A stretch of 47,406 nt of DNA from Candidatus Parvarchaeota archaeon (lineage in GTDB: Archaea > Nanobdellota > Nanobdellia > JAFCGN01). Where the stretch lies: NCBI GenBank assembly GCA_017609105.1, contig JAFCEQ010000001.1:1-47406 (forward strand), given 5' to 3'. Positions within the stretch are counted from its first letter, which is position 1. Every line of letters starts with the position of its first letter. Positions 1 through 47,406 of this stretch are shown piece after piece. The position numbers and the translations under genes are program-made. The notes under the pieces are model-generated. The model was not told where the DNA came from and searched no databases. It was given only the letters and a program-made list of their open reading frames with translations.

Positions 1-71
1 TTCTTCTTTCTTTATTGTTTTTAATACATTATGTTTAAAAATGGGAGATGTAGTTTATGCTAATAATAATT

Positions 72-93
72 AGAAGAGAATTCTTCTTTTTAT
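72..93 (+). terminator. Hairpin followed by a T run
   Basis: AGAAGA and TCTTCT form a 6-bp stem around a 4-base loop, followed directly by a short T run. It could end the transcript of a gene lying before the window, or sit in the leader of the zinc-ribbon gene that follows. AT-rich DNA yields such hairpins by chance, so support is modest. Confidence 0.3.
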
Positions 94-121
94 TAAAAAA
101 TTTAAAAAGGTGAATAAATAA

Positions 122-280
122 ATGAGTGAATTTAATAGAGGAGGATTTAATAGAGCTCCTCGAAAAATGTATAAAGCTATTTGCAGTGAATGCGGAAAAG
201 AATGCGAAGTTCCTTTCAAGCCTGTTGAAGGAAGACCTGTTTATTGCAGAGAATGTTATGCGAAAAGAAGAAGATTTTAG
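122..280 (+). CDS. Zinc-ribbon microprotein (CxxC...CxxC), 52 aa
   Basis: This 52-residue gene is too short for the ORF track. It reads MSEFNRGG at the start and RRRF at the end. Two cysteine pairs, CSEC near residue 21 and CREC near residue 42, are about 17 residues apart, the layout of the CxxC-x17-CxxC zinc-ribbon family. Both tails are basic, so nucleic acid binding is plausible but inferred. The start is supported by AGGTGA eight bases upstream of the ATG. A hairpin with a T run follows the stop, so it is probably transcribed alone. Its partner is unknown. A different zinc-ribbon microprotein lies near the far end of the window. Confidence 0.8.
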   Translation: MSEFNRGGFNRAPRKMYKAICSECGKECEVPFKPVEGRPVYCRECYAKRRRF

Positions 281-320
281 TTTTTTTTCCTAAACCAAAC
301 TTTTGGTTAAATTTTTTTTA
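281..320 (+). terminator. Putative terminator after the zinc-ribbon gene
   Basis: A T run directly after the stop codon is followed by AACCAA / TTGGTT (6-bp stem, 4-base loop) and then a run of eight T. Archaeal termination mainly uses T tracts, so the T runs are the stronger part of the evidence. Confidence 0.4.
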
Positions 321-379
321 TTATTTTTTTTAATTTTATTTTAAGTAATTCTTTTAAGGAAAAAACAAATTAGATTCAT

Positions 380-1126
380 ATGATGTTATTAAGCATGAAA
401 GTTGGAACAAACGATGTTAATACTTTTCTTAAAAGCGTTAGCTTGCTTGAAAAAGAAGGAATAAAAATAAACGGTTTTGAATTACAAGTATTAAAAAATG
501 ATTCTGTTGAGAGTGTTATGAAAGCTGTTGAAATAATAAGAGATAATTTTAAAGCAAGAATCCAAGGATTACACCCGCCGTTCCCTGCTTTTGCTGATAA
601 AAATTTTTTGAAATGGAAAAAAGTTTCTGAAGAATTAGGATTAAATTATATTGTTCTTCATGCTTCAATTAAAAAAAAGGATTTTTCCTTACTTCGCGAG
701 AGTGTTCAAGAATGCATTGGGGATTCAAGAAAAGTGTTTGTGGAGAACTTAACTTTTAATAAAAATCATTTAAGCGCGAATCTTCTTGAAACAACGCTTT
801 TATCTGAAAAAGTGTTGTTTGACATTCATCACACGATTTTTGATTATAAATACAGCGGGAGATTAAAAGTAAGTCCAATAGAACAAGTGAAGCTTGCTTT
901 AAATTCAATAGTTGCAGTGCATTGCGCTGATAGTGTTATGAAGGATGCTGTTATTCCAAAAAAAGGAGGAACAAGATTATTTAAGAACATAATGAAGATT
1001 TTATTTAATAAAAAAAATATTATTTATATAGCTGAACCGAAAAACGGGCATTTAAATAATTATGAAGGCCATGTTGAGACTTGCAGACAAGTATGGAAGT
1101 TATGGGAGAATATTAAAGACAATTAA
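380..1126 (+). CDS. TIM-barrel protein, AP endonuclease 2 / sugar isomerase superfamily
   Basis: A 248-residue protein with the strand-by-strand metal-ligand pattern of the xylose isomerase-like / endonuclease IV TIM barrel. Visible are GLHPP near residue 64, VLHAS near 92, VENLTF near 121, FDIHH near 146, VHCAD near 180 and a late AEP near 217. These would supply the His, Glu and Asp ligands of a divalent metal site. The superfamily includes sugar isomerases, epimerases and endonuclease IV, and the substrate cannot be told from sequence. Two adjacent ATG codons open the frame and either may be the start. It stands alone, with a convergent neighbour 14 bases after its stop. A much larger barrel of the same superfamily lies at 21765-23330. 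Confidence 0.75.
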   Translation: MMLLSMKVGTNDVNTFLKSVSLLEKEGIKINGFELQVLKNDSVESVMKAVEIIRDNFKARIQGLHPPFPAFADKNFLKWKKVSEELGLNYIVLHASIKKKDFSLLRESVQECIGDSRKVFVENLTFNKNHLSANLLETTLLSEKVLFDIHHTIFDYKYSGRLKVSPIEQVKLALNSIVAVHCADSVMKDAVIPKKGGTRLFKNIMKILFNKKNIIYIAEPKNGHLNNYEGHVETCRQVWKLWENIKDN

Positions 1127-1140
1127 AATTTTTTTGTTGA

Positions 1141-2196
1141 TTAATTCTTCTTTTTTAAATTGCTTAACAAAACACTTGCTCCAATAGATATTAAAACAAT
1201 TTTTATTAATTTTCCTACATAAGGAATCCATGAAATTAAAGAAAAAATAAAGCTTCCAATTAATAATTGTTGTATTAAATTCTTATTTCTTATTTTTAGT
1301 AAATGCTCTGTTTTTTCGCCAATCCAAAAACTTATAAGAGTGCTTACTAAAAAAAGCAATCCTAAATCAATAATTAAGAATAAAGCGCTTAACTTAAATC
1401 CAAAAATTGTTAAAAAAAGAAATATGCTCAAGAAGAATAAGAGTAATAAACATGAGAATCCGATGACAAAGTTTTGAAAAATGTTTTTATCTAAAAATTC
1501 TTTTTTAAATTTCGTGATTATTTTAGGATTCCAGTTTATTAAAAATAAGCCAAAAAAGATAATATTTATTATTGACGCAATAAGACCTATAAATCTTCCC
1601 CAAAAAAATAATTTAATGAATTTTGGTTCTTCAATTTCTTCTTTAATTACTTGCGAATAATTTAATAAACCTTTTATCATGCTTTCATTACCGAATTCCA
1701 TCTCACTGCTTTCCACAGAAGCATTGCCATAAATTTCACCATTAATGTAAACTTTATCAGCGCCAACAACTAAATTATTATTTATTACACCATCAACAAA
1801 AACGTTTGTTGCTCCAAGCCAAACATTCGTGCTATTACCTTCAAAATTAATGCGCCTACCTGAAAGAAGCGTATCACTAAACACTTTATTCTTAACATAA
1901 AGGTTATCTCCAGCGCATAATAAGTCATCGCCTACCACTCCTTCTATTTTTATTTCTTTTCCAAGACAATATAAGTCTCCTGAAATATTTGCGTTAATAT
2001 TCACGAAACCGCCAATAATAATAACATCTCCTTCAATATTAGAATCAACATTAACGCTTACTCCAACCACGTATAAATCATCGTTAATGTTTTCAGTGAT
2101 TACTGCATTTTGTTTTGAAACAAATTTCATAGCACTTGTGTTAGATATTATTAAAAAAATAATTGTTAAAATTAAGAAGATTTTTTTTGTTTTCAT
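1141..2196 (-). CDS. Secreted or membrane bactofilin-like (polymer-forming) protein
   Basis: A 351-residue protein. Residues 1-22 form a signal peptide or first membrane helix. Residues 35-180 are built of short turns such as NVDSNIEGDV, NINANISGDL and YVKNKVFSDT, with alternating hydrophobic residues and repeated GD or NG turns, the appearance of a right-handed beta-helix of the bactofilin / polymer-forming cytoskeletal type. Residues 195-350 hold about four hydrophobic helices. The N-terminal signal puts the beta-helix outside the cell, unlike cytoplasmic bactofilins. Family membership is inferred from the repeat pattern. It is convergent with the TIM-barrel gene and divergent from the HAD gene. 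Confidence 0.6.
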   Translation of the reverse strand: MKTKKIFLILTIIFLIISNTSAMKFVSKQNAVITENINDDLYVVGVSVNVDSNIEGDVIIIGGFVNINANISGDLYCLGKEIKIEGVVGDDLLCAGDNLYVKNKVFSDTLLSGRRINFEGNSTNVWLGATNVFVDGVINNNLVVGADKVYINGEIYGNASVESSEMEFGNESMIKGLLNYSQVIKEEIEEPKFIKLFFWGRFIGLIASIINIIFFGLFLINWNPKIITKFKKEFLDKNIFQNFVIGFSCLLLLFFLSIFLFLTIFGFKLSALFLIIDLGLLFLVSTLISFWIGEKTEHLLKIRNKNLIQQLLIGSFIFSLISWIPYVGKLIKIVLISIGASVLLSNLKKKN

Positions 2197-2244
2197 TATT
2201 AATGTTAAAGCATCTTAATACTTTTAAATATTGCTTGATAACCA

Positions 2245-2964
2245 ATGATTATGATAAAAGCTGTTTTAATTGATATTGATAATACAATAATTGATTTTGT
2301 AACAACTAAAAGGAATGCAATAAGAAAAGCTATTGATGAAATGATTTTGAGGGGATTAAAAACAACAAAAGAAACTTCTGAAAAATTAATTATGCAAGTG
2401 TATTCAGAAAGCAGGCATGGAATGGAGGATAAAAAAGTTTTTCAAAAATTCTTAAAAAAAATTGGTTATGAAGAAAAAAACCAGGAATATTTCAGAATCC
2501 TGTATGCTGGAGTGAATGGTTACAGACAAGAAAGAGGTAAGGGATGGATTGTTTATGAAGGCGTTCATGAAACACTTAAAAAATTAAAAGAAATGGGTTT
2601 AAAGCTCGGGATTGTTACTGATGCTCTTAATGAGAAAGCATATTTGAGATTAACTAATACTCAACTTGACTATTTTTTTGATAAAATAATAACAAGAAGT
2701 ATTAGCAAAGAACGCAAGCCAAGCGTGAGACCTTTTCTTATTGCTTTAAATAAATTAGGTGTTAAACCTGAAAACACTATTTTTGTAGGAGATAATCCAA
2801 AAAGAGATATTTTAGGAGCTAAGTCCGTTGGTTTAATTACTGTTTACGCTTCTTATGGAAACACTAATGAAGGAACAATTAAATTTGATTACGAGAATGT
2901 GGAATCAGATTATGTTATTAATGATATTCAAGAATTAATAAACATAGTTAAGAAACATAAATGA
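2245..2964 (+). CDS. HAD-superfamily phosphatase (HAD-IA type)
   Basis: A 239-residue haloacid dehalogenase-type hydrolase, probably cytoplasmic. Motif I is DIDNT near residue 9, with the nucleophile and general acid aspartates. Motif II lies in IVTDA near 128, motif III is the lysine in RKPS near 153, and motif IV is VGDNPKRD near 180. The helical cap sits between motifs I and II. Archaeal relatives include phosphoglycolate and glyceraldehyde-3-phosphate phosphatases; the substrate is not determined here. Two close ATG codons (M1 and M3) could each be the start. Confidence 0.85.
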   Translation: MIMIKAVLIDIDNTIIDFVTTKRNAIRKAIDEMILRGLKTTKETSEKLIMQVYSESRHGMEDKKVFQKFLKKIGYEEKNQEYFRILYAGVNGYRQERGKGWIVYEGVHETLKKLKEMGLKLGIVTDALNEKAYLRLTNTQLDYFFDKIITRSISKERKPSVRPFLIALNKLGVKPENTIFVGDNPKRDILGAKSVGLITVYASYGNTNEGTIKFDYENVESDYVINDIQELINIVKKHK

Positions 2965-2999
2965 AAAGAATTTTAAAAAGCAATTAATGATTTTTTATT

Positions 3000-3389
3000 A
3001 TGAAAAAAAATTTTGGCATACCAGAACCTGCCAAAACAGAGTTTAAACCAAATTATACTTTGTTTGTTAGGGGTTCAATGTTTTATTTAACAGCAAGAAC
3101 CTTATTAAATAATAAGAAAAAAGAAATTACTCTTGAATATTACCCTATATCATGGAATGGTAAGAGAATGTATCATGCTTACGAAAATAAGAATCATGAA
3201 GAAACTTATGAAATAAAGGGTTTAGAAAATATTGATAAAATATTCTTTTTTCTAAGAAATCAAGAAGATGATAAAAACAAGTGCCAGTTTGATATAACAA
3301 ATCTTTTAGAAATAAAAGTAATTGGAAAAAATGCTTTAAAATTAGAATTAAGCGATCTTTTTACAAAAAATATTGTTAAAGAATCTTAA
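3000..3389 (+). CDS. Hypothetical protein, 129 aa
   Basis: I do not recognise this protein. It is 129 residues long, mixed in charge and without cysteine motifs, membrane segments or a signal peptide. The central part (residues 20-115) looks like alternating beta strands, for example YTLFVRGSMFYL and KIFFFLRN, with a short asparagine- and lysine-rich stretch. It follows the HAD gene by 35 bases on the same strand, so the two may be cotranscribed, but nothing links their functions. Confidence 0.6.
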   Translation: MKKNFGIPEPAKTEFKPNYTLFVRGSMFYLTARTLLNNKKKEITLEYYPISWNGKRMYHAYENKNHEETYEIKGLENIDKIFFFLRNQEDDKNKCQFDITNLLEIKVIGKNALKLELSDLFTKNIVKES

Positions 3390-3458
3390 AGAATTGGATA
3401 TTAATTAAAAAAAACTTTAGAATTTTTTTTATTAATAATTTCTTAAATTCATTAATTA

Positions 3459-3480
3459 TTTAATTTAAAAAATATTTAAA
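3459..3480 (+). promoter_or_regulatory. TATA-like promoter of the HerA-type ATPase gene
   Basis: TTAATTTAAAAAATATTTAAA lies just before the ATG at 3492. With the usual archaeal spacing of about 25 bases, transcription would begin almost at the start codon, giving a leaderless mRNA. No GGTG precedes this ATG, which fits. Confidence 0.45.
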
Positions 3481-3491
3481 CGTTATTGAAA

Positions 3492-4841
3492 ATGGTTCAC
3501 GAAATCATACTTGGTAGAAGCGCGAAGAACATAAAAAAATATGGAACTGATGGCACGATTTTTATAGGAAAACAATACATTACTATGGGAAAAGAAACAA
3601 GTCTTGCGAACAGAGTTCTTCTTGATGTTGTGAATCCTCATGTTCTTCTTATTTGCGGTAAAAGAGGTATGGGGAAATCATATACTATGGGAGTAGTAGC
3701 TGAAGGCATAGCATCGCTCCCTGAAGGAGTTAGGAATAAAATAAGTTGTTTATTTTTTGACACAATGGGTGTTTATTGGACTATGAAATACCCTAACATG
3801 AAGGATGATGATTTACTTAGTGAATGGGAAATAGAAAGCAGGGGTTTTGAATCTGAAGTGCGGCTTTTTGTTCCAATGAGTAAAGTGGATTCATTGAAAG
3901 CGCAAGGAATTCCTGTTGATAAGGGTTTTTCAATAGGTTGTAATGATTTAACAGGAATTGAATGGTGTTCACTATTAGGTGTTGATGTGAACAGTAGTGT
4001 TGGGATTTTAATTAATAGAACAATAATTAAGTTATTAAGTCTTGGAAAACCTTTTGACATCCCAGATATTATAAAGGAAATAGAAAAAGATGTTAAATCA
4101 CCGAGGGAAGTAAGAGATGCTGCAATAAATTCTTTTGAATCAGCTTCTTCTTGGGGGCTTTTTAGCAAGAAAGGAATAAGTACAAAAGAATTGCTTAGTC
4201 CAGGAAAAATTAATGTAATTGATATTAGCATGTACGCTCATATTGGAGGAGGTTTTAGTATTAGAGCACTTATTGTAGGATTAATTTCAAAAAAAATACT
4301 TGAGGAAAGAATTATTGCAAGAAAATTAGAAGAAATGAAAGACATTGAAAGAGGATGGAGGTATTTCCAAACTGATTACATAGTTGAAGAAAAAGAAAAC
4401 GTTCCTCTTGTTTGGATTTTTTTAGATGAAGCTCATGAATTCCTGCCAAGAGTGGGAAGCACTTTAGCAAGCAATTCATTAATACAAATAATTCGTGAAG
4501 GAAGACAGCCAGGTATTAGTTTTGTGCTTGCAACTCAACAACCAGGCAAAATTCACACAGACGTTATTACTCAAAGCGACTTGGTTTTAAGTCATAGGAT
4601 TACAGCAAAAGTAGATATTCAAGCTTTAAATAATATTATGCAAACATATTTAGCAGGTGATATTCAAACTCTTTTAAACATGCTTCCTCCTTTAAAAGGA
4701 AGTGCAATAGTGCTTGATGATAAAGTAGAAAAAATGTACCCAATACAAATCAGGCCAAGAATAACCTGGCACGGAGGTTCAGAACCCTCACTTATCAAGC
4801 CTACTAAGAAATTTTCTTTTGAAACAGAAGACTTATTATAA
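3492..4841 (+). CDS. HerA/FtsK-type P-loop ATPase (DUF87-like, COG0433)
   Basis: A protein of about 449 residues. The Walker A motif is CGKRGMGKSYT near residue 57 and Walker B is VWIFLDEAHEFLP near 310. A sensor-like LATQQPGKI near 352 and an arginine-rich end follow. This is the HerA/FtsK ring-ATPase pattern found in many archaeal ATP-binding proteins of COG0433. The long N-terminal barrel of true HerA is short or absent, and no NurA nuclease gene is adjacent, so a DNA-end-resection role is not supported. It could be another DNA or protein pump. The track starts at a TTG two codons earlier; the ATG at 3492 fits the leaderless promoter better. Confidence 0.8.
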   Translation: MVHEIILGRSAKNIKKYGTDGTIFIGKQYITMGKETSLANRVLLDVVNPHVLLICGKRGMGKSYTMGVVAEGIASLPEGVRNKISCLFFDTMGVYWTMKYPNMKDDDLLSEWEIESRGFESEVRLFVPMSKVDSLKAQGIPVDKGFSIGCNDLTGIEWCSLLGVDVNSSVGILINRTIIKLLSLGKPFDIPDIIKEIEKDVKSPREVRDAAINSFESASSWGLFSKKGISTKELLSPGKINVIDISMYAHIGGGFSIRALIVGLISKKILEERIIARKLEEMKDIERGWRYFQTDYIVEEKENVPLVWIFLDEAHEFLPRVGSTLASNSLIQIIREGRQPGISFVLATQQPGKIHTDVITQSDLVLSHRITAKVDIQALNNIMQTYLAGDIQTLLNMLPPLKGSAIVLDDKVEKMYPIQIRPRITWHGGSEPSLIKPTKKFSFETEDLL

Positions 4842-4866
4842 AAGATTCATTTAATCTTACTTTTTT

Positions 4867-5640
4867 TTAATCATATTCTCTTATGAATCTTAAAATGCTT
4901 TCTCTTATTTTTTTCCTGTCGGCTTCAAATAAAGTGCTATGCCCTGAATGTTTTAATATTAATTTTTTAATTCTTTTGGATTTAGAGTTCTCCTCAATTA
5001 TTTTAGGCGTGCTTATCCCGCCTAATTTGTCTTTTTTTGAATAAATCAAGAAAAGCGGTTGTTTAATGTATTTTAATCTTTTTTTCACATACTCCATGTA
5101 TTTTAGTACATCATGCAGGGTTTTAATAGAAATTTTTGAATACCTTTTGTGCTTGGAATAAAATTTGTGAATAGAAACAAGTTCATTAAAAGCGTGTAAT
5201 GGAACAAATTCTTTTAAATGTCCTTTGCTTAAAAGCAAAATTATTTTTTCTTCCCACTCCCCTACTTGAAGCGGGGATTTCATGATAATCCCTGCTGTTA
5301 TCCAAGTGTTTTTGCTAAGCAAATCTAATGCAATCATTCCGCCAAGGGAATGCCCAATAACAAAGATTTTTTTAAATCCCATTTTTTTAAGTGTTTTAAC
5401 TCCTTTTAAAGCTGATTTATAAAGGTCTTTCCTAATATTTTTTTTTCTTAAATCTTCAGGAGAAGTGCCGTGCCCTTCAAGCAAAACAGAATTAATAGTG
5501 ATACTATGATTGTTTAAGTATTCTGCAAAAGGTCTTAAAGTATAAGGCCCGCTTCCTAATCCATGAATCATTAAGCAAGCAGTAGTGCCTCCTGGAAGAA
5601 AATAAGGTTTATAAATATCATCAAGCAATTCTTTTACCAT
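4867..5640 (-). CDS. Alpha/beta hydrolase (carboxylesterase / monoglyceride lipase-like)
   Basis: A 257-residue serine hydrolase. The nucleophile elbow is GHSLGG near residue 97, the probable catalytic aspartate is in KKDKL near 204 and the histidine in HSGHST near 236. An oxyanion-hole segment, IHGLGSGP, lies near 26. The lid of about 50 residues between strands 6 and 7 resembles Est30-type carboxylesterases and monoacylglycerol lipases. The natural ester is unknown. No signal peptide is visible, so it is probably cytoplasmic. It is convergent with the ATPase gene and divergent from prefoldin alpha. Confidence 0.85.
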   Translation of the reverse strand: MVKELLDDIYKPYFLPGGTTACLMIHGLGSGPYTLRPFAEYLNNHSITINSVLLEGHGTSPEDLRKKNIRKDLYKSALKGVKTLKKMGFKKIFVIGHSLGGMIALDLLSKNTWITAGIIMKSPLQVGEWEEKIILLLSKGHLKEFVPLHAFNELVSIHKFYSKHKRYSKISIKTLHDVLKYMEYVKKRLKYIKQPLFLIYSKKDKLGGISTPKIIEENSKSKRIKKLILKHSGHSTLFEADRKKIRESILRFIREYD

Positions 5641-5735
5641 AAGAAATAATAAGTTCTTACTTAATTAAATAATTATTTAAGAATTCTTTTAAAAATTAAA
5701 AAAAAACTCAAATCCTTAGAAAGCATAAGAAAAAG

Positions 5736-5743
5736 ATTTAAAT
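5736..5743 (+). promoter_or_regulatory. TATA box of the prefoldin alpha-ftsY unit
   Basis: ATTTAAAT lies about 33-40 bases before the ATG at 5776. The expected transcript start near 5762-5766 leaves a very short leader that just includes AAGGTGA. Confidence 0.4.
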
Positions 5744-5775
5744 ACACTTCAAATATCTTTAACAAGGTGAAGAAA

Positions 5776-6222
5776 ATGGAATTGCCTGAAATTACTCCAG
5801 AATTACAAGAAAAACTCGCTGAGTTTGATTCTCTTAAACAACAATTAAATGCTGTTGAAAAAAACTTAGTTCAATTAGAACAAAAAAGGAATGAGTTAAG
5901 CTTTATTATTGATTCATTAAAATCAATTAAAGGGCAGAGCGGTGAGAAAATCCTTGTTCCAATTGGAAGCGGTGTTTTTGTTCAAGCTGTTTTAGAAAAA
6001 AGTGATAAACTACTTGTAGAAGTTGGTTCAGGAGTAGTATTAAAAAAAAGTCTTGAAGAAGCTCAAGAAATACTTGAAAAACAATCAGAAGAAATTAATA
6101 AAATACAGGTTAAGATGAGAGCTGACACTGATAAAATGATTGTTAAGTTAAGTGAGTTAGAACCTGAAATCATGTCTTTTTACCAAGAATTGCAGAAACC
6201 AAAAAAGAAATCAAAAAAATAA
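5776..6222 (+). CDS. pfdA: Prefoldin subunit alpha
   Basis: About 148 residues with the prefoldin alpha plan: an N-terminal helix (residues 8-50), a beta-hairpin region with VPIGSGVFVQA and VEVGSGVVLKK, then a C-terminal helix (90-140) forming the second half of the coiled coil. Two alpha and four beta subunits make the jellyfish-shaped chaperone that hands unfolded proteins to the thermosome. The beta subunit is encoded at 43157-43486. The track begins at a GTG nine bases upstream, which is better read as part of the AAGGTGA ribosome site; the ATG has the six-base spacing seen across this window. ftsY follows after 46 bases, a common archaeal order. Confidence 0.92.
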   Translation: MELPEITPELQEKLAEFDSLKQQLNAVEKNLVQLEQKRNELSFIIDSLKSIKGQSGEKILVPIGSGVFVQAVLEKSDKLLVEVGSGVVLKKSLEEAQEILEKQSEEINKIQVKMRADTDKMIVKLSELEPEIMSFYQELQKPKKKSKK

Positions 6223-6268
6223 TAAAAAAACAAAAATTTATTTATTCATTTTTTGTTAATGAAACATT

Positions 6269-7258
6269 ATGTTCAAGTTTTTAAAAAAGAAATTAAGCGA
6301 AAGCATAAACATTATTACGAGTGCTGAAAAAAAAACAAGAACTCGTAAAACAAGGATTCCTAAAAAGAAAGCTCAAGAAGAAAAGAGTATTGTTAAAAAA
6401 ATTATTAAGAAAGCAACAACGAAAAGGATTAGTGAAGAAGAAATTAACACTTTTCTGGAGAACCTTGAATTAACTTTTTTAGAGAATAATGTTGCTTATG
6501 AGGTTGTACAAAAAATAAGTTATGATTTAAGAGAAGAATTAATTGGTAGAGAGATTAAGAGAGCGCGTTCAAAAGAAAAAATTAAAGAATTAATCAAGGA
6601 AGTAGTAAGCTCTGTTTTATTAGAAGCAAGTGAGAAAGAATTAATTAATGAAATAAAAAAGTTCAAGCCATTCATAATATTGTTTGTTGGAATTAATGGA
6701 AGCGGGAAAACCACAACACTTGCTAAATTAGCGTATTATTTAAAGAAAAAAGGTTTTTCATGCGTTGCTTCAGCAAGCGATACTTTCAGAGCAGCAAGCA
6801 TAGAACAACTTGAGATTCATTCTAAAAAAGTTGGTTTTAAAGTAATAAAACATAATTATGGCAGTGATGCTGCAGCAGTAGCTTTTGATGCTGTGAAGCA
6901 CGCGCAAGCAAAAGGAATAGACGTGGTTTTAATTGATACAGCAGGAAGACAGCATAGTAATAAGAATCTTATGAATGAATTAGAAAAAATTAAGCGTGTG
7001 ATTAAACCGCATGTAACAATATTTGTTGGTGATTCCCTTGCAGGAAATGACGTGGTGATTCAAGCACAAGAATTCAATAATTTGATTGGCTTTGATTACA
7101 CGATTTTAACAAAAGCTGATGTTGATGAGAAAGGAGGGGCAATATTAAGCGCTTCTTATGTCACAAAAAAACCAATTCTCTTCTTAGGAACAGGACAAGA
7201 ATACCGTGATTTATCAAGTTTTAAAAAAGAAATGATAATCAAAAAATTATTAGAATAA
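6269..7258 (+). CDS. ftsY: Signal recognition particle receptor FtsY
   Basis: A 329-residue SRP receptor GTPase that docks SRP-ribosome complexes at the membrane. Residues 1-60 form a lysine-rich N-terminal segment likely to contact the membrane, followed by the helical N domain (60-130). The G domain shows G1 GINGSGKTTT near 143, DTFRAAS near 173, G3 DTAGRQ near 225, G4 TKAD near 282 and G5 GTGQ near 313. The long acidic A domain of bacterial FtsY is absent, as usual in archaea. It lies just downstream of prefoldin alpha and is probably cotranscribed with it. Confidence 0.95.
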   Translation: MFKFLKKKLSESINIITSAEKKTRTRKTRIPKKKAQEEKSIVKKIIKKATTKRISEEEINTFLENLELTFLENNVAYEVVQKISYDLREELIGREIKRARSKEKIKELIKEVVSSVLLEASEKELINEIKKFKPFIILFVGINGSGKTTTLAKLAYYLKKKGFSCVASASDTFRAASIEQLEIHSKKVGFKVIKHNYGSDAAAVAFDAVKHAQAKGIDVVLIDTAGRQHSNKNLMNELEKIKRVIKPHVTIFVGDSLAGNDVVIQAQEFNNLIGFDYTILTKADVDEKGGAILSASYVTKKPILFLGTGQEYRDLSSFKKEMIIKKLLE

Positions 7259-7364
7259 AAAAAACTTTGTTATAAGCAATAAAGTGTTATTAGGAATTTA
7301 TAGAAAACAATTTTTTTGAAAGAATATAAAAATAAAAAGTTCTTTTAATAAATTAAGATTAAAA

Positions 7365-7814
7365 ATGGGGTTATCTGAAGCACAAAAAAAAGCGTTATTG
7401 CTCTTCGCAGATAAGCTTAAAGAATTCCCTATTCAATGGGTTCTTGTAGGTTCAGCAAACTTAGCGCTTCAAGGAGTTAAAATAAATGTTAATGACATAA
7501 ATATTGCCACGAACAGTGATGACATCTATCATATAAGAAATATTTTCAGCGATTATTGTCTTGGAGAAATAATGAAATCTCAACAAGACCCTAATATTCT
7601 TCTTTGCAAACTCAAGATTTATGGAGTAAATATTCTTATTCTAGGTGATTCATCATCAAGGATATACACAAAGTATTTTGGAACACCATTAATAGAAAAA
7701 AGATATTTTTTTGGTGAGTGGATTCCTTGCTTGGATTTAGAGATTGAATTAAGAAATTACAGATTAGTAGGAATGAAAGACAAAATAGATATTTTAAAAG
7801 AATTTCTTAAATAA
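7365..7814 (+). CDS. Nucleotidyltransferase-fold protein with altered catalytic motif
   Basis: A 149-residue protein with the core of a polymerase-beta-type nucleotidyltransferase. VLVGSANLALQG near residue 26 matches the Gly-Ser motif, and VNDINIATNSDD near 42 lies where relatives carry DIDIQT. The second metal-binding aspartate is therefore Asn (D-I-N in place of D-x-D), which suggests reduced or lost transferase activity. A terminal segment, YRLVGMKDKIDILKEFL, matches the end of the archaeal family. It stands alone after ftsY. Short tandem repeats follow its stop. The substrate is unknown. Confidence 0.7.
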   Translation: MGLSEAQKKALLLFADKLKEFPIQWVLVGSANLALQGVKINVNDINIATNSDDIYHIRNIFSDYCLGEIMKSQQDPNILLCKLKIYGVNILILGDSSSRIYTKYFGTPLIEKRYFFGEWIPCLDLEIELRNYRLVGMKDKIDILKEFLK

Positions 7815-7830
7815 AAACTTAGAATTAAAA

Positions 7831-7885
7831 AGAGTGCCTAAAATTTTTAGAGTGCCTAAAATTTTTTAGAATACTTAAATTTTTT
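7831..7885. repeat. Short tandem repeat, about 18 bp x 2-3
   Basis: AGAGTGCCTAAAATTTTT occurs twice head to tail, followed by a decayed third copy (AGAATACTTAAATTTTTT). It lies between the nucleotidyltransferase and DEAD-box genes and has no coding potential I can see. The T-rich ends could serve as staggered terminators. Confidence 0.7.
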
Positions 7886-8007
7886 TGAACTCTTTACTCT
7901 TAGTCATTCCTTTCTCATAAACCTGCGTAATATTTTGTTTAACTAATTATTAAAAAAAAAATTATTTTCCAGAAACCCTTATAAATCAATCATTTTGCTT
8001 TAATGAA

Positions 8008-9249
8008 ATGAAGAAGAAAAAAATTTTGTTAAAACAAAAGAAGGATGAGAAATCGTTTGAAGAACTTGGTGTGAGCAAGAATTTAGTGTTTTCTTTAAAA
8101 AAACATAATATTTTATTTCCTACTAAAATTCAAATAAAAGCAATTCCATTTATAATGCAAGGAAGAGATGTTATGGCGCAATCAGAGACAGGAAGCGGAA
8201 AAACCCTTTCTTTCGCCATCCCTATTATTGAAAACCTTTCTCATAATTCTCAAATAAAAGCATTAATAATCGCTCCAACGCGAGAATTAGCAAAACAAAT
8301 AACAACGGAATTCATTAAATTCGGCAAATTCAAAAACTTGATAACAACAAGTGTTTATGGTGGCGTGAGTCTTGAAAATCAGGCAAGAAAAATAAAAACA
8401 TCAGACATTATTGTTGGAACACCAGGAAGATTGTTAGATTTAATTAACAGAGGAATGATGGATTTAAGTTATGTGAAATACCTTGTGCTTGATGAAGCAG
8501 ACAGAATGCTTGACATGGGTTTTATTGAAGACATAGACAAAATCTTAAGATTTATTCCAAAGAAAAAACAAACTCTTATGTTCAGTGCAACAATTAATGG
8601 AAAAATAATTGATTTAATGGAAAAGTATTTATGTAATCCTAAAAAAATAATGCTTGAGAATCAAATAAAAAAAGAAATTTTAAAACAAGTATATTACAAT
8701 GTTCCTGAAAACAAAAAATTGTCTTTGCTCATCCCAATTCTAAAAGAAAGAAAAAATGAATTAACACTAATTTTTTGCAATACTAAGAGAAAAACAAGGT
8801 TTGTTGCTGATGCTTTAAGGTTGAACGGGATTAGTGCTTCATGCCTTAATGGTGATATGACACAGCCTAAGCGTGAGAGAACAATAAATGATTTCGCGAG
8901 CGGCAGAATTAAAGTTTTAGTTGCTACAGATGTGGCAGCGCGAGGACTTGATATTGAGAATATTAAAACAGTAATTAATTATGACTTGCATGATGAATTA
9001 GAAACTTATACGCATAGGATTGGAAGGACTGGAAGGCAGGGCAGAAAAGGAACAGCAATAATTTTGCTTTGCGACAAGGATTATTGGAAGATGGACAGGA
9101 TTATAACAAAATACAGGAATAAAATTGAAGAAGCAGAAGCAAGGTTTGAGAGAATTAAGATTCCAAAAAAAACTTTTAGCAGAAGAACAAATCGTAATTT
9201 TAATAGAAACTTTAAAAAGAATTCTTTCAGAAAAACAAAGAAACATTAA
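8008..9249 (+). CDS. DEAD-box ATP-dependent RNA helicase
   Basis: A 413-residue superfamily 2 helicase with every core motif: I AQSETGSGKT near residue 57, Ia PTRELA, Ib TPGR near 138, II DEAD near 161, III SAT near 194, IV LIFCNT near 252, V ATDVAARGLD near 311 and VI HRIGRTGRQGR near 338. The C-terminal 40 residues are rich in Arg, Asn and Lys (RRTNRNFNRNF), typical of an RNA-binding tail. It likely remodels rRNA or mRNA structure at the ribosome. An earlier ATG at 8003 is out of frame. Transcribed alone. Confidence 0.95.
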   Translation: MKKKKILLKQKKDEKSFEELGVSKNLVFSLKKHNILFPTKIQIKAIPFIMQGRDVMAQSETGSGKTLSFAIPIIENLSHNSQIKALIIAPTRELAKQITTEFIKFGKFKNLITTSVYGGVSLENQARKIKTSDIIVGTPGRLLDLINRGMMDLSYVKYLVLDEADRMLDMGFIEDIDKILRFIPKKKQTLMFSATINGKIIDLMEKYLCNPKKIMLENQIKKEILKQVYYNVPENKKLSLLIPILKERKNELTLIFCNTKRKTRFVADALRLNGISASCLNGDMTQPKRERTINDFASGRIKVLVATDVAARGLDIENIKTVINYDLHDELETYTHRIGRTGRQGRKGTAIILLCDKDYWKMDRIITKYRNKIEEAEARFERIKIPKKTFSRRTNRNFNRNFKKNSFRKTKKH

Positions 9250-9287
9250 GAACTAACAGTAAATCACTTGAATTTTAAAAAAATTCT

Positions 9288-9725
9288 TTATGAGAATTCT
9301 TTTTCTAATTCTTTGATGAATTCTTTCTTTTCTTTAAGTGTTAAAGGCTTTTTCTTAAGTTTAATTTTTGGAGGAAAAACTCTTCTCTTCATTATTTTCC
9401 ATTGCAATAAAGGAGGTTGTCCAAAATCCAAATCCCCCACATATCTAGGATAAATGTGCCAATGCAAGTGTGGCTCCCAATTCCCAAAAAGCGCGAGATT
9501 CAGTTTATCTGCATTAAAAGATTTCTTAACAATTACAGCAACTTTATGCAAATCCCTTGCGAATTTCATGAAATCCTCTGTTTTTAGACCCAAAATGCTT
9601 GTTTTATGCTTTTTGTAAGCAACAATTATGTGTCCATGATGAGAAGAACTGCCTTCAAGAACATACGATGTTTCTGTTTCAAATAAAATACTTTCTTTGT
9701 TTAAATTACAAAACTTGCATTTCAT
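9288..9725 (-). CDS. HIT-family nucleotide hydrolase
   Basis: A 145-residue histidine-triad protein. The signature is HLHWHIYPR near residue 108. An N-terminal CKFC pair with a later HH could hold zinc, as in several HIT proteins. The family cleaves nucleoside phosphoramidates and dinucleoside polyphosphates; the exact substrate is unknown. The C-terminal 30 residues are lysine-rich (KRRVFPPKIKLKKKP), an extension beyond the usual fold. It is convergent with the DEAD-box helicase gene. A second HIT gene at 24890-25309 is clearly different in sequence. Confidence 0.88.
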   Translation of the reverse strand: MKCKFCNLNKESILFETETSYVLEGSSSHHGHIIVAYKKHKTSILGLKTEDFMKFARDLHKVAVIVKKSFNADKLNLALFGNWEPHLHWHIYPRYVGDLDFGQPPLLQWKIMKRRVFPPKIKLKKKPLTLKEKKEFIKELEKEFS

Positions 9726-9891
9726 ATTATTTGTAAAAAAATAAAGAAATTAAATATTTTATTAGAACAAAAACAAAAAAAGAACTTTTAATAAAAAATA
9801 GTTGAAATAATTATTAATGAGATGATTAATAAGATAATTTCAAAAAAATTATTCTAAAATTATTTAATCATTTAAATGCTTGTTTAATATT

Positions 9892-10380
9892 ATGATTGAA
9901 AATTTTATTAATGCAATAATTCCTTACTTAACTCCTCTTGGTTATCTTGGCGTGCTAATTTTAAGCGTGCTTGCTAATTCCACTGTTTTTATTATGATCC
10001 CAAGTCATGCAGTAATTTTTGCTTTAGGATACTCCTTTAATCCTTATTTACTTGGTATTTTTGGAGGGATTGGTGCAGGAATAGGTGAATTAACAAGTTA
10101 TTTTATTGGCATAGGAGGTAATAAACTTCTTGATTTAGAAAAAGATTATAAAACATGGGGTAAGTGGATTATTAAATTTAAAAAATTAATAAATAAGCAC
10201 GGGTTTTGGACAATAGTTGTTTTTAATGCAACTCCTTTGCCAACTGACTTAATTGCAATACTCGCGGGAAGTTATAATTTTGGTGTGAGAAGATTTTTAA
10301 TTGCTTCAATCATCGGAAAAATAATAAGTTACACTGCTATAGCTTTAGGAGCGAATAATTTCTTTAATTGGATATTATAA
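9892..10380 (+). CDS. VTT/DedA-like membrane protein
   Basis: About 162 residues with four or five hydrophobic helices. LGYLGVLILSVLANS near the start, then GAGIGELTSYFIG and VFNATPLPTDLIAILAG match the VTT (SNARE-associated, DedA/YqaA) pattern, including the Gly-rich re-entrant segments and the Pro-Leu-Pro near a membrane turn. VTT proteins are implicated in lipid scrambling or flipping in the membrane; the role here is inferred. The track starts at a TTG four codons earlier; the ATG at 9892 follows a TATTTAATCATTTAAAT promoter at a spacing that suggests a leaderless message. Confidence 0.8.
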   Translation: MIENFINAIIPYLTPLGYLGVLILSVLANSTVFIMIPSHAVIFALGYSFNPYLLGIFGGIGAGIGELTSYFIGIGGNKLLDLEKDYKTWGKWIIKFKKLINKHGFWTIVVFNATPLPTDLIAILAGSYNFGVRRFLIASIIGKIISYTAIALGANNFFNWIL

Positions 10381-10487
10381 AAAAAATTTAAACTATTCTA
10401 ACTAATTCTTAAAAAGAATAATTAAAAAAAATATTTTTTTGTTTATTATACTCTATGCGTAAAAATTTTATTTATTAACAATTTCTT

Positions 10488-10685
10488 TTACTTGCTTGCT
10501 TTTCTTTTTTTATTAACAGGTTTTTTAGCAAGAAAATTATAATCTCTTAATTTTTTAGATTTTCCAAAACCGCAACTCGCACAAACTTTTTTAGCAATGT
10601 GAAAGGAATGTTGACCACAACGCCTGCACCTTCTATGCGTGCCTGTCTTGCTTTTCTTGCCCATGCTTGGTGTTCCTTTACTCAT
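10488..10685 (-). CDS. rpl37e: Large-subunit ribosomal protein eL37 (L37e)
   Basis: A 65-residue zinc-finger ribosomal protein. It carries the GTPSMGKK start, [14 protein letters not shown] near 17-30 and CASCGFGKS near 36-44, which form the C-x2-C...C-x2-C zinc site, and a lysine-rich tail. eL37 packs against 23S rRNA. It follows the Sm-like gene after about 40 bases on the same strand, the conserved archaeal lsm-rpl37e pair. Confidence 0.96.
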
Positions 10686-10725
10686 TTAAAGCCCCTACGC
10701 ATAATTATTTTTTTAACAAAAATTT

Positions 10726-10962
10726 TTATTGTTCAGAAGGACTAATCATTATTATTGTGTCTCCTCTAATAAAAACTCTTCCAAGTTTTCTTATAACTTC
10801 TCCTCCTCTGTTCTCTTGAGCATTATCTAATACAATATTAATGTGTATATCAAATGCTCTTAAGGTTCCCATAAATTGGATTCCTCCTTTTAATTCAACT
10901 AAAACGCTTTTTCCTTTTGCTTCATTCAAAGTATCCAACGGTCTTTGTATTTCGTCTGCCAT
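10726..10962 (-). CDS. Sm-like RNA-binding protein (archaeal LSm)
   Basis: A protein of 78 residues matching archaeal Sm1. Sm1 motif: GKSVLVELKGGIQFMGTLRAFDIHINIVLDNA. Sm2 motif: VFIRGDTIIMIS. Such proteins assemble into seven-membered rings that bind U-rich RNA. The track begins at a GTG nine bases before the ATG; that GTG fits the recurring GTG-N6-start ribosome signal, so MADEIQ is preferred. It is cotranscribed with eL37. Confidence 0.95.
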   Translation of the reverse strand: MADEIQRPLDTLNEAKGKSVLVELKGGIQFMGTLRAFDIHINIVLDNAQENRGGEVIRKLGRVFIRGDTIIMISPSEQ

Positions 10963-11148
10963 TATAATCACTTCAATTAGTTTTTATTTTTATATTTAAA
11001 AACTTTATGAGTAAATATTCTATAACCTCTTATAAAGGTTTTGATAATCATAAACAACTTTTTAATTTTTAAGTTTATTAATTAAAAACATAATTCTTAT
11101 TTAAACACTTTTTTATAATTAAATAAAAATAAATTCTTAACCAAAAGG

Positions 11149-11183
11149 TTTATATTTGTTTTTTTAAATAAAAAAGTAGTGAT
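11149..11183 (+). promoter_or_regulatory. TATA box and ribosome site of eS8
   Basis: CCAAAAGG, an upstream BRE-like purine stretch, precedes TTTATATT, a good TATA box. About 26 bases later begins AGTGAT, with its GTG six bases from the ATG at 11188. The transcript start would fall almost at the ribosome site. Confidence 0.5.
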
Positions 11184-11187
11184 TTAA

Positions 11188-11571
11188 ATGGCAGTATGGC
11201 AGTTCAGAAGCAAAAAAAAACCAAGCGGTAGTGATTATAAGAATTTTTCAAAAAAAAGAAAGAAGAGTTTAGGAAGACAAGCTGGTTTAACCAAGATAGG
11301 ACTTAAAAAAGTGAAAAAAATAAGAACTCTTGGAGGAAACACAAAATTAAGGGCTTTAAAACAAAACATTGTTTATGTAACTGATACTGAAAAAAAAGAA
11401 ACTTATAAAACAGAAATCTTAGATGTTGAAGTAAATCCTTCTTCAAGACATTATGCAAGAATGAATGTAATAACAAAAGGAGCAATTATTAAAACAAAAA
11501 AAGGCAGGGCAAGAGTTACAAGCAGACCAGGACAAAATGGCGTGGTGCAAGCAGTTAAAATAAAAGATTAG
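11188..11571 (+). CDS. rps8e: Small-subunit ribosomal protein eS8 (S8e)
   Basis: A 127-residue archaeal S8e. The N-terminus MAVWQFRSKKKPSG, the basic linker and the core with KIRTLGGNTKLRAL and the end segment VTSRPGQNGVVQA are typical. It binds 16S rRNA in the small subunit. It is transcribed alone from a clear TATA promoter. Confidence 0.96.
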   Translation: MAVWQFRSKKKPSGSDYKNFSKKRKKSLGRQAGLTKIGLKKVKKIRTLGGNTKLRALKQNIVYVTDTEKKETYKTEILDVEVNPSSRHYARMNVITKGAIIKTKKGRARVTSRPGQNGVVQAVKIKD

Positions 11572-11674
11572 ATTTTAGTGCTTTTACTTATTATTAAAAA
11601 AAAACAAGATTTATTAATTTGATAGCATAACGTAAATAAAGCAATTTATTTGTAAAAGAGTTTTTCTTCAAAAA

Positions 11675-11691
11675 GTTTCATTTTTTGAAAC
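11675..11691. repeat. Hairpin GTTTCA/TGAAAC between eS8 and TFB genes
   Basis: A perfect 6-bp inverted repeat with a 5-base T loop lies midway between the two genes, followed by CAAAAAG repeats. It may end the eS8 transcript or be a site upstream of the TFB promoter. No homologue is recognised. Confidence 0.35.
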
Positions 11692-11732
11692 AAAAAGCAA
11701 AAAGCAAAAGTATTTAAAGAAGTTGTTTTTTT

Positions 11733-11774
11733 ATTTATAAACTTTATCCTTAAATTTAAAAGGAAAAAGGGGTG
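11733..11774 (+). promoter_or_regulatory. TATA box and GGGGTG ribosome site of the TFB gene
   Basis: ATTTATAAAC at 11733-11742 is a TATA box whose predicted transcript start lies near 11763. GGGGTG at 11769-11774 follows, then seven bases (TTAAACT) before a CTG. This places initiation on that CTG rather than on the ATG at 11983 chosen by the ORF track, or on the GTG inside the ribosome site, whose frame closes after 14 codons. Confidence 0.6.
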
Positions 11775-11781
11775 TTAAACT

Positions 11782-12735
11782 CTGACAAAAACAGAAGGTT
11801 CTCAAATAAGAAGTAAATGTCCTCTTTGCGGTTCTACAAATCTTTTTTATGACAAGGAAAAAAGCGAGATAATCTGCAAAAGCTGTGGTTACGTAATTGA
11901 AGAAGAATTAATTGATTTTGGTCAAGAATGGCGGGAATTTGACAAAGGACAATCTGAAGGCAGGAAAAGAACTGGTTCTCCAATGACTTACACAAAACCG
12001 GATCAAGGTATTGGAACTGAAATTGGAAGATTCAGTGATTTAGGTAAATTAAAACCTGAGGATAGACGAAGGATTGGACGTATACAAACATGGCATAGGC
12101 GTATAAGCACAGCTATTGAAAGGAATTTAAAATTTGCTCTTACTGAACTTAAAAGAAGCAGTTCTTTCTTGAATATGCCAAGAATTGCAGAAGAAGAAGC
12201 ATCAATGATTTATAGAAAAGCAGCTGAAAAAGGATTAGTAAGAGGTAGGAGCATGGAATCAGTGGTTGCAGGTGCATTGTACGCTGCTTGCAGAAGACAC
12301 GCAGTTCCACGAACGCTTGATGAAATAAGCAGTGCTTTTCATCTTGATAAAAAAGAAATTGGGAAGACGTACAGATTTATTAGCAGGCAAATCGGAATTA
12401 GGATTTTGCCTACAAGCCCTCTTGACTATGTTTTCAGGTTTAGTTCAGAATTAAACTTGAGTTCAAAAACAACAAGTAAGAGCGTGGAAATCCTGAAAAA
12501 AGCAATTGAACATGAAATTACAAGCGGAAAAGGACCTATGGGTATTGCAGCAGCCGCACTTTATGTTGCTGCCTTGCTTTGCGGTGAAAAGAAAACTCAA
12601 AGGGAAGTAGCAGATGTTGCAGGAGTTACTGAAGTTACTATAAGAAACAGGTATAAAGAACTTCTTGAAGAACTTGATTTAGAAAAAGAAGTTCGAAAAG
12701 CAAGAGAAAAAGGAGGAATGCTCGAAGAGGAATAA
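11782..12735 (+). CDS. tfb: Transcription initiation factor TFB (TFIIB), non-ATG start
   Basis: A 317-residue TFB that bridges TBP, BRE and RNA polymerase. The ORF track misses the first 67 residues. Reading upstream in the same frame gives MTKTEGSQ (CTG as Met), the zinc ribbon CPLCG...CKSCG near residues 14-38, the B-reader region EEELIDFGQEWREF, then two cyclin folds (about 115-210 and 215-310) with VVAGALYAACRR and a terminal helix-turn-helix-like TQREVADVAGVTEVTIRNRY. An in-frame TAA lies two codons before the CTG and no ATG, GTG or TTG precedes the ribbon. GGGGTG lies seven bases upstream of the CTG. The alternative is a sequencing error or frameshift near the start. Confidence 0.92.
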   Translation: MTKTEGSQIRSKCPLCGSTNLFYDKEKSEIICKSCGYVIEEELIDFGQEWREFDKGQSEGRKRTGSPMTYTKPDQGIGTEIGRFSDLGKLKPEDRRRIGRIQTWHRRISTAIERNLKFALTELKRSSSFLNMPRIAEEEASMIYRKAAEKGLVRGRSMESVVAGALYAACRRHAVPRTLDEISSAFHLDKKEIGKTYRFISRQIGIRILPTSPLDYVFRFSSELNLSSKTTSKSVEILKKAIEHEITSGKGPMGIAAAALYVAALLCGEKKTQREVADVAGVTEVTIRNRYKELLEELDLEKEVRKAREKGGMLEEE

Positions 12736-12850
12736 ACAAAAACCTTTCTTTTTTTATTCTTTTAATAATAAACAAGCATTATTGTTTTTCATATAATGTG
12801 AAATATAATAATCATACTTATAAATTTCAAAAAAAATTATTATTAATAAG

Positions 12851-14137
12851 ATGTTTAAAACTCTTGAACAACGTTTTGAAGATTTCTTAGAGTTCTTGAA
12901 TTTAAAAACAATAAGACGTAGGAGTGTGACAATCACTTATGCTGATAATGAATTAAGAAAAAAAAGCAATTTTGTTGGAATTGTTTTAAGATTTAAAGCG
13001 GGAAGCGCTCATGAAAGTGAAAACTCTTTATATGAAGGATTTCATGGGTACTGTAATACAGCTCATTTATTAGAGCATTGCGTTGCAAGAGAGATTATAA
13101 CAAGTAATCCAAAATTATTCAAGCTTGGTGAAACACTTAATGCAATTACAGGACATTATGCTACAGTTTATTATGGAAAGGTTAGTAAAAGATATTGGAA
13201 AGATTTTTTTAGTTCAATGATTGGAAAAATAAGGGATTTTAAGTATTTTGAAAATGAAAAGATTTTGAAAACAGAACTTGAAAGAATTATTGCAGAGGAA
13301 GGAGAGAATAATAAAGAAAAAGTAATTAAAACTTTTTACAAAAATTTGTTAAATAATCCTTGGATTAACATGCAATACATTGATTTTGAATCTTTTAAAT
13401 TCAAACCACGGGAAAAAGAGATTAAAGCATTTTATGAAAAATTTTACACAAGAAGAAATTTAGAGATGTATATGGGAAAAAATCTTTCAAAAGAAAATCT
13501 TGAATTCATTGCTATGCAACTTGAAACTTTGCCTCTTGGAACAAAAGTAAAAAAACCAGAGTTTATTTATAATCCACGACCAGGGGTTTATGCTCTTAAT
13601 TCTTTTACAAAACAACCTGAAATCGCTGTTGGTTGCGTTCTTAATAACACGCGGAAAAACAGTTTAGATGTTTCATTATTAAATGATATTCTTGTTAAAA
13701 AAGAATTTTTATTATCATACCCTCTGGGTTTGTGTTATTCAATTGACACAAGCATCCAAAATTACGGTAAGAAAGTGAATACAATTGAGATTGTTACAAC
13801 AACAGTTCATAGGAAAAGAGATGAAATAATAAAAAGAATTATTGAAAACATATTATATCTTAAAGATAATGGTGTTAATGAAAAAACTTTTTCAAATTCT
13901 TTAAATGATATAAAGAAAACGTTAGATATGAATATTGAGGACTTAGATTTTTTATTAGATTTAAAGCTTAAAAAGAATATTGGAGAGCTTAAGAATTTGC
14001 TTAAGAGTATTGATGTTATTAAATCAGATGAAAATTATTTAGACAAGTTTAATTCTTTTTTAAAAAAAATAATTCCTGAAAAAGATGATTTTGTGATTGT
14101 TTATGAAAAAAATGATTTAAATAAATTCTCTCTGTGA
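12851..14137 (+). CDS. M16-family (insulinase/pitrilysin-like) zinc metallopeptidase
   Basis: A 428-residue single-unit M16-type peptidase. The inverted zinc motif HxxEH is HLLEH at residues 72-76, and an acidic helix, ELERIIAEEGEN, about 75 residues later supplies the third ligand. LNAITGHYATVYYGKV near 96-111 corresponds to the strand after the motif in M16 enzymes. The C-terminal half (about 240-420) looks like the inactive M16_C domain. The size is that of half-molecules that pair as dimers; no partner gene is adjacent. No signal peptide is seen, so it is probably cytoplasmic, acting on peptides or small proteins. The family is scattered in archaea, so transfer is possible. Confidence 0.8.
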   Translation: MFKTLEQRFEDFLEFLNLKTIRRRSVTITYADNELRKKSNFVGIVLRFKAGSAHESENSLYEGFHGYCNTAHLLEHCVAREIITSNPKLFKLGETLNAITGHYATVYYGKVSKRYWKDFFSSMIGKIRDFKYFENEKILKTELERIIAEEGENNKEKVIKTFYKNLLNNPWINMQYIDFESFKFKPREKEIKAFYEKFYTRRNLEMYMGKNLSKENLEFIAMQLETLPLGTKVKKPEFIYNPRPGVYALNSFTKQPEIAVGCVLNNTRKNSLDVSLLNDILVKKEFLLSYPLGLCYSIDTSIQNYGKKVNTIEIVTTTVHRKRDEIIKRIIENILYLKDNGVNEKTFSNSLNDIKKTLDMNIEDLDFLLDLKLKKNIGELKNLLKSIDVIKSDENYLDKFNSFLKKIIPEKDDFVIVYEKNDLNKFSL

Positions 14138-14167
14138 ATTCTCATTTTTTTAAGTTATTCATAATAA

Positions 14168-15277
14168 TTAAAAGAGTTTAATTAATTCCTTTATTGAAGC
14201 ATTTGTTTTAATTCCTTGCCCGCTTATGTGAGTCCTGCTTGCTTTATAACCTTTTTTTTTCAATTTCTTAATTAAAAAATCAATTTTTGGCACGTTCTTA
14301 TGAAGTTTTTTTGCAATAAAAGGAAGTTCATAAAAACTAACTGCATTAATTTCAGCTTCATCATATAATGTTTTTAAGAATTTTTCAATTTTTTTTTCAT
14401 CCTGGTATTCTAACATTAATTTCAAAACTTCTTTATTCTGCAAATTTCCTGCAAACAAAGGGCCTAAAAGAATCTCTTCTTTTTTAATATTAAATTCTTT
14501 TTCAATTAAGCGAGTTTCTAATGTTTTTTGATTAAATGCTAAAAATTTTATTTTTTCTAAAAGCTTATCTGTTCTTGAAGCGCCTCTTCGAGCTTGAAAA
14601 TACATTCTAAAATAATGTCTTGTTTGATGAGAAAAAATTGGTTCTAAAGCAATTTCTTGTTCAGAACCTCTTTCAATAACGTGTTTTGCTAAAACCCTTA
14701 ATCCGAGTTCGTGAGAGAAAGGAGTTCTCCTCACAATAGAATGATATTTCCTGAAACCTGCTTTTGGGTAAGTCCCGTATAATGCACCGCAATCAGTAAT
14801 TGTTATAGCAAGAACTCCTTTGTTTTTTAATCTCTTAATAGAATTCTCTAAAAAAGGATTGCATGAACCAAAAGGATCAACATCAATAAAATCAAAATAT
14901 TGTCTTGTATTAATTAAGAATTCATTTGCTTCAAGATTACTAACTTCAGCATTTAATTCATTTAATTCCAAGTTTTTTTTAATAAAACTAACAGCTCTTG
15001 GATTAAAATCATTTAAGAAAAGTTTTTCAACAGCATTGCTTTCATTCAAAAGCCTAATCCCTCTTGCACCACTTCCACTAAGCAAGTCAAGAACAATTAA
15101 ATCTCTTCCAAGCAATTTTTTAAGTGCTTTTAAAAAAATCACGCTTAAAGTTCTGTCAAATTCTTTATCCGGATTAAAAAAAACAGGAAGCTTTCTTGTT
15201 ATTTCTCCTTGATAAACCCAAAACCTTGTTCTTCCTTCAACAATCTTAATTTTTTTCGCACTCATTCTTGCTTTCAT
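14168..15277 (-). CDS. trm1: tRNA (guanine26-N2)-dimethyltransferase Trm1
   Basis: A protein of about 369 residues that makes m2,2G26 in tRNA using S-adenosylmethionine. The Rossmann motif I is LDLLSGSGARGIR near residue 60, motif II lies in LNDFNPRA, and the catalytic motif is DVDPFGSCNPF near 135. TDCGALYGTYPKAGFRKY near 158 and the C-terminal domain with FSHQTRHYFRMYF are specific to Trm1. The ATG at 15277 has GTG six bases upstream; the track starts on that GTG. Transcribed alone. Confidence 0.95.
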   Translation of the reverse strand: MKARMSAKKIKIVEGRTRFWVYQGEITRKLPVFFNPDKEFDRTLSVIFLKALKKLLGRDLIVLDLLSGSGARGIRLLNESNAVEKLFLNDFNPRAVSFIKKNLELNELNAEVSNLEANEFLINTRQYFDFIDVDPFGSCNPFLENSIKRLKNKGVLAITITDCGALYGTYPKAGFRKYHSIVRRTPFSHELGLRVLAKHVIERGSEQEIALEPIFSHQTRHYFRMYFQARRGASRTDKLLEKIKFLAFNQKTLETRLIEKEFNIKKEEILLGPLFAGNLQNKEVLKLMLEYQDEKKIEKFLKTLYDEAEINAVSFYELPFIAKKLHKNVPKIDFLIKKLKKKGYKASRTHISGQGIKTNASIKELIKLF

Positions 15278-15361
15278 TTTATGCACTACCTAATTTTATG
15301 TTTTCTTATAGTTAATACATTTTATTAAGACTTTTATAAACAAAAATTAGTGTTTGATTGC

Positions 15362-15550
15362 TTATTTTTTTTGAAAGAACTTTAAATAAATTATTGGTAA
15401 AATTCCAAGAGTATTAAATATGAAAATCACTATAAACCATGTTAATTGATTGTTCTTCCCGGCTTTCCATAATGCAATACCTTTCCAAACACCTTCCCAA
15501 ATAATACTCACAAAAATTAATAAAGATAATAATGTTAAATTAGCTGCCAT
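15362..15550 (-). CDS. Small DUF5652-type membrane protein, 62 aa
   Basis: A 62-residue protein with two membrane helices (about residues 5-22 and 36-57). The loop WKGIALWKAGKNNQ and the end NTLGILPIIYLK match the DUF5652 pattern, which also recalls the phospholipase D nuclease N-terminal segment. No function is known. It stands alone between the trm1 and pgk genes, all on the minus strand. Confidence 0.7.
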   Translation of the reverse strand: MAANLTLLSLLIFVSIIWEGVWKGIALWKAGKNNQLTWFIVIFIFNTLGILPIIYLKFFQKK

Positions 15551-15627
15551 ATTATTTGTAATAATTATTTACTATATAAATTATGCTAATCAGGAATTTT
15601 TTTGAAAAACAATTACTTATTAATTTC

Positions 15628-16818
15628 TTAAAACCATTTCTCATTATTTTCTCTTAATTTTTTTAAAGCAATTAAATCCTTATCAATCAAGAATTTAAGA
15701 GCAGCTCCTCCAGCAGTGCTGTAATTCAAATATAAATCAGGATTAACTGTTTGTATTGCTGTTCTTGAATCATCACCGCAAATAAGATGAGGGTAATAAG
15801 TTAATATTTTAGAGATTTCTTTTGTTGCATTCGTGAATCCTCCTTCTGTCCATGACATAGCGCCTGCGTGAAGAACTCTACTAATTTTCTTGCTATCAAG
15901 TTTAATTTTCTGAAAATGCAAGTCAACAATTCTATAATTTGGAGGCACGTCATCACCAAAATCAATGTTTTTTATTCTTCTCTCAACAGGATTATAACAA
16001 ATCAAAATTTTTGGTGCAAGCAAATTATTTGAAGGAATGTTATCTAAAATCCTTCTTGCTTGTTTTGAAAAATCCCCTCCATTATCTGTTTTTAAAGAAT
16101 CTCCAATATCATGTCCTGCTTGTTCATAAAGAATATTAAAAACAACGCCGCCAAGAAGGATAGGACTGAATTTCCCGAAATATTCTACTGCTTCCAACTT
16201 CTCTTTTAATTTAGCCCCTCCAATAATGTATAAAGTGTTCTCATAATTATTAAAAAAAGGTTTCAAGAGTTTTAATTGAATTCTTGCACTCAAACCAAGA
16301 TAAGACGGAAGATAATTCATAACACCTGTAACACTCGCATTATCCCTATGAGCTACTGAAAGAGTGTCTAAAACAAAGAAATCAGATGTTTCGCTTAACA
16401 ATCTCGCAAGATTACTATCATTCATTTCATCAGCTTGCGTCCATCTCGTATTTTCAAATAATATAAGCTTGTTCTCCTTTAAATTCCTGCTTTCTTTTTT
16501 TAAGAGCTGCAAATCATAAGGAAGAAACTTAACTTCTAAATTATTGCTGAATTTTTGCTTTAATTTATCTTCAAGCTTTTCCACAATAAAACTCAAAGAA
16601 TTAGGTTCTTTACCTTTCTTGTACCTGCCATTATGTGAAATAATAATTGGTTTTTTTCCATGCCTTAAAAGATAATCAAGAGTGAGTAAAGAAGAATCAA
16701 GACGAAAAAAATTATTGCTTTTTGGCTTAATATTGTAATCCACGCGAGTAAGAGCTTTTTCTCCGCGCAAAGATTTTTCATTAATAAAAGCATAATCAGT
16801 GTTAAAATCAAAACTCAT
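15628..16818 (-). CDS. pgk: Phosphoglycerate kinase, divergent
   Basis: A 396-residue glycolytic or gluconeogenic kinase interconverting 1,3-bisphosphoglycerate and 3-phosphoglycerate with ATP. Visible are TRVDYNIKP near residue 24 (usually RxDxNVP), SHNGRYKKG near 59, FENTRW near 120, AHRDNASVTG near 156 (usually AHRAHAS), IIGGAKLKEKLE near 199, ICGDDSRTAIQ near 347 (usually GGGDTxA) and YSTAGGAAL near 364 (usually STGGGA). Substrate arginines and the GGAK loop are kept, but the nucleotide loops are altered. It is probably active but belongs to a divergent branch. No other glycolysis gene is in the window. Confidence 0.85.
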   Translation of the reverse strand: MSFDFNTDYAFINEKSLRGEKALTRVDYNIKPKSNNFFRLDSSLLTLDYLLRHGKKPIIISHNGRYKKGKEPNSLSFIVEKLEDKLKQKFSNNLEVKFLPYDLQLLKKESRNLKENKLILFENTRWTQADEMNDSNLARLLSETSDFFVLDTLSVAHRDNASVTGVMNYLPSYLGLSARIQLKLLKPFFNNYENTLYIIGGAKLKEKLEAVEYFGKFSPILLGGVVFNILYEQAGHDIGDSLKTDNGGDFSKQARRILDNIPSNNLLAPKILICYNPVERRIKNIDFGDDVPPNYRIVDLHFQKIKLDSKKISRVLHAGAMSWTEGGFTNATKEISKILTYYPHLICGDDSRTAIQTVNPDLYLNYSTAGGAALKFLIDKDLIALKKLRENNEKWF

Positions 16819-16884
16819 GTATTACTTAGTAATACTTTATATTTATTAATATTTGTGTATAAGAGTGTTTATTTTTAAAAAAAT

Positions 16885-17145
16885 TTATTCAAGAATTTCA
16901 ACAAAAGTGTTTAAACTTTGTCCTGGCATGCCTTTCTCAAAAATTGCTCTTACAACTCCTTTACTCCCATGCACATTACTTATTTTTCCTTTTATTTTTT
17001 TTCCAGAAGGGCTTGTCCATTCAACTTCTTTTCCAACTAATTTTCCTGCTTTCTCTTTTGAATCAATCTCTTTTATTCTTAATAACATATGATTATTGTA
17101 TTGCGTGTGCCTGCCTCTTCTGTATGAAACTATTTGTGCTTTCAT
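16885..17145 (-). CDS. rpl35ae: Large-subunit ribosomal protein eL33 (L35Ae)
   Basis: An 86-residue L35Ae. The start MKAQIVSYRRGRHTQ, the core GKEVEWTSPSGKKIKG and the end VVRAIFEKGMPGQSL are typical of the family's small beta-barrel. It is divergent from the orphan gene at 17265, with a 119-base promoter region between. Confidence 0.94.
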   Translation of the reverse strand: MKAQIVSYRRGRHTQYNNHMLLRIKEIDSKEKAGKLVGKEVEWTSPSGKKIKGKISNVHGSKGVVRAIFEKGMPGQSLNTFVEILE

Positions 17146-17260
17146 AATGTTTATTTCCTAATTTATATGTTTATAAAAATTTCGTTTAATTAACTTATAG
17201 TGTTTAAATAATTTTTAACAATAATAAATAAAAAGACAGTCATTTTTAGTAATTATTATG

Positions 17261-17276
17261 GGGGGTGTTTAAGATT
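17261..17276 (+). promoter_or_regulatory. GGGGGTG ribosome site, six bases before an ATT
   Basis: GGGGGTG at 17261-17267 is followed by TTTAAG and then ATT. Genes with the same signal in this window start six bases after it, which would make ATT the initiator here and the track's GTG part of the ribosome site. Confidence 0.45.
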
Positions 17277-17816
17277 AAAGAAGAATTCTATGTAATAGGA
17301 ATTAAAACTCACGCTCTTGACAAAAAAGATAGCATGGAAAACATAATAAATAAAGCAGAAGTTTTCGGATTTGAAAAGTTTAAGCAAAAAATAATTCAAA
17401 TATTTAAAGAAACAGTGGAATTAAAAAAAGAATATTTGAATATTTATGAAAAAGTCAAAAAATTAAGTGAATCAGAAAATTTTATTAATGAACTTCAAAG
17501 CATAGAAAATCTTTTAGGAATAAATAATAGTGATTTGCCAAAAAAAGAAAAACACGTTCTTCCTGTTTTAGAAAACAGAAAAAATTATCTTAAAACTTGT
17601 TTTGACTTTTATTTAAGCAATCAAACTGAAAATAAAAAAGAAGTAAAAGTTTATTTAAGAACTGAAGCCCCGAATAATGATTATCTTGAATTAAGAACAA
17701 ATTTAAGAAATCTTAAGGAATGGAATCAAACACCATTATTTAATAAAAAAAACCCTTTAAAAGAGTCTGAGAACATAAAAACTCTTGAAGATGTGATTTC
17801 ATTACTTGGAATTTAA
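17265..17816 (+). CDS. Hypothetical helical protein, about 180 aa
   Basis: I do not recognise this protein. It is about 183 residues, rich in Lys and Glu, and predicted mostly helical, with a coiled-coil-like stretch at residues 40-75 (FKETVELKKEYLNIYEKVKK). There are no membrane segments or cysteine motifs. The start is uncertain: GTG at 17265 lies inside a strong GGGGGTG site, so initiation may occur at ATT 17274, giving 180 residues. An ATG at 17258 is out of frame and closes after four codons. It is divergent from rpl35ae and convergent with the nucleotidyltransferase gene. Confidence 0.6.
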   Translation: MFKIKEEFYVIGIKTHALDKKDSMENIINKAEVFGFEKFKQKIIQIFKETVELKKEYLNIYEKVKKLSESENFINELQSIENLLGINNSDLPKKEKHVLPVLENRKNYLKTCFDFYLSNQTENKKEVKVYLRTEAPNNDYLELRTNLRNLKEWNQTPLFNKKNPLKESENIKTLEDVISLLGI

Positions 17817-17891
17817 AAAAAAATTGTTATGCTAACAAACTTTCTGAACTTTTAATTCTTTATTTTAATAAATTTTATTCTTAATCAAAAA

Positions 17892-19058
17892 TTATCTTTG
17901 CCCAAGCTTTTTTCTTATAATTTCTTCTGCTTCTTCGCTTGCATCTTTTATTTTTTCAGTTGCTATTATGCCATCTAATTTCATCTTCTTTTTTTCTTCA
18001 GTCCTGTCATATAATTCATATAAGTCAGAAACTCCTTTTTTTGCTCTAATTTTTTTCAATTCTTTTTCAGCTTTTTTAACATATTCTTTTACTTTTTTTA
18101 ACCAAACATCATATTCTTCTCCTGTAAACTCTTTTTTTTCTTTATGCTCTATGTCTTTGAATACTTTAACAATATCTTTAACAAGTTCTGCATCTTCTTT
18201 TGTTAAAATTTTTTCAGGAACAGCGTATTTCAATATGAATTCTGCTGCTTCTTTTGGAACAGGCGGGCGATAACCCATTTCAACTAATAATGCTTGGGTT
18301 GCGCTTATTACAGCAAGCCCTAAATTATACGCTAATTTGTGCGTCATTGTTTCTTCTGTTAATCTTATTAAATCATGGCTTGATTGAATTAACTTATCAA
18401 CAGCTTCTTTTGTTGGTTTGATTTTGCCCATTCTCATAAGCATTTGAATTGGAAGAATAAAACCTGTATCAAATAAGATTATTCCATCGCGAAGAACTAA
18501 ATTAAAAAGAACAGGATTGCCTTCCCTAACGTATTCCCAGAATTCTGTTAATAAATAAGCTTGTGGATGAATTTTTTTTGAAATAGGGTAAGCCATGTCA
18601 ACCATTTTTTGAAAAAGTTTTTCTTTGAGTTCAATTCTTGTCATTCTTTGAACATCAGTGTCATCAACTATGATTGCAATATCAATATCGCTCGTTTTTT
18701 TCTTTCCTTTACCTGTTTTACTTGAACCTCCTATAACCATTGATTTAATATATTTCCCGAATTTCTCAACCACTACTTCAACATATTTTTGCAAAGCCCT
18801 AGCATCCTTTCTTGAAAGATATTTTTGCAGAGTAGGTATTTTACCAAATTGCATTCCTTGAGCTAAGAATTTTTTTCTTTTCTGAATTGCTTGCATCTCA
18901 CTGAGTTTTTTCCTTCCTCTTAATAATTCAAGACCTGCAACTTGTGGGATGTCATGAATACTCGTTTTTGATGAATTAAGAATCTCTTGTTCTTTTTTGT
19001 TATCTTCTTTTTTCACGCTTGGTTTTTTACTCACAGTTTTCCTTATTTCAGAACTCAT
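17892..19058 (-). CDS. Nucleotidyltransferase-domain protein (long paralogue)
   Basis: A 388-residue protein. A basic low-complexity N-terminus (residues 1-45) is followed by a nucleotidyltransferase core with VIGGSSKTGKGKKKTSDIDIAIIVDD near 108-133, holding the GS motif and the intact D-x-D metal pair. A helical domain follows (200-330, with a stretch recalling HEPN or MNT-associated helices), then a Lys- and Glu-rich tail. It shares this layout, including a HPQAYLLTEFWEYVREGNP segment, with the shorter paralogue at 20290-21171. Targets may be RNA, protein or small molecules; nothing in the sequence decides. Confidence 0.75.
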   Translation of the reverse strand: MSSEIRKTVSKKPSVKKEDNKKEQEILNSSKTSIHDIPQVAGLELLRGRKKLSEMQAIQKRKKFLAQGMQFGKIPTLQKYLSRKDARALQKYVEVVVEKFGKYIKSMVIGGSSKTGKGKKKTSDIDIAIIVDDTDVQRMTRIELKEKLFQKMVDMAYPISKKIHPQAYLLTEFWEYVREGNPVLFNLVLRDGIILFDTGFILPIQMLMRMGKIKPTKEAVDKLIQSSHDLIRLTEETMTHKLAYNLGLAVISATQALLVEMGYRPPVPKEAAEFILKYAVPEKILTKEDAELVKDIVKVFKDIEHKEKKEFTGEEYDVWLKKVKEYVKKAEKELKKIRAKKGVSDLYELYDRTEEKKKMKLDGIIATEKIKDASEEAEEIIRKKLGQR

Positions 19059-19225
19059 AAGAGTAATTTATGAAAACAAACTTTATAAACATTATCAAAT
19101 TAAGTAATTTGTATAACAAACAAATTCCCTGAAAAAATAATTTAAAAAAGTATTACCAAAAAGTATTTAAATAAATAATTACTACTGAAAGATAGTAAAA
19201 ATATATTTTTTATGTGGTGGTTTAA

Positions 19226-20176
19226 ATGAAGGATATTTTGAATGAAGGAGAAAAATCACAGCAAGCAATAGGTTTTTTAAGTCAAATTGTTGAGAATAAA
19301 GAAGTTAAATTACAGAACGGGACTTCAATAAGATTTCAAAATGAATTCTTAAACAAAATCAGGAACTGGAATAATTTAAATCCAGCAGAAATGCTTGGTT
19401 TTATTAATACTTTCTTTAATGGAGTGGATACTTCAAAAGCACTTGGTTCAAGCGGTGCACTTTATTCAGATTTAAACAATCCTAATGATAATAATACAAT
19501 TAGAGACAATAATTCTGCAGTGAATAGTTATGTTGGTTTTTTTCTTAGAAATAATGAGGATGCTTTTAAAGGAATTGATAACTTAAATAACGCTATTAGA
19601 AATATTTTGACTCCAGAATCAGTATTAGAATTTTATTTAACAGGAAGGAGGATGGAAGTTAATGATAGTGATATTTATGGTTTCACGAATTTAGGAACAA
19701 CAAGAATTCTTTCAAATCCTGGAAATTACACGGATAAAACTCTTGATTGTTTAGTTGAACTACTTGAAGCTAATGACGCAAGCATTTACAGTAATGACCT
19801 TGATTTAAAAGATGATGTTAAAGCAATTATTTACACAAATGCTAAAGATTTTACATCAGTTGATAATGCATTGAACGCTTACCTTCCTGAAGGAGGTGCA
19901 AGCGGAATTTTAAGTGCTGCAGAACAGAATCAATTCAGGAATGATTTAGTTAAAATAATGAAAGCAAGAACTCCAGAAATTGTGAGTAAGAATTTCCCTA
20001 AAAAAAGCATTGATGACTTTTTAAACAATATACTAATAGATAAGAATGCTTTAAGTAACGCAAATGAGTACAATATAAGGGATTCTGCTTATGGAGGAGC
20101 AGGAGAGAGATTCAAGTATACAACAAATACTTTGAAAGTGTATGAAACAATAACTAAATTGAACGGAAGACAATAA
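19226..20176 (+). CDS. Hypothetical protein, 316 aa
   Basis: I do not recognise this protein. It is 316 residues, rich in Asn and Asp, without cysteines forming motifs, a signal peptide or membrane helices, and predicted to be mostly short helices, suggesting a helical-repeat scaffold. Start support is strong: GTGGTGG lies six bases before the ATG. It sits between two nucleotidyltransferase paralogues read on the other strand, is divergent from the first and convergent with the second, and is transcribed alone. Base composition matches the surroundings. Confidence 0.65.
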   Translation: MKDILNEGEKSQQAIGFLSQIVENKEVKLQNGTSIRFQNEFLNKIRNWNNLNPAEMLGFINTFFNGVDTSKALGSSGALYSDLNNPNDNNTIRDNNSAVNSYVGFFLRNNEDAFKGIDNLNNAIRNILTPESVLEFYLTGRRMEVNDSDIYGFTNLGTTRILSNPGNYTDKTLDCLVELLEANDASIYSNDLDLKDDVKAIIYTNAKDFTSVDNALNAYLPEGGASGILSAAEQNQFRNDLVKIMKARTPEIVSKNFPKKSIDDFLNNILIDKNALSNANEYNIRDSAYGGAGERFKYTTNTLKVYETITKLNGRQ

Positions 20177-20289
20177 ACACTAAAAACAATTTTTTTAATT
20201 TAATTATTCTTTTTTTTTAATTATTTTTTTAGCAATAAATTTTTTTACTATGCGATATTCCTTTATTATTTTTTTTAACTACTTTTTTC

Positions 20290-21171
20290 TTATTTTTTTG
20301 AACTTGTTTTAGAAGTTTTTTTCTTAGAAATTTTTTTATTTTCTTTTGTTCTTATTATTTTTTCTATTTTTTGCACAAACCTCTCTACCTTGTTTCTTAA
20401 TTCATCAAGTTCTTTTCCTTTTATTGTTTTTATTTTTCCTATTGACATGTTTTTTATTAGAACGCGAATATCTTCTATGAGTTTTAAATCAGATTCTGTT
20501 ATTTTTTTGTTGAATTCCTTTTTCATCATTTTTGGTAGTTCTGAAGGAACGCCTGGAGTTAATTCTTTGCTCATTAATGCTGATTGACAAGCATCCATTA
20601 CAGCCCAGTATAAGTCATCAACTGCTATGAGCATGTGAGTGTTGGACGCTCTTAATAATAGTTTAGCCCTGTTCAAGTGCGCTTCAACTGCTTCTTTGCT
20701 TGGCTTGAACCTTCCTTTCTCTAACAATTTCTTCATGGGCTTGAAAAACCCTGTGTCCACGATTGGCGTGCCATCCCTTAATAAAGTTATGATAACAGGG
20801 TCGCTATTCCTAACTGCATCCCAGTAATCACTTATTCCAAGAGTTGTTATGTGAAGCTTGTTAACAGCGTTTAATTCTGCTAAGATTTTGCCTAATGCAA
20901 GTCTGTAAGTGGATACAATCTCGTCAGTGATTGGTTGGTGTAAGTCATCCACGAGAACAAGCAAGTCAATATCATTATACTTATTTTCACGCATTATACT
21001 TCCCCAAAGAATTACTGCGTGCACAAAACTTCCTAATTCTTTAACTAATTTTTTTGTGAATGAATAAATTATTTCTAAATCTTTTTCATCAATTTTTCCT
21101 TTAACACCTGCTGCTTTCATTCGTTGTCTTTGAGATAAAACTTTTAACGTGTCAAAAACGCTTCTTTTCAT
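20290..21171 (-). CDS. Nucleotidyltransferase-domain protein (short paralogue)
   Basis: About 293 residues. The nucleotidyltransferase core is VILWGSIMRENKYNDIDLLVLVDD near 57-81, with the GS motif and intact D-x-D. The following DYWDAVRNSDPVIITLLRDG parallels EYVREGNPVLFNLVLRDG of the long paralogue, and FKPSKEAVEAHLNRAK parallels its KPTKEAVDKLIQSSH. The C-terminus is a lysine- and serine-rich tail (KKISKKKTSKTSSKK). The ATG at 21171 has GTG six bases upstream; the track begins on that GTG. The two genes are probably an old duplication. Confidence 0.75.
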   Translation of the reverse strand: MKRSVFDTLKVLSQRQRMKAAGVKGKIDEKDLEIIYSFTKKLVKELGSFVHAVILWGSIMRENKYNDIDLLVLVDDLHQPITDEIVSTYRLALGKILAELNAVNKLHITTLGISDYWDAVRNSDPVIITLLRDGTPIVDTGFFKPMKKLLEKGRFKPSKEAVEAHLNRAKLLLRASNTHMLIAVDDLYWAVMDACQSALMSKELTPGVPSELPKMMKKEFNKKITESDLKLIEDIRVLIKNMSIGKIKTIKGKELDELRNKVERFVQKIEKIIRTKENKKISKKKTSKTSSKK

Positions 21172-21209
21172 TCTTATCACTTAAAAACATTACAATTATT
21201 AATTAATTA

Positions 21210-21725
21210 CTAATTATTAATGAATCCAATTATTATAATGTTTTGGTTTCCACTAAACCTACTTATATTATGAATTATTTCTCTTACTATTTGTAATTGA
21301 GTTAAAGCAAAATCATTTAATCTTCCTTCTTTATCAATAATTCTTTTTTTTGCTTCTTTTTGATTTGTTTTTCTAAAAAAAAATAAATCTATGTGTTGAT
21401 AGTGTAACTTTAAATCTTCTGAGATACAATGAAATTTAGTAAAATAATCACAAGCATCTTTTTCGTTTGCTCTGCGTTCTAGCCAAATTAAAAAATCGTA
21501 ATCATTGTTTTTTTTGTTTAATTTTTCTTTTATATTAATACCTTCATATTCAGTTCCCTTTAATATTTTCTTAAATGATTTATCGCTAAATGAGGGATTT
21601 AATCCAACAAAAAGAATGCCTCCTTGCTTAAATTCAGGATAAAGAAGTGGAAGATACTCTCCACTTTCGGAGGGATAATCCTTCCATACTTTTAGTATCT
21701 TCGAATTAATATATGTATTTTCCAT
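21210..21725 (-). CDS. Uracil-DNA-glycosylase-like protein, C-terminally truncated
   Basis: A 171-residue protein with ILFVGLNPSFS near residue 36, matching motif A of the uracil-DNA glycosylase superfamily (GxNPS/G), and HIDLFFFRKTNQKEA near 114, typical of a prokaryotic UDG-like family. Family members continue for roughly 70-80 residues after the strand seen here as NIIIIGF, including the second active-site loop. Here the frame ends at INN with TAG then TAA, and the next gene begins 36 bases on, so the C-terminal part is missing. It is probably inactive as a glycosylase. Recognition of the family is from memory of its motifs. Confidence 0.6.
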   Translation of the reverse strand: MENTYINSKILKVWKDYPSESGEYLPLLYPEFKQGGILFVGLNPSFSDKSFKKILKGTEYEGINIKEKLNKKNNDYDFLIWLERRANEKDACDYFTKFHCISEDLKLHYQHIDLFFFRKTNQKEAKKRIIDKEGRLNDFALTQLQIVREIIHNISRFSGNQNIIIIGFINN

Positions 21726-21764
21726 GTTATTCAGTACATTATGTGCTTTTAAAAAATTTTATTA

Positions 21765-23330
21765 TTACCTGCCAAATGCAAGTAATATGCTCAAAAAATA
21801 GCAAGAAAGGTTTTGTCCTTGCGTTGGGTCAGCTGTTAAGTAAGTAGGACCCCAAACATCTCTTATATCAACTCCTCCTACTAAATAATTATCAGGATTA
21901 ATAGCATCTAAGGAAATAGCGTAACCAGGCCCTCCTTGACCTGAAACAAAAGTTTCAGTGATTACCTTACCCTTAAACCCTTTTTCTTTCAAAAATTTTT
22001 TAATGTTCTCCCTAACTTTTTTGTTAAAAACTTCGTTCTCAACTTCTCCAAGAGGAAGATGAGCATCACTATCACCGTAATTCTCATGCGCGTGCACATG
22101 AATAACAGGCACTTTTAATTCTTTCAAGTACTGATCAGGAGTTCCAATCTTTTTTTTCTCTCCAGTTAATGGATCAGTGTATTCTATTCCATAAGAAGAT
22201 GCTGCATGCCCCATATCAAAAGTGACTCCAATCATATTCCTTATTTGCTCCTTATTCAAACCGTATTCAGGTTTTTCTAATTCCTTGTATAATTGTTGAA
22301 TAATATCATTCATATCCCCAGGATTTTCAATAATGAATCTTGAATCACTATTCTCCAAACCAATTTTAATCCCTTTTCTTACTGTTTCAGCAGCAACAGG
22401 AGCGAATTCTTTAACAAAATTTTCTTTATACTTCTTAACTCCTTCTTCTATTAAGGGTTTAGCTTTTTCACCAATAAATTCACCGTAATCCTTTTTTATA
22501 TCTTCTAAGTTTTCCTCCATTAATTGCGTGTTTTTCTTCAATAACTCATACTGTTCTCTTATTTTCCTTAATTCTTTTTCAGAAATTTTTCTTGAAGGAT
22601 CTAAATTTATTGGCGTTCTCATTCTTGCTTCAGGAGATAAGTTCAAATTCTTATAAAGAACTGCTCTCATATCAGGATTATCAGTTTGATTCCACAAGGT
22701 TATGAAATCCTCTGAAATTACTTTTTCCATTTCTTTTTGAACATTCTTCAATAACTTCAATTGATACTCGTTCTCAGTAATTGATGTTTCTAATTTTCTT
22801 TTTGTTGCTTCATTATACTTGTTTATGAAATAATTTCTCGGATCCAATCCTTTTTCTTTTGCTTCACGCAGATACCTATCAGGAATTCTTATTGGTTGCA
22901 TTTGCTTGTTTGAATTATCATAAACATAAGCGTATTCATCAGGAAGTTTTTGCATTGTTGTCCCACCAGGATGCATTACTATTAATTTCGCGCCAGTATC
23001 CTCGCAGAATTGAATTCCTGTTTTCCAATGTTTCTTAGCTTCCTCATTTTTTTTAGGGTCTGGAACACCGAACTCGTAAACCCCGCTTTCAACAGGAGCA
23101 TGCCAAGTTAATTCCACTTTGTTTTCTTCAGCAAGAGTTCTTATTGCTTCTCTCGCTGATTTCCCTGATTGTCCTGCTAAACCCCCGAGTTCAACAACTG
23201 GCGCGCCCCAATTAATCGCTCTGTCTAATCCCATGAAAGCAGGTAATTTCTCTGCAATACCATAACTCGCGCCCATTGGCGCAGGCCCAAAATAAGAGCC
23301 TATTTTCTTCTCTTCTTTCTTTTCTGACAT
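21765..23330 (-). CDS. TIM-barrel metalloenzyme-like protein with large helical insertion
   Basis: A 521-residue protein whose ends form an AP endonuclease 2 / xylose isomerase-type barrel. Likely ligands are WHAP (H77), VMHPGG (H120), IENPG (E335), FDMGHA (D372, H375), HVHAHE (411-416) and TETF (E459). Between H120 and E335 lies an insertion of about 180 residues, largely charged helix (for example LKLLKNVQKEMEKV and LRKIREQYELLKKN) suited to a coiled coil. The end, from about residue 490 (WGPTYLTADPTQGQ, then a hydrophobic YFLSILLAFGR), is unusual. The reaction is unknown. It is the second gene of a pair, 34 bases after the 461-aa gene, and has GTG seven bases before its ATG. Confidence 0.7.
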   Translation of the reverse strand: MSEKKEEKKIGSYFGPAPMGASYGIAEKLPAFMGLDRAINWGAPVVELGGLAGQSGKSAREAIRTLAEENKVELTWHAPVESGVYEFGVPDPKKNEEAKKHWKTGIQFCEDTGAKLIVMHPGGTTMQKLPDEYAYVYDNSNKQMQPIRIPDRYLREAKEKGLDPRNYFINKYNEATKRKLETSITENEYQLKLLKNVQKEMEKVISEDFITLWNQTDNPDMRAVLYKNLNLSPEARMRTPINLDPSRKISEKELRKIREQYELLKKNTQLMEENLEDIKKDYGEFIGEKAKPLIEEGVKKYKENFVKEFAPVAAETVRKGIKIGLENSDSRFIIENPGDMNDIIQQLYKELEKPEYGLNKEQIRNMIGVTFDMGHAASSYGIEYTDPLTGEKKKIGTPDQYLKELKVPVIHVHAHENYGDSDAHLPLGEVENEVFNKKVRENIKKFLKEKGFKGKVITETFVSGQGGPGYAISLDAINPDNYLVGGVDIRDVWGPTYLTADPTQGQNLSCYFLSILLAFGR

Positions 23331-23364
23331 TCTAAATCACTTTTTTTTATTTCAAATTCTTATC

Positions 23365-24750
23365 CTAATCCAACCATTCTTTTTCAGCTGCAGGCCAAGT
23401 CTTGAACCCGAAAGGCTTTTTCGTATTATTATAAATACTCCAAGTTGTATCCCTAACTTCTTTAATAATCTCATCTGCTCCAAACATTTCATGTCCGAAC
23501 AATTTTGAAGAAAACCCTGATAAGGGTTTGGGTATTACTGCTTCTTCTTTTTTCTTTTCTTTCTTTTTTTTGAAAAAACTCTGAAATATTTCTCCAATAA
23601 ATGTTTGCGGTTCTTTTTTCTCTTCTTTTTTCTCTTCTTTCTTTTCTTCTTTAATGTTTAAACCCAAGTCCTCAAACATTTTTTCAACTTCATCTTTTTT
23701 CCAATCCTTATAAGCATGATAAAAAGCTTCGCTCGTGTAAACAAACGGTGTTAATCTTGTTTCAGTAAGAATGTATTGTGCAGGACTACTACCTCTTAAA
23801 ATAAAATCAGCTTTAATGACTTGAGCAAACGGCACAAGATGTTTTTTACCTTTGCTATCTTTAAAAGAATCTTGCCAAGATTTTTTATCTCCTTCTTTTG
23901 TTTTTGCTTTATATGCAACAACAACTACTTGAGAAAGAACAGTGCCTCCAATCTTCAATAAATTCGGATCAAATCTTAAATCCTGGTTCGGTGAATCTAA
24001 TTGCAATTCTTTAATGTTTTTTAACATTGGCTTAACCCATTCCTTATATAATTTAATGTTTTGTTTATGAGCTCTTATTCTTTCTTCAAGTATTTCTTTG
24101 AATTCTTCTAAAGATTTTTTCCATGTTTTTTTCCATTCTTGATATTCTCTTAATTTTCTTTTAACAAAATTCTTAACTCTTTCCGGAGCATTAATTTTAT
24201 CTATTTCTTCTTCACTATTCACTCTATAAAAAATATCGCGTGAAGTAAGGAATTGCAAGTTCTTTGTTGCTTGAGCAATACTCGCAGGACCTGATTTCGT
24301 GTCAACATAATCCGCCCAAATTCCTTTAAGAACGAGTTCATCAGGTTTTCCTTTTTTATCATAATAAGATAATGATTGAACAATTCTATCATAATCCTTT
24401 TTTATAGCAACATATGATTTATACATATCATTTATGAACTTCATTAATTGTGAAGCATCTTGTATTTGATAATGTATTTTCATTTGTTGATTCCCCCATT
24501 CTTGAGAACGTTGGCTCATTGAATACCAATCCACAATTTTCAACACATTAAACCCTCTTTGAATAAATTGGTCAACAACAGCAAAATAGAAGGGTTCTAA
24601 AGCAGCTCCTGCTTCATAAGCAAGAAGGTATGTTGGACCTTTCCACACACCATGTTTAATAACCTTTTTTTTCCCGTCCTCATCAGTGTAGGTAAAATCC
24701 TCAAATTTTTTAGGATAATAATAGTTTTTATTCTTAGGATATGCTGTCAT
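23365..24750 (-). CDS. Hypothetical lysine-rich protein, 461 aa, partner of the TIM-barrel gene
   Basis: I do not recognise this protein. Residues 1-100 are rich in Tyr, Trp and Phe (KNKNYYYPKKFEDFTYTD, GVWKGPTYLLAYEAG). Residues 195-250 form a long charged helix. Residues 260-360 look beta-rich (TVLSQVVVVAYKAKT, KADFILRGSSPAQYIL). Residues 370-410 are a Lys/Glu low-complexity linker with KKEEKKEEKKE, and a compact tail ends in WPAAEKEWLD. There is no signal peptide or membrane helix. It is the first gene of a two-gene unit, so a shared pathway or complex with the TIM-barrel protein is likely by context only. Confidence 0.65.
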   Translation of the reverse strand: MTAYPKNKNYYYPKKFEDFTYTDEDGKKKVIKHGVWKGPTYLLAYEAGAALEPFYFAVVDQFIQRGFNVLKIVDWYSMSQRSQEWGNQQMKIHYQIQDASQLMKFINDMYKSYVAIKKDYDRIVQSLSYYDKKGKPDELVLKGIWADYVDTKSGPASIAQATKNLQFLTSRDIFYRVNSEEEIDKINAPERVKNFVKRKLREYQEWKKTWKKSLEEFKEILEERIRAHKQNIKLYKEWVKPMLKNIKELQLDSPNQDLRFDPNLLKIGGTVLSQVVVVAYKAKTKEGDKKSWQDSFKDSKGKKHLVPFAQVIKADFILRGSSPAQYILTETRLTPFVYTSEAFYHAYKDWKKDEVEKMFEDLGLNIKEEKKEEKKEEKKEPQTFIGEIFQSFFKKKKEKKKEEAVIPKPLSGFSSKLFGHEMFGADEIIKEVRDTTWSIYNNTKKPFGFKTWPAAEKEWLD

Positions 24751-24889
24751 AATTAATTAAAAAAAATTTTAAATATAAAAACACTACTAAATTAAAAAAA
24801 AAATTTTCTAAGTAATTTCTTGTTCAAAAAGTTCTTAAAAACTTCTTATGTAAGTTTCAAATTTATAAAATATTACTCAAAAAAAGGTT

Positions 24890-25309
24890 TCAAATGTTCT
24901 TAGTGTATCTTGGAATTATGTGAATATGTAAATGAGAGATTGTTCTTGCTTTAATTCCTCCTTCATTTACTTCAATACTATACCCTAATGGCTTATTTTT
25001 TAAATTTGGGTTTTCAAGCATTTGCTTGCAGAAGCGCTTAGAATCCTTAACAGGGTTTTCTAACATTTTTTTGTATAAACCTTCATAATCTGTTTTTTCA
25101 ATAATACTAATTGTTTTTGTTAATGTTGGTTTTAAGTAAATCCACTCGCCTTCAGTTAAGTCTAAAAGAGAAGAAGCATGTCTTCTTGCAATTAAAAGAG
25201 AGTGTCCTGGAGAAACAGGGAATTCATTAAAACGCGCAAACCAATACTTATTCTCATAAAAAATATTTGTTTTCTCTTGATAAATCCTGCAAAAAAAGCA
25301 ATCACTCAT
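24890..25309 (-). CDS. HIT-family protein (second copy)
   Basis: A 139-residue histidine-triad protein. CFFC near residue 4 is a likely zinc pair, ARFNEFPVSPGHSLLIARRH near 25-44 is the usual substrate strand, and HLHIHIIPR near 126 is the triad. A region of about 30 residues (LYKKMLENPVKDSKRFCKQMLENP) contains a near-repeat of KMLENP/QMLENP not typical of the family. It probably hydrolyses nucleoside phosphoramidates or adenylated products. It is transcribed alone, downstream of the small membrane gene on the same strand. Confidence 0.88.
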   Translation of the reverse strand: MSDCFFCRIYQEKTNIFYENKYWFARFNEFPVSPGHSLLIARRHASSLLDLTEGEWIYLKPTLTKTISIIEKTDYEGLYKKMLENPVKDSKRFCKQMLENPNLKNKPLGYSIEVNEGGIKARTISHLHIHIIPRYTKNI

Positions 25310-25399
25310 TATTTTTTCTAATAATTAAATTTAAATAAATTTTTTTGCAAACAAATTTAATCTCGTTATTTTAAAAAAAATAAAAAAATAAAAAAAAGT

Positions 25400-25537
25400 T
25401 TAAATGAAGCCAACCCAATCAACAACATTTGCTAATTCAAGGACCAACCATAGCACAACAAAAAGTATGATTGCTCCGATTCCTGCAAGCCAAGGCTTTT
25501 CTACTACTTTTTTAAAAAAATTTGTAATTGCTTCCAT
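25400..25537 (-). CDS. Small single-pass membrane protein, 45 aa
   Basis: This gene is below the ORF-track limit. It encodes 45 residues: an amphipathic basic start (MEAITNFFKKVVEKP), one hydrophobic helix (WLAGIGAIILFVVLWLVLELA) and a short end. GGTGG lies seven bases before the ATG. It is divergent from the TrmB-like regulator, with a 9-bp palindrome between them, so it may be the target of that regulator. Function is unknown. Confidence 0.7.
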   Translation of the reverse strand: MEAITNFFKKVVEKPWLAGIGAIILFVVLWLVLELANVVDWVGFI

Positions 25538-25548
25538 TTTTTACCACC

Positions 25549-25569
25549 ATATGTAAATTTTTTACATAT
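25549..25569. promoter_or_regulatory. Perfect 9-bp palindrome, candidate operator
   Basis: ATATGTAAA and TTTACATAT are exact inverse repeats around TTT. The site lies 12 bases before the start of the 45-aa membrane gene and 43 before the regulator gene, the position expected for an operator of the winged-helix protein. Binding is inferred. Confidence 0.5.
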
Positions 25570-25576
25570 TAACATA

Positions 25577-25606
25577 AATTATATAAGTTTCTAATTATAT
25601 AAGTTT
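25577..25606 (+). promoter_or_regulatory. Duplicated TATA-like element before the TrmB-like gene
   Basis: AATTATATAAGTTT occurs twice, 16 bases apart, directly upstream of the ATG at 25612. The first copy is well placed as the TATA box for a leaderless transcript. The second may be a repressor half-site or a simple duplication. Confidence 0.45.
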
Positions 25607-25611
25607 TTCTA

Positions 25612-25896
25612 ATGAATGTGTTGAAAAAATTGGGTTTTAAAAAAACTGAAATTAAGGTTTATTCTACTCTTCTTGAATGCAAGAAAGAAATGAGTATTAA
25701 AGAAATAATTAAGAAAGCAAAAGTTTCTGAAAAAAGTGCTAGAAATGCTTTGAAAAAATTGTTAAAAGAAAATTTTGTTACAAGAAAACTCTTTGAAGGG
25801 AAAAGACTTTTTTATAAGTATAAACCTGTTCCAATTAAAACTGCTTGGGAAGATTTTAAGAAAAGAATTGAAAAAATTATTGATAAAACTAAATAA
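25612..25896 (+). CDS. TrmB-like winged-helix transcriptional regulator, 94 aa
   Basis: A 94-residue protein that is essentially one winged helix-turn-helix: LGFKKTEIKVYSTLLECKKEMS, the recognition region VSEKSARNALKKLLKENF near 38-56, then a wing (VTRKLFEGKRLFYKYKP). It resembles the DNA-binding part of TrmB regulators without a ligand domain. A short terminal helix (FKKRIEKIIDK) could dimerise it. It is leaderless and divergent from the 45-aa membrane gene, with a palindrome between, which suggests autoregulation. Confidence 0.75.
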   Translation: MNVLKKLGFKKTEIKVYSTLLECKKEMSIKEIIKKAKVSEKSARNALKKLLKENFVTRKLFEGKRLFYKYKPVPIKTAWEDFKKRIEKIIDKTK

Positions 25897-25939
25897 TTAG
25901 AAAAGTATTAAAATTATTAATCTTTTTAATTTAATAATT

Positions 25940-26527
25940 ATGGGATTATTAAGCAGTATAAAAAATTTTTTTATTAAACCAAAAGAAGAAGAAAAATTTA
26001 AAGAAGAGAATGTTGGAAAAATAGGTTTTCCTCCTGAGAATGCTTCTCTTAATGAAAATTTACCAGAGTTTCCTACTCCATCAAGTCTTAAAAAAAATTT
26101 TACACTTCCTTCAGAAAGAATGGAAACAAATTTAGAAAAAATTCCGAAACCTGAAGGAATAGCGCCTCCCCCGGTTTTGGAAGAAAAAAAAGAAGCACCT
26201 GCTTTTGAGAAACCAAGTGGAATGCCTTCATTAGAAAGAGGTGAAATGGCAAAAACAGGGATTCCTGATATTCCAAAATTGCCTGATTTAGAAAAAAATG
26301 AATTCCCTCCTTTAGAAAAGCAAGAGTTTCCTCAATTAAAAAAATCAATTGCAGAACCAATTCCAAAAGGGATTGAAGCACTTAAACTAACAGGAGAAAA
26401 AAGTATTGGGGAAAAACAAGATATTAATTTAATAAATGAAGTAACTGAATTAAAGAAAACAGTTAGCATGATTGAACAAAGATTATCTAATATTGAAAAA
26501 ATTATTTATTCTAAAAAAGAAATATAA
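25940..26527 (+). CDS. Hypothetical Pro/Glu-rich protein with C-terminal coiled coil
   Basis: I do not recognise this 195-residue protein. Residues 1-20 are basic and possibly amphipathic (LLSSIKNFFIKPKEEEKF). Residues 25-145 are low complexity, with spaced Pro, Phe and Glu, including GIPDIPKLPDLEKNEFP and FPPLEKQEFPQLKK. Residues 155-192 form a coiled coil (EVTELKKTVSMIEQRLSNIEKI). It looks like a flexible tether between a membrane or protein contact and an oligomer. It follows the TrmB-like gene after 43 bases and precedes the DUF63 gene. Confidence 0.6.
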   Translation: MGLLSSIKNFFIKPKEEEKFKEENVGKIGFPPENASLNENLPEFPTPSSLKKNFTLPSERMETNLEKIPKPEGIAPPPVLEEKKEAPAFEKPSGMPSLERGEMAKTGIPDIPKLPDLEKNEFPPLEKQEFPQLKKSIAEPIPKGIEALKLTGEKSIGEKQDINLINEVTELKKTVSMIEQRLSNIEKIIYSKKEI

Positions 26528-26562
26528 ACCCTTAATTATGAAAACTCTTATTGTGTGAAAAA

Positions 26563-27356
26563 ATGAATTTAAATAATAACAAGATTCTTTTATTAAACAA
26601 ATTTTTTTTAAGCAATTTTATTAAAAAATATTTTATATCACCTTTTAAAGAAGGAACAGGATATAACATAATTAATACAACTGTTTATGCAGTGCTTCTC
26701 GCATTAATTGTTTATTTTATTTATTATTTAATAAAGAATTATTTTTTAATTTTATTTTAATCGCTGTTTTCGGCGGAGCATTCCATGTTTTAAGTGATTA
26801 CGGGATTTTAGAAAGAAATTTTTTCACTGTTAGTCCTGGAATATGGTTAACAGTTAGTGTTCCTGCAATAATATTTTTGTTATTTTCAAAAAAATTTTTT
26901 AAAAAAGAATATAATAAGGTTTTTAGAATCTCGCTTGTCATTGCTTCAATAATTTGTTTTTTCTTGATGAAAATAAAATATTTTGAAGCAATCATTCAAT
27001 TAATAGGATTCAGTATTTTAATTATTGCACCAACAATTTATTTTTTAAAAAAAAGCAGGTTATTAAATGAAGAAATTAATTTTTACGTGCTTGCATTCCA
27101 ACTTTTTGACGGTATCGCGAGTTTCGTAAGCATTAATTATTATAATTATATTGAACAACATGTTTTAGGAAATTTTTTTATTAACTTGCTCGGGCCTATT
27201 GGCATGGTAGTTATGAAGTTATTATTTGTAATCCCAATTCTAATTATTTTAGAAAAAGAAAAAAATGACGCTGCTTTTTTTGTAAAAACCATTATTGGCG
27301 TGTTAGGAATAGCTCCTGCTGTCAGGGATAGCGTGAGATTAATTATGGGAGTTTAA
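26563..27356 (+). pseudogene. DUF63 membrane protein, interrupted by a frame shift
   Basis: Two frames together encode one DUF63-type archaeal membrane protein of about 265 residues. The first frame gives FKEGTGYNIINTTVYAVLLA near 30-50, the family's N-terminal motif, and stops at 26758-26760. The continuation lies in the -1 frame: FGGAFHVLSDYGILE, TVSPGIWLTVSVPA, then six or so helices ending in GIAPAVRDSVRLIMGV. The ORF track lists only the outer parts (26551 and 26877). The break is at T TTT TTA, where a -1 slip would join the frames exactly. It may be a real frameshift mutation, a sequencing indel in the six-T run, or recoding. Function of DUF63 is unknown. Confidence 0.75.
26742..26748 (+). 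other. T TTT TTA slippery heptamer at the DUF63 frame break
   Basis: In the upstream frame the codons read TAT TTT TTA, so the heptamer is in the X XXY YYZ phase used for -1 recoding. The 0-frame stop follows 9 bases later. No strong GC-rich stem or pseudoknot is evident downstream, which weakens the recoding idea. Confidence 0.4.
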
Positions 27357-27364
27357 AATTTTTT

Positions 27365-29128
27365 TTAATAATATTCTCCTTTCATTTTTTGTTCTTTGTC
27401 CTTAACGCTTCCTAGCTTATTCGCTCTCGGCCTATTAGTTACAGGATCCTTGCGAAAAGTAATTCCTAATTGCTTAAACAAGAAGTTCATTCCTTTCCTT
27501 GCTTCTGTTGGTTCCTTAGCAATGCTTTTTCTACCAGCTTCACCGTAAAAAACCATTATTCTATCACTTAAATAATCTAATACCATTAAATCATGGTCTA
27601 TTATTAAAACAGAGCTCTCTCTTTTTTTAACAAAATTTCTTATTGCTTTAGCAATGCTTATTCTCTGTTCTACATCAAGGTGAGCTGAAGGCTCATCCAA
27701 TAAATAAATACTTGCTTCTTTGCTTAAACATTCTGCTATTGCAACTCTTTGAAGTTCACCACCGCTTAAATTACAAAGTTTCTTATTAAAGAGTTCTCTT
27801 AACATAAGAGGGTTTATTATTTCTAATTCATATTTCTCGCTTCCAAATTCCTTAGTTATTTTTTGTAAGTGTTCCATAACTGTTTCAGTGCTTTCTGTTT
27901 TAATGTATTGGGGCTTGTAAGAAATTTTTGTTTTAAAACTTATTTTGCCTTTACTTGGTTTTAATTCTCCTGCTAAGATTTTTGCAAAAGTGGTTTTACC
28001 TGTTGCATTCTCTCCTATCACACCAATTATTTCTCTTTGATAAATGCTTCCTCCTTCCACGCTTAATTTAAAATTATTAAATTCTTTCTCAAAATCCTTC
28101 CACTCAAATAATTTTAAGTTTTCTTCAATTTTGAGAGAAGCGTGTTTTTCAAATTTTAGTTCATAATTCCTGAAACGCACGTTCTCCCCTAATATGTATC
28201 CTTTAATATAAGCATTTATTCCATCCCTACTATTTATTGGTTGAGAAACAATACCATAGGCTCCTGGTTTCCCGTAATTTATGTGAAGCAAATCTGTTAA
28301 GTAATCAAGCATTATTAAATCGTGTTCAACAACTAAAACATATTTATTATCATTAATTAAGTCACGGATTATTTTAGCAATTTTAATTCTTTGGCGTACA
28401 TCTAAATAAGAAGCTGGTTCATCAAAAAAATAAATATCTGCTTGTTTTAGGATTGTTGCAAGAATAGCGACTCTTTGTAATTCACCGCCGCTGAGTTTGT
28501 TTAAATCATTGTTTAAAATATTTTCAATCTCTAATTCTTTCGCTTTTCTTAAAATTAAATCAGTATTTTTTTCAATTTTTTTTAATAATTCTATTGTTTT
28601 TCCTTTAAACTTTCTTGGAATTAAATCAACGTATTGGGGTTTATAACTTATTTTAATTTTTTTATCTAATAATTTTTTAAAATATTCGTGCGCTTCAGTT
28701 CCTTTAAAGAATTTAATTATTTCCTTGTTTTCTGCTTCTTTTTCATAATCTCCAAGATTAGGTTTTAAGTTCCCACTTAAAATATTTAGTGCTGTTGTTT
28801 TACCAATCCCGTTCTGTCCTAAAATCCCAACAACACTTCCTTTCTTTGGAATTGGAAACTTAAATAATCTGAAAGAATTTTTTCCATACTGATGAATCAC
28901 TCCATTCTTTAATTCTTCAGGAAGATTTATTATGCTTATGGCTTTGAAAGGGCATTTCTTCACGCAAATACTGCATCCAATGCAAAGAGATTCATTAATG
29001 CTTGCTTTGCCTTCTTTGTTAAAAATTATTATTTCTTTTCCACTCCTAACTATTGGGCAATACTTGTAACAAACTTTTCCGCAGCTCTCACTATTGCACT
29101 TTTTTTTGTCAATAACAGCAATTCGCAT
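27365..29128 (-). CDS. ABCE1 / Rli1 ribosome-recycling ATPase
   Basis: A 587-residue twin-ATPase iron-sulfur protein that splits ribosomes after termination. The N-terminus holds two Fe-S clusters: CNSESCGKVCYKYCP near 11-25 and CIGCSICVKKCP near 49-60. The first ABC domain has GILGQNGIGKTT near 105, LSGGELQRVAI and DEPASYLDVRQR; the second has GVIGENATGKTT near 368, a second LSGGELQRVAI and DEPSAHLDVEQR. A C-terminal tail contains GITFRKDPVTNRPRANK, typical of ABCE1. It is convergent with the DUF63 gene and divergent from the AAA_28-like gene. Confidence 0.97.
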   Translation of the reverse strand: MRIAVIDKKKCNSESCGKVCYKYCPIVRSGKEIIIFNKEGKASINESLCIGCSICVKKCPFKAISIINLPEELKNGVIHQYGKNSFRLFKFPIPKKGSVVGILGQNGIGKTTALNILSGNLKPNLGDYEKEAENKEIIKFFKGTEAHEYFKKLLDKKIKISYKPQYVDLIPRKFKGKTIELLKKIEKNTDLILRKAKELEIENILNNDLNKLSGGELQRVAILATILKQADIYFFDEPASYLDVRQRIKIAKIIRDLINDNKYVLVVEHDLIMLDYLTDLLHINYGKPGAYGIVSQPINSRDGINAYIKGYILGENVRFRNYELKFEKHASLKIEENLKLFEWKDFEKEFNNFKLSVEGGSIYQREIIGVIGENATGKTTFAKILAGELKPSKGKISFKTKISYKPQYIKTESTETVMEHLQKITKEFGSEKYELEIINPLMLRELFNKKLCNLSGGELQRVAIAECLSKEASIYLLDEPSAHLDVEQRISIAKAIRNFVKKRESSVLIIDHDLMVLDYLSDRIMVFYGEAGRKSIAKEPTEARKGMNFLFKQLGITFRKDPVTNRPRANKLGSVKDKEQKMKGEYY

Positions 29129-29241
29129 GAGTTTTACTTAAAAAGTTTTTATTTTTAAGTTTTTTATAGTGCTAATTCCTAACTTTTTTTTGAAAGTAAA
29201 TTTCTTAAAGAATAATTGTTTTCTTTGATTTTTGAACTATT

Positions 29242-29775
29242 GTGTTAATAGGAATTACTGGTGGGACAGGTTCTGGAAAAACAACAGTGATTAAGAGTTT
29301 AGAAAGTTTAGGTTATCCTGTTGTTCATGAAGCAGCTCGCAAGATTATTGAAGAGAAATTATTATTAAATCCTGATTTAAACATTCTTGAATACTTAACT
29401 AATAATCGTTATGAGTTTCAGAAAGAAGTGATAAAAAGACAGATTGAACATGAGAACAAGGTTTTGAAAGAGAATCCTCGCAGAACAATATTTTGTGATA
29501 GAACCATTATTGATTCTCTTGCTTTTCTAGTTCTTGACGGCATTGATAAGATTCCTGAAGAAATAAACTTGTATAAGAATAGGTATGATAAAGTTTTTTG
29601 TTTAGAACCCTTAAATGTTTATGTTAATGATGAAATTAGAAAAGAGGACTTTAATACTGCTCGCAAATTACATTATCTTAATATTAAGTGTTATGAAAAA
29701 CAAGGCATTAACTTAATCAGGGTTCCAAGAATGAGCGTTGATGATAGGGTTGAATTCATTATTAAAAATGTTTGA
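29242..29775 (+). CDS. P-loop ATPase / nucleotide kinase-like (AAA_28, NadR-like)
   Basis: A 177-residue protein. The Walker A motif GGTGSGKTTV begins at residue 7. HEAARKIIEEKL near 30, FCDRTIIDSL near 87 (the DRT/DxxxxD lid region) and a C-terminal RVPRMSVDDRVEFI match the AAA_28 family, which includes NadR-type kinase domains. A small-molecule or nucleotide kinase activity is plausible; the acceptor is not known. The start is a GTG with the P-loop almost immediately after it, so a longer N-terminus is unlikely. Confidence 0.78.
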   Translation: MLIGITGGTGSGKTTVIKSLESLGYPVVHEAARKIIEEKLLLNPDLNILEYLTNNRYEFQKEVIKRQIEHENKVLKENPRRTIFCDRTIIDSLAFLVLDGIDKIPEEINLYKNRYDKVFCLEPLNVYVNDEIRKEDFNTARKLHYLNIKCYEKQGINLIRVPRMSVDDRVEFIIKNV

Positions 29776-29783
29776 AAAAAAAA

Positions 29784-30968
29784 TTATGTGGTCATTATTT
29801 CTATTACATCCCTGTGTTTTAACACATAATCTTTTCCAAAAGGTTTTTTTGTTCTTACATCAATTGCTTTAACAAATTTTTTTCCAATATCTGTGTGAAT
29901 TTTGTAAGCAAAATCTAAAGCAGTGCTTCCCTTAGGCATTAAAAAGCAGTCAGGCAGAATCCTTCCTTGAGAATCAGCAAGTTTTTTCACTCCTCCAGGA
30001 TAAACAGCAATATACTTTAATTCATTAAAAATAGTGTAATCCAATACTTGTTGCACTCCTGTTGTTCCATGTTCATCAAGAAATTTTTTAATGTATTCTA
30101 AAGCTTTTTTTTGGTTTTCAGGAAGATTTTCTTTCAAGACCTTAAAACTATTTGAACCAGGCACATAATCAATTATTCCTTTTTTATCTGCTTCTTTTAA
30201 AGCAAGTTCAATTTCTGCACTGCACCCAATTATAGTATAGTTTGGAAATTCTTTTTTTAATTTTTCTAAATTTTTTTTGCCATTAATTTTGTCAATCTTA
30301 TTAGCAGCAATAACAAGAGGTTTAGAGTACTTCCTTAATTCTGAAGCAAATCTTAAAAGAGTTTCATCACTCCATTTAGAAGGATTTTGAATATTAAAAC
30401 CAGTTAATGCTTTTTTTACTTGTTCTTCAGTTATTTTTAACCCGCTGAATTGTTGAGCAATTTCTTTAAAAAGCTCTTTTTTTTCTTGTTCCACTCTTCT
30501 TGCGAATTTATTCCATGATTTTCTTAAAATACCTAAAAACCAATAATCTAATTCTTCTTCTAAGAATCTTATATCATTTAATGGTTCATAACTTCCTAAT
30601 TCCACATTCTCTCCTTTCTCATTTGTGCTCCCGCTCACATCAATAATATGAATTAAAGCGTCTGCTTGCCTTAAATCATCTAAAAATTGATTTCCCATAC
30701 CTTTCCCTTCATGAGCTCCTGGAACTAATCCTGCAACATCCATTAATTCAACAGGAACGAACCTAATGCCTTGCTTGCAATAACCTGTTCTTGGATTGCA
30801 TTTAACATTAAATTCTTTGTCAACGCATTCAACTCTTACAAAACCCGCACCCCTATTTGGTTCAATCGTTGCAAAAGGATAATTTTCTATAAGAACATCC
30901 ATTAAAGTCATTGCTTTAAAAAAAGTGCTTTTCCCAACATTAGGTTTTCCAACTAAACCAATTAACAT
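29784..30968 (-). CDS. ychF: YchF/OLA1-type nucleotide-binding protein
   Basis: A 394-residue Obg-related P-loop protein that binds the ribosome and often prefers ATP. The G1 motif is GLVGKPNVGKST near residue 4, followed by ATIEPN near 34, G3 DVAGLVPGAHEGKGMG near 77 and NKID near 222. A helical insert (145-200) contains the coiled coil, and the C-terminal TGS domain (about 315-394) ends with KPFGKDYVLKHRDVIEI. This is the archaeal long form. It is convergent with the kinase-like gene. Confidence 0.93.
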   Translation of the reverse strand: MLIGLVGKPNVGKSTFFKAMTLMDVLIENYPFATIEPNRGAGFVRVECVDKEFNVKCNPRTGYCKQGIRFVPVELMDVAGLVPGAHEGKGMGNQFLDDLRQADALIHIIDVSGSTNEKGENVELGSYEPLNDIRFLEEELDYWFLGILRKSWNKFARRVEQEKKELFKEIAQQFSGLKITEEQVKKALTGFNIQNPSKWSDETLLRFASELRKYSKPLVIAANKIDKINGKKNLEKLKKEFPNYTIIGCSAEIELALKEADKKGIIDYVPGSNSFKVLKENLPENQKKALEYIKKFLDEHGTTGVQQVLDYTIFNELKYIAVYPGGVKKLADSQGRILPDCFLMPKGSTALDFAYKIHTDIGKKFVKAIDVRTKKPFGKDYVLKHRDVIEIMTT

Positions 30969-31081
30969 ATCCTTATAAGGAGATTAACTCTTTAATAAAT
31001 TTTTGAAATAATTAAAAAAGGATAATAATTGCAATGAAAACAACATAGTGTTTTTTAAGAAAATAATTCTATTTAAGAAAA

Positions 31082-31621
31082 TCATTCTAAAACATATATG
31101 AATAGTTTTTCACCGAAAGCGAGTGTTTTTTCCTGCGCAATCCTGAACTCATAGTTTTTTTTAATATAATCAAAATTTTTTTTTAAACTTAAACTACTAA
31201 GAATTAATATTATCTTACCTTTTCTTGAAAGATATTTTTTTGCTTTTTTCAAAAAATTAATTATTACTTCATTATCTGTTGTACTTATTAAATCATCGTA
31301 TTCATCAGGAGGCAAGTATGGTGGATTAAAAACAATTAAATCAAATTCATTGTTTATTTTTTCAAATAAATCAGATACGATGAATTTAATCTTGTGAGCG
31401 TTCTTACAATTTTTTTTAGCAAAATTAATTGCTTCTTCATTAATATCAGTAGCAATAACTTTATTCTTTTCAGCTAAGAAGTCAGCAATAATTCCTGAAC
31501 CAGTTCCTATTTCAAGAATTCTTAATCTTGAATACTTTTGTTTTTTTAAAAAATTAAGTAAAAAAAAGGTGTCTTCTCTTGGCAAGTACACTTGTTGTTT
31601 AATTTTTTTATGAATTCTCAT
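31082..31621 (-). CDS. HemK/Mtq2-like class I methyltransferase
   Basis: A 179-residue S-adenosylmethionine methyltransferase. YLPREDTFFLLNFL at the start, motif I LEIGTGSGIIADFL near 36 and the catalytic FNPPYLPPDEYDDL near 97 match Mtq2, which methylates the GGQ glutamine of the release factor aRF1/eRF1. The partner Trm112 is not encoded here. The target is inferred from the family. It lies 25 bases downstream of hisS and is probably cotranscribed with it. Confidence 0.88.
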   Translation of the reverse strand: MRIHKKIKQQVYLPREDTFFLLNFLKKQKYSRLRILEIGTGSGIIADFLAEKNKVIATDINEEAINFAKKNCKNAHKIKFIVSDLFEKINNEFDLIVFNPPYLPPDEYDDLISTTDNEVIINFLKKAKKYLSRKGKIILILSSLSLKKNFDYIKKNYEFRIAQEKTLAFGEKLFIYVLE

Positions 31622-31646
31622 TTTTTTTCAATCTTACAAAAAAAAT

Positions 31647-32951
31647 TTATGAGGATATTCCAAGATTTTCTTTCAAGTAATTTATGACATCTGCTAAAAA
31701 CATTTTCTCTTCTTTGCCTGAAATCATGTTCTTAACCACTACCTTGTTCTGTTTCATATCTTTTTCTCCAACAATAATAACAAAAAGTATTTTCTTATTA
31801 GACGCGTATTCAAATTGCTTGCTTAAACTCTTATTCATTAAATCATGTTCTGTTATTATTCCTGCTTGTCTAAGTGTTTGTGATAAAATTATTGCTTCAT
31901 CAAGCATTTTTTTATTTGTTGACGCTACAAACACTTGAGTAAGGCTTTTCTTTTTCTCAATTAATTTCTTTTCTTTCATTAAGGAGAAAAGCCTTTCTAT
32001 TCCAATACTAAACCCTATTGCTGGAATATCTTTCTTACCATATATTTTTAAGAGATTATCATACCTCCCTCCTCCTCCAAGAGAACCGTATTCTTTATTC
32101 GTGCTTTTTATCTCAAAAACAGGCCCAGTATAATATTCAAGTCCTCTAACTAAGCTCAAATTAAAAACAATCCTGTCTTGTAAATCATAAAATTTAAGCA
32201 ATCTATAAAGTTCTTCAAGCCTTTTCAACCCTTCATTATTAGGGTATTTCTTTTTTATTCTTTTTAAAACTGCTTTGAACGTGCCACTAATATTCATTAA
32301 TTCAAGAATTTTTTTAATAGTTCTTTCTCTTAAATCAAGTTTCTTTAATTCTTTTTCAACCCCTTCAACTCCAATCTTATCTAATTTATCTATTGCTCTA
32401 AAAACATTCACTATTTTTTCTTTAGGAACCCCCACATCTCTTATGATTTCATCTAATACTTCCCTATCATTCACTATTATCATGAAATCTTTGAATCCAA
32501 TATTCATTAAAGCCTCACTTGTGCATGCAATGCATTCTGCTTCAGCAGTAACTTCTTTAACCCCATATACATCAATATCTGACTGCCAGAATTCTCTGAA
32601 CCTTCCTTTTCCTGGACGATTATACCTCCAAACCTTATCAATGCAATATCTTTTGAAAGGCATTTTCATAGAAGTATTGTTTGCAACAACTCTTGCAGAA
32701 GGAACTGTTAAATCAAACCTTAATCCTAACTCCCTCCCGCTTTTATCTTTGAAATCATAAATTTCTTTTTTTACTTCATCACCACCACCGCCTTTCTTAG
32801 TAAGAATTTCTAAGTTCTCAAAAACAGGAGTGTTTAAAGGAACAAACCCATACTTTTCATAAGTTTTCCTTATAGTATTAACTAATTGATTGAATAAGAT
32901 CATGTCTTCAGGAAGGAAATCTCTTGTTCCGCGCGGAGTTAAATTTTCCAC
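31647..32951 (-). CDS. hisS: Histidyl-tRNA synthetase
   Basis: A 434-residue class II synthetase. Motif 1 is in the first 60 residues (RGTRDFLPEDM, then YGFVPLNTPVFE). Motif 2 is RVWRY-like in DKVWRYNRPGKGRFREFWQSD near 105-128. The histidine loops are LVRGLEYYTGPVFE near 266 and GGGGRYDNLL near 291, and motif 3 is AIGFSIGIERL near 313. The C-terminal 90 residues form the anticodon-binding domain. It attaches histidine to the tRNA-His encoded at 37698-37770. Confidence 0.96.
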   Translation of the reverse strand: MENLTPRGTRDFLPEDMILFNQLVNTIRKTYEKYGFVPLNTPVFENLEILTKKGGGGDEVKKEIYDFKDKSGRELGLRFDLTVPSARVVANNTSMKMPFKRYCIDKVWRYNRPGKGRFREFWQSDIDVYGVKEVTAEAECIACTSEALMNIGFKDFMIIVNDREVLDEIIRDVGVPKEKIVNVFRAIDKLDKIGVEGVEKELKKLDLRERTIKKILELMNISGTFKAVLKRIKKKYPNNEGLKRLEELYRLLKFYDLQDRIVFNLSLVRGLEYYTGPVFEIKSTNKEYGSLGGGGRYDNLLKIYGKKDIPAIGFSIGIERLFSLMKEKKLIEKKKSLTQVFVASTNKKMLDEAIILSQTLRQAGIITEHDLMNKSLSKQFEYASNKKILFVIIVGEKDMKQNKVVVKNMISGKEEKMFLADVINYLKENLGISS

Positions 32952-33130
32952 TTTTTCTCACATTTCTTTTTAATTAACTAATACATTAATTAAATGATTT
33001 TATTTATTAATTATTTATGTTAATTAATAATTAACTTATAAAATTAATTGAGGATTTAAAACGCAAATTAAAAACCATTACACCTTGTTTTGCAAGAACT
33101 TATTTTTCTCATTCCTTTGCATTAATTATT

Positions 33131-36100
33131 TTAAATGGTTACGCCTATGGCATGAATCATACCATTAAATAATACTTGAAGGAATTTAGGTATTTTTGTA
33201 ATTGAACCGAAAGGCTTAACTTTTACTTCTCCAACCATAATCATTCTTCCAACCTTACCTATGAATCCTGGTATTGCTTTAATAACTGCTGAAGGCCCTG
33301 TGCTATCTCTAAGCGTTCCTTCCCACCAATTCTTTAATTCCATAAGGGATTCAAACTTCACTTCTATGTACATGTTATCTGAAGATTCTCCTGCATTTTC
33401 TGCAATGTTCGTGTCAACCCATTTAATATAACCATCTTCTGTTCTAAAGCTTAATTCAAATATTGACTCATTTTCATATGTTAATCTTAAACTTGTTGTA
33501 ACATTACCCCATTCCATAATTGCTTGTTGTATTCCAGGTTGATTATCTAATTCAAGGTTTAAATTATAGATTGCATCATCAAGCACTCCGCTTTCTTTTG
33601 CTTCTTTAAACTTTTGTTTAAAATTATTAGCAATATTTTTCATCTCAGCAGGTGTTAAAGTAGTTCTAAGTCTTAATCTTGGCTTAAGCCCTTCAATACT
33701 TATTCTTTCTTCACCTGCGAATAAAGACCTATCTGTTCTAAATGTGTCTGAAAATATTTCTTGTGTTTCTTTTATCATTTCTTGTCTTGTTTCAAAAAGC
33801 ATTTGTTCTCTTTGTTCTTTCTCCTTCTCTATTTCTTTTAAATCTTCTTCAGTTAAAGACTCTTCTTTTAAGCTTTCATCATTAGCGTTTAATGTTTCTT
33901 TACTATAATCATTAGACTCTGAGTTAGAATAATCTTCTGCTCCTTGCAGGTTTAAGGAAACTTTTCCTGTAACCATTGGTGTTTTTTCTTGACTCCAATC
34001 ATTTCTTATTTCTTCTCTTGGACCTGTTTCCATCATCCCTCTTCTTTCTGCTAATGGAACATTTTGCATTGACTCGCCCACGCGTTTCTGCATTAAACCA
34101 ATTCCAATACCAAACCTATAAGTAAAGTCTCTTTCATAAAATTCTAAATTAACATGTTCTGTTTTTATTTTAATATTTACAGGAGACCAATCTGGAAAAG
34201 AATTATTGCTTACAGCAGCTAAATAAGCAACTTCAGTATCATAAGATTGAAGTTTAAAGTATAAGTTATTTATGAAATTCTTAAGTTCTGTTAAATTTAT
34301 TTTTCCATTTTCATAATCATTAACTTTGTTTTGTATTTCATCAAAACCCCCTATAATTTTTTCTCTTTTTTGAATAAGGTTTTCAAATCTTTTTGCGCTT
34401 TGAAGAGATTCATATTTTTTAAACGCTTCTTCTAATTTTGGTCTTAATTGCGGATTCCATTCTTTCCAAATAACATCTATTTGTAATTCAAATTCTGGAT
34501 TCTCTTCTTTTACAAAAAATGGTGAGAATTGTTTTTGAATTCTCACGAATAATTCAATATTATCATCAGAATAAATACTAACTCCTCTTAATTTATCACT
34601 CCACTCATCGTACTCATGGAATCCGCTTGCTTTTGCAATAACGACTTCCACAATTTTTTGATTTTCTGCTTTATCTAACAAATCATTAAGTTTATCTTTT
34701 TCTAATAAAATATTGTATTGGAATTCTGTAATATTTTCTCCATCAAAAGAACTTGCGAGTTTCTTTAAAGAATTTATTGAAACAACTAAGTCAGCAATTA
34801 ATTTTTGGTCTTCAAGAGAATAATTTGTTTCAGTATTCTTAATCAAATTAAGTTTGCCCTGTATCTTTTTTTCTTGTTTGATTTTCCAAAAGTCCTCATT
34901 CGCTCTTTTAATATCCTTCTTGACAAGCGTCCAATTCAACCAATTTATGTGCACATTCACACCACACCTTTTTTCTTCAAAAGGTTCATAATAGTAAAAA
35001 TTATTTTCTTCACACCAAGCATCAAGTCCTGTGAATACTTCTTGTTTTGTAAAGCTTTTTTCAACTAATGCTCTCCAATTCCCTATGTTAATTTCATCCT
35101 CTTCAAAATTCATCCAAATATCTCCTGGTGGAATATTTTCTCCTAAATCAACCACGATAAGATAATCTTTTGTATTCTCATCAACAACAAAATCTTTTAA
35201 AGTATCAACTGTTTGAAGACGTTTTATTTCTAAATCATAAGCGCTTATGCTTCCTGCCTTATATTTTTCAAAAGCACTAACATACTCTTTCAATGAATTA
35301 ATAACAACATCTGTATTATTCACTTTGTCTTCAAGAGATTCTAAAGCTTTTTTCGCAAGCCAAATCCTTCTTGCTTTATCTGCTTGAATCCATCCTTCTT
35401 TTTCAGCATTTTTGACAACATCTTTAAATTCTTTCCTATATTTTCCGCCAGCCCATAAATCAAATCCAGTTCTATCATTATATTCATCAATCCACATGTT
35501 AAAGTTGATTTCCACGTTCTCGCTTCTGAAAATTTGCAAATGATTACCAACTTCTACTTCTTCCATATTATTTATCCAAACATCAGGCATGCCAGGTCCG
35601 TAAAGAAGAACGTATTTACCAATATTTTCAGCAATATCAGGGTAACTCATCGCAAGTCCTTCTAATTCAGAACGAATAAGAATAACATTATAAGTTAAAT
35701 TGTATGCTTTTTCTTTTGAAGAATTTTTTTCAAACTCCAGTGCTTCATTCCTGATTGTCTCAAGTTTTGTTATTATCTGCTTTCCTATTGTTTCTTCTTC
35801 TACTGTGAAATTTACTAATTGTCTTGCTTTTAATAATAAATTATGTCTTCTTAATTTTTCAGCTTCAAATAATGAATCTTTTCTTGCTTCCTTAATCACA
35901 TTCTTTTGTTCATCTGTTATGATTGGTTTCCATCTTAGTTCAACATTCATTCCTCCTTTTTCTTCTAAATCAAAATCCTGGCAACCCCAACTATTTATTT
36001 CAAACTTAAAATAATCGTTTTCTAAAAGAAATTTATGATTGCCTAAAACAGTATCTCCAAAATCATCTTTCCAAATATCTGGAGTGCCGTACTTTGTATA

Positions 36101-37597
36101 AAGGATTACGTAATCCCTAATTTGAGTAAAATCATCGCAATTAAAAGCATCTCCTATTCCTTCAAATTTTGCTCTTAATAATTGTGATTTGTATTCAGCA
36201 TCATAAAAGTTTTCAATTCTTGAGGGATCAAAATCTTTTAATTCCTCTGAAAAATCATCTATTTCTTCAACAATCGTTTGCGCTGTTTCTAATAAATCGC
36301 TTTCTATTTCAAAAGAATCCATAAACTCTTTAATCGCGCCTGCTCGTTCTGCTTTTCTTGCTTCAATATCTGCATCTCTTCTTGCTTTCTTAATTTCTTC
36401 TTTATAAGCTTCTGCTGTTGAACCCCAATTCACATCCAACCATGCAAAAGTTTTTCCTTCCACATCATCATAATTGCAATCAAAATTTATTTCAACATTA
36501 TCTCCTTTGTAATAAACCCTTCCTAAATGCGTTTCTCCAAACTCATTCTGCCAAACATCCAAATCATAATTTAAATTCTTTTTAACATAATCACAAGCAT
36601 TTTTTAAATCAGTGCTGTCTTTAGTATCTGAAAAACCGCGCAATGTTGCTTCAGAAATTGTAGAATTATATGCTAAAGCATATGCTGAGCTTTTTGAAGG
36701 ACTTTTATCATAGTTCTCTCCTAATTCAAAAATTGGTTTAACAATACTTATTATTTCATCTCCTAATTCTTCTTGTGATGATGAAACACTTATGCTCATC
36801 TCAGAAAGTAATTTCTCTTGTCTTTGCTCATCCTCCCATCTCCTATAATCTTCATCAGCTTGCCTTACTTGGTCTTCATTCATGCCTCCATACTGTTCCC
36901 AATTTATCCAAAAACCTGCCCAAATCTCATCTTTACTTGTCGGAGCCCTGTCTGTTGGATTTATGTTAAACCCTAACTTGTCTCTAATTATCATTTTATC
37001 AAAATTAAGTTGAATATTTCCAGAATCATCAATCCAATAATTTGGTTCTCCAGGAGTGTAAAGAAGCAAGTAATCCACTACTCTTTTCCAATCATTCAAA
37101 CTTATTCCAACTAAGTTTCCTAATTCTTCTTTTATGTAATATTGGTCTTTCATACAAGAGTATTGAATATCATATTGATTGTTTTCTTTTGCTTTGCTTT
37201 CACAATCTTCCACATAATTAATTACATTACTTACAATATTTTTATAATTATCAGGCAATGTTAAAGAAGACTTATATGTTTCTAAATTACCAATTCCTTC
37301 ATCAACAATTCCTTCATCGTGAATGCCTATTGTTTCATTAGTTATTGTTTCAGTGCTTGTTGTATTCTCTCCAGGTAATTCTGCTCCTTCAGAAGATTCT
37401 GTTTCTATTACAACATCACCTGAACCTTCAATATCTCCTGTTGAAGAATCATCATCAATTGTTTTAGAAGTGCTGTCAATTGTTTTAGAAGTGCTGTTAT
37501 CTATGCTCGTAGTCGTTGTATTGCCTTCTGCATTAACATAAGGAAAAGTTGAAAACAATAAGATTAACGTAATAAATAGTGCACTCCAGTTTTTCAC
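33131..37597 (-). CDS. Giant secreted repeat protein, 1488 aa
   Basis: By far the largest gene here. Residues 1-23 are a signal peptide (LFITLILLFSTFPYVNA). Residues 25-115 are a Ser/Thr/Glu linker with SKTID duplicated, open to glycosylation. Residues 115-1140 hold about seven diverged units: a helical half, then a strand half with an aromatic landmark (PNYW, LDVW, PDIW, PDVW, GDIW, YDEW, FPDW) at W188, 349, 509, 674, 828, 999 and 1137. NVEINF, WAGFW and ARRDADIEARKAER-like helices recur. A charged coiled segment follows (1215-1290), then a mixed C-terminal domain (1300-1488) ending in a hydrophobic stretch but no clear anchor. I recognise no known domain. Surface layer, adhesin or envelope scaffold roles are guesses. 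Transcribed alone. Confidence 0.8.
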   Translation of the reverse strand: MKNWSALFITLILLFSTFPYVNAEGNTTTTSIDNSTSKTIDSTSKTIDDDSSTGDIEGSGDVVIETESSEGAELPGENTTSTETITNETIGIHDEGIVDEGIGNLETYKSSLTLPDNYKNIVSNVINYVEDCESKAKENNQYDIQYSCMKDQYYIKEELGNLVGISLNDWKRVVDYLLLYTPGEPNYWIDDSGNIQLNFDKMIIRDKLGFNINPTDRAPTSKDEIWAGFWINWEQYGGMNEDQVRQADEDYRRWEDEQRQEKLLSEMSISVSSSQEELGDEIISIVKPIFELGENYDKSPSKSSAYALAYNSTISEATLRGFSDTKDSTDLKNACDYVKKNLNYDLDVWQNEFGETHLGRVYYKGDNVEINFDCNYDDVEGKTFAWLDVNWGSTAEAYKEEIKKARRDADIEARKAERAGAIKEFMDSFEIESDLLETAQTIVEEIDDFSEELKDFDPSRIENFYDAEYKSQLLRAKFEGIGDAFNCDDFTQIRDYVILYTKYGTPDIWKDDFGDTVLGNHKFLLENDYFKFEINSWGCQDFDLEEKGGMNVELRWKPIITDEQKNVIKEARKDSLFEAEKLRRHNLLLKARQLVNFTVEEETIGKQIITKLETIRNEALEFEKNSSKEKAYNLTYNVILIRSELEGLAMSYPDIAENIGKYVLLYGPGMPDVWINNMEEVEVGNHLQIFRSENVEINFNMWIDEYNDRTGFDLWAGGKYRKEFKDVVKNAEKEGWIQADKARRIWLAKKALESLEDKVNNTDVVINSLKEYVSAFEKYKAGSISAYDLEIKRLQTVDTLKDFVVDENTKDYLIVVDLGENIPPGDIWMNFEEDEINIGNWRALVEKSFTKQEVFTGLDAWCEENNFYYYEPFEEKRCGVNVHINWLNWTLVKKDIKRANEDFWKIKQEKKIQGKLNLIKNTETNYSLEDQKLIADLVVSINSLKKLASSFDGENITEFQYNILLEKDKLNDLLDKAENQKIVEVVIAKASGFHEYDEWSDKLRGVSIYSDDNIELFVRIQKQFSPFFVKEENPEFELQIDVIWKEWNPQLRPKLEEAFKKYESLQSAKRFENLIQKREKIIGGFDEIQNKVNDYENGKINLTELKNFINNLYFKLQSYDTEVAYLAAVSNNSFPDWSPVNIKIKTEHVNLEFYERDFTYRFGIGIGLMQKRVGESMQNVPLAERRGMMETGPREEIRNDWSQEKTPMVTGKVSLNLQGAEDYSNSESNDYSKETLNANDESLKEESLTEEDLKEIEKEKEQREQMLFETRQEMIKETQEIFSDTFRTDRSLFAGEERISIEGLKPRLRLRTTLTPAEMKNIANNFKQKFKEAKESGVLDDAIYNLNLELDNQPGIQQAIMEWGNVTTSLRLTYENESIFELSFRTEDGYIKWVDTNIAENAGESSDNMYIEVKFESLMELKNWWEGTLRDSTGPSAVIKAIPGFIGKVGRMIMVGEVKVKPFGSITKIPKFLQVLFNGMIHAIGVTI

Positions 37598-37697
37598 AAT
37601 AAATAAGCAAACAATTTTAATTTATATAATTTTAGAATTTAAAAAAAATTAAAGGATAAATTAATAAAATAACAAGAAATTATTTATTTCAAAAAAT

Positions 37698-37770
37698 GGC
37701 CGATGTAGCGTAATGGTTAGCGCACCAGGTTGTGGCCCTGGAGGACCGGGTTCGATTCCCGGCTTCGGCC
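37698..37770 (+). tRNA. tRNA-His (GTG)
   Basis: A full cloverleaf. The anticodon arm CCAGG-TTGTGGC-CCTGG gives anticodon GTG. The T arm is CCGGG-TTCGATT-CCCGG. The gene encodes G-1 (37698) opposite discriminator C73, the pair that marks tRNA-His. T8 and A9 are in place. The acceptor stem GCCGATG / CTTCGGC has a T-T mismatch at position 6-67. CCA is not encoded. Confidence 0.95.
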
Positions 37771-37853
37771 CTTTCCTAAATTTTGAAAACTTTTGGAAAT
37801 AAAAGAAGAACTCCATTAAAGTTTTAAACAAGAACTTTCTTTGAAAGAAATTA

Positions 37854-38138
37854 ATGTTAAAATTAATGGTTTTTATTGGAAGCGCTTTAATTTCATTCAT
37901 TATTGGTTATTTCATATGTTTTGAAACAAAAGATGAAGTAATGGGTAAGATACAAGTTGTGAAAGCATTTATTTTATTATTCTCTGTTTTGTCTTTTATA
38001 TTCTTATTCTTGGATTTAGAAAATTACTTATTCCTTGTTATGCTTCTGTTAACTTATGGTTTAGGAACCTTTTATTGGTTGATTAAGAATGAGAATAAGA
38101 GTAAGAGTAAAACCAAATTCAAAAGAAGAAAGCATTAA
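37854..38138 (+). CDS. Small three-helix membrane protein
   Basis: A 94-residue protein with three hydrophobic helices (about residues 4-22, 38-52 and 58-76) and a basic tail KNENKSKSKTKFKRRKH. I recognise no family. ATG codons at 37854 and 37866 could both start it. Its last 50 bases overlap the next gene in another frame, and the basic tail is encoded there, so the tail may be partly a by-product of that overlap. The two are probably translationally coupled. Confidence 0.6.
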   Translation: MLKLMVFIGSALISFIIGYFICFETKDEVMGKIQVVKAFILLFSVLSFIFLFLDLENYLFLVMLLLTYGLGTFYWLIKNENKSKSKTKFKRRKH

Positions 38139-38295
38139 TAAAGTTGGAGAAGAGTATGTTATTCAATTGAAAGCAAAACCTGATAAAGGAAAAGCAAACA
38201 CTGAATTAATTAAGATTTTGAAAAAACATTTTGGTATGAACGCTAAGATTGTTTCAGGAGCGAAGAGTAAAAGAAAAATAATTGAACTTTTTTGA
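38089..38295 (+). CDS. DUF167 (YggU-family) protein
   Basis: A 68-residue protein matching the DUF167 fold: MRIRVRVKPNSKEE at the start, YVIQLKAKPDKGKAN in the middle and VSGAKSKRKIIEL at the end. The family is widespread with no settled function. Its start matches that of relatives, so the 50-base overlap with the upstream membrane gene appears real. Confidence 0.88.
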   Translation: MRIRVRVKPNSKEESINKVGEEYVIQLKAKPDKGKANTELIKILKKHFGMNAKIVSGAKSKRKIIELF

Positions 38296-38393
38296 TTTAG
38301 TAACTTTCCATAATTTATTTTTTAACAAAGAAATTAATGAAATCAAAAGCGTGAAATAAAATTTTTTTGTTCTTAACATCTTGGAACAAACTT

Positions 38394-38401
38394 TTATAAA
38401 T
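38394..38401 (+). promoter_or_regulatory. TATA box of the AAA-presenilin pair
   Basis: TTATAAAT lies 23-30 bases before the ATG at 38424, giving a predicted transcript start at or beside the A of the start codon. There is no GGTG, which fits a leaderless message. Confidence 0.5.
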
Positions 38402-38423
38402 CTCGCGAGTTTTATTTTATTTT

Positions 38424-39086
38424 ATGCATAATCCTTTTACTTATATCACGCCAAGGGAGAATGAAGAAATAATTGATAGAATAAATGTTTATAATAGGCT
38501 TGAAAAAAAAATTTTGGACACATTAATTCAAGGAACAATAATTTTTCTTGAAGGAGATTATGGAAGCGGTAAATCTCTTTTAGTTCAAAAATTAAAGAAA
38601 AACTTAGGTAATAAGATTAAAATCATAACTCTTGATTTCACAGGCATGATTTTAAATGACTTGCGAAAACTGCCTTTAGAAAAAAAAAGAGAAATCTTAG
38701 TTGTGATTGATAGATTTGATTTAAGCGAAGGATTAAGTAAAGAAAATTTTGAAAAACTGCTTGATTTAATTCTTGAATTAAAAAACAGGGGTTTATCTTT
38801 CTTATTGCTTCTTAATAATAAAACAACAAAAGCAATAAAAAAAGCAAAAAGCAGATTAAAAAAAGAGTATAGTATAATTAGAATACCTGCTCTTGATTAT
38901 AAATTTTCTAAGGAATTAATTATTTCTCGTTTGAATGAAATAAGAAAGAGTAAGAATGAAAGTCTTGAACCTTTTACTGAAAAAGAAATTAAGGAGGTTT
39001 GGCGTAATAGTAAGGGCAATCCTAGAATGTTGCTTCTCTTATGCGAGAACTTGTTTGAAAGAAAAATGAAAGAGGCAAGAAAGTGA
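38424..39086 (+). CDS. Small AAA-type P-loop ATPase
   Basis: A 220-residue ATPase. Walker A is EGDYGSGKSLL near residue 44, Walker B is ILVVIDRFD near 91 with Arg after the Asp where Glu is usual, and the end holds a helical lid with GNPRMLLLLCENLF, as in ORC/Cdc6 or KAP-like clades. The altered Walker B may weaken hydrolysis. It overlaps the following presenilin-like gene by four bases (GTGA), a sign of coupled translation and a shared job. It lacks a DNA-binding winged helix, so it is not a replication initiator. Confidence 0.72.
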   Translation: MHNPFTYITPRENEEIIDRINVYNRLEKKILDTLIQGTIIFLEGDYGSGKSLLVQKLKKNLGNKIKIITLDFTGMILNDLRKLPLEKKREILVVIDRFDLSEGLSKENFEKLLDLILELKNRGLSFLLLLNNKTTKAIKKAKSRLKKEYSIIRIPALDYKFSKELIISRLNEIRKSKNESLEPFTEKEIKEVWRNSKGNPRMLLLLCENLFERKMKEARK

Positions 39087-39862
39087 AATATTCTAAAACA
39101 ACAATAATAATGTTTTTGAGTTTGTTTTTATTCGCAGAATTATTTGGATTATTCGTGAACAAGCAATACTTTAAAAAAGAGCTTCCTTATGGATTGGAAC
39201 CAACAAAAACAGAATTCAGTGTTGGGTATCTTTTAAGCGGCATAATTGTTTTTACTATAATCTATTTTTTGTTGTTAAAACTGAAAATAAATTATGTTGT
39301 TAAATTATGGTATGTTCTTGCAGTTTTTTTGTGCTCATTAATTACTTTAAACAGTTTTATGGATTCTTTTCTTGCTTTAATAAGTGCTTTCATTCTTGTG
39401 ATATTGAAGTTAAGCAATAAATTTGGCATTGTTTTTCATGATATTAGTGAAGTGATTGTTTATGCTGGTGTTGTTCCTTTGTTCAGTCCATTGTTTAATA
39501 TGGCTGGAATCATTATTTTAATGGTTTTTTTGAGTATTTATGATATAATAAGTGTTTTTGGCACTAAACACATGATTAAATTAGTTAAATCTCAGCAAAA
39601 ATTAAAAATATTTGCTGGATTAATTGTCAGGTATAAGGATGAAAATGCGCTTTTAGGCGGGGGGGATGTTATTTTTCCTGTTTTGTTCGCAAGTGTTGTA
39701 AGCACTCATATTGGTTTTCTTCAAGCAATTTTAAGTATTTATGGTGCTGCAGTTGGTTTATTGTTTTTGGTTTTAGTTGGTAAAAAAGGAAAATTTTATC
39801 CAGCAATTCCTTTTATTGCTGCAGGAGAATTCATTTTTTTTATTTTAAGCTTATTACTTTAA
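39083..39862 (+). CDS. Presenilin/signal peptide peptidase-like intramembrane aspartyl protease
   Basis: A 259-residue polytopic membrane protein with about nine helices. The three hallmarks are in order: YD in SIYDIIS near residue 153, GxGD in LLGGGDVIFP near 192, and a PAL-like segment PAIPFIAAG near 239. This is the presenilin/SPP (A22, archaeal DUF1119-type) pattern; the two aspartates would cut peptide bonds within the membrane. It starts on GTG inside the stop of the ATPase gene. A 14-bp duplication spans its stop codon. Confidence 0.82.
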   Translation: MKYSKTTIIMFLSLFLFAELFGLFVNKQYFKKELPYGLEPTKTEFSVGYLLSGIIVFTIIYFLLLKLKINYVVKLWYVLAVFLCSLITLNSFMDSFLALISAFILVILKLSNKFGIVFHDISEVIVYAGVVPLFSPLFNMAGIIILMVFLSIYDIISVFGTKHMIKLVKSQQKLKIFAGLIVRYKDENALLGGGDVIFPVLFASVVSTHIGFLQAILSIYGAAVGLLFLVLVGKKGKFYPAIPFIAAGEFIFFILSLLL

Positions 39863-39872
39863 GCTTATTACT
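39845..39872 (+). repeat. 14-bp tandem duplication across a stop codon
   Basis: TTAAGCTTATTACT is present twice head to tail. The presenilin-like frame ends at 39860-39862 within the second copy. Confidence 0.7.
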
Positions 39873-39943
39873 CTAAGTTTTTTATTTTAATTCTTTTAAT
39901 CAATTTTTGTCTTCTTCTTATGTTTCTTCATAAACTTTTTTTT

Positions 39944-40070
39944 CTTAGAACTTATTGCTTTTCTTAATTATTTTTTAATCTACTTTTTTTAATTCTCGCA
40001 CTTAGAACTTATCATTTTCATAATTTATTTTTTAACCTTTTTCCCTTAATCCTTGCACTTAGAACTTGTT
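39944..40070. repeat. 57-bp imperfect tandem repeat, about 2.2 copies
   Basis: CTTAGAACTT begins at 39944, 40001 and 40058, exactly 57 bases apart, and the first two units align along their whole length with a minority of differences. The region lies between two convergent genes and is T-rich on the plus strand. No gene is supported inside it. It may act as a two-way terminator. Confidence 0.65.
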
Positions 40071-40090
40071 GTTTTGTTTTTCTATTTTTT

Positions 40091-40324
40091 TTATTTCTTT
40101 TTTCTTTTCTTTGTTTTCTTGTTTGTTTTTTTCTTTGTTTTTTTGAGCCTGCCTTCTTGTTTTGCATCTAATTCTTCTAAATGTTTTATGTTGTTAAGAA
40201 CTCTTGTTATTCTTTTTTCCATAAGAAAAATTCTTTTAAGTGCTATTACAATGCCTGCGAGCATCCCTAAAGAAATTCCTATAAGCACTGTTTGAGCATA
40301 AACTGAATTAGTGAATAATGTCAT
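40091..40324 (-). CDS. Small membrane protein with basic tail, 77 aa
   Basis: A 77-residue protein. One N-terminal hydrophobic helix (TVLIGISLGMLAGIVIALKR) is followed by a helical stretch (MEKRITRVLNNIKHLEELD) and a Lys/Thr/Arg tail (KKKTNKKTKKRKKK). The tail could bind nucleic acid or acidic phospholipid. No family is recognised. The overlapping plus-strand ORF is poly-Phe/Val low complexity and is rejected. It is divergent from the epimerase gene. Confidence 0.6.
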   Translation of the reverse strand: MTLFTNSVYAQTVLIGISLGMLAGIVIALKRIFLMEKRITRVLNNIKHLEELDAKQEGRLKKTKKKTNKKTKKRKKK

Positions 40325-40440
40325 AAATTTTTTTTAGGAGTTTCTAATTTAAAAACATTAAGATTTTTTGATTCTAATTAATTTTTATTCTTGTTTTTTC
40401 AAAAACCTTAAAAACAAATTCTTTGTTCTTATAAAAAATA

Positions 40441-41379
40441 ATGAAGAAAGTAATAGTAACTGGTGCTGCAGGGCTTGTAGGCCAAAACCTTATTCCAATG
40501 CTTGTTAAAGAAAAATATAATGTTATTGCAATTGATAAAAATAAGAATAATTTAGAGCTTCTAAAAAAATTAAATCCTTTAGTTAAGTGCTTGAAAGATG
40601 ATTTAAGCAAGAAGGGCAAGTGGGAGGAGGAGTTCAAAGGAGCGAGTATTGTGATTCAACTTCAAGCGCAAATCGCCTCAAAAACTGAAAAAGATTTTGT
40701 AAAAAATAATGTTAATGCTGTTAAGAATATTCTCAGAGCATGTGAAAAAAATAAAGTAAAAAACTTAATACACATTAGTTCTTCTGTTGTTATCTCAGTT
40801 GCAAAAGATGAGTATACTTTAACAAAAAGGAAGGGAGAAGATCTTGTGATTAAAAGCAAAACTCCTTTCACAATTTTAAGACCTCCTTTAATATACGGGT
40901 GTTTTGATGCTAAACACTTAGGATGGATTACAAGGTTTATGAAAAAATCACTTATAGTGCCAGTTATTGGTTCTGGAAAATATATTCGACAACCATTATT
41001 TGTTCAAGATTTATGCAAAATAATTGTGAAATTAACAAAAAGAAAACCACAAAATAAGATATATAATATTATTGGGAAAGAAAAAATATATTATATTGAT
41101 TTATTAAAAACGATTTGCAGAACAAAAGGATGGAAAAGAATTTTTCTTCCAATACCAATACCTCTTTTTAGTGCTTTAATTAATGTATACGGTGTTTTCA
41201 CTAAAAAGCCTGCGTTCAGGCCTGAGCAAATAAAAGCGCTTACAGCAGGAGATATTTTTCCTGTGGAGGATTGGGAGAAAGAATTCGGAGTGAAATACAC
41301 TTGTTTTGAAAAAGGAATTCATAAAACATTAAAAAGCGCGTGTTCAAAGTATTCTGAAAAAATGGTCACGCCTCATTAA
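40441..41379 (+). CDS. NAD(P)-dependent epimerase/dehydratase-like SDR protein
   Basis: A 312-residue extended short-chain dehydrogenase-like protein. The nucleotide-binding loop is TGAAGLVGQNL near residue 6, an acidic residue follows at the end of strand 2 (AIDKNKNN), and the active-site region has HISSSVVIS near 117 and YTLTKRKGED near 129 (YxxxK). LRPPLIYG near 146 is typical. The whole resembles NDUFA9-like atypical SDRs or sugar-nucleotide epimerases. The substrate is unknown. It is transcribed alone. Confidence 0.85.
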   Translation: MKKVIVTGAAGLVGQNLIPMLVKEKYNVIAIDKNKNNLELLKKLNPLVKCLKDDLSKKGKWEEEFKGASIVIQLQAQIASKTEKDFVKNNVNAVKNILRACEKNKVKNLIHISSSVVISVAKDEYTLTKRKGEDLVIKSKTPFTILRPPLIYGCFDAKHLGWITRFMKKSLIVPVIGSGKYIRQPLFVQDLCKIIVKLTKRKPQNKIYNIIGKEKIYYIDLLKTICRTKGWKRIFLPIPIPLFSALINVYGVFTKKPAFRPEQIKALTAGDIFPVEDWEKEFGVKYTCFEKGIHKTLKSACSKYSEKMVTPH

Positions 41380-41419
41380 GGATTAATCATGCTTTCCTAA
41401 AAATGTGTTCTTACTTTTT

Positions 41420-42168
41420 TTATTCTTTTATTAATTCGCTTATTATTTTTTTTGTGTGTTCAGGGTTTCTTACTTCAACGCAGTCAACGCATAATTCTTT
41501 CACTGAGTAATCATTACCTCCTTGGAACAAAGAATCTCCTATGAATAACATTTTGTTTAAAGGAATGTTAAGTATTTCTTGTATTTTTTTCACGCCAAAT
41601 GCTTTATCAATGCCTTTGCGAGTCACGTCAATACTGGTTTTGCCGCCTATCTTAATATCATAGTTTGGTAAGCGAGGGCGTAATAACTTAATTATTACCT
41701 CTCTTTTCTCGCCAGTCACGTCCCAACCTTGTTTGACTTCAAGCGGGGCTTCTTGACCTAAAGCGCTGAAAGTTATTTGCGTGCCTCTATCCTCAATGAG
41801 TTCACCGCACACTTTTTCTGGTTTATAATTAATTTCTTTTAAAACTTGATTAAATACTTGAATAATGCGTTTTCTTTCATTTTCTTCTATTTCTAAAGCA
41901 TAAACTTGTTTCCATTCATTATTAATGTATTCATAATACCTTGTTGAACAAGTCGGGAATAAATGAAGATTACGTAATAATTCTTTAGAACAATCAAGAT
42001 TGCTTAGTAATTGTTTTTTATATTGTTTTATTGATGCCCGCTGATTACTGCAATTAATTTCTTGCTTAATAGTTTTGTTAGTAATTCATTCATTTCAGCG
42101 TCAATACTTGATTTGCTTGGCGCTAAAGTATCATCCAAATCAAAAATAATTAATGATTTAGTTTTCAT
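41420..42168 (-). pseudogene. HAD-IIB phosphatase (phosphomannomutase-like), frameshifted
   Basis: Two frames jointly encode a HAD-IIB hydrolase of about 249 residues. The first reads MKTKSLIIFDLDDTLAPSKS (motif I) to KLIAVISGHQ and stops at 42028-42030. The second, in the -1 frame, continues SIKQYKKQLLSNLDCSKELL, FPTCSTRYYEYINNEWK, then GELIEDRGTQITFSALGQ and the end motif FIGDSLFQGGNDY. The ORF track shows only the last 130 residues (from GTG 41812). The break is at the three-base C run 42037-42039 (GGG on the coding strand); one more G would restore the frame. Either a real mutation or a sequencing error. Close relatives I recall are common in candidate bacterial phyla, so transfer is possible. 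Confidence 0.75.
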
Positions 42169-42214
42169 AAGAATTAAAAAAAAATTTTTTTATTATTAAT
42201 TATTTTACTGTGTT

Positions 42215-42634
42215 TTAGTATTCTTCTTTTTGTGCTGATTTTGAAATGCTAACGAATTGCGGTACTGCTACTAACCATCCATCCTCCATGCCCATTAATT
42301 CACCGTTAATTGCTTCTACAGTTCTTTTTATCTTGCTTATTGCTCTTTTTAGTTCTGTTGAATCCTTGTTTCCTAATGGCTTATACTTAACAATTGCAAT
42401 AGTGTATCCTTCTCTTAAGGAGTCAATAATGGGTTTAATGTCTGCGAAATCTGAAAGAATAAAATATTTTACGAATAAATGCGCTGTTTTATTGTCATCT
42501 TCTATTTTAGGTTCTAATTCAATATAATCCACTCTTTCTTGTTTAATAACTCCTTCATCATCTGATAAACTTATTGTTTCATTAACCCTGCCTACTAAAA
42601 CATTTTTTATTTCTTTAATTTTTTTCAAAACCAT
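42215..42634 (-). CDS. sepF: Archaeal SepF-like cell division protein
   Basis: A 139-residue protein. The SepF core (about residues 45-130) includes VKYFILSDFADIKPIIDSL, ELKRAISKIKRTVEAINGELMG and DGWLVAVPQFV. SepF anchors FtsZ to the membrane. An amphipathic start (MVLKKIKEIKNVLVG) is a possible membrane contact. FtsZ is not in this window. It has its own TATA-like promoter (CTTATAAAAA on the minus strand) in the 247-base gap upstream, where I see no other gene. Confidence 0.85.
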   Translation of the reverse strand: MVLKKIKEIKNVLVGRVNETISLSDDEGVIKQERVDYIELEPKIEDDNKTAHLFVKYFILSDFADIKPIIDSLREGYTIAIVKYKPLGNKDSTELKRAISKIKRTVEAINGELMGMEDGWLVAVPQFVSISKSAQKEEY

Positions 42635-42881
42635 TTTACTGCCTCTTTAAAATTTTTTTATTATTAAGTGTTTGATACTATGATAAGATAAAAGGGTTTT
42701 TATAAGTTTTTTGTTAGTATTATTTATACATTTTTTTTGTTTTCTAAACTTGTTTTTTCTAAACATTCGCAGAAAATTAGCAAGGAAATCAAAGTTTTTA
42801 AAAAAAGGAATTCAAGAACTTTTTTTGTAATAATATTCTAAAAAAAGGTTAACAAAAAAATTAATGAAAAATATTAAATTC

Positions 42882-43124
42882 TTATAAAGATTCAAGTAAT
42901 GAAACCACATTCCAAATTTGTGTTCTTGTGAACATTTCAATATTAGGGTCTTTAGAAATATCGTCAAGAATTTGTGTTGCAGCATCAATTTTTATTTCTA
43001 TTGGTTTGTCTTCTTCAAGTTTTTTTTGAGCTTCTTGGCATATTTGCCTTATGTTTTTCGGCACTGTAGTGTCTTCAATTACTTCATTAAGTAATTCAAT
43101 TGCTTGGCTTATCTTATCTTCCAT
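42882..43124 (-). CDS. UPF0147 family protein
   Basis: An 80-residue helical archaeal protein: MEDKISQAIELLNEVIEDTTVPKNIR at the start and RTQIWNVVSLLESL at the end are the family's conserved parts. Function is unknown; such genes often sit beside translation genes. The track begins at GTG 43133, but AGGTG followed by TTAAGA and ATG indicates the start at 43124. It is the last gene of the ribosomal/RNA polymerase run. Confidence 0.88.
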   Translation of the reverse strand: MEDKISQAIELLNEVIEDTTVPKNIRQICQEAQKKLEEDKPIEIKIDAATQILDDISKDPNIEMFTRTQIWNVVSLLESL

Positions 43125-43156
43125 TCTTAACACCTTTTTTCATTAATTTTTTTTAA

Positions 43157-43486
43157 TTAAGAAAGTTTTACGAGTTTGTTTTGAAGTTCCTTATTTCTTT
43201 CTGAAAGTTTATTTATTTGTTTGTCTAAGCTTTTAATTCTTAACTCAAATATTTCTTGTTTTTCTTTAAGATCTGAAATTAGTTTTTCCCTGTCTTTTCT
43301 AATCATTATGGTTCCAATAATTTCAAACATATCGTTTTCTTTGCTTTTTTCAACTTCTTTTAAGGCATTTGTAATTTCTGCTTTTTGAACACTAACATTT
43401 TGTTTTTGGTATAACAGGGTTTGAAGTTGTTGTTGCACTCCTTGTAATTCTTTTAAAATGTCTTCTGCTTCTTTTGGTATTTTCAT
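43157..43486 (-). CDS. pfdB: Prefoldin subunit beta
   Basis: A 109-residue beta prefoldin: helix 1 (VQQQLQTLLYQKQNVSVQKAEI), a hairpin (DMFEIIGTIMIRKDRE) and helix 2 (SDLKEKQEIFELRIKSLDKQINKLSER). It partners with the alpha subunit at 5776-6222. It overlaps the end of pcc1 by four bases (ATGA). Confidence 0.93.
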   Translation of the reverse strand: MKIPKEAEDILKELQGVQQQLQTLLYQKQNVSVQKAEITNALKEVEKSKENDMFEIIGTIMIRKDREKLISDLKEKQEIFELRIKSLDKQINKLSERNKELQNKLVKLS

Positions 43487-43710
43487 TCAATCACCTTTTT
43501 TATTTTTTCAAGAGTGTTTACGAGTTTGAGTTGAGTGTTTAACATTGCCCTGAACGCGACAACATCTTTTGCTTCAATTTTCATTATTATTTTTTTATTT
43601 TTTAATTCAAACTCTGTTTTTGCTCTTTTATTTTCAAATTCATCAGGCGTAATTGAGTTAATGATATTTTTTGAAATATCACTTCTTATCTCAATTATGC
43701 CTTTTATCAT
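43483..43710 (-). CDS. pcc1: KEOPS complex subunit Pcc1
   Basis: A 75-residue Pcc1: FELKNKKIIMKIEAKDVVAFRAMLNTQLKLV is the typical strand-helix core. KEOPS makes the t6A modification at tRNA position 37; Pcc1 is its dimerising subunit. The order RpoP-Pcc1-PfdB is conserved in archaea. No GTG signal precedes its ATG; it lies four bases after rpoP, so it is probably translationally coupled. Confidence 0.88.
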   Translation of the reverse strand: MIKGIIEIRSDISKNIINSITPDEFENKRAKTEFELKNKKIIMKIEAKDVVAFRAMLNTQLKLVNTLEKIKKVIE

Positions 43711-43713
43711 ATT

Positions 43714-43854
43714 TTATCTTGCCTTTAATTCTTTTTGAATAGGAGGTCTTACTTTGAAAAGTATTTTTGAACCACAGTACGGGCATGAAGCTCTTCTTCT
43801 TAATTCAAAAATATTTATTTTTTTTTTGCAACTTGCACAAACATATTCAGTCAA
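43714..43854 (-). CDS. rpoP: RNA polymerase subunit RpoP (Rpb12), TTG start
   Basis: This gene is below the ORF-track limit and encodes 46 residues. The zinc ribbon is YVCASCKKK and CPYCGSKILFK, with the end VRPPIQKELKAR. RpoP stabilises the RpoD-RpoL platform of archaeal RNA polymerase. The start is TTG: GGTG lies exactly six bases before it and no ATG is available before the first cysteine. It sits between eL43 and Pcc1 with small gaps. Confidence 0.9.
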   Translation of the reverse strand: MTEYVCASCKKKINIFELRRRASCPYCGSKILFKVRPPIQKELKAR

Positions 43855-43871
43855 TTTAATCACCAATTTTC

Positions 43872-44090
43872 TTACTTAGGTTCATAAGCTCTTCCTGTAA
43901 ATTTTTTTTTGCATTTTTTGCATTGCCATATTCCTGCTGAAGTTCTAATAAGAGCATTATTTTTATGACAATAAGGGCATTCATTTTTTGCTTTTTGTTT
44001 TTCTTCAATCTTTTTAATTCTTCTTCTTATTTTTAGCCCGTACCTTGCTCCAAATTTTCCTGTTATTCCGACTTTTTTTGTTTTACCCAT
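43872..44090 (-). CDS. rpl37ae: Large-subunit ribosomal protein eL43 (L37Ae)
   Basis: A 72-residue zinc ribosomal protein with KKVGITGKFGARYGLKIR at the start, CPYCHKN near 38 and CKKCKKKFTGRAYEP at the end. It sits between rpoN and rpoP on one strand with gaps of about 20 bases. Confidence 0.95.
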   Translation of the reverse strand: MGKTKKVGITGKFGARYGLKIRRRIKKIEEKQKAKNECPYCHKNNALIRTSAGIWQCKKCKKKFTGRAYEPK

Positions 44091-44114
44091 TTTTTCTTCA
44101 CTTAAAAACCTTTA

Positions 44115-44312
44115 TTAAAAATCTTTATACTTCCCAATCTTATCCATTAAATCAATATGTCCCATCATTAAAGCACGACAACAATATCTTTCTAACCCGA
44201 GTTCATCAAGCGCTTCTTTAATTGTTTTGCCTTCTTTTAAGAGTTCTAAATATTTTTCATGCAAATGACCTACTGGTTTTCCACATGTAAAGCATCTGAC
44301 AGGAATTATCAT
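44115..44312 (-). CDS. rpoN: RNA polymerase subunit RpoN (Rpb10)
   Basis: A 65-residue subunit: [15 protein letters not shown] with the first zinc pair, then [21 protein letters not shown] with the second (adjacent cysteines), diagnostic of Rpb10. It is assembled with RpoD, RpoL and RpoP. The usual following RpoK gene is not present here; eL43 follows instead. Confidence 0.96.
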
Positions 44313-44321
44313 TTTATTTAA

Positions 44322-44744
44322 TCACCTCTTACTTGTTTGCCTCTTACTTCTCGCTGCACTCCTATAAGGTTTTTGAGGTTCAGTTCTTCTTGTATCTGAA
44401 ACAAGCATTTTCTTATCATATGCTTGGAATTTTTTCTTTAATTCAGGGTCTGCAAAATACTCAACTAATGCATTGCTTATTGCGACTCTTGCAGCATCTG
44501 CGCGAGACATTACTCCTCCTCCTTTAACATTAACATGAATATTAACTTTTTTTGCTTTTTCTCCAGCAAGAATTAATGGTTCTATTATTCTTAATCTTGC
44601 AACCTCAGGAGTTACTAAATCCAGATTTAAAGAATTAACTCTTACCACGCCAGTTCCTTCTTTACAAGTTGCTCTAGCAATACTCGTTTTTCTTTTACCT
44701 GTGCATACTATTGTTCTTTTTTTTGGTTTTTTTATTTTAGCCAT
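44322..44744 (-). CDS. rps9: Small-subunit ribosomal protein uS9
   Basis: A 140-residue uS9 with TGKRKTSIARATCKEGTG near the start, VKGGGVMSRADAARVAISNAL in the middle and the end RRTEPQKPYRSAARSKRQTSKR, whose basic tail reaches the ribosomal P site. The last residues are KR, as expected. It follows uL13 by four bases. Confidence 0.97.
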   Translation of the reverse strand: MAKIKKPKKRTIVCTGKRKTSIARATCKEGTGVVRVNSLNLDLVTPEVARLRIIEPLILAGEKAKKVNIHVNVKGGGVMSRADAARVAISNALVEYFADPELKKKFQAYDKKMLVSDTRRTEPQKPYRSAARSKRQTSKR

Positions 44745-44748
44745 TTTA

Positions 44749-45168
44749 TCACTTCCACCCGAGGTATTTGCATAATTCTTCTAATTTCACATATTTAAGT
44801 AATTTTAATTTTTTTGCATTCATTTTTTCCATATTAATTGGTTCTGGAATACTCTCTAAATTTGGATTTCCAATAAAAACTTTTATTCTCTTTAACGCTT
44901 TCCTTCCTTTATCTTGCTTGTAAGGAAGCATTCCTCTTATAGCTCTTTTAAAAAGCAAGTCAGGTCTTTTAGGAAAAAAAGGACCTTTAAAAGGTTCTCC
45001 CCTATCAACTCTTGATTTATACTTTTCAAACACTGCTTTCTTGCTTCCTGAAATAACTGCTTTCTCACTATTAATTATTATAAATTGTTCTCCTTTTAAC
45101 GCTTCTTTCGCAACATAAGAAGCAACTCTTCCTAAAATCAAGTCAGTAGCATCTATGAGTTTAACCAA
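44749..45168 (-). CDS. rpl13: Large-subunit ribosomal protein uL13
   Basis: A 139-residue uL13: DATDLILGRVASYVAKEAL at the start, NSEKAVISGSKK near 33 and RAIRGMLPYKQDKGRKALKRIKVFIG in the middle. It overlaps the end of eL18 by eight bases, so translation is likely coupled. Confidence 0.96.
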   Translation of the reverse strand: MVKLIDATDLILGRVASYVAKEALKGEQFIIINSEKAVISGSKKAVFEKYKSRVDRGEPFKGPFFPKRPDLLFKRAIRGMLPYKQDKGRKALKRIKVFIGNPNLESIPEPINMEKMNAKKLKLLKYVKLEELCKYLGWK

Positions 45169-45526
45169 TTAATTTCACCTCAGAAGGTTTGTGTTTAGAA
45201 GCAAGCAATTCTTTTAAACTTAATGCTTTGCCTTTATTTTTCTCAATTTTTTCTTTTGCTTGCTTTGTAAATTTCCATGCATAAACAATAACTTCTTTTG
45301 TTAAATCTCCATTGCCAAGAATTTTTCCTGGAACAACTACAACTTCTTTTGGATTAGCATAACGATTTATTTTATTAATATTAACTTTCCTCCAATTCTT
45401 GTTTGATTTCTCCAAATCATTTGCTATTCTCTTCCAAAGAGTGTTCCCTTCTTTAATGCTTCTAGTTTTTAATTCTTTTATTAATTCTTTAAGCTCATTT
45501 GATGGTGTTTTCTTTTCTTTAGTCAT
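45161..45526 (-). CDS. rpl18e: Large-subunit ribosomal protein eL18 (L18e)
   Basis: A 121-residue L18e: LWKRIANDLEKSNKNWRKVNINKI and VVVPGKILGNGDLTKEVIVYAWKF are the family core. It is first in the eL18-uL13-uS9-RpoN run conserved in archaea. The track starts at GTG 45535, nine bases before ATG 45526; the GTG fits the ribosome signal. The divergent transporter gene begins 171 bases away. Confidence 0.95.
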   Translation of the reverse strand: MTKEKKTPSNELKELIKELKTRSIKEGNTLWKRIANDLEKSNKNWRKVNINKINRYANPKEVVVVPGKILGNGDLTKEVIVYAWKFTKQAKEKIEKNKGKALSLKELLASKHKPSEVKLIG

Positions 45527-45697
45527 TAAACTCACACTTCCTTTTCTAAATATATTGATTCATTAAAAACTTTACATTTCAAAAACCACATTCCTTTTTA
45601 AAAACTTTACTAAAAATGATTTTACAAAAAATGTTATTGCATGAAAAATGAATTAAAGCAAAGTATATTAATCTCTTTTTATTTATAATAAAATTGT

Positions 45698-46846
45698 ATG
45701 CGAAAAAAGAAAGTTAATAATCCTGCAAAAAAACCTTTGCTTGTAGGATTAAACAGCATTCTTGGAAGCGGGATATTTATTGCTTCTGTCTTAAGCGTTC
45801 AATTATACGGGAAAATAAGTGTTTTTTATTGGATGCTCGCTGGATTCATTGCCTTAATTGTTTCTCTTGTTTTCAGAAGAATATATGAAGAAGATAAAAA
45901 AGGAGTGTATGATTTTTTGAAGAAAGTTTTCAGTAAAAACTTTATGAAAACAGTGAAATGGTTTTATTGGTTTGGGAGTGCAATAGTTGTAACAGCGATT
46001 TCTTTCGCTTGTTCAGAATTCTTAATTTATGTTTTTAATTGGAATGCTAGCACAAACATGTTTCTTAGCATGTTAATTTTAATCAGTATTTATGGTTTCC
46101 ATACTTTTTTTAAACAAAGCGTGAATACTTTTTTTAAAACAATTGTTACTATCAAAATAATTTTAATATTAATATTTATTATATTTTCTTCTCAACTTAC
46201 AACAAATTTTGTTGTAAATAAATCAAATTTCAGTTTTTTAGGAGTAGTATTTGCTTTTTGGGCGTATCTTGGTTTTGAAAAAATCACGAATATTAATATA
46301 AAAAAGAAAAAAGAATCCATACCAATTTTTCAAACAGCAATAATAACATTAAGCGCGATTTTTTTTGCATTCATTATTTCAAGTGTCGCATCCTTTCCTG
46401 AAGAAGTATTAAATAAAAGCTTCACATTAATTGATTTAGTTCATTCATTTATGAGTCCTTCATTTATTGCTTTAACTTCAGCGCTTTTATTAATAGTATT
46501 ATTTAGTGTTGGGATCTCATATATAGAAGCAAGTGAAAACTTATTAGGATATTCAAGAAAAAAAGAAGTTTTTTATCAAATGTTTATTGGACTCTTAGGA
46601 ATCATGCTTTATCAGAATTTTGTGAATTCAGTAATTGTAAGTGTTTTTATTTTTCTTACATATTTCATTCTTATTGATTTAGCAATGATTCGTTATGCGT
46701 TTAAGAAAAAGAATAAGAAATACTTATTTGAATCAACAGCATCATTATTATTCATTCTAGCAATGTTTACAGCAATACAAGTAATAAGTTTTTTGACAAT
46801 AATAACAGTGCTTGTAGGCGCAAGAATTTATTCAAAAATCTCTTAA
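45698..46846 (+). CDS. APC-superfamily amino acid permease-like transporter
   Basis: A 382-residue membrane protein with about 11 helices. LVGLNSILGSGIFIASVL near 15-33 matches the GxGSGIF substrate loop of the APC (LeuT-fold) transporters, and VFAFWAYLGFEKITNI near 187 matches helix 6. Family members carry amino acids or amines, usually coupled to protons. It is somewhat shorter than the usual 430-500 residues. A TATA-like region (TTTTTATTTATAAT) precedes the ATG. Auxotrophy-driven uptake would fit a DPANN lifestyle; this is inference. Confidence 0.8.
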   Translation: MRKKKVNNPAKKPLLVGLNSILGSGIFIASVLSVQLYGKISVFYWMLAGFIALIVSLVFRRIYEEDKKGVYDFLKKVFSKNFMKTVKWFYWFGSAIVVTAISFACSEFLIYVFNWNASTNMFLSMLILISIYGFHTFFKQSVNTFFKTIVTIKIILILIFIIFSSQLTTNFVVNKSNFSFLGVVFAFWAYLGFEKITNINIKKKKESIPIFQTAIITLSAIFFAFIISSVASFPEEVLNKSFTLIDLVHSFMSPSFIALTSALLLIVLFSVGISYIEASENLLGYSRKKEVFYQMFIGLLGIMLYQNFVNSVIVSVFIFLTYFILIDLAMIRYAFKKKNKKYLFESTASLLFILAMFTAIQVISFLTIITVLVGARIYSKIS

Positions 46847-46865
46847 TTAAGATATGATTCTTTTT

Positions 46866-46982
46866 TTAATATTCTTTCTTGCCCATACACTCAGTGCATA
46901 CGTATTTGCCAAAAATTTTTTTTACTTGTTTTCTTGGTTTTCCCATACCACATTTTGAACATCTTATGTTATAATTTACCAC
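46866..46982 (-). CDS. Zinc-ribbon microprotein, 38 aa
   Basis: This gene is below the ORF-track limit. It encodes VNYNIRCSKCGMGKPRKQVK then KYVCTECMGKKEY, with two CxxC pairs 18 residues apart and a strongly basic middle. The start is GTG at 46982, preceded by GGGTG with six bases between. A TATA-like TATTTAAATAA lies about 40-50 bases upstream on the minus strand. It is probably an RNA- or ribosome-binding factor, by composition only. Confidence 0.75.
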   Translation of the reverse strand: MVNYNIRCSKCGMGKPRKQVKKIFGKYVCTECMGKKEY

Positions 46983-47020
46983 ATTACACACCCACATTAA
47001 TTACTTATTAGTAGTAATAC

Positions 47021-47033
47021 TTTATTTAAATAT
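47021..47033 (-). promoter_or_regulatory. TATA-like element of the 38-aa zinc-ribbon gene
   Basis: ATATTTAAATAAA on the minus strand lies about 40-50 bases from the GTG start, leaving a short leader that holds the GGGTG ribosome site. The rest of the gap up to the tRNA shows nothing else. Confidence 0.4.
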
Positions 47034-47196
47034 TTTTGCTTTTTACAAATACTTTGGAATTGTAATAAACAAACTTCAGGAATCTTCTCTAAGAAGATAT
47101 TTTGTATTTATTTGTTATAATATAGGAATATTTAAATTTAACTTTGCGGTTTTTTTGAGCTTTTCTTATAATTATTAAAAATAGTTTTTAAAAAAA

Positions 47197-47280
47197 TGTG
47201 GGGGACGAGATTCGAACTCGCGAAGGCACTAAGCCACAGGATCTTAAGTCCTGCCCGTTTGACCGCTCCGGCACCCCCAC
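47197..47280 (-). tRNA. tRNA-Leu (TAA)
   Basis: On the minus strand: acceptor GTGGGGG / CCCCCAC, anticodon arm CAGGA-CTTAAGA-TCCTG with anticodon TAA, a long variable arm (TGGCTTAGTGCC), T arm CGAG-TTCGAAT-CTCG, and discriminator A. The long variable arm is the class II form expected for leucine. CCA is not encoded. No intron. Confidence 0.95.
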
Positions 47281-47406
47281 GTATTGTAGTCTTGTAAAAA
47301 ATTTTATTACTTAAAAAGTTAATTCTTTAAATAAAATTTTTTTTTAATTGAGCGCGCTTTTTTTATTTTTTAAACAAATTTTTTTTTTAATTAATTGTTT
47401 TTTTTA

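Follow-up and report, generated by a model that had tools for sequence, protein, structure and literature searches.

Many small-genome archaea of the DPANN type live attached to hosts (PMC11329633), and nanohaloarchaea, which belong to DPANN, have giant surface proteins, SPEARE among them, that are large, exported and multi-domain and thought to be active at cell contact (PMC9563170). The protein described here resembles them in being a large, exported, multi-domain product of a small-genome DPANN archaeon. SPEARE proteins, however, are far larger, with protease, adhesion and endonuclease domains that can be recognised; no Pfam domain of these three kinds was found in our protein. Archaeal S-layer proteins of the SlaA/SlaB type are likewise exported, large, single copy and built of many units; no sequence relation to them was found for our protein, which has a patchy distribution and a unit fold unmatched in the PDB. 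A third point of reference is given by adhesin arrays, which gain, lose and homogenise repeats, whereas the array studied here is old and its order fixed. Repeat-built surface proteins are a known kind, and what is new here is the domain family of the unit.

Gene, orthologues and overall architecture

The gene lies in a 47,406-nucleotide stretch of Candidatus Parvarchaeota DNA that was analysed as a whole (the window); its source genome measures 688 kb in 49 contigs, is 92% complete and holds the gene in single copy. The carrier is a tiny, probably host-dependent archaeon. The first-pass annotation had called a 1488-residue frame here; the frame stands, with its strand corrected to minus and its start placed at the GTG given in Table 1, since the plus strand across the same interval is full of stops. 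Because orthologues of similar length occur in four other genomes, we regard the gene as real. These are 67% (L004), 36% (L005), 38% (L006) and 36% (L007) identical to the window protein; L004 comes from the same genus (genome G001, JAFCGN010000010.1, Candidatus Parvarchaeota archaeon Meg22_810_Bin_165), and the orthologues together span several families of the same archaeal class. With the window genome counted, full-length relatives were found in five of the 378 sampled genomes of the class; in all, 5 to 6 of these genomes (∼1 to 2%) have the protein, so it is no general envelope part. No relative of note was found in viral contigs, phage records or PHROGs.

Table 1. Features of the repeat protein and of its flanking genes, with positions in the window
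Feature	Residues	Position	Strand	Basis or remark
Whole coding sequence	1488 aa	33131..37597	minus	GTG start at 37597; orthologues L004, L005, L006, L007 full-length
Signal-peptide-like segment, MKNWSALFITLILLFSTFPYVNA	1-23	37529..37597	minus	Highest hydropathy peak of the protein
Variable N-terminal region, Ser/Thr/Asp/Glu-rich	24-104	37286..37528	minus	Orthologue comparison
Unit 1 (U1)	105-262	36812..37285	minus	Profile homology
Unit 2 (U2)	263-423	36329..36811	minus	Shuffles and profile homology
Unit 3 (U3)	424-587	35837..36328	minus	Profile homology; C487/C539 pair
Unit 4 (U4)	588-747	35357..35836	minus	AlphaFold2 model
U4 model helices	599-624, 628-651, 656-666		minus	AlphaFold2
U4 model strands	670-675 (PDVW landmark), 681-691, 696-704 (NVEINFNMW), 709-717		minus	AlphaFold2
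U4 final helix, runs into unit 5	725-751 (model 140-166)		minus	AlphaFold2
Unit 5 (U5)	748-907	34877..35356	minus	Profile homology; C862/C878 pair
Unit 6 (U6), distant copy	908-1070	34388..34876	minus	Joint-profile score above shuffles
Supposed unit 7 (U7), FPDW	1071-1180	34058..34387	minus	Conserved in family; repeat membership unsupported
Acidic linker, poorly conserved	1181-1295	33713..34057	minus	14-17% identity to other-family orthologues
C-terminal domain	1296-1488	33134..33712	minus	Best-conserved part
tRNA-His		37699-37771	plus	Flanks repeat gene; same arrangement in L004
Histidyl-tRNA synthetase		31647-32951	minus	Flanks repeat gene; same arrangement in L004
Signal-peptide-peptidase/presenilin homologue		39083-39862	plus	PF06550, E 1.5e-9, above cut-off

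All five orthologous proteins begin with a signal-like hydrophobic peak, judged by hydropathy and N-terminal pattern, and by hydropathy none of the five has a further segment of transmembrane strength; the signal-like segment holds no lipobox. In the window protein, a Ser/Thr-rich stretch follows, as the first-pass annotation had described, and its proposal of an exported, multi-domain protein is supported. The region after the signal varies by lineage, with a weak match to bacterial Ig-like domains in L004 and Cys-rich CGDGxC modules in L005 to L007. The protein is acidic along its whole length, and the linker before the C-terminal domain carries a net charge of −10 to −16. Large size, single copy, export, acidity, many units and the 17 N-glycosylation sequons of the window copy would all suit an S-layer protein whose units tile the surface and whose C-terminal domain anchors the lattice. 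We nevertheless consider this reading unlikely, given how few of the sampled class genomes carry the gene, the fall in sequon number to 1 to 7 in other families and the absence of any known S-layer domain from the Pfam and NCBIfam matches.

The repeat units and their fold

The seven aromatic landmarks and their spacings were found as the first-pass annotation had listed them (residues 185, 346, 506, 671, 825, 996 and 1134), and the self-comparison it proposed shows U1 to U5 repeating far beyond chance. For most pairs of these units the signal is clear even without profiles: single-sequence shuffles gave Z values of ∼14 (U1-U3), ∼10 (U1-U4), ∼15 (U2-U3), ∼18 (U2-U4), ∼17 (U3-U4) and ∼8 (U3-U5), and hhalign comparison of orthologue-built profiles gave E-values among U1 to U5 from 2.4e-5 (U3-U5) to 7.7e-32 (U3-U4), each for a single comparison and with unit boundaries set from the landmarks. 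For U1 to U5 this concern about boundaries and E-values is reduced by the shuffles and by an independent genome profile search, which recovered five units of the window protein (E-values of 9e-54 to 4e-40), these units being part of the search profile. U6 is a distant copy: the joint U1-U5 profile aligns with it over 135 columns in full register, landmark tryptophan on landmark tryptophan, and scores 31.6 against a maximum of 19.8 in 60 column shuffles. The earlier estimate of about seven copies is thus revised to five certain copies and one distant copy. The seventh is doubtful, since U7, with its FPDW at 1134, scores 18.8 against shuffle maxima of 17.9 to 19.3; it is possibly a truncated copy. 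An apparent match between U6 and U7 proved to be an artefact of 13 residues common to both at the chosen boundary.

In a tree of 28 units, units 1 to 6 each form a clade that spans every genome in which the unit occurs (support 0.84 to 1.0), and mean identity is 38% for same-position units between species versus 18% for different positions. Units group by position and not by species, so the array predates the split of the lineages and has kept its order since; the same clustering in five genomes indicates a set architecture under selection. Part of the interest of the unit family lies in this fixed order, which several families of very small archaea have kept. Unit 1 is missing from L006 and L007, where a Cys-rich stretch occupies its place. 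Leaving these Cys-rich modules aside, units 1 to 6 contain either no cysteine or two per unit per orthologue, with one exception (three in L004). The pairs C487/C539 in unit 3 and C862/C878 in unit 5 are invariant in the five orthologues, and the pair of unit 2 has been lost together in L006 and L007. Intra-unit disulfides of a protein outside the cell would be expected to leave this pattern of pairs.

The AlphaFold2 model of U4, for which the input alignment comprised ten units from the window protein and L004, reached a mean pLDDT of 92.3 and a pTM of 0.85. It consists of three helices, a four-stranded meander and a 27-residue helix (Table 1). The landmark, strand and charged helix seen in the first-pass annotation find their places in the model, PDVW being strand 1, NVEINF lying in strand 3 and the charged helix leading to the next unit. 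Profile homology among U1 to U5 implies one fold for all five. Searched with Foldseek against the PDB and BFVD (viral models), the U4 model had no match at an E-value of 0.001 or below, and the best listed matches had TM-scores of ∼0.13 to 0.24 by query length. Searches of the repeat protein against Pfam, NCBIfam, PHROGs and PDB sequences gave no family above cut-off, so the earlier finding of no known domain holds in these four collections, and the match to a named domain that would have told against a new family was looked for and is absent. The suggestion of a new domain family is borne out: the unit represents a domain family not described before, and its confidently modelled fold has no solved relative in the PDB and no viral predicted one in BFVD; we claim this lack of relatives in the two collections and not a new fold.

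Several weak matches were set aside. Matches of the unit profile to HIV gp41 (E-values of 0.05 to 1.4) reflect chance similarity of a Trp-rich helix; the Pfam matches to SAS-6_N, Thi_PPkinase_C and Dicty_CTDC fall below cut-off and are not believed. Weak unit-profile matches in four further genomes (G189, G224, G236 and G415) are spurious, and three of them were traced to genes for an M16-like peptidase, a Tat-signal lipoprotein-like protein and a coiled-coil protein.

The C-terminal domain and its faint resemblance to SCP2

The C-terminal domain, which the first-pass annotation had missed, is separate from the units, and no homology between it and the repeat units was found. Its identity to other families is 48 to 53%, compared with 24 to 46% for units 2 to 6. 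It contains invariant polar residues and tryptophan, a feature that would be in keeping with an enzyme or effector that is secreted and targets other cells; we hold this to be very improbable, as no catalytic family was found and aromatic or structural residues account for most invariant positions of the units. Homologous domains also occur as independent small proteins with a signal-like N-terminus (L008, L014, L015, L016 and L085 to L087; profile E-value 1.3e-13) and end an otherwise different, Cys-rich secreted protein of 1809 residues (L084; 1.1e-6). These proteins share the C-terminal domain with the window protein and lack the repeat units. A further candidate member, L017 (G288), was rejected for an internal stop. 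The L084 protein (5193-10622, minus strand) is signal-like and very rich in cysteine, and has zero Pfam matches. In several genomes, an SMC-like chromosome-segregation gene adjoins the stand-alone domain genes (L008, L014, L015, L085, L086 and L087). The C-terminal domain, which small secreted proteins share, is another uncharacterised family, the second in this protein, and its structure deserves to be solved.

Inspected by eye, its elements come in the SCP2 order: four strands, helices, a strand of the form G-x-[IV]-x-[IV]-x-P-F and a helix. The C-terminal family profile scores 20.3 to 24.5 against SCP2, above shuffle maxima of 16.8 to 17.1, and the match starts in an equivalent place. The comparison with SCP2 (PF02036) concerns the C-terminal domain, and the likeness lies in the apparent order of secondary structure and in a weak profile score above shuffles. 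The SCP2 family is cytosolic, whereas the domain of the window protein is exported and lies below every family threshold. On this likeness, and on small secreted proteins of the class with sub-threshold SCP2 matches, one could build a secreted lipid-binding or lipid-transfer protein, in which the C-terminal domain is a far SCP2 relative, the lipids come perhaps from the host and the units serve as a spacer. We find such a role doubtful: no member reaches the gathering score of Pfam SCP2, a PDB profile search with the domain returned no SCP2 chain, the profile-profile probability is 2 to 16%, and the AlphaFold2 model of the domain, from a two-row alignment, has a pLDDT of 33, too low for fold comparison. 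Since no SCP2 threshold was reached and the model is of low confidence, the lipid idea is kept as a lead. Its more elaborate form, a lipid-acquisition device on the surface of a host-dependent archaeon, in which a new-fold rod bearing a far-diverged exported SCP2-like domain would take lipids from another cell or exchange them with it, appears more doubtful still. L051 (1447-2172, minus strand) and L052 (1132-1758, plus strand) encode small proteins with signal-like starts whose SCP2 matches stay below threshold, and which may belong to exported SCP2-like families of this class; weak SCP2 matches in L050 and L065 are RNA polymerase subunits.

Proposed role and genomic context

The protein is exported, long and modular, it occurs in small-genome DPANN-type archaea, and its N-termini are lineage-specific. 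Such a makeup is compatible with a host-binding adhesin whose units or N-terminal modules bind surface glycans or proteins of the host. We judge this rather unlikely, given that no binding domain was recognised and that, against a fast-evolving array, unit positions are conserved across families and conservation is highest in the C-terminal domain. Our tentative preference goes to an exported, rigid, rod-like cell-surface protein with the C-terminal domain at the envelope and the N-terminus displayed, a reading favoured by the contrast between lineage-specific N-terminal modules and the most conserved C-terminal domain. It is favoured as well by the signal-like start with no second transmembrane-like segment, the homology of the units, the U4 model with its final helix extending to the next unit, the paired cysteines, the clustering of units by position, and the occurrence of the C-terminal domain at the end of another large secreted protein (L084). 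To extrapolate from the model of one unit and from the linker helices, the units would stack end to end via their common helices, forming a rod that is acidic and stiffened by disulfides. Hydrophobic helices are part of the conserved C-terminal domain, which would hold this rod at the archaeon's own envelope, either at the membrane surface or on a conserved partner, and the variable N-terminus (Ser/Thr-rich, Ig-like or Cys-rich) would face outwards, where its contacts may be with the outer surface layer, with cells nearby or with a host. No anchor motif was found in the repeat protein, so it could also be freely secreted. If it is a surface rod, it would offer a handle, through one gene, an antibody target and a structure, on how outer surfaces are built and cells make contact in organisms that are hardly cultivated.

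The genomic context differs among loci. In the window and in L004, the gene faces tRNA-His, histidyl-tRNA synthetase lies downstream on the same strand, and a presenilin-family gene is found ∼1.5 kb upstream on the opposite strand. In L006 and L007, a protein that appears rhomboid-like by eye is encoded downstream, and the neighbourhood in L005 has neither the histidyl-tRNA synthetase/presenilin set nor a rhomboid-like gene. With no neighbour conserved at all loci, context leaves the function unsettled. Elsewhere in the window, three genes (1141-2196, minus; 19226-20176, plus; 23365-24750, minus) encode proteins of 316 to 461 residues without a Pfam match at an E-value of 0.01 or below. Beside the presenilin-family gene lies a gene for a KAP-like P-loop NTPase (38424-39086, plus strand), and both are conserved in L004.
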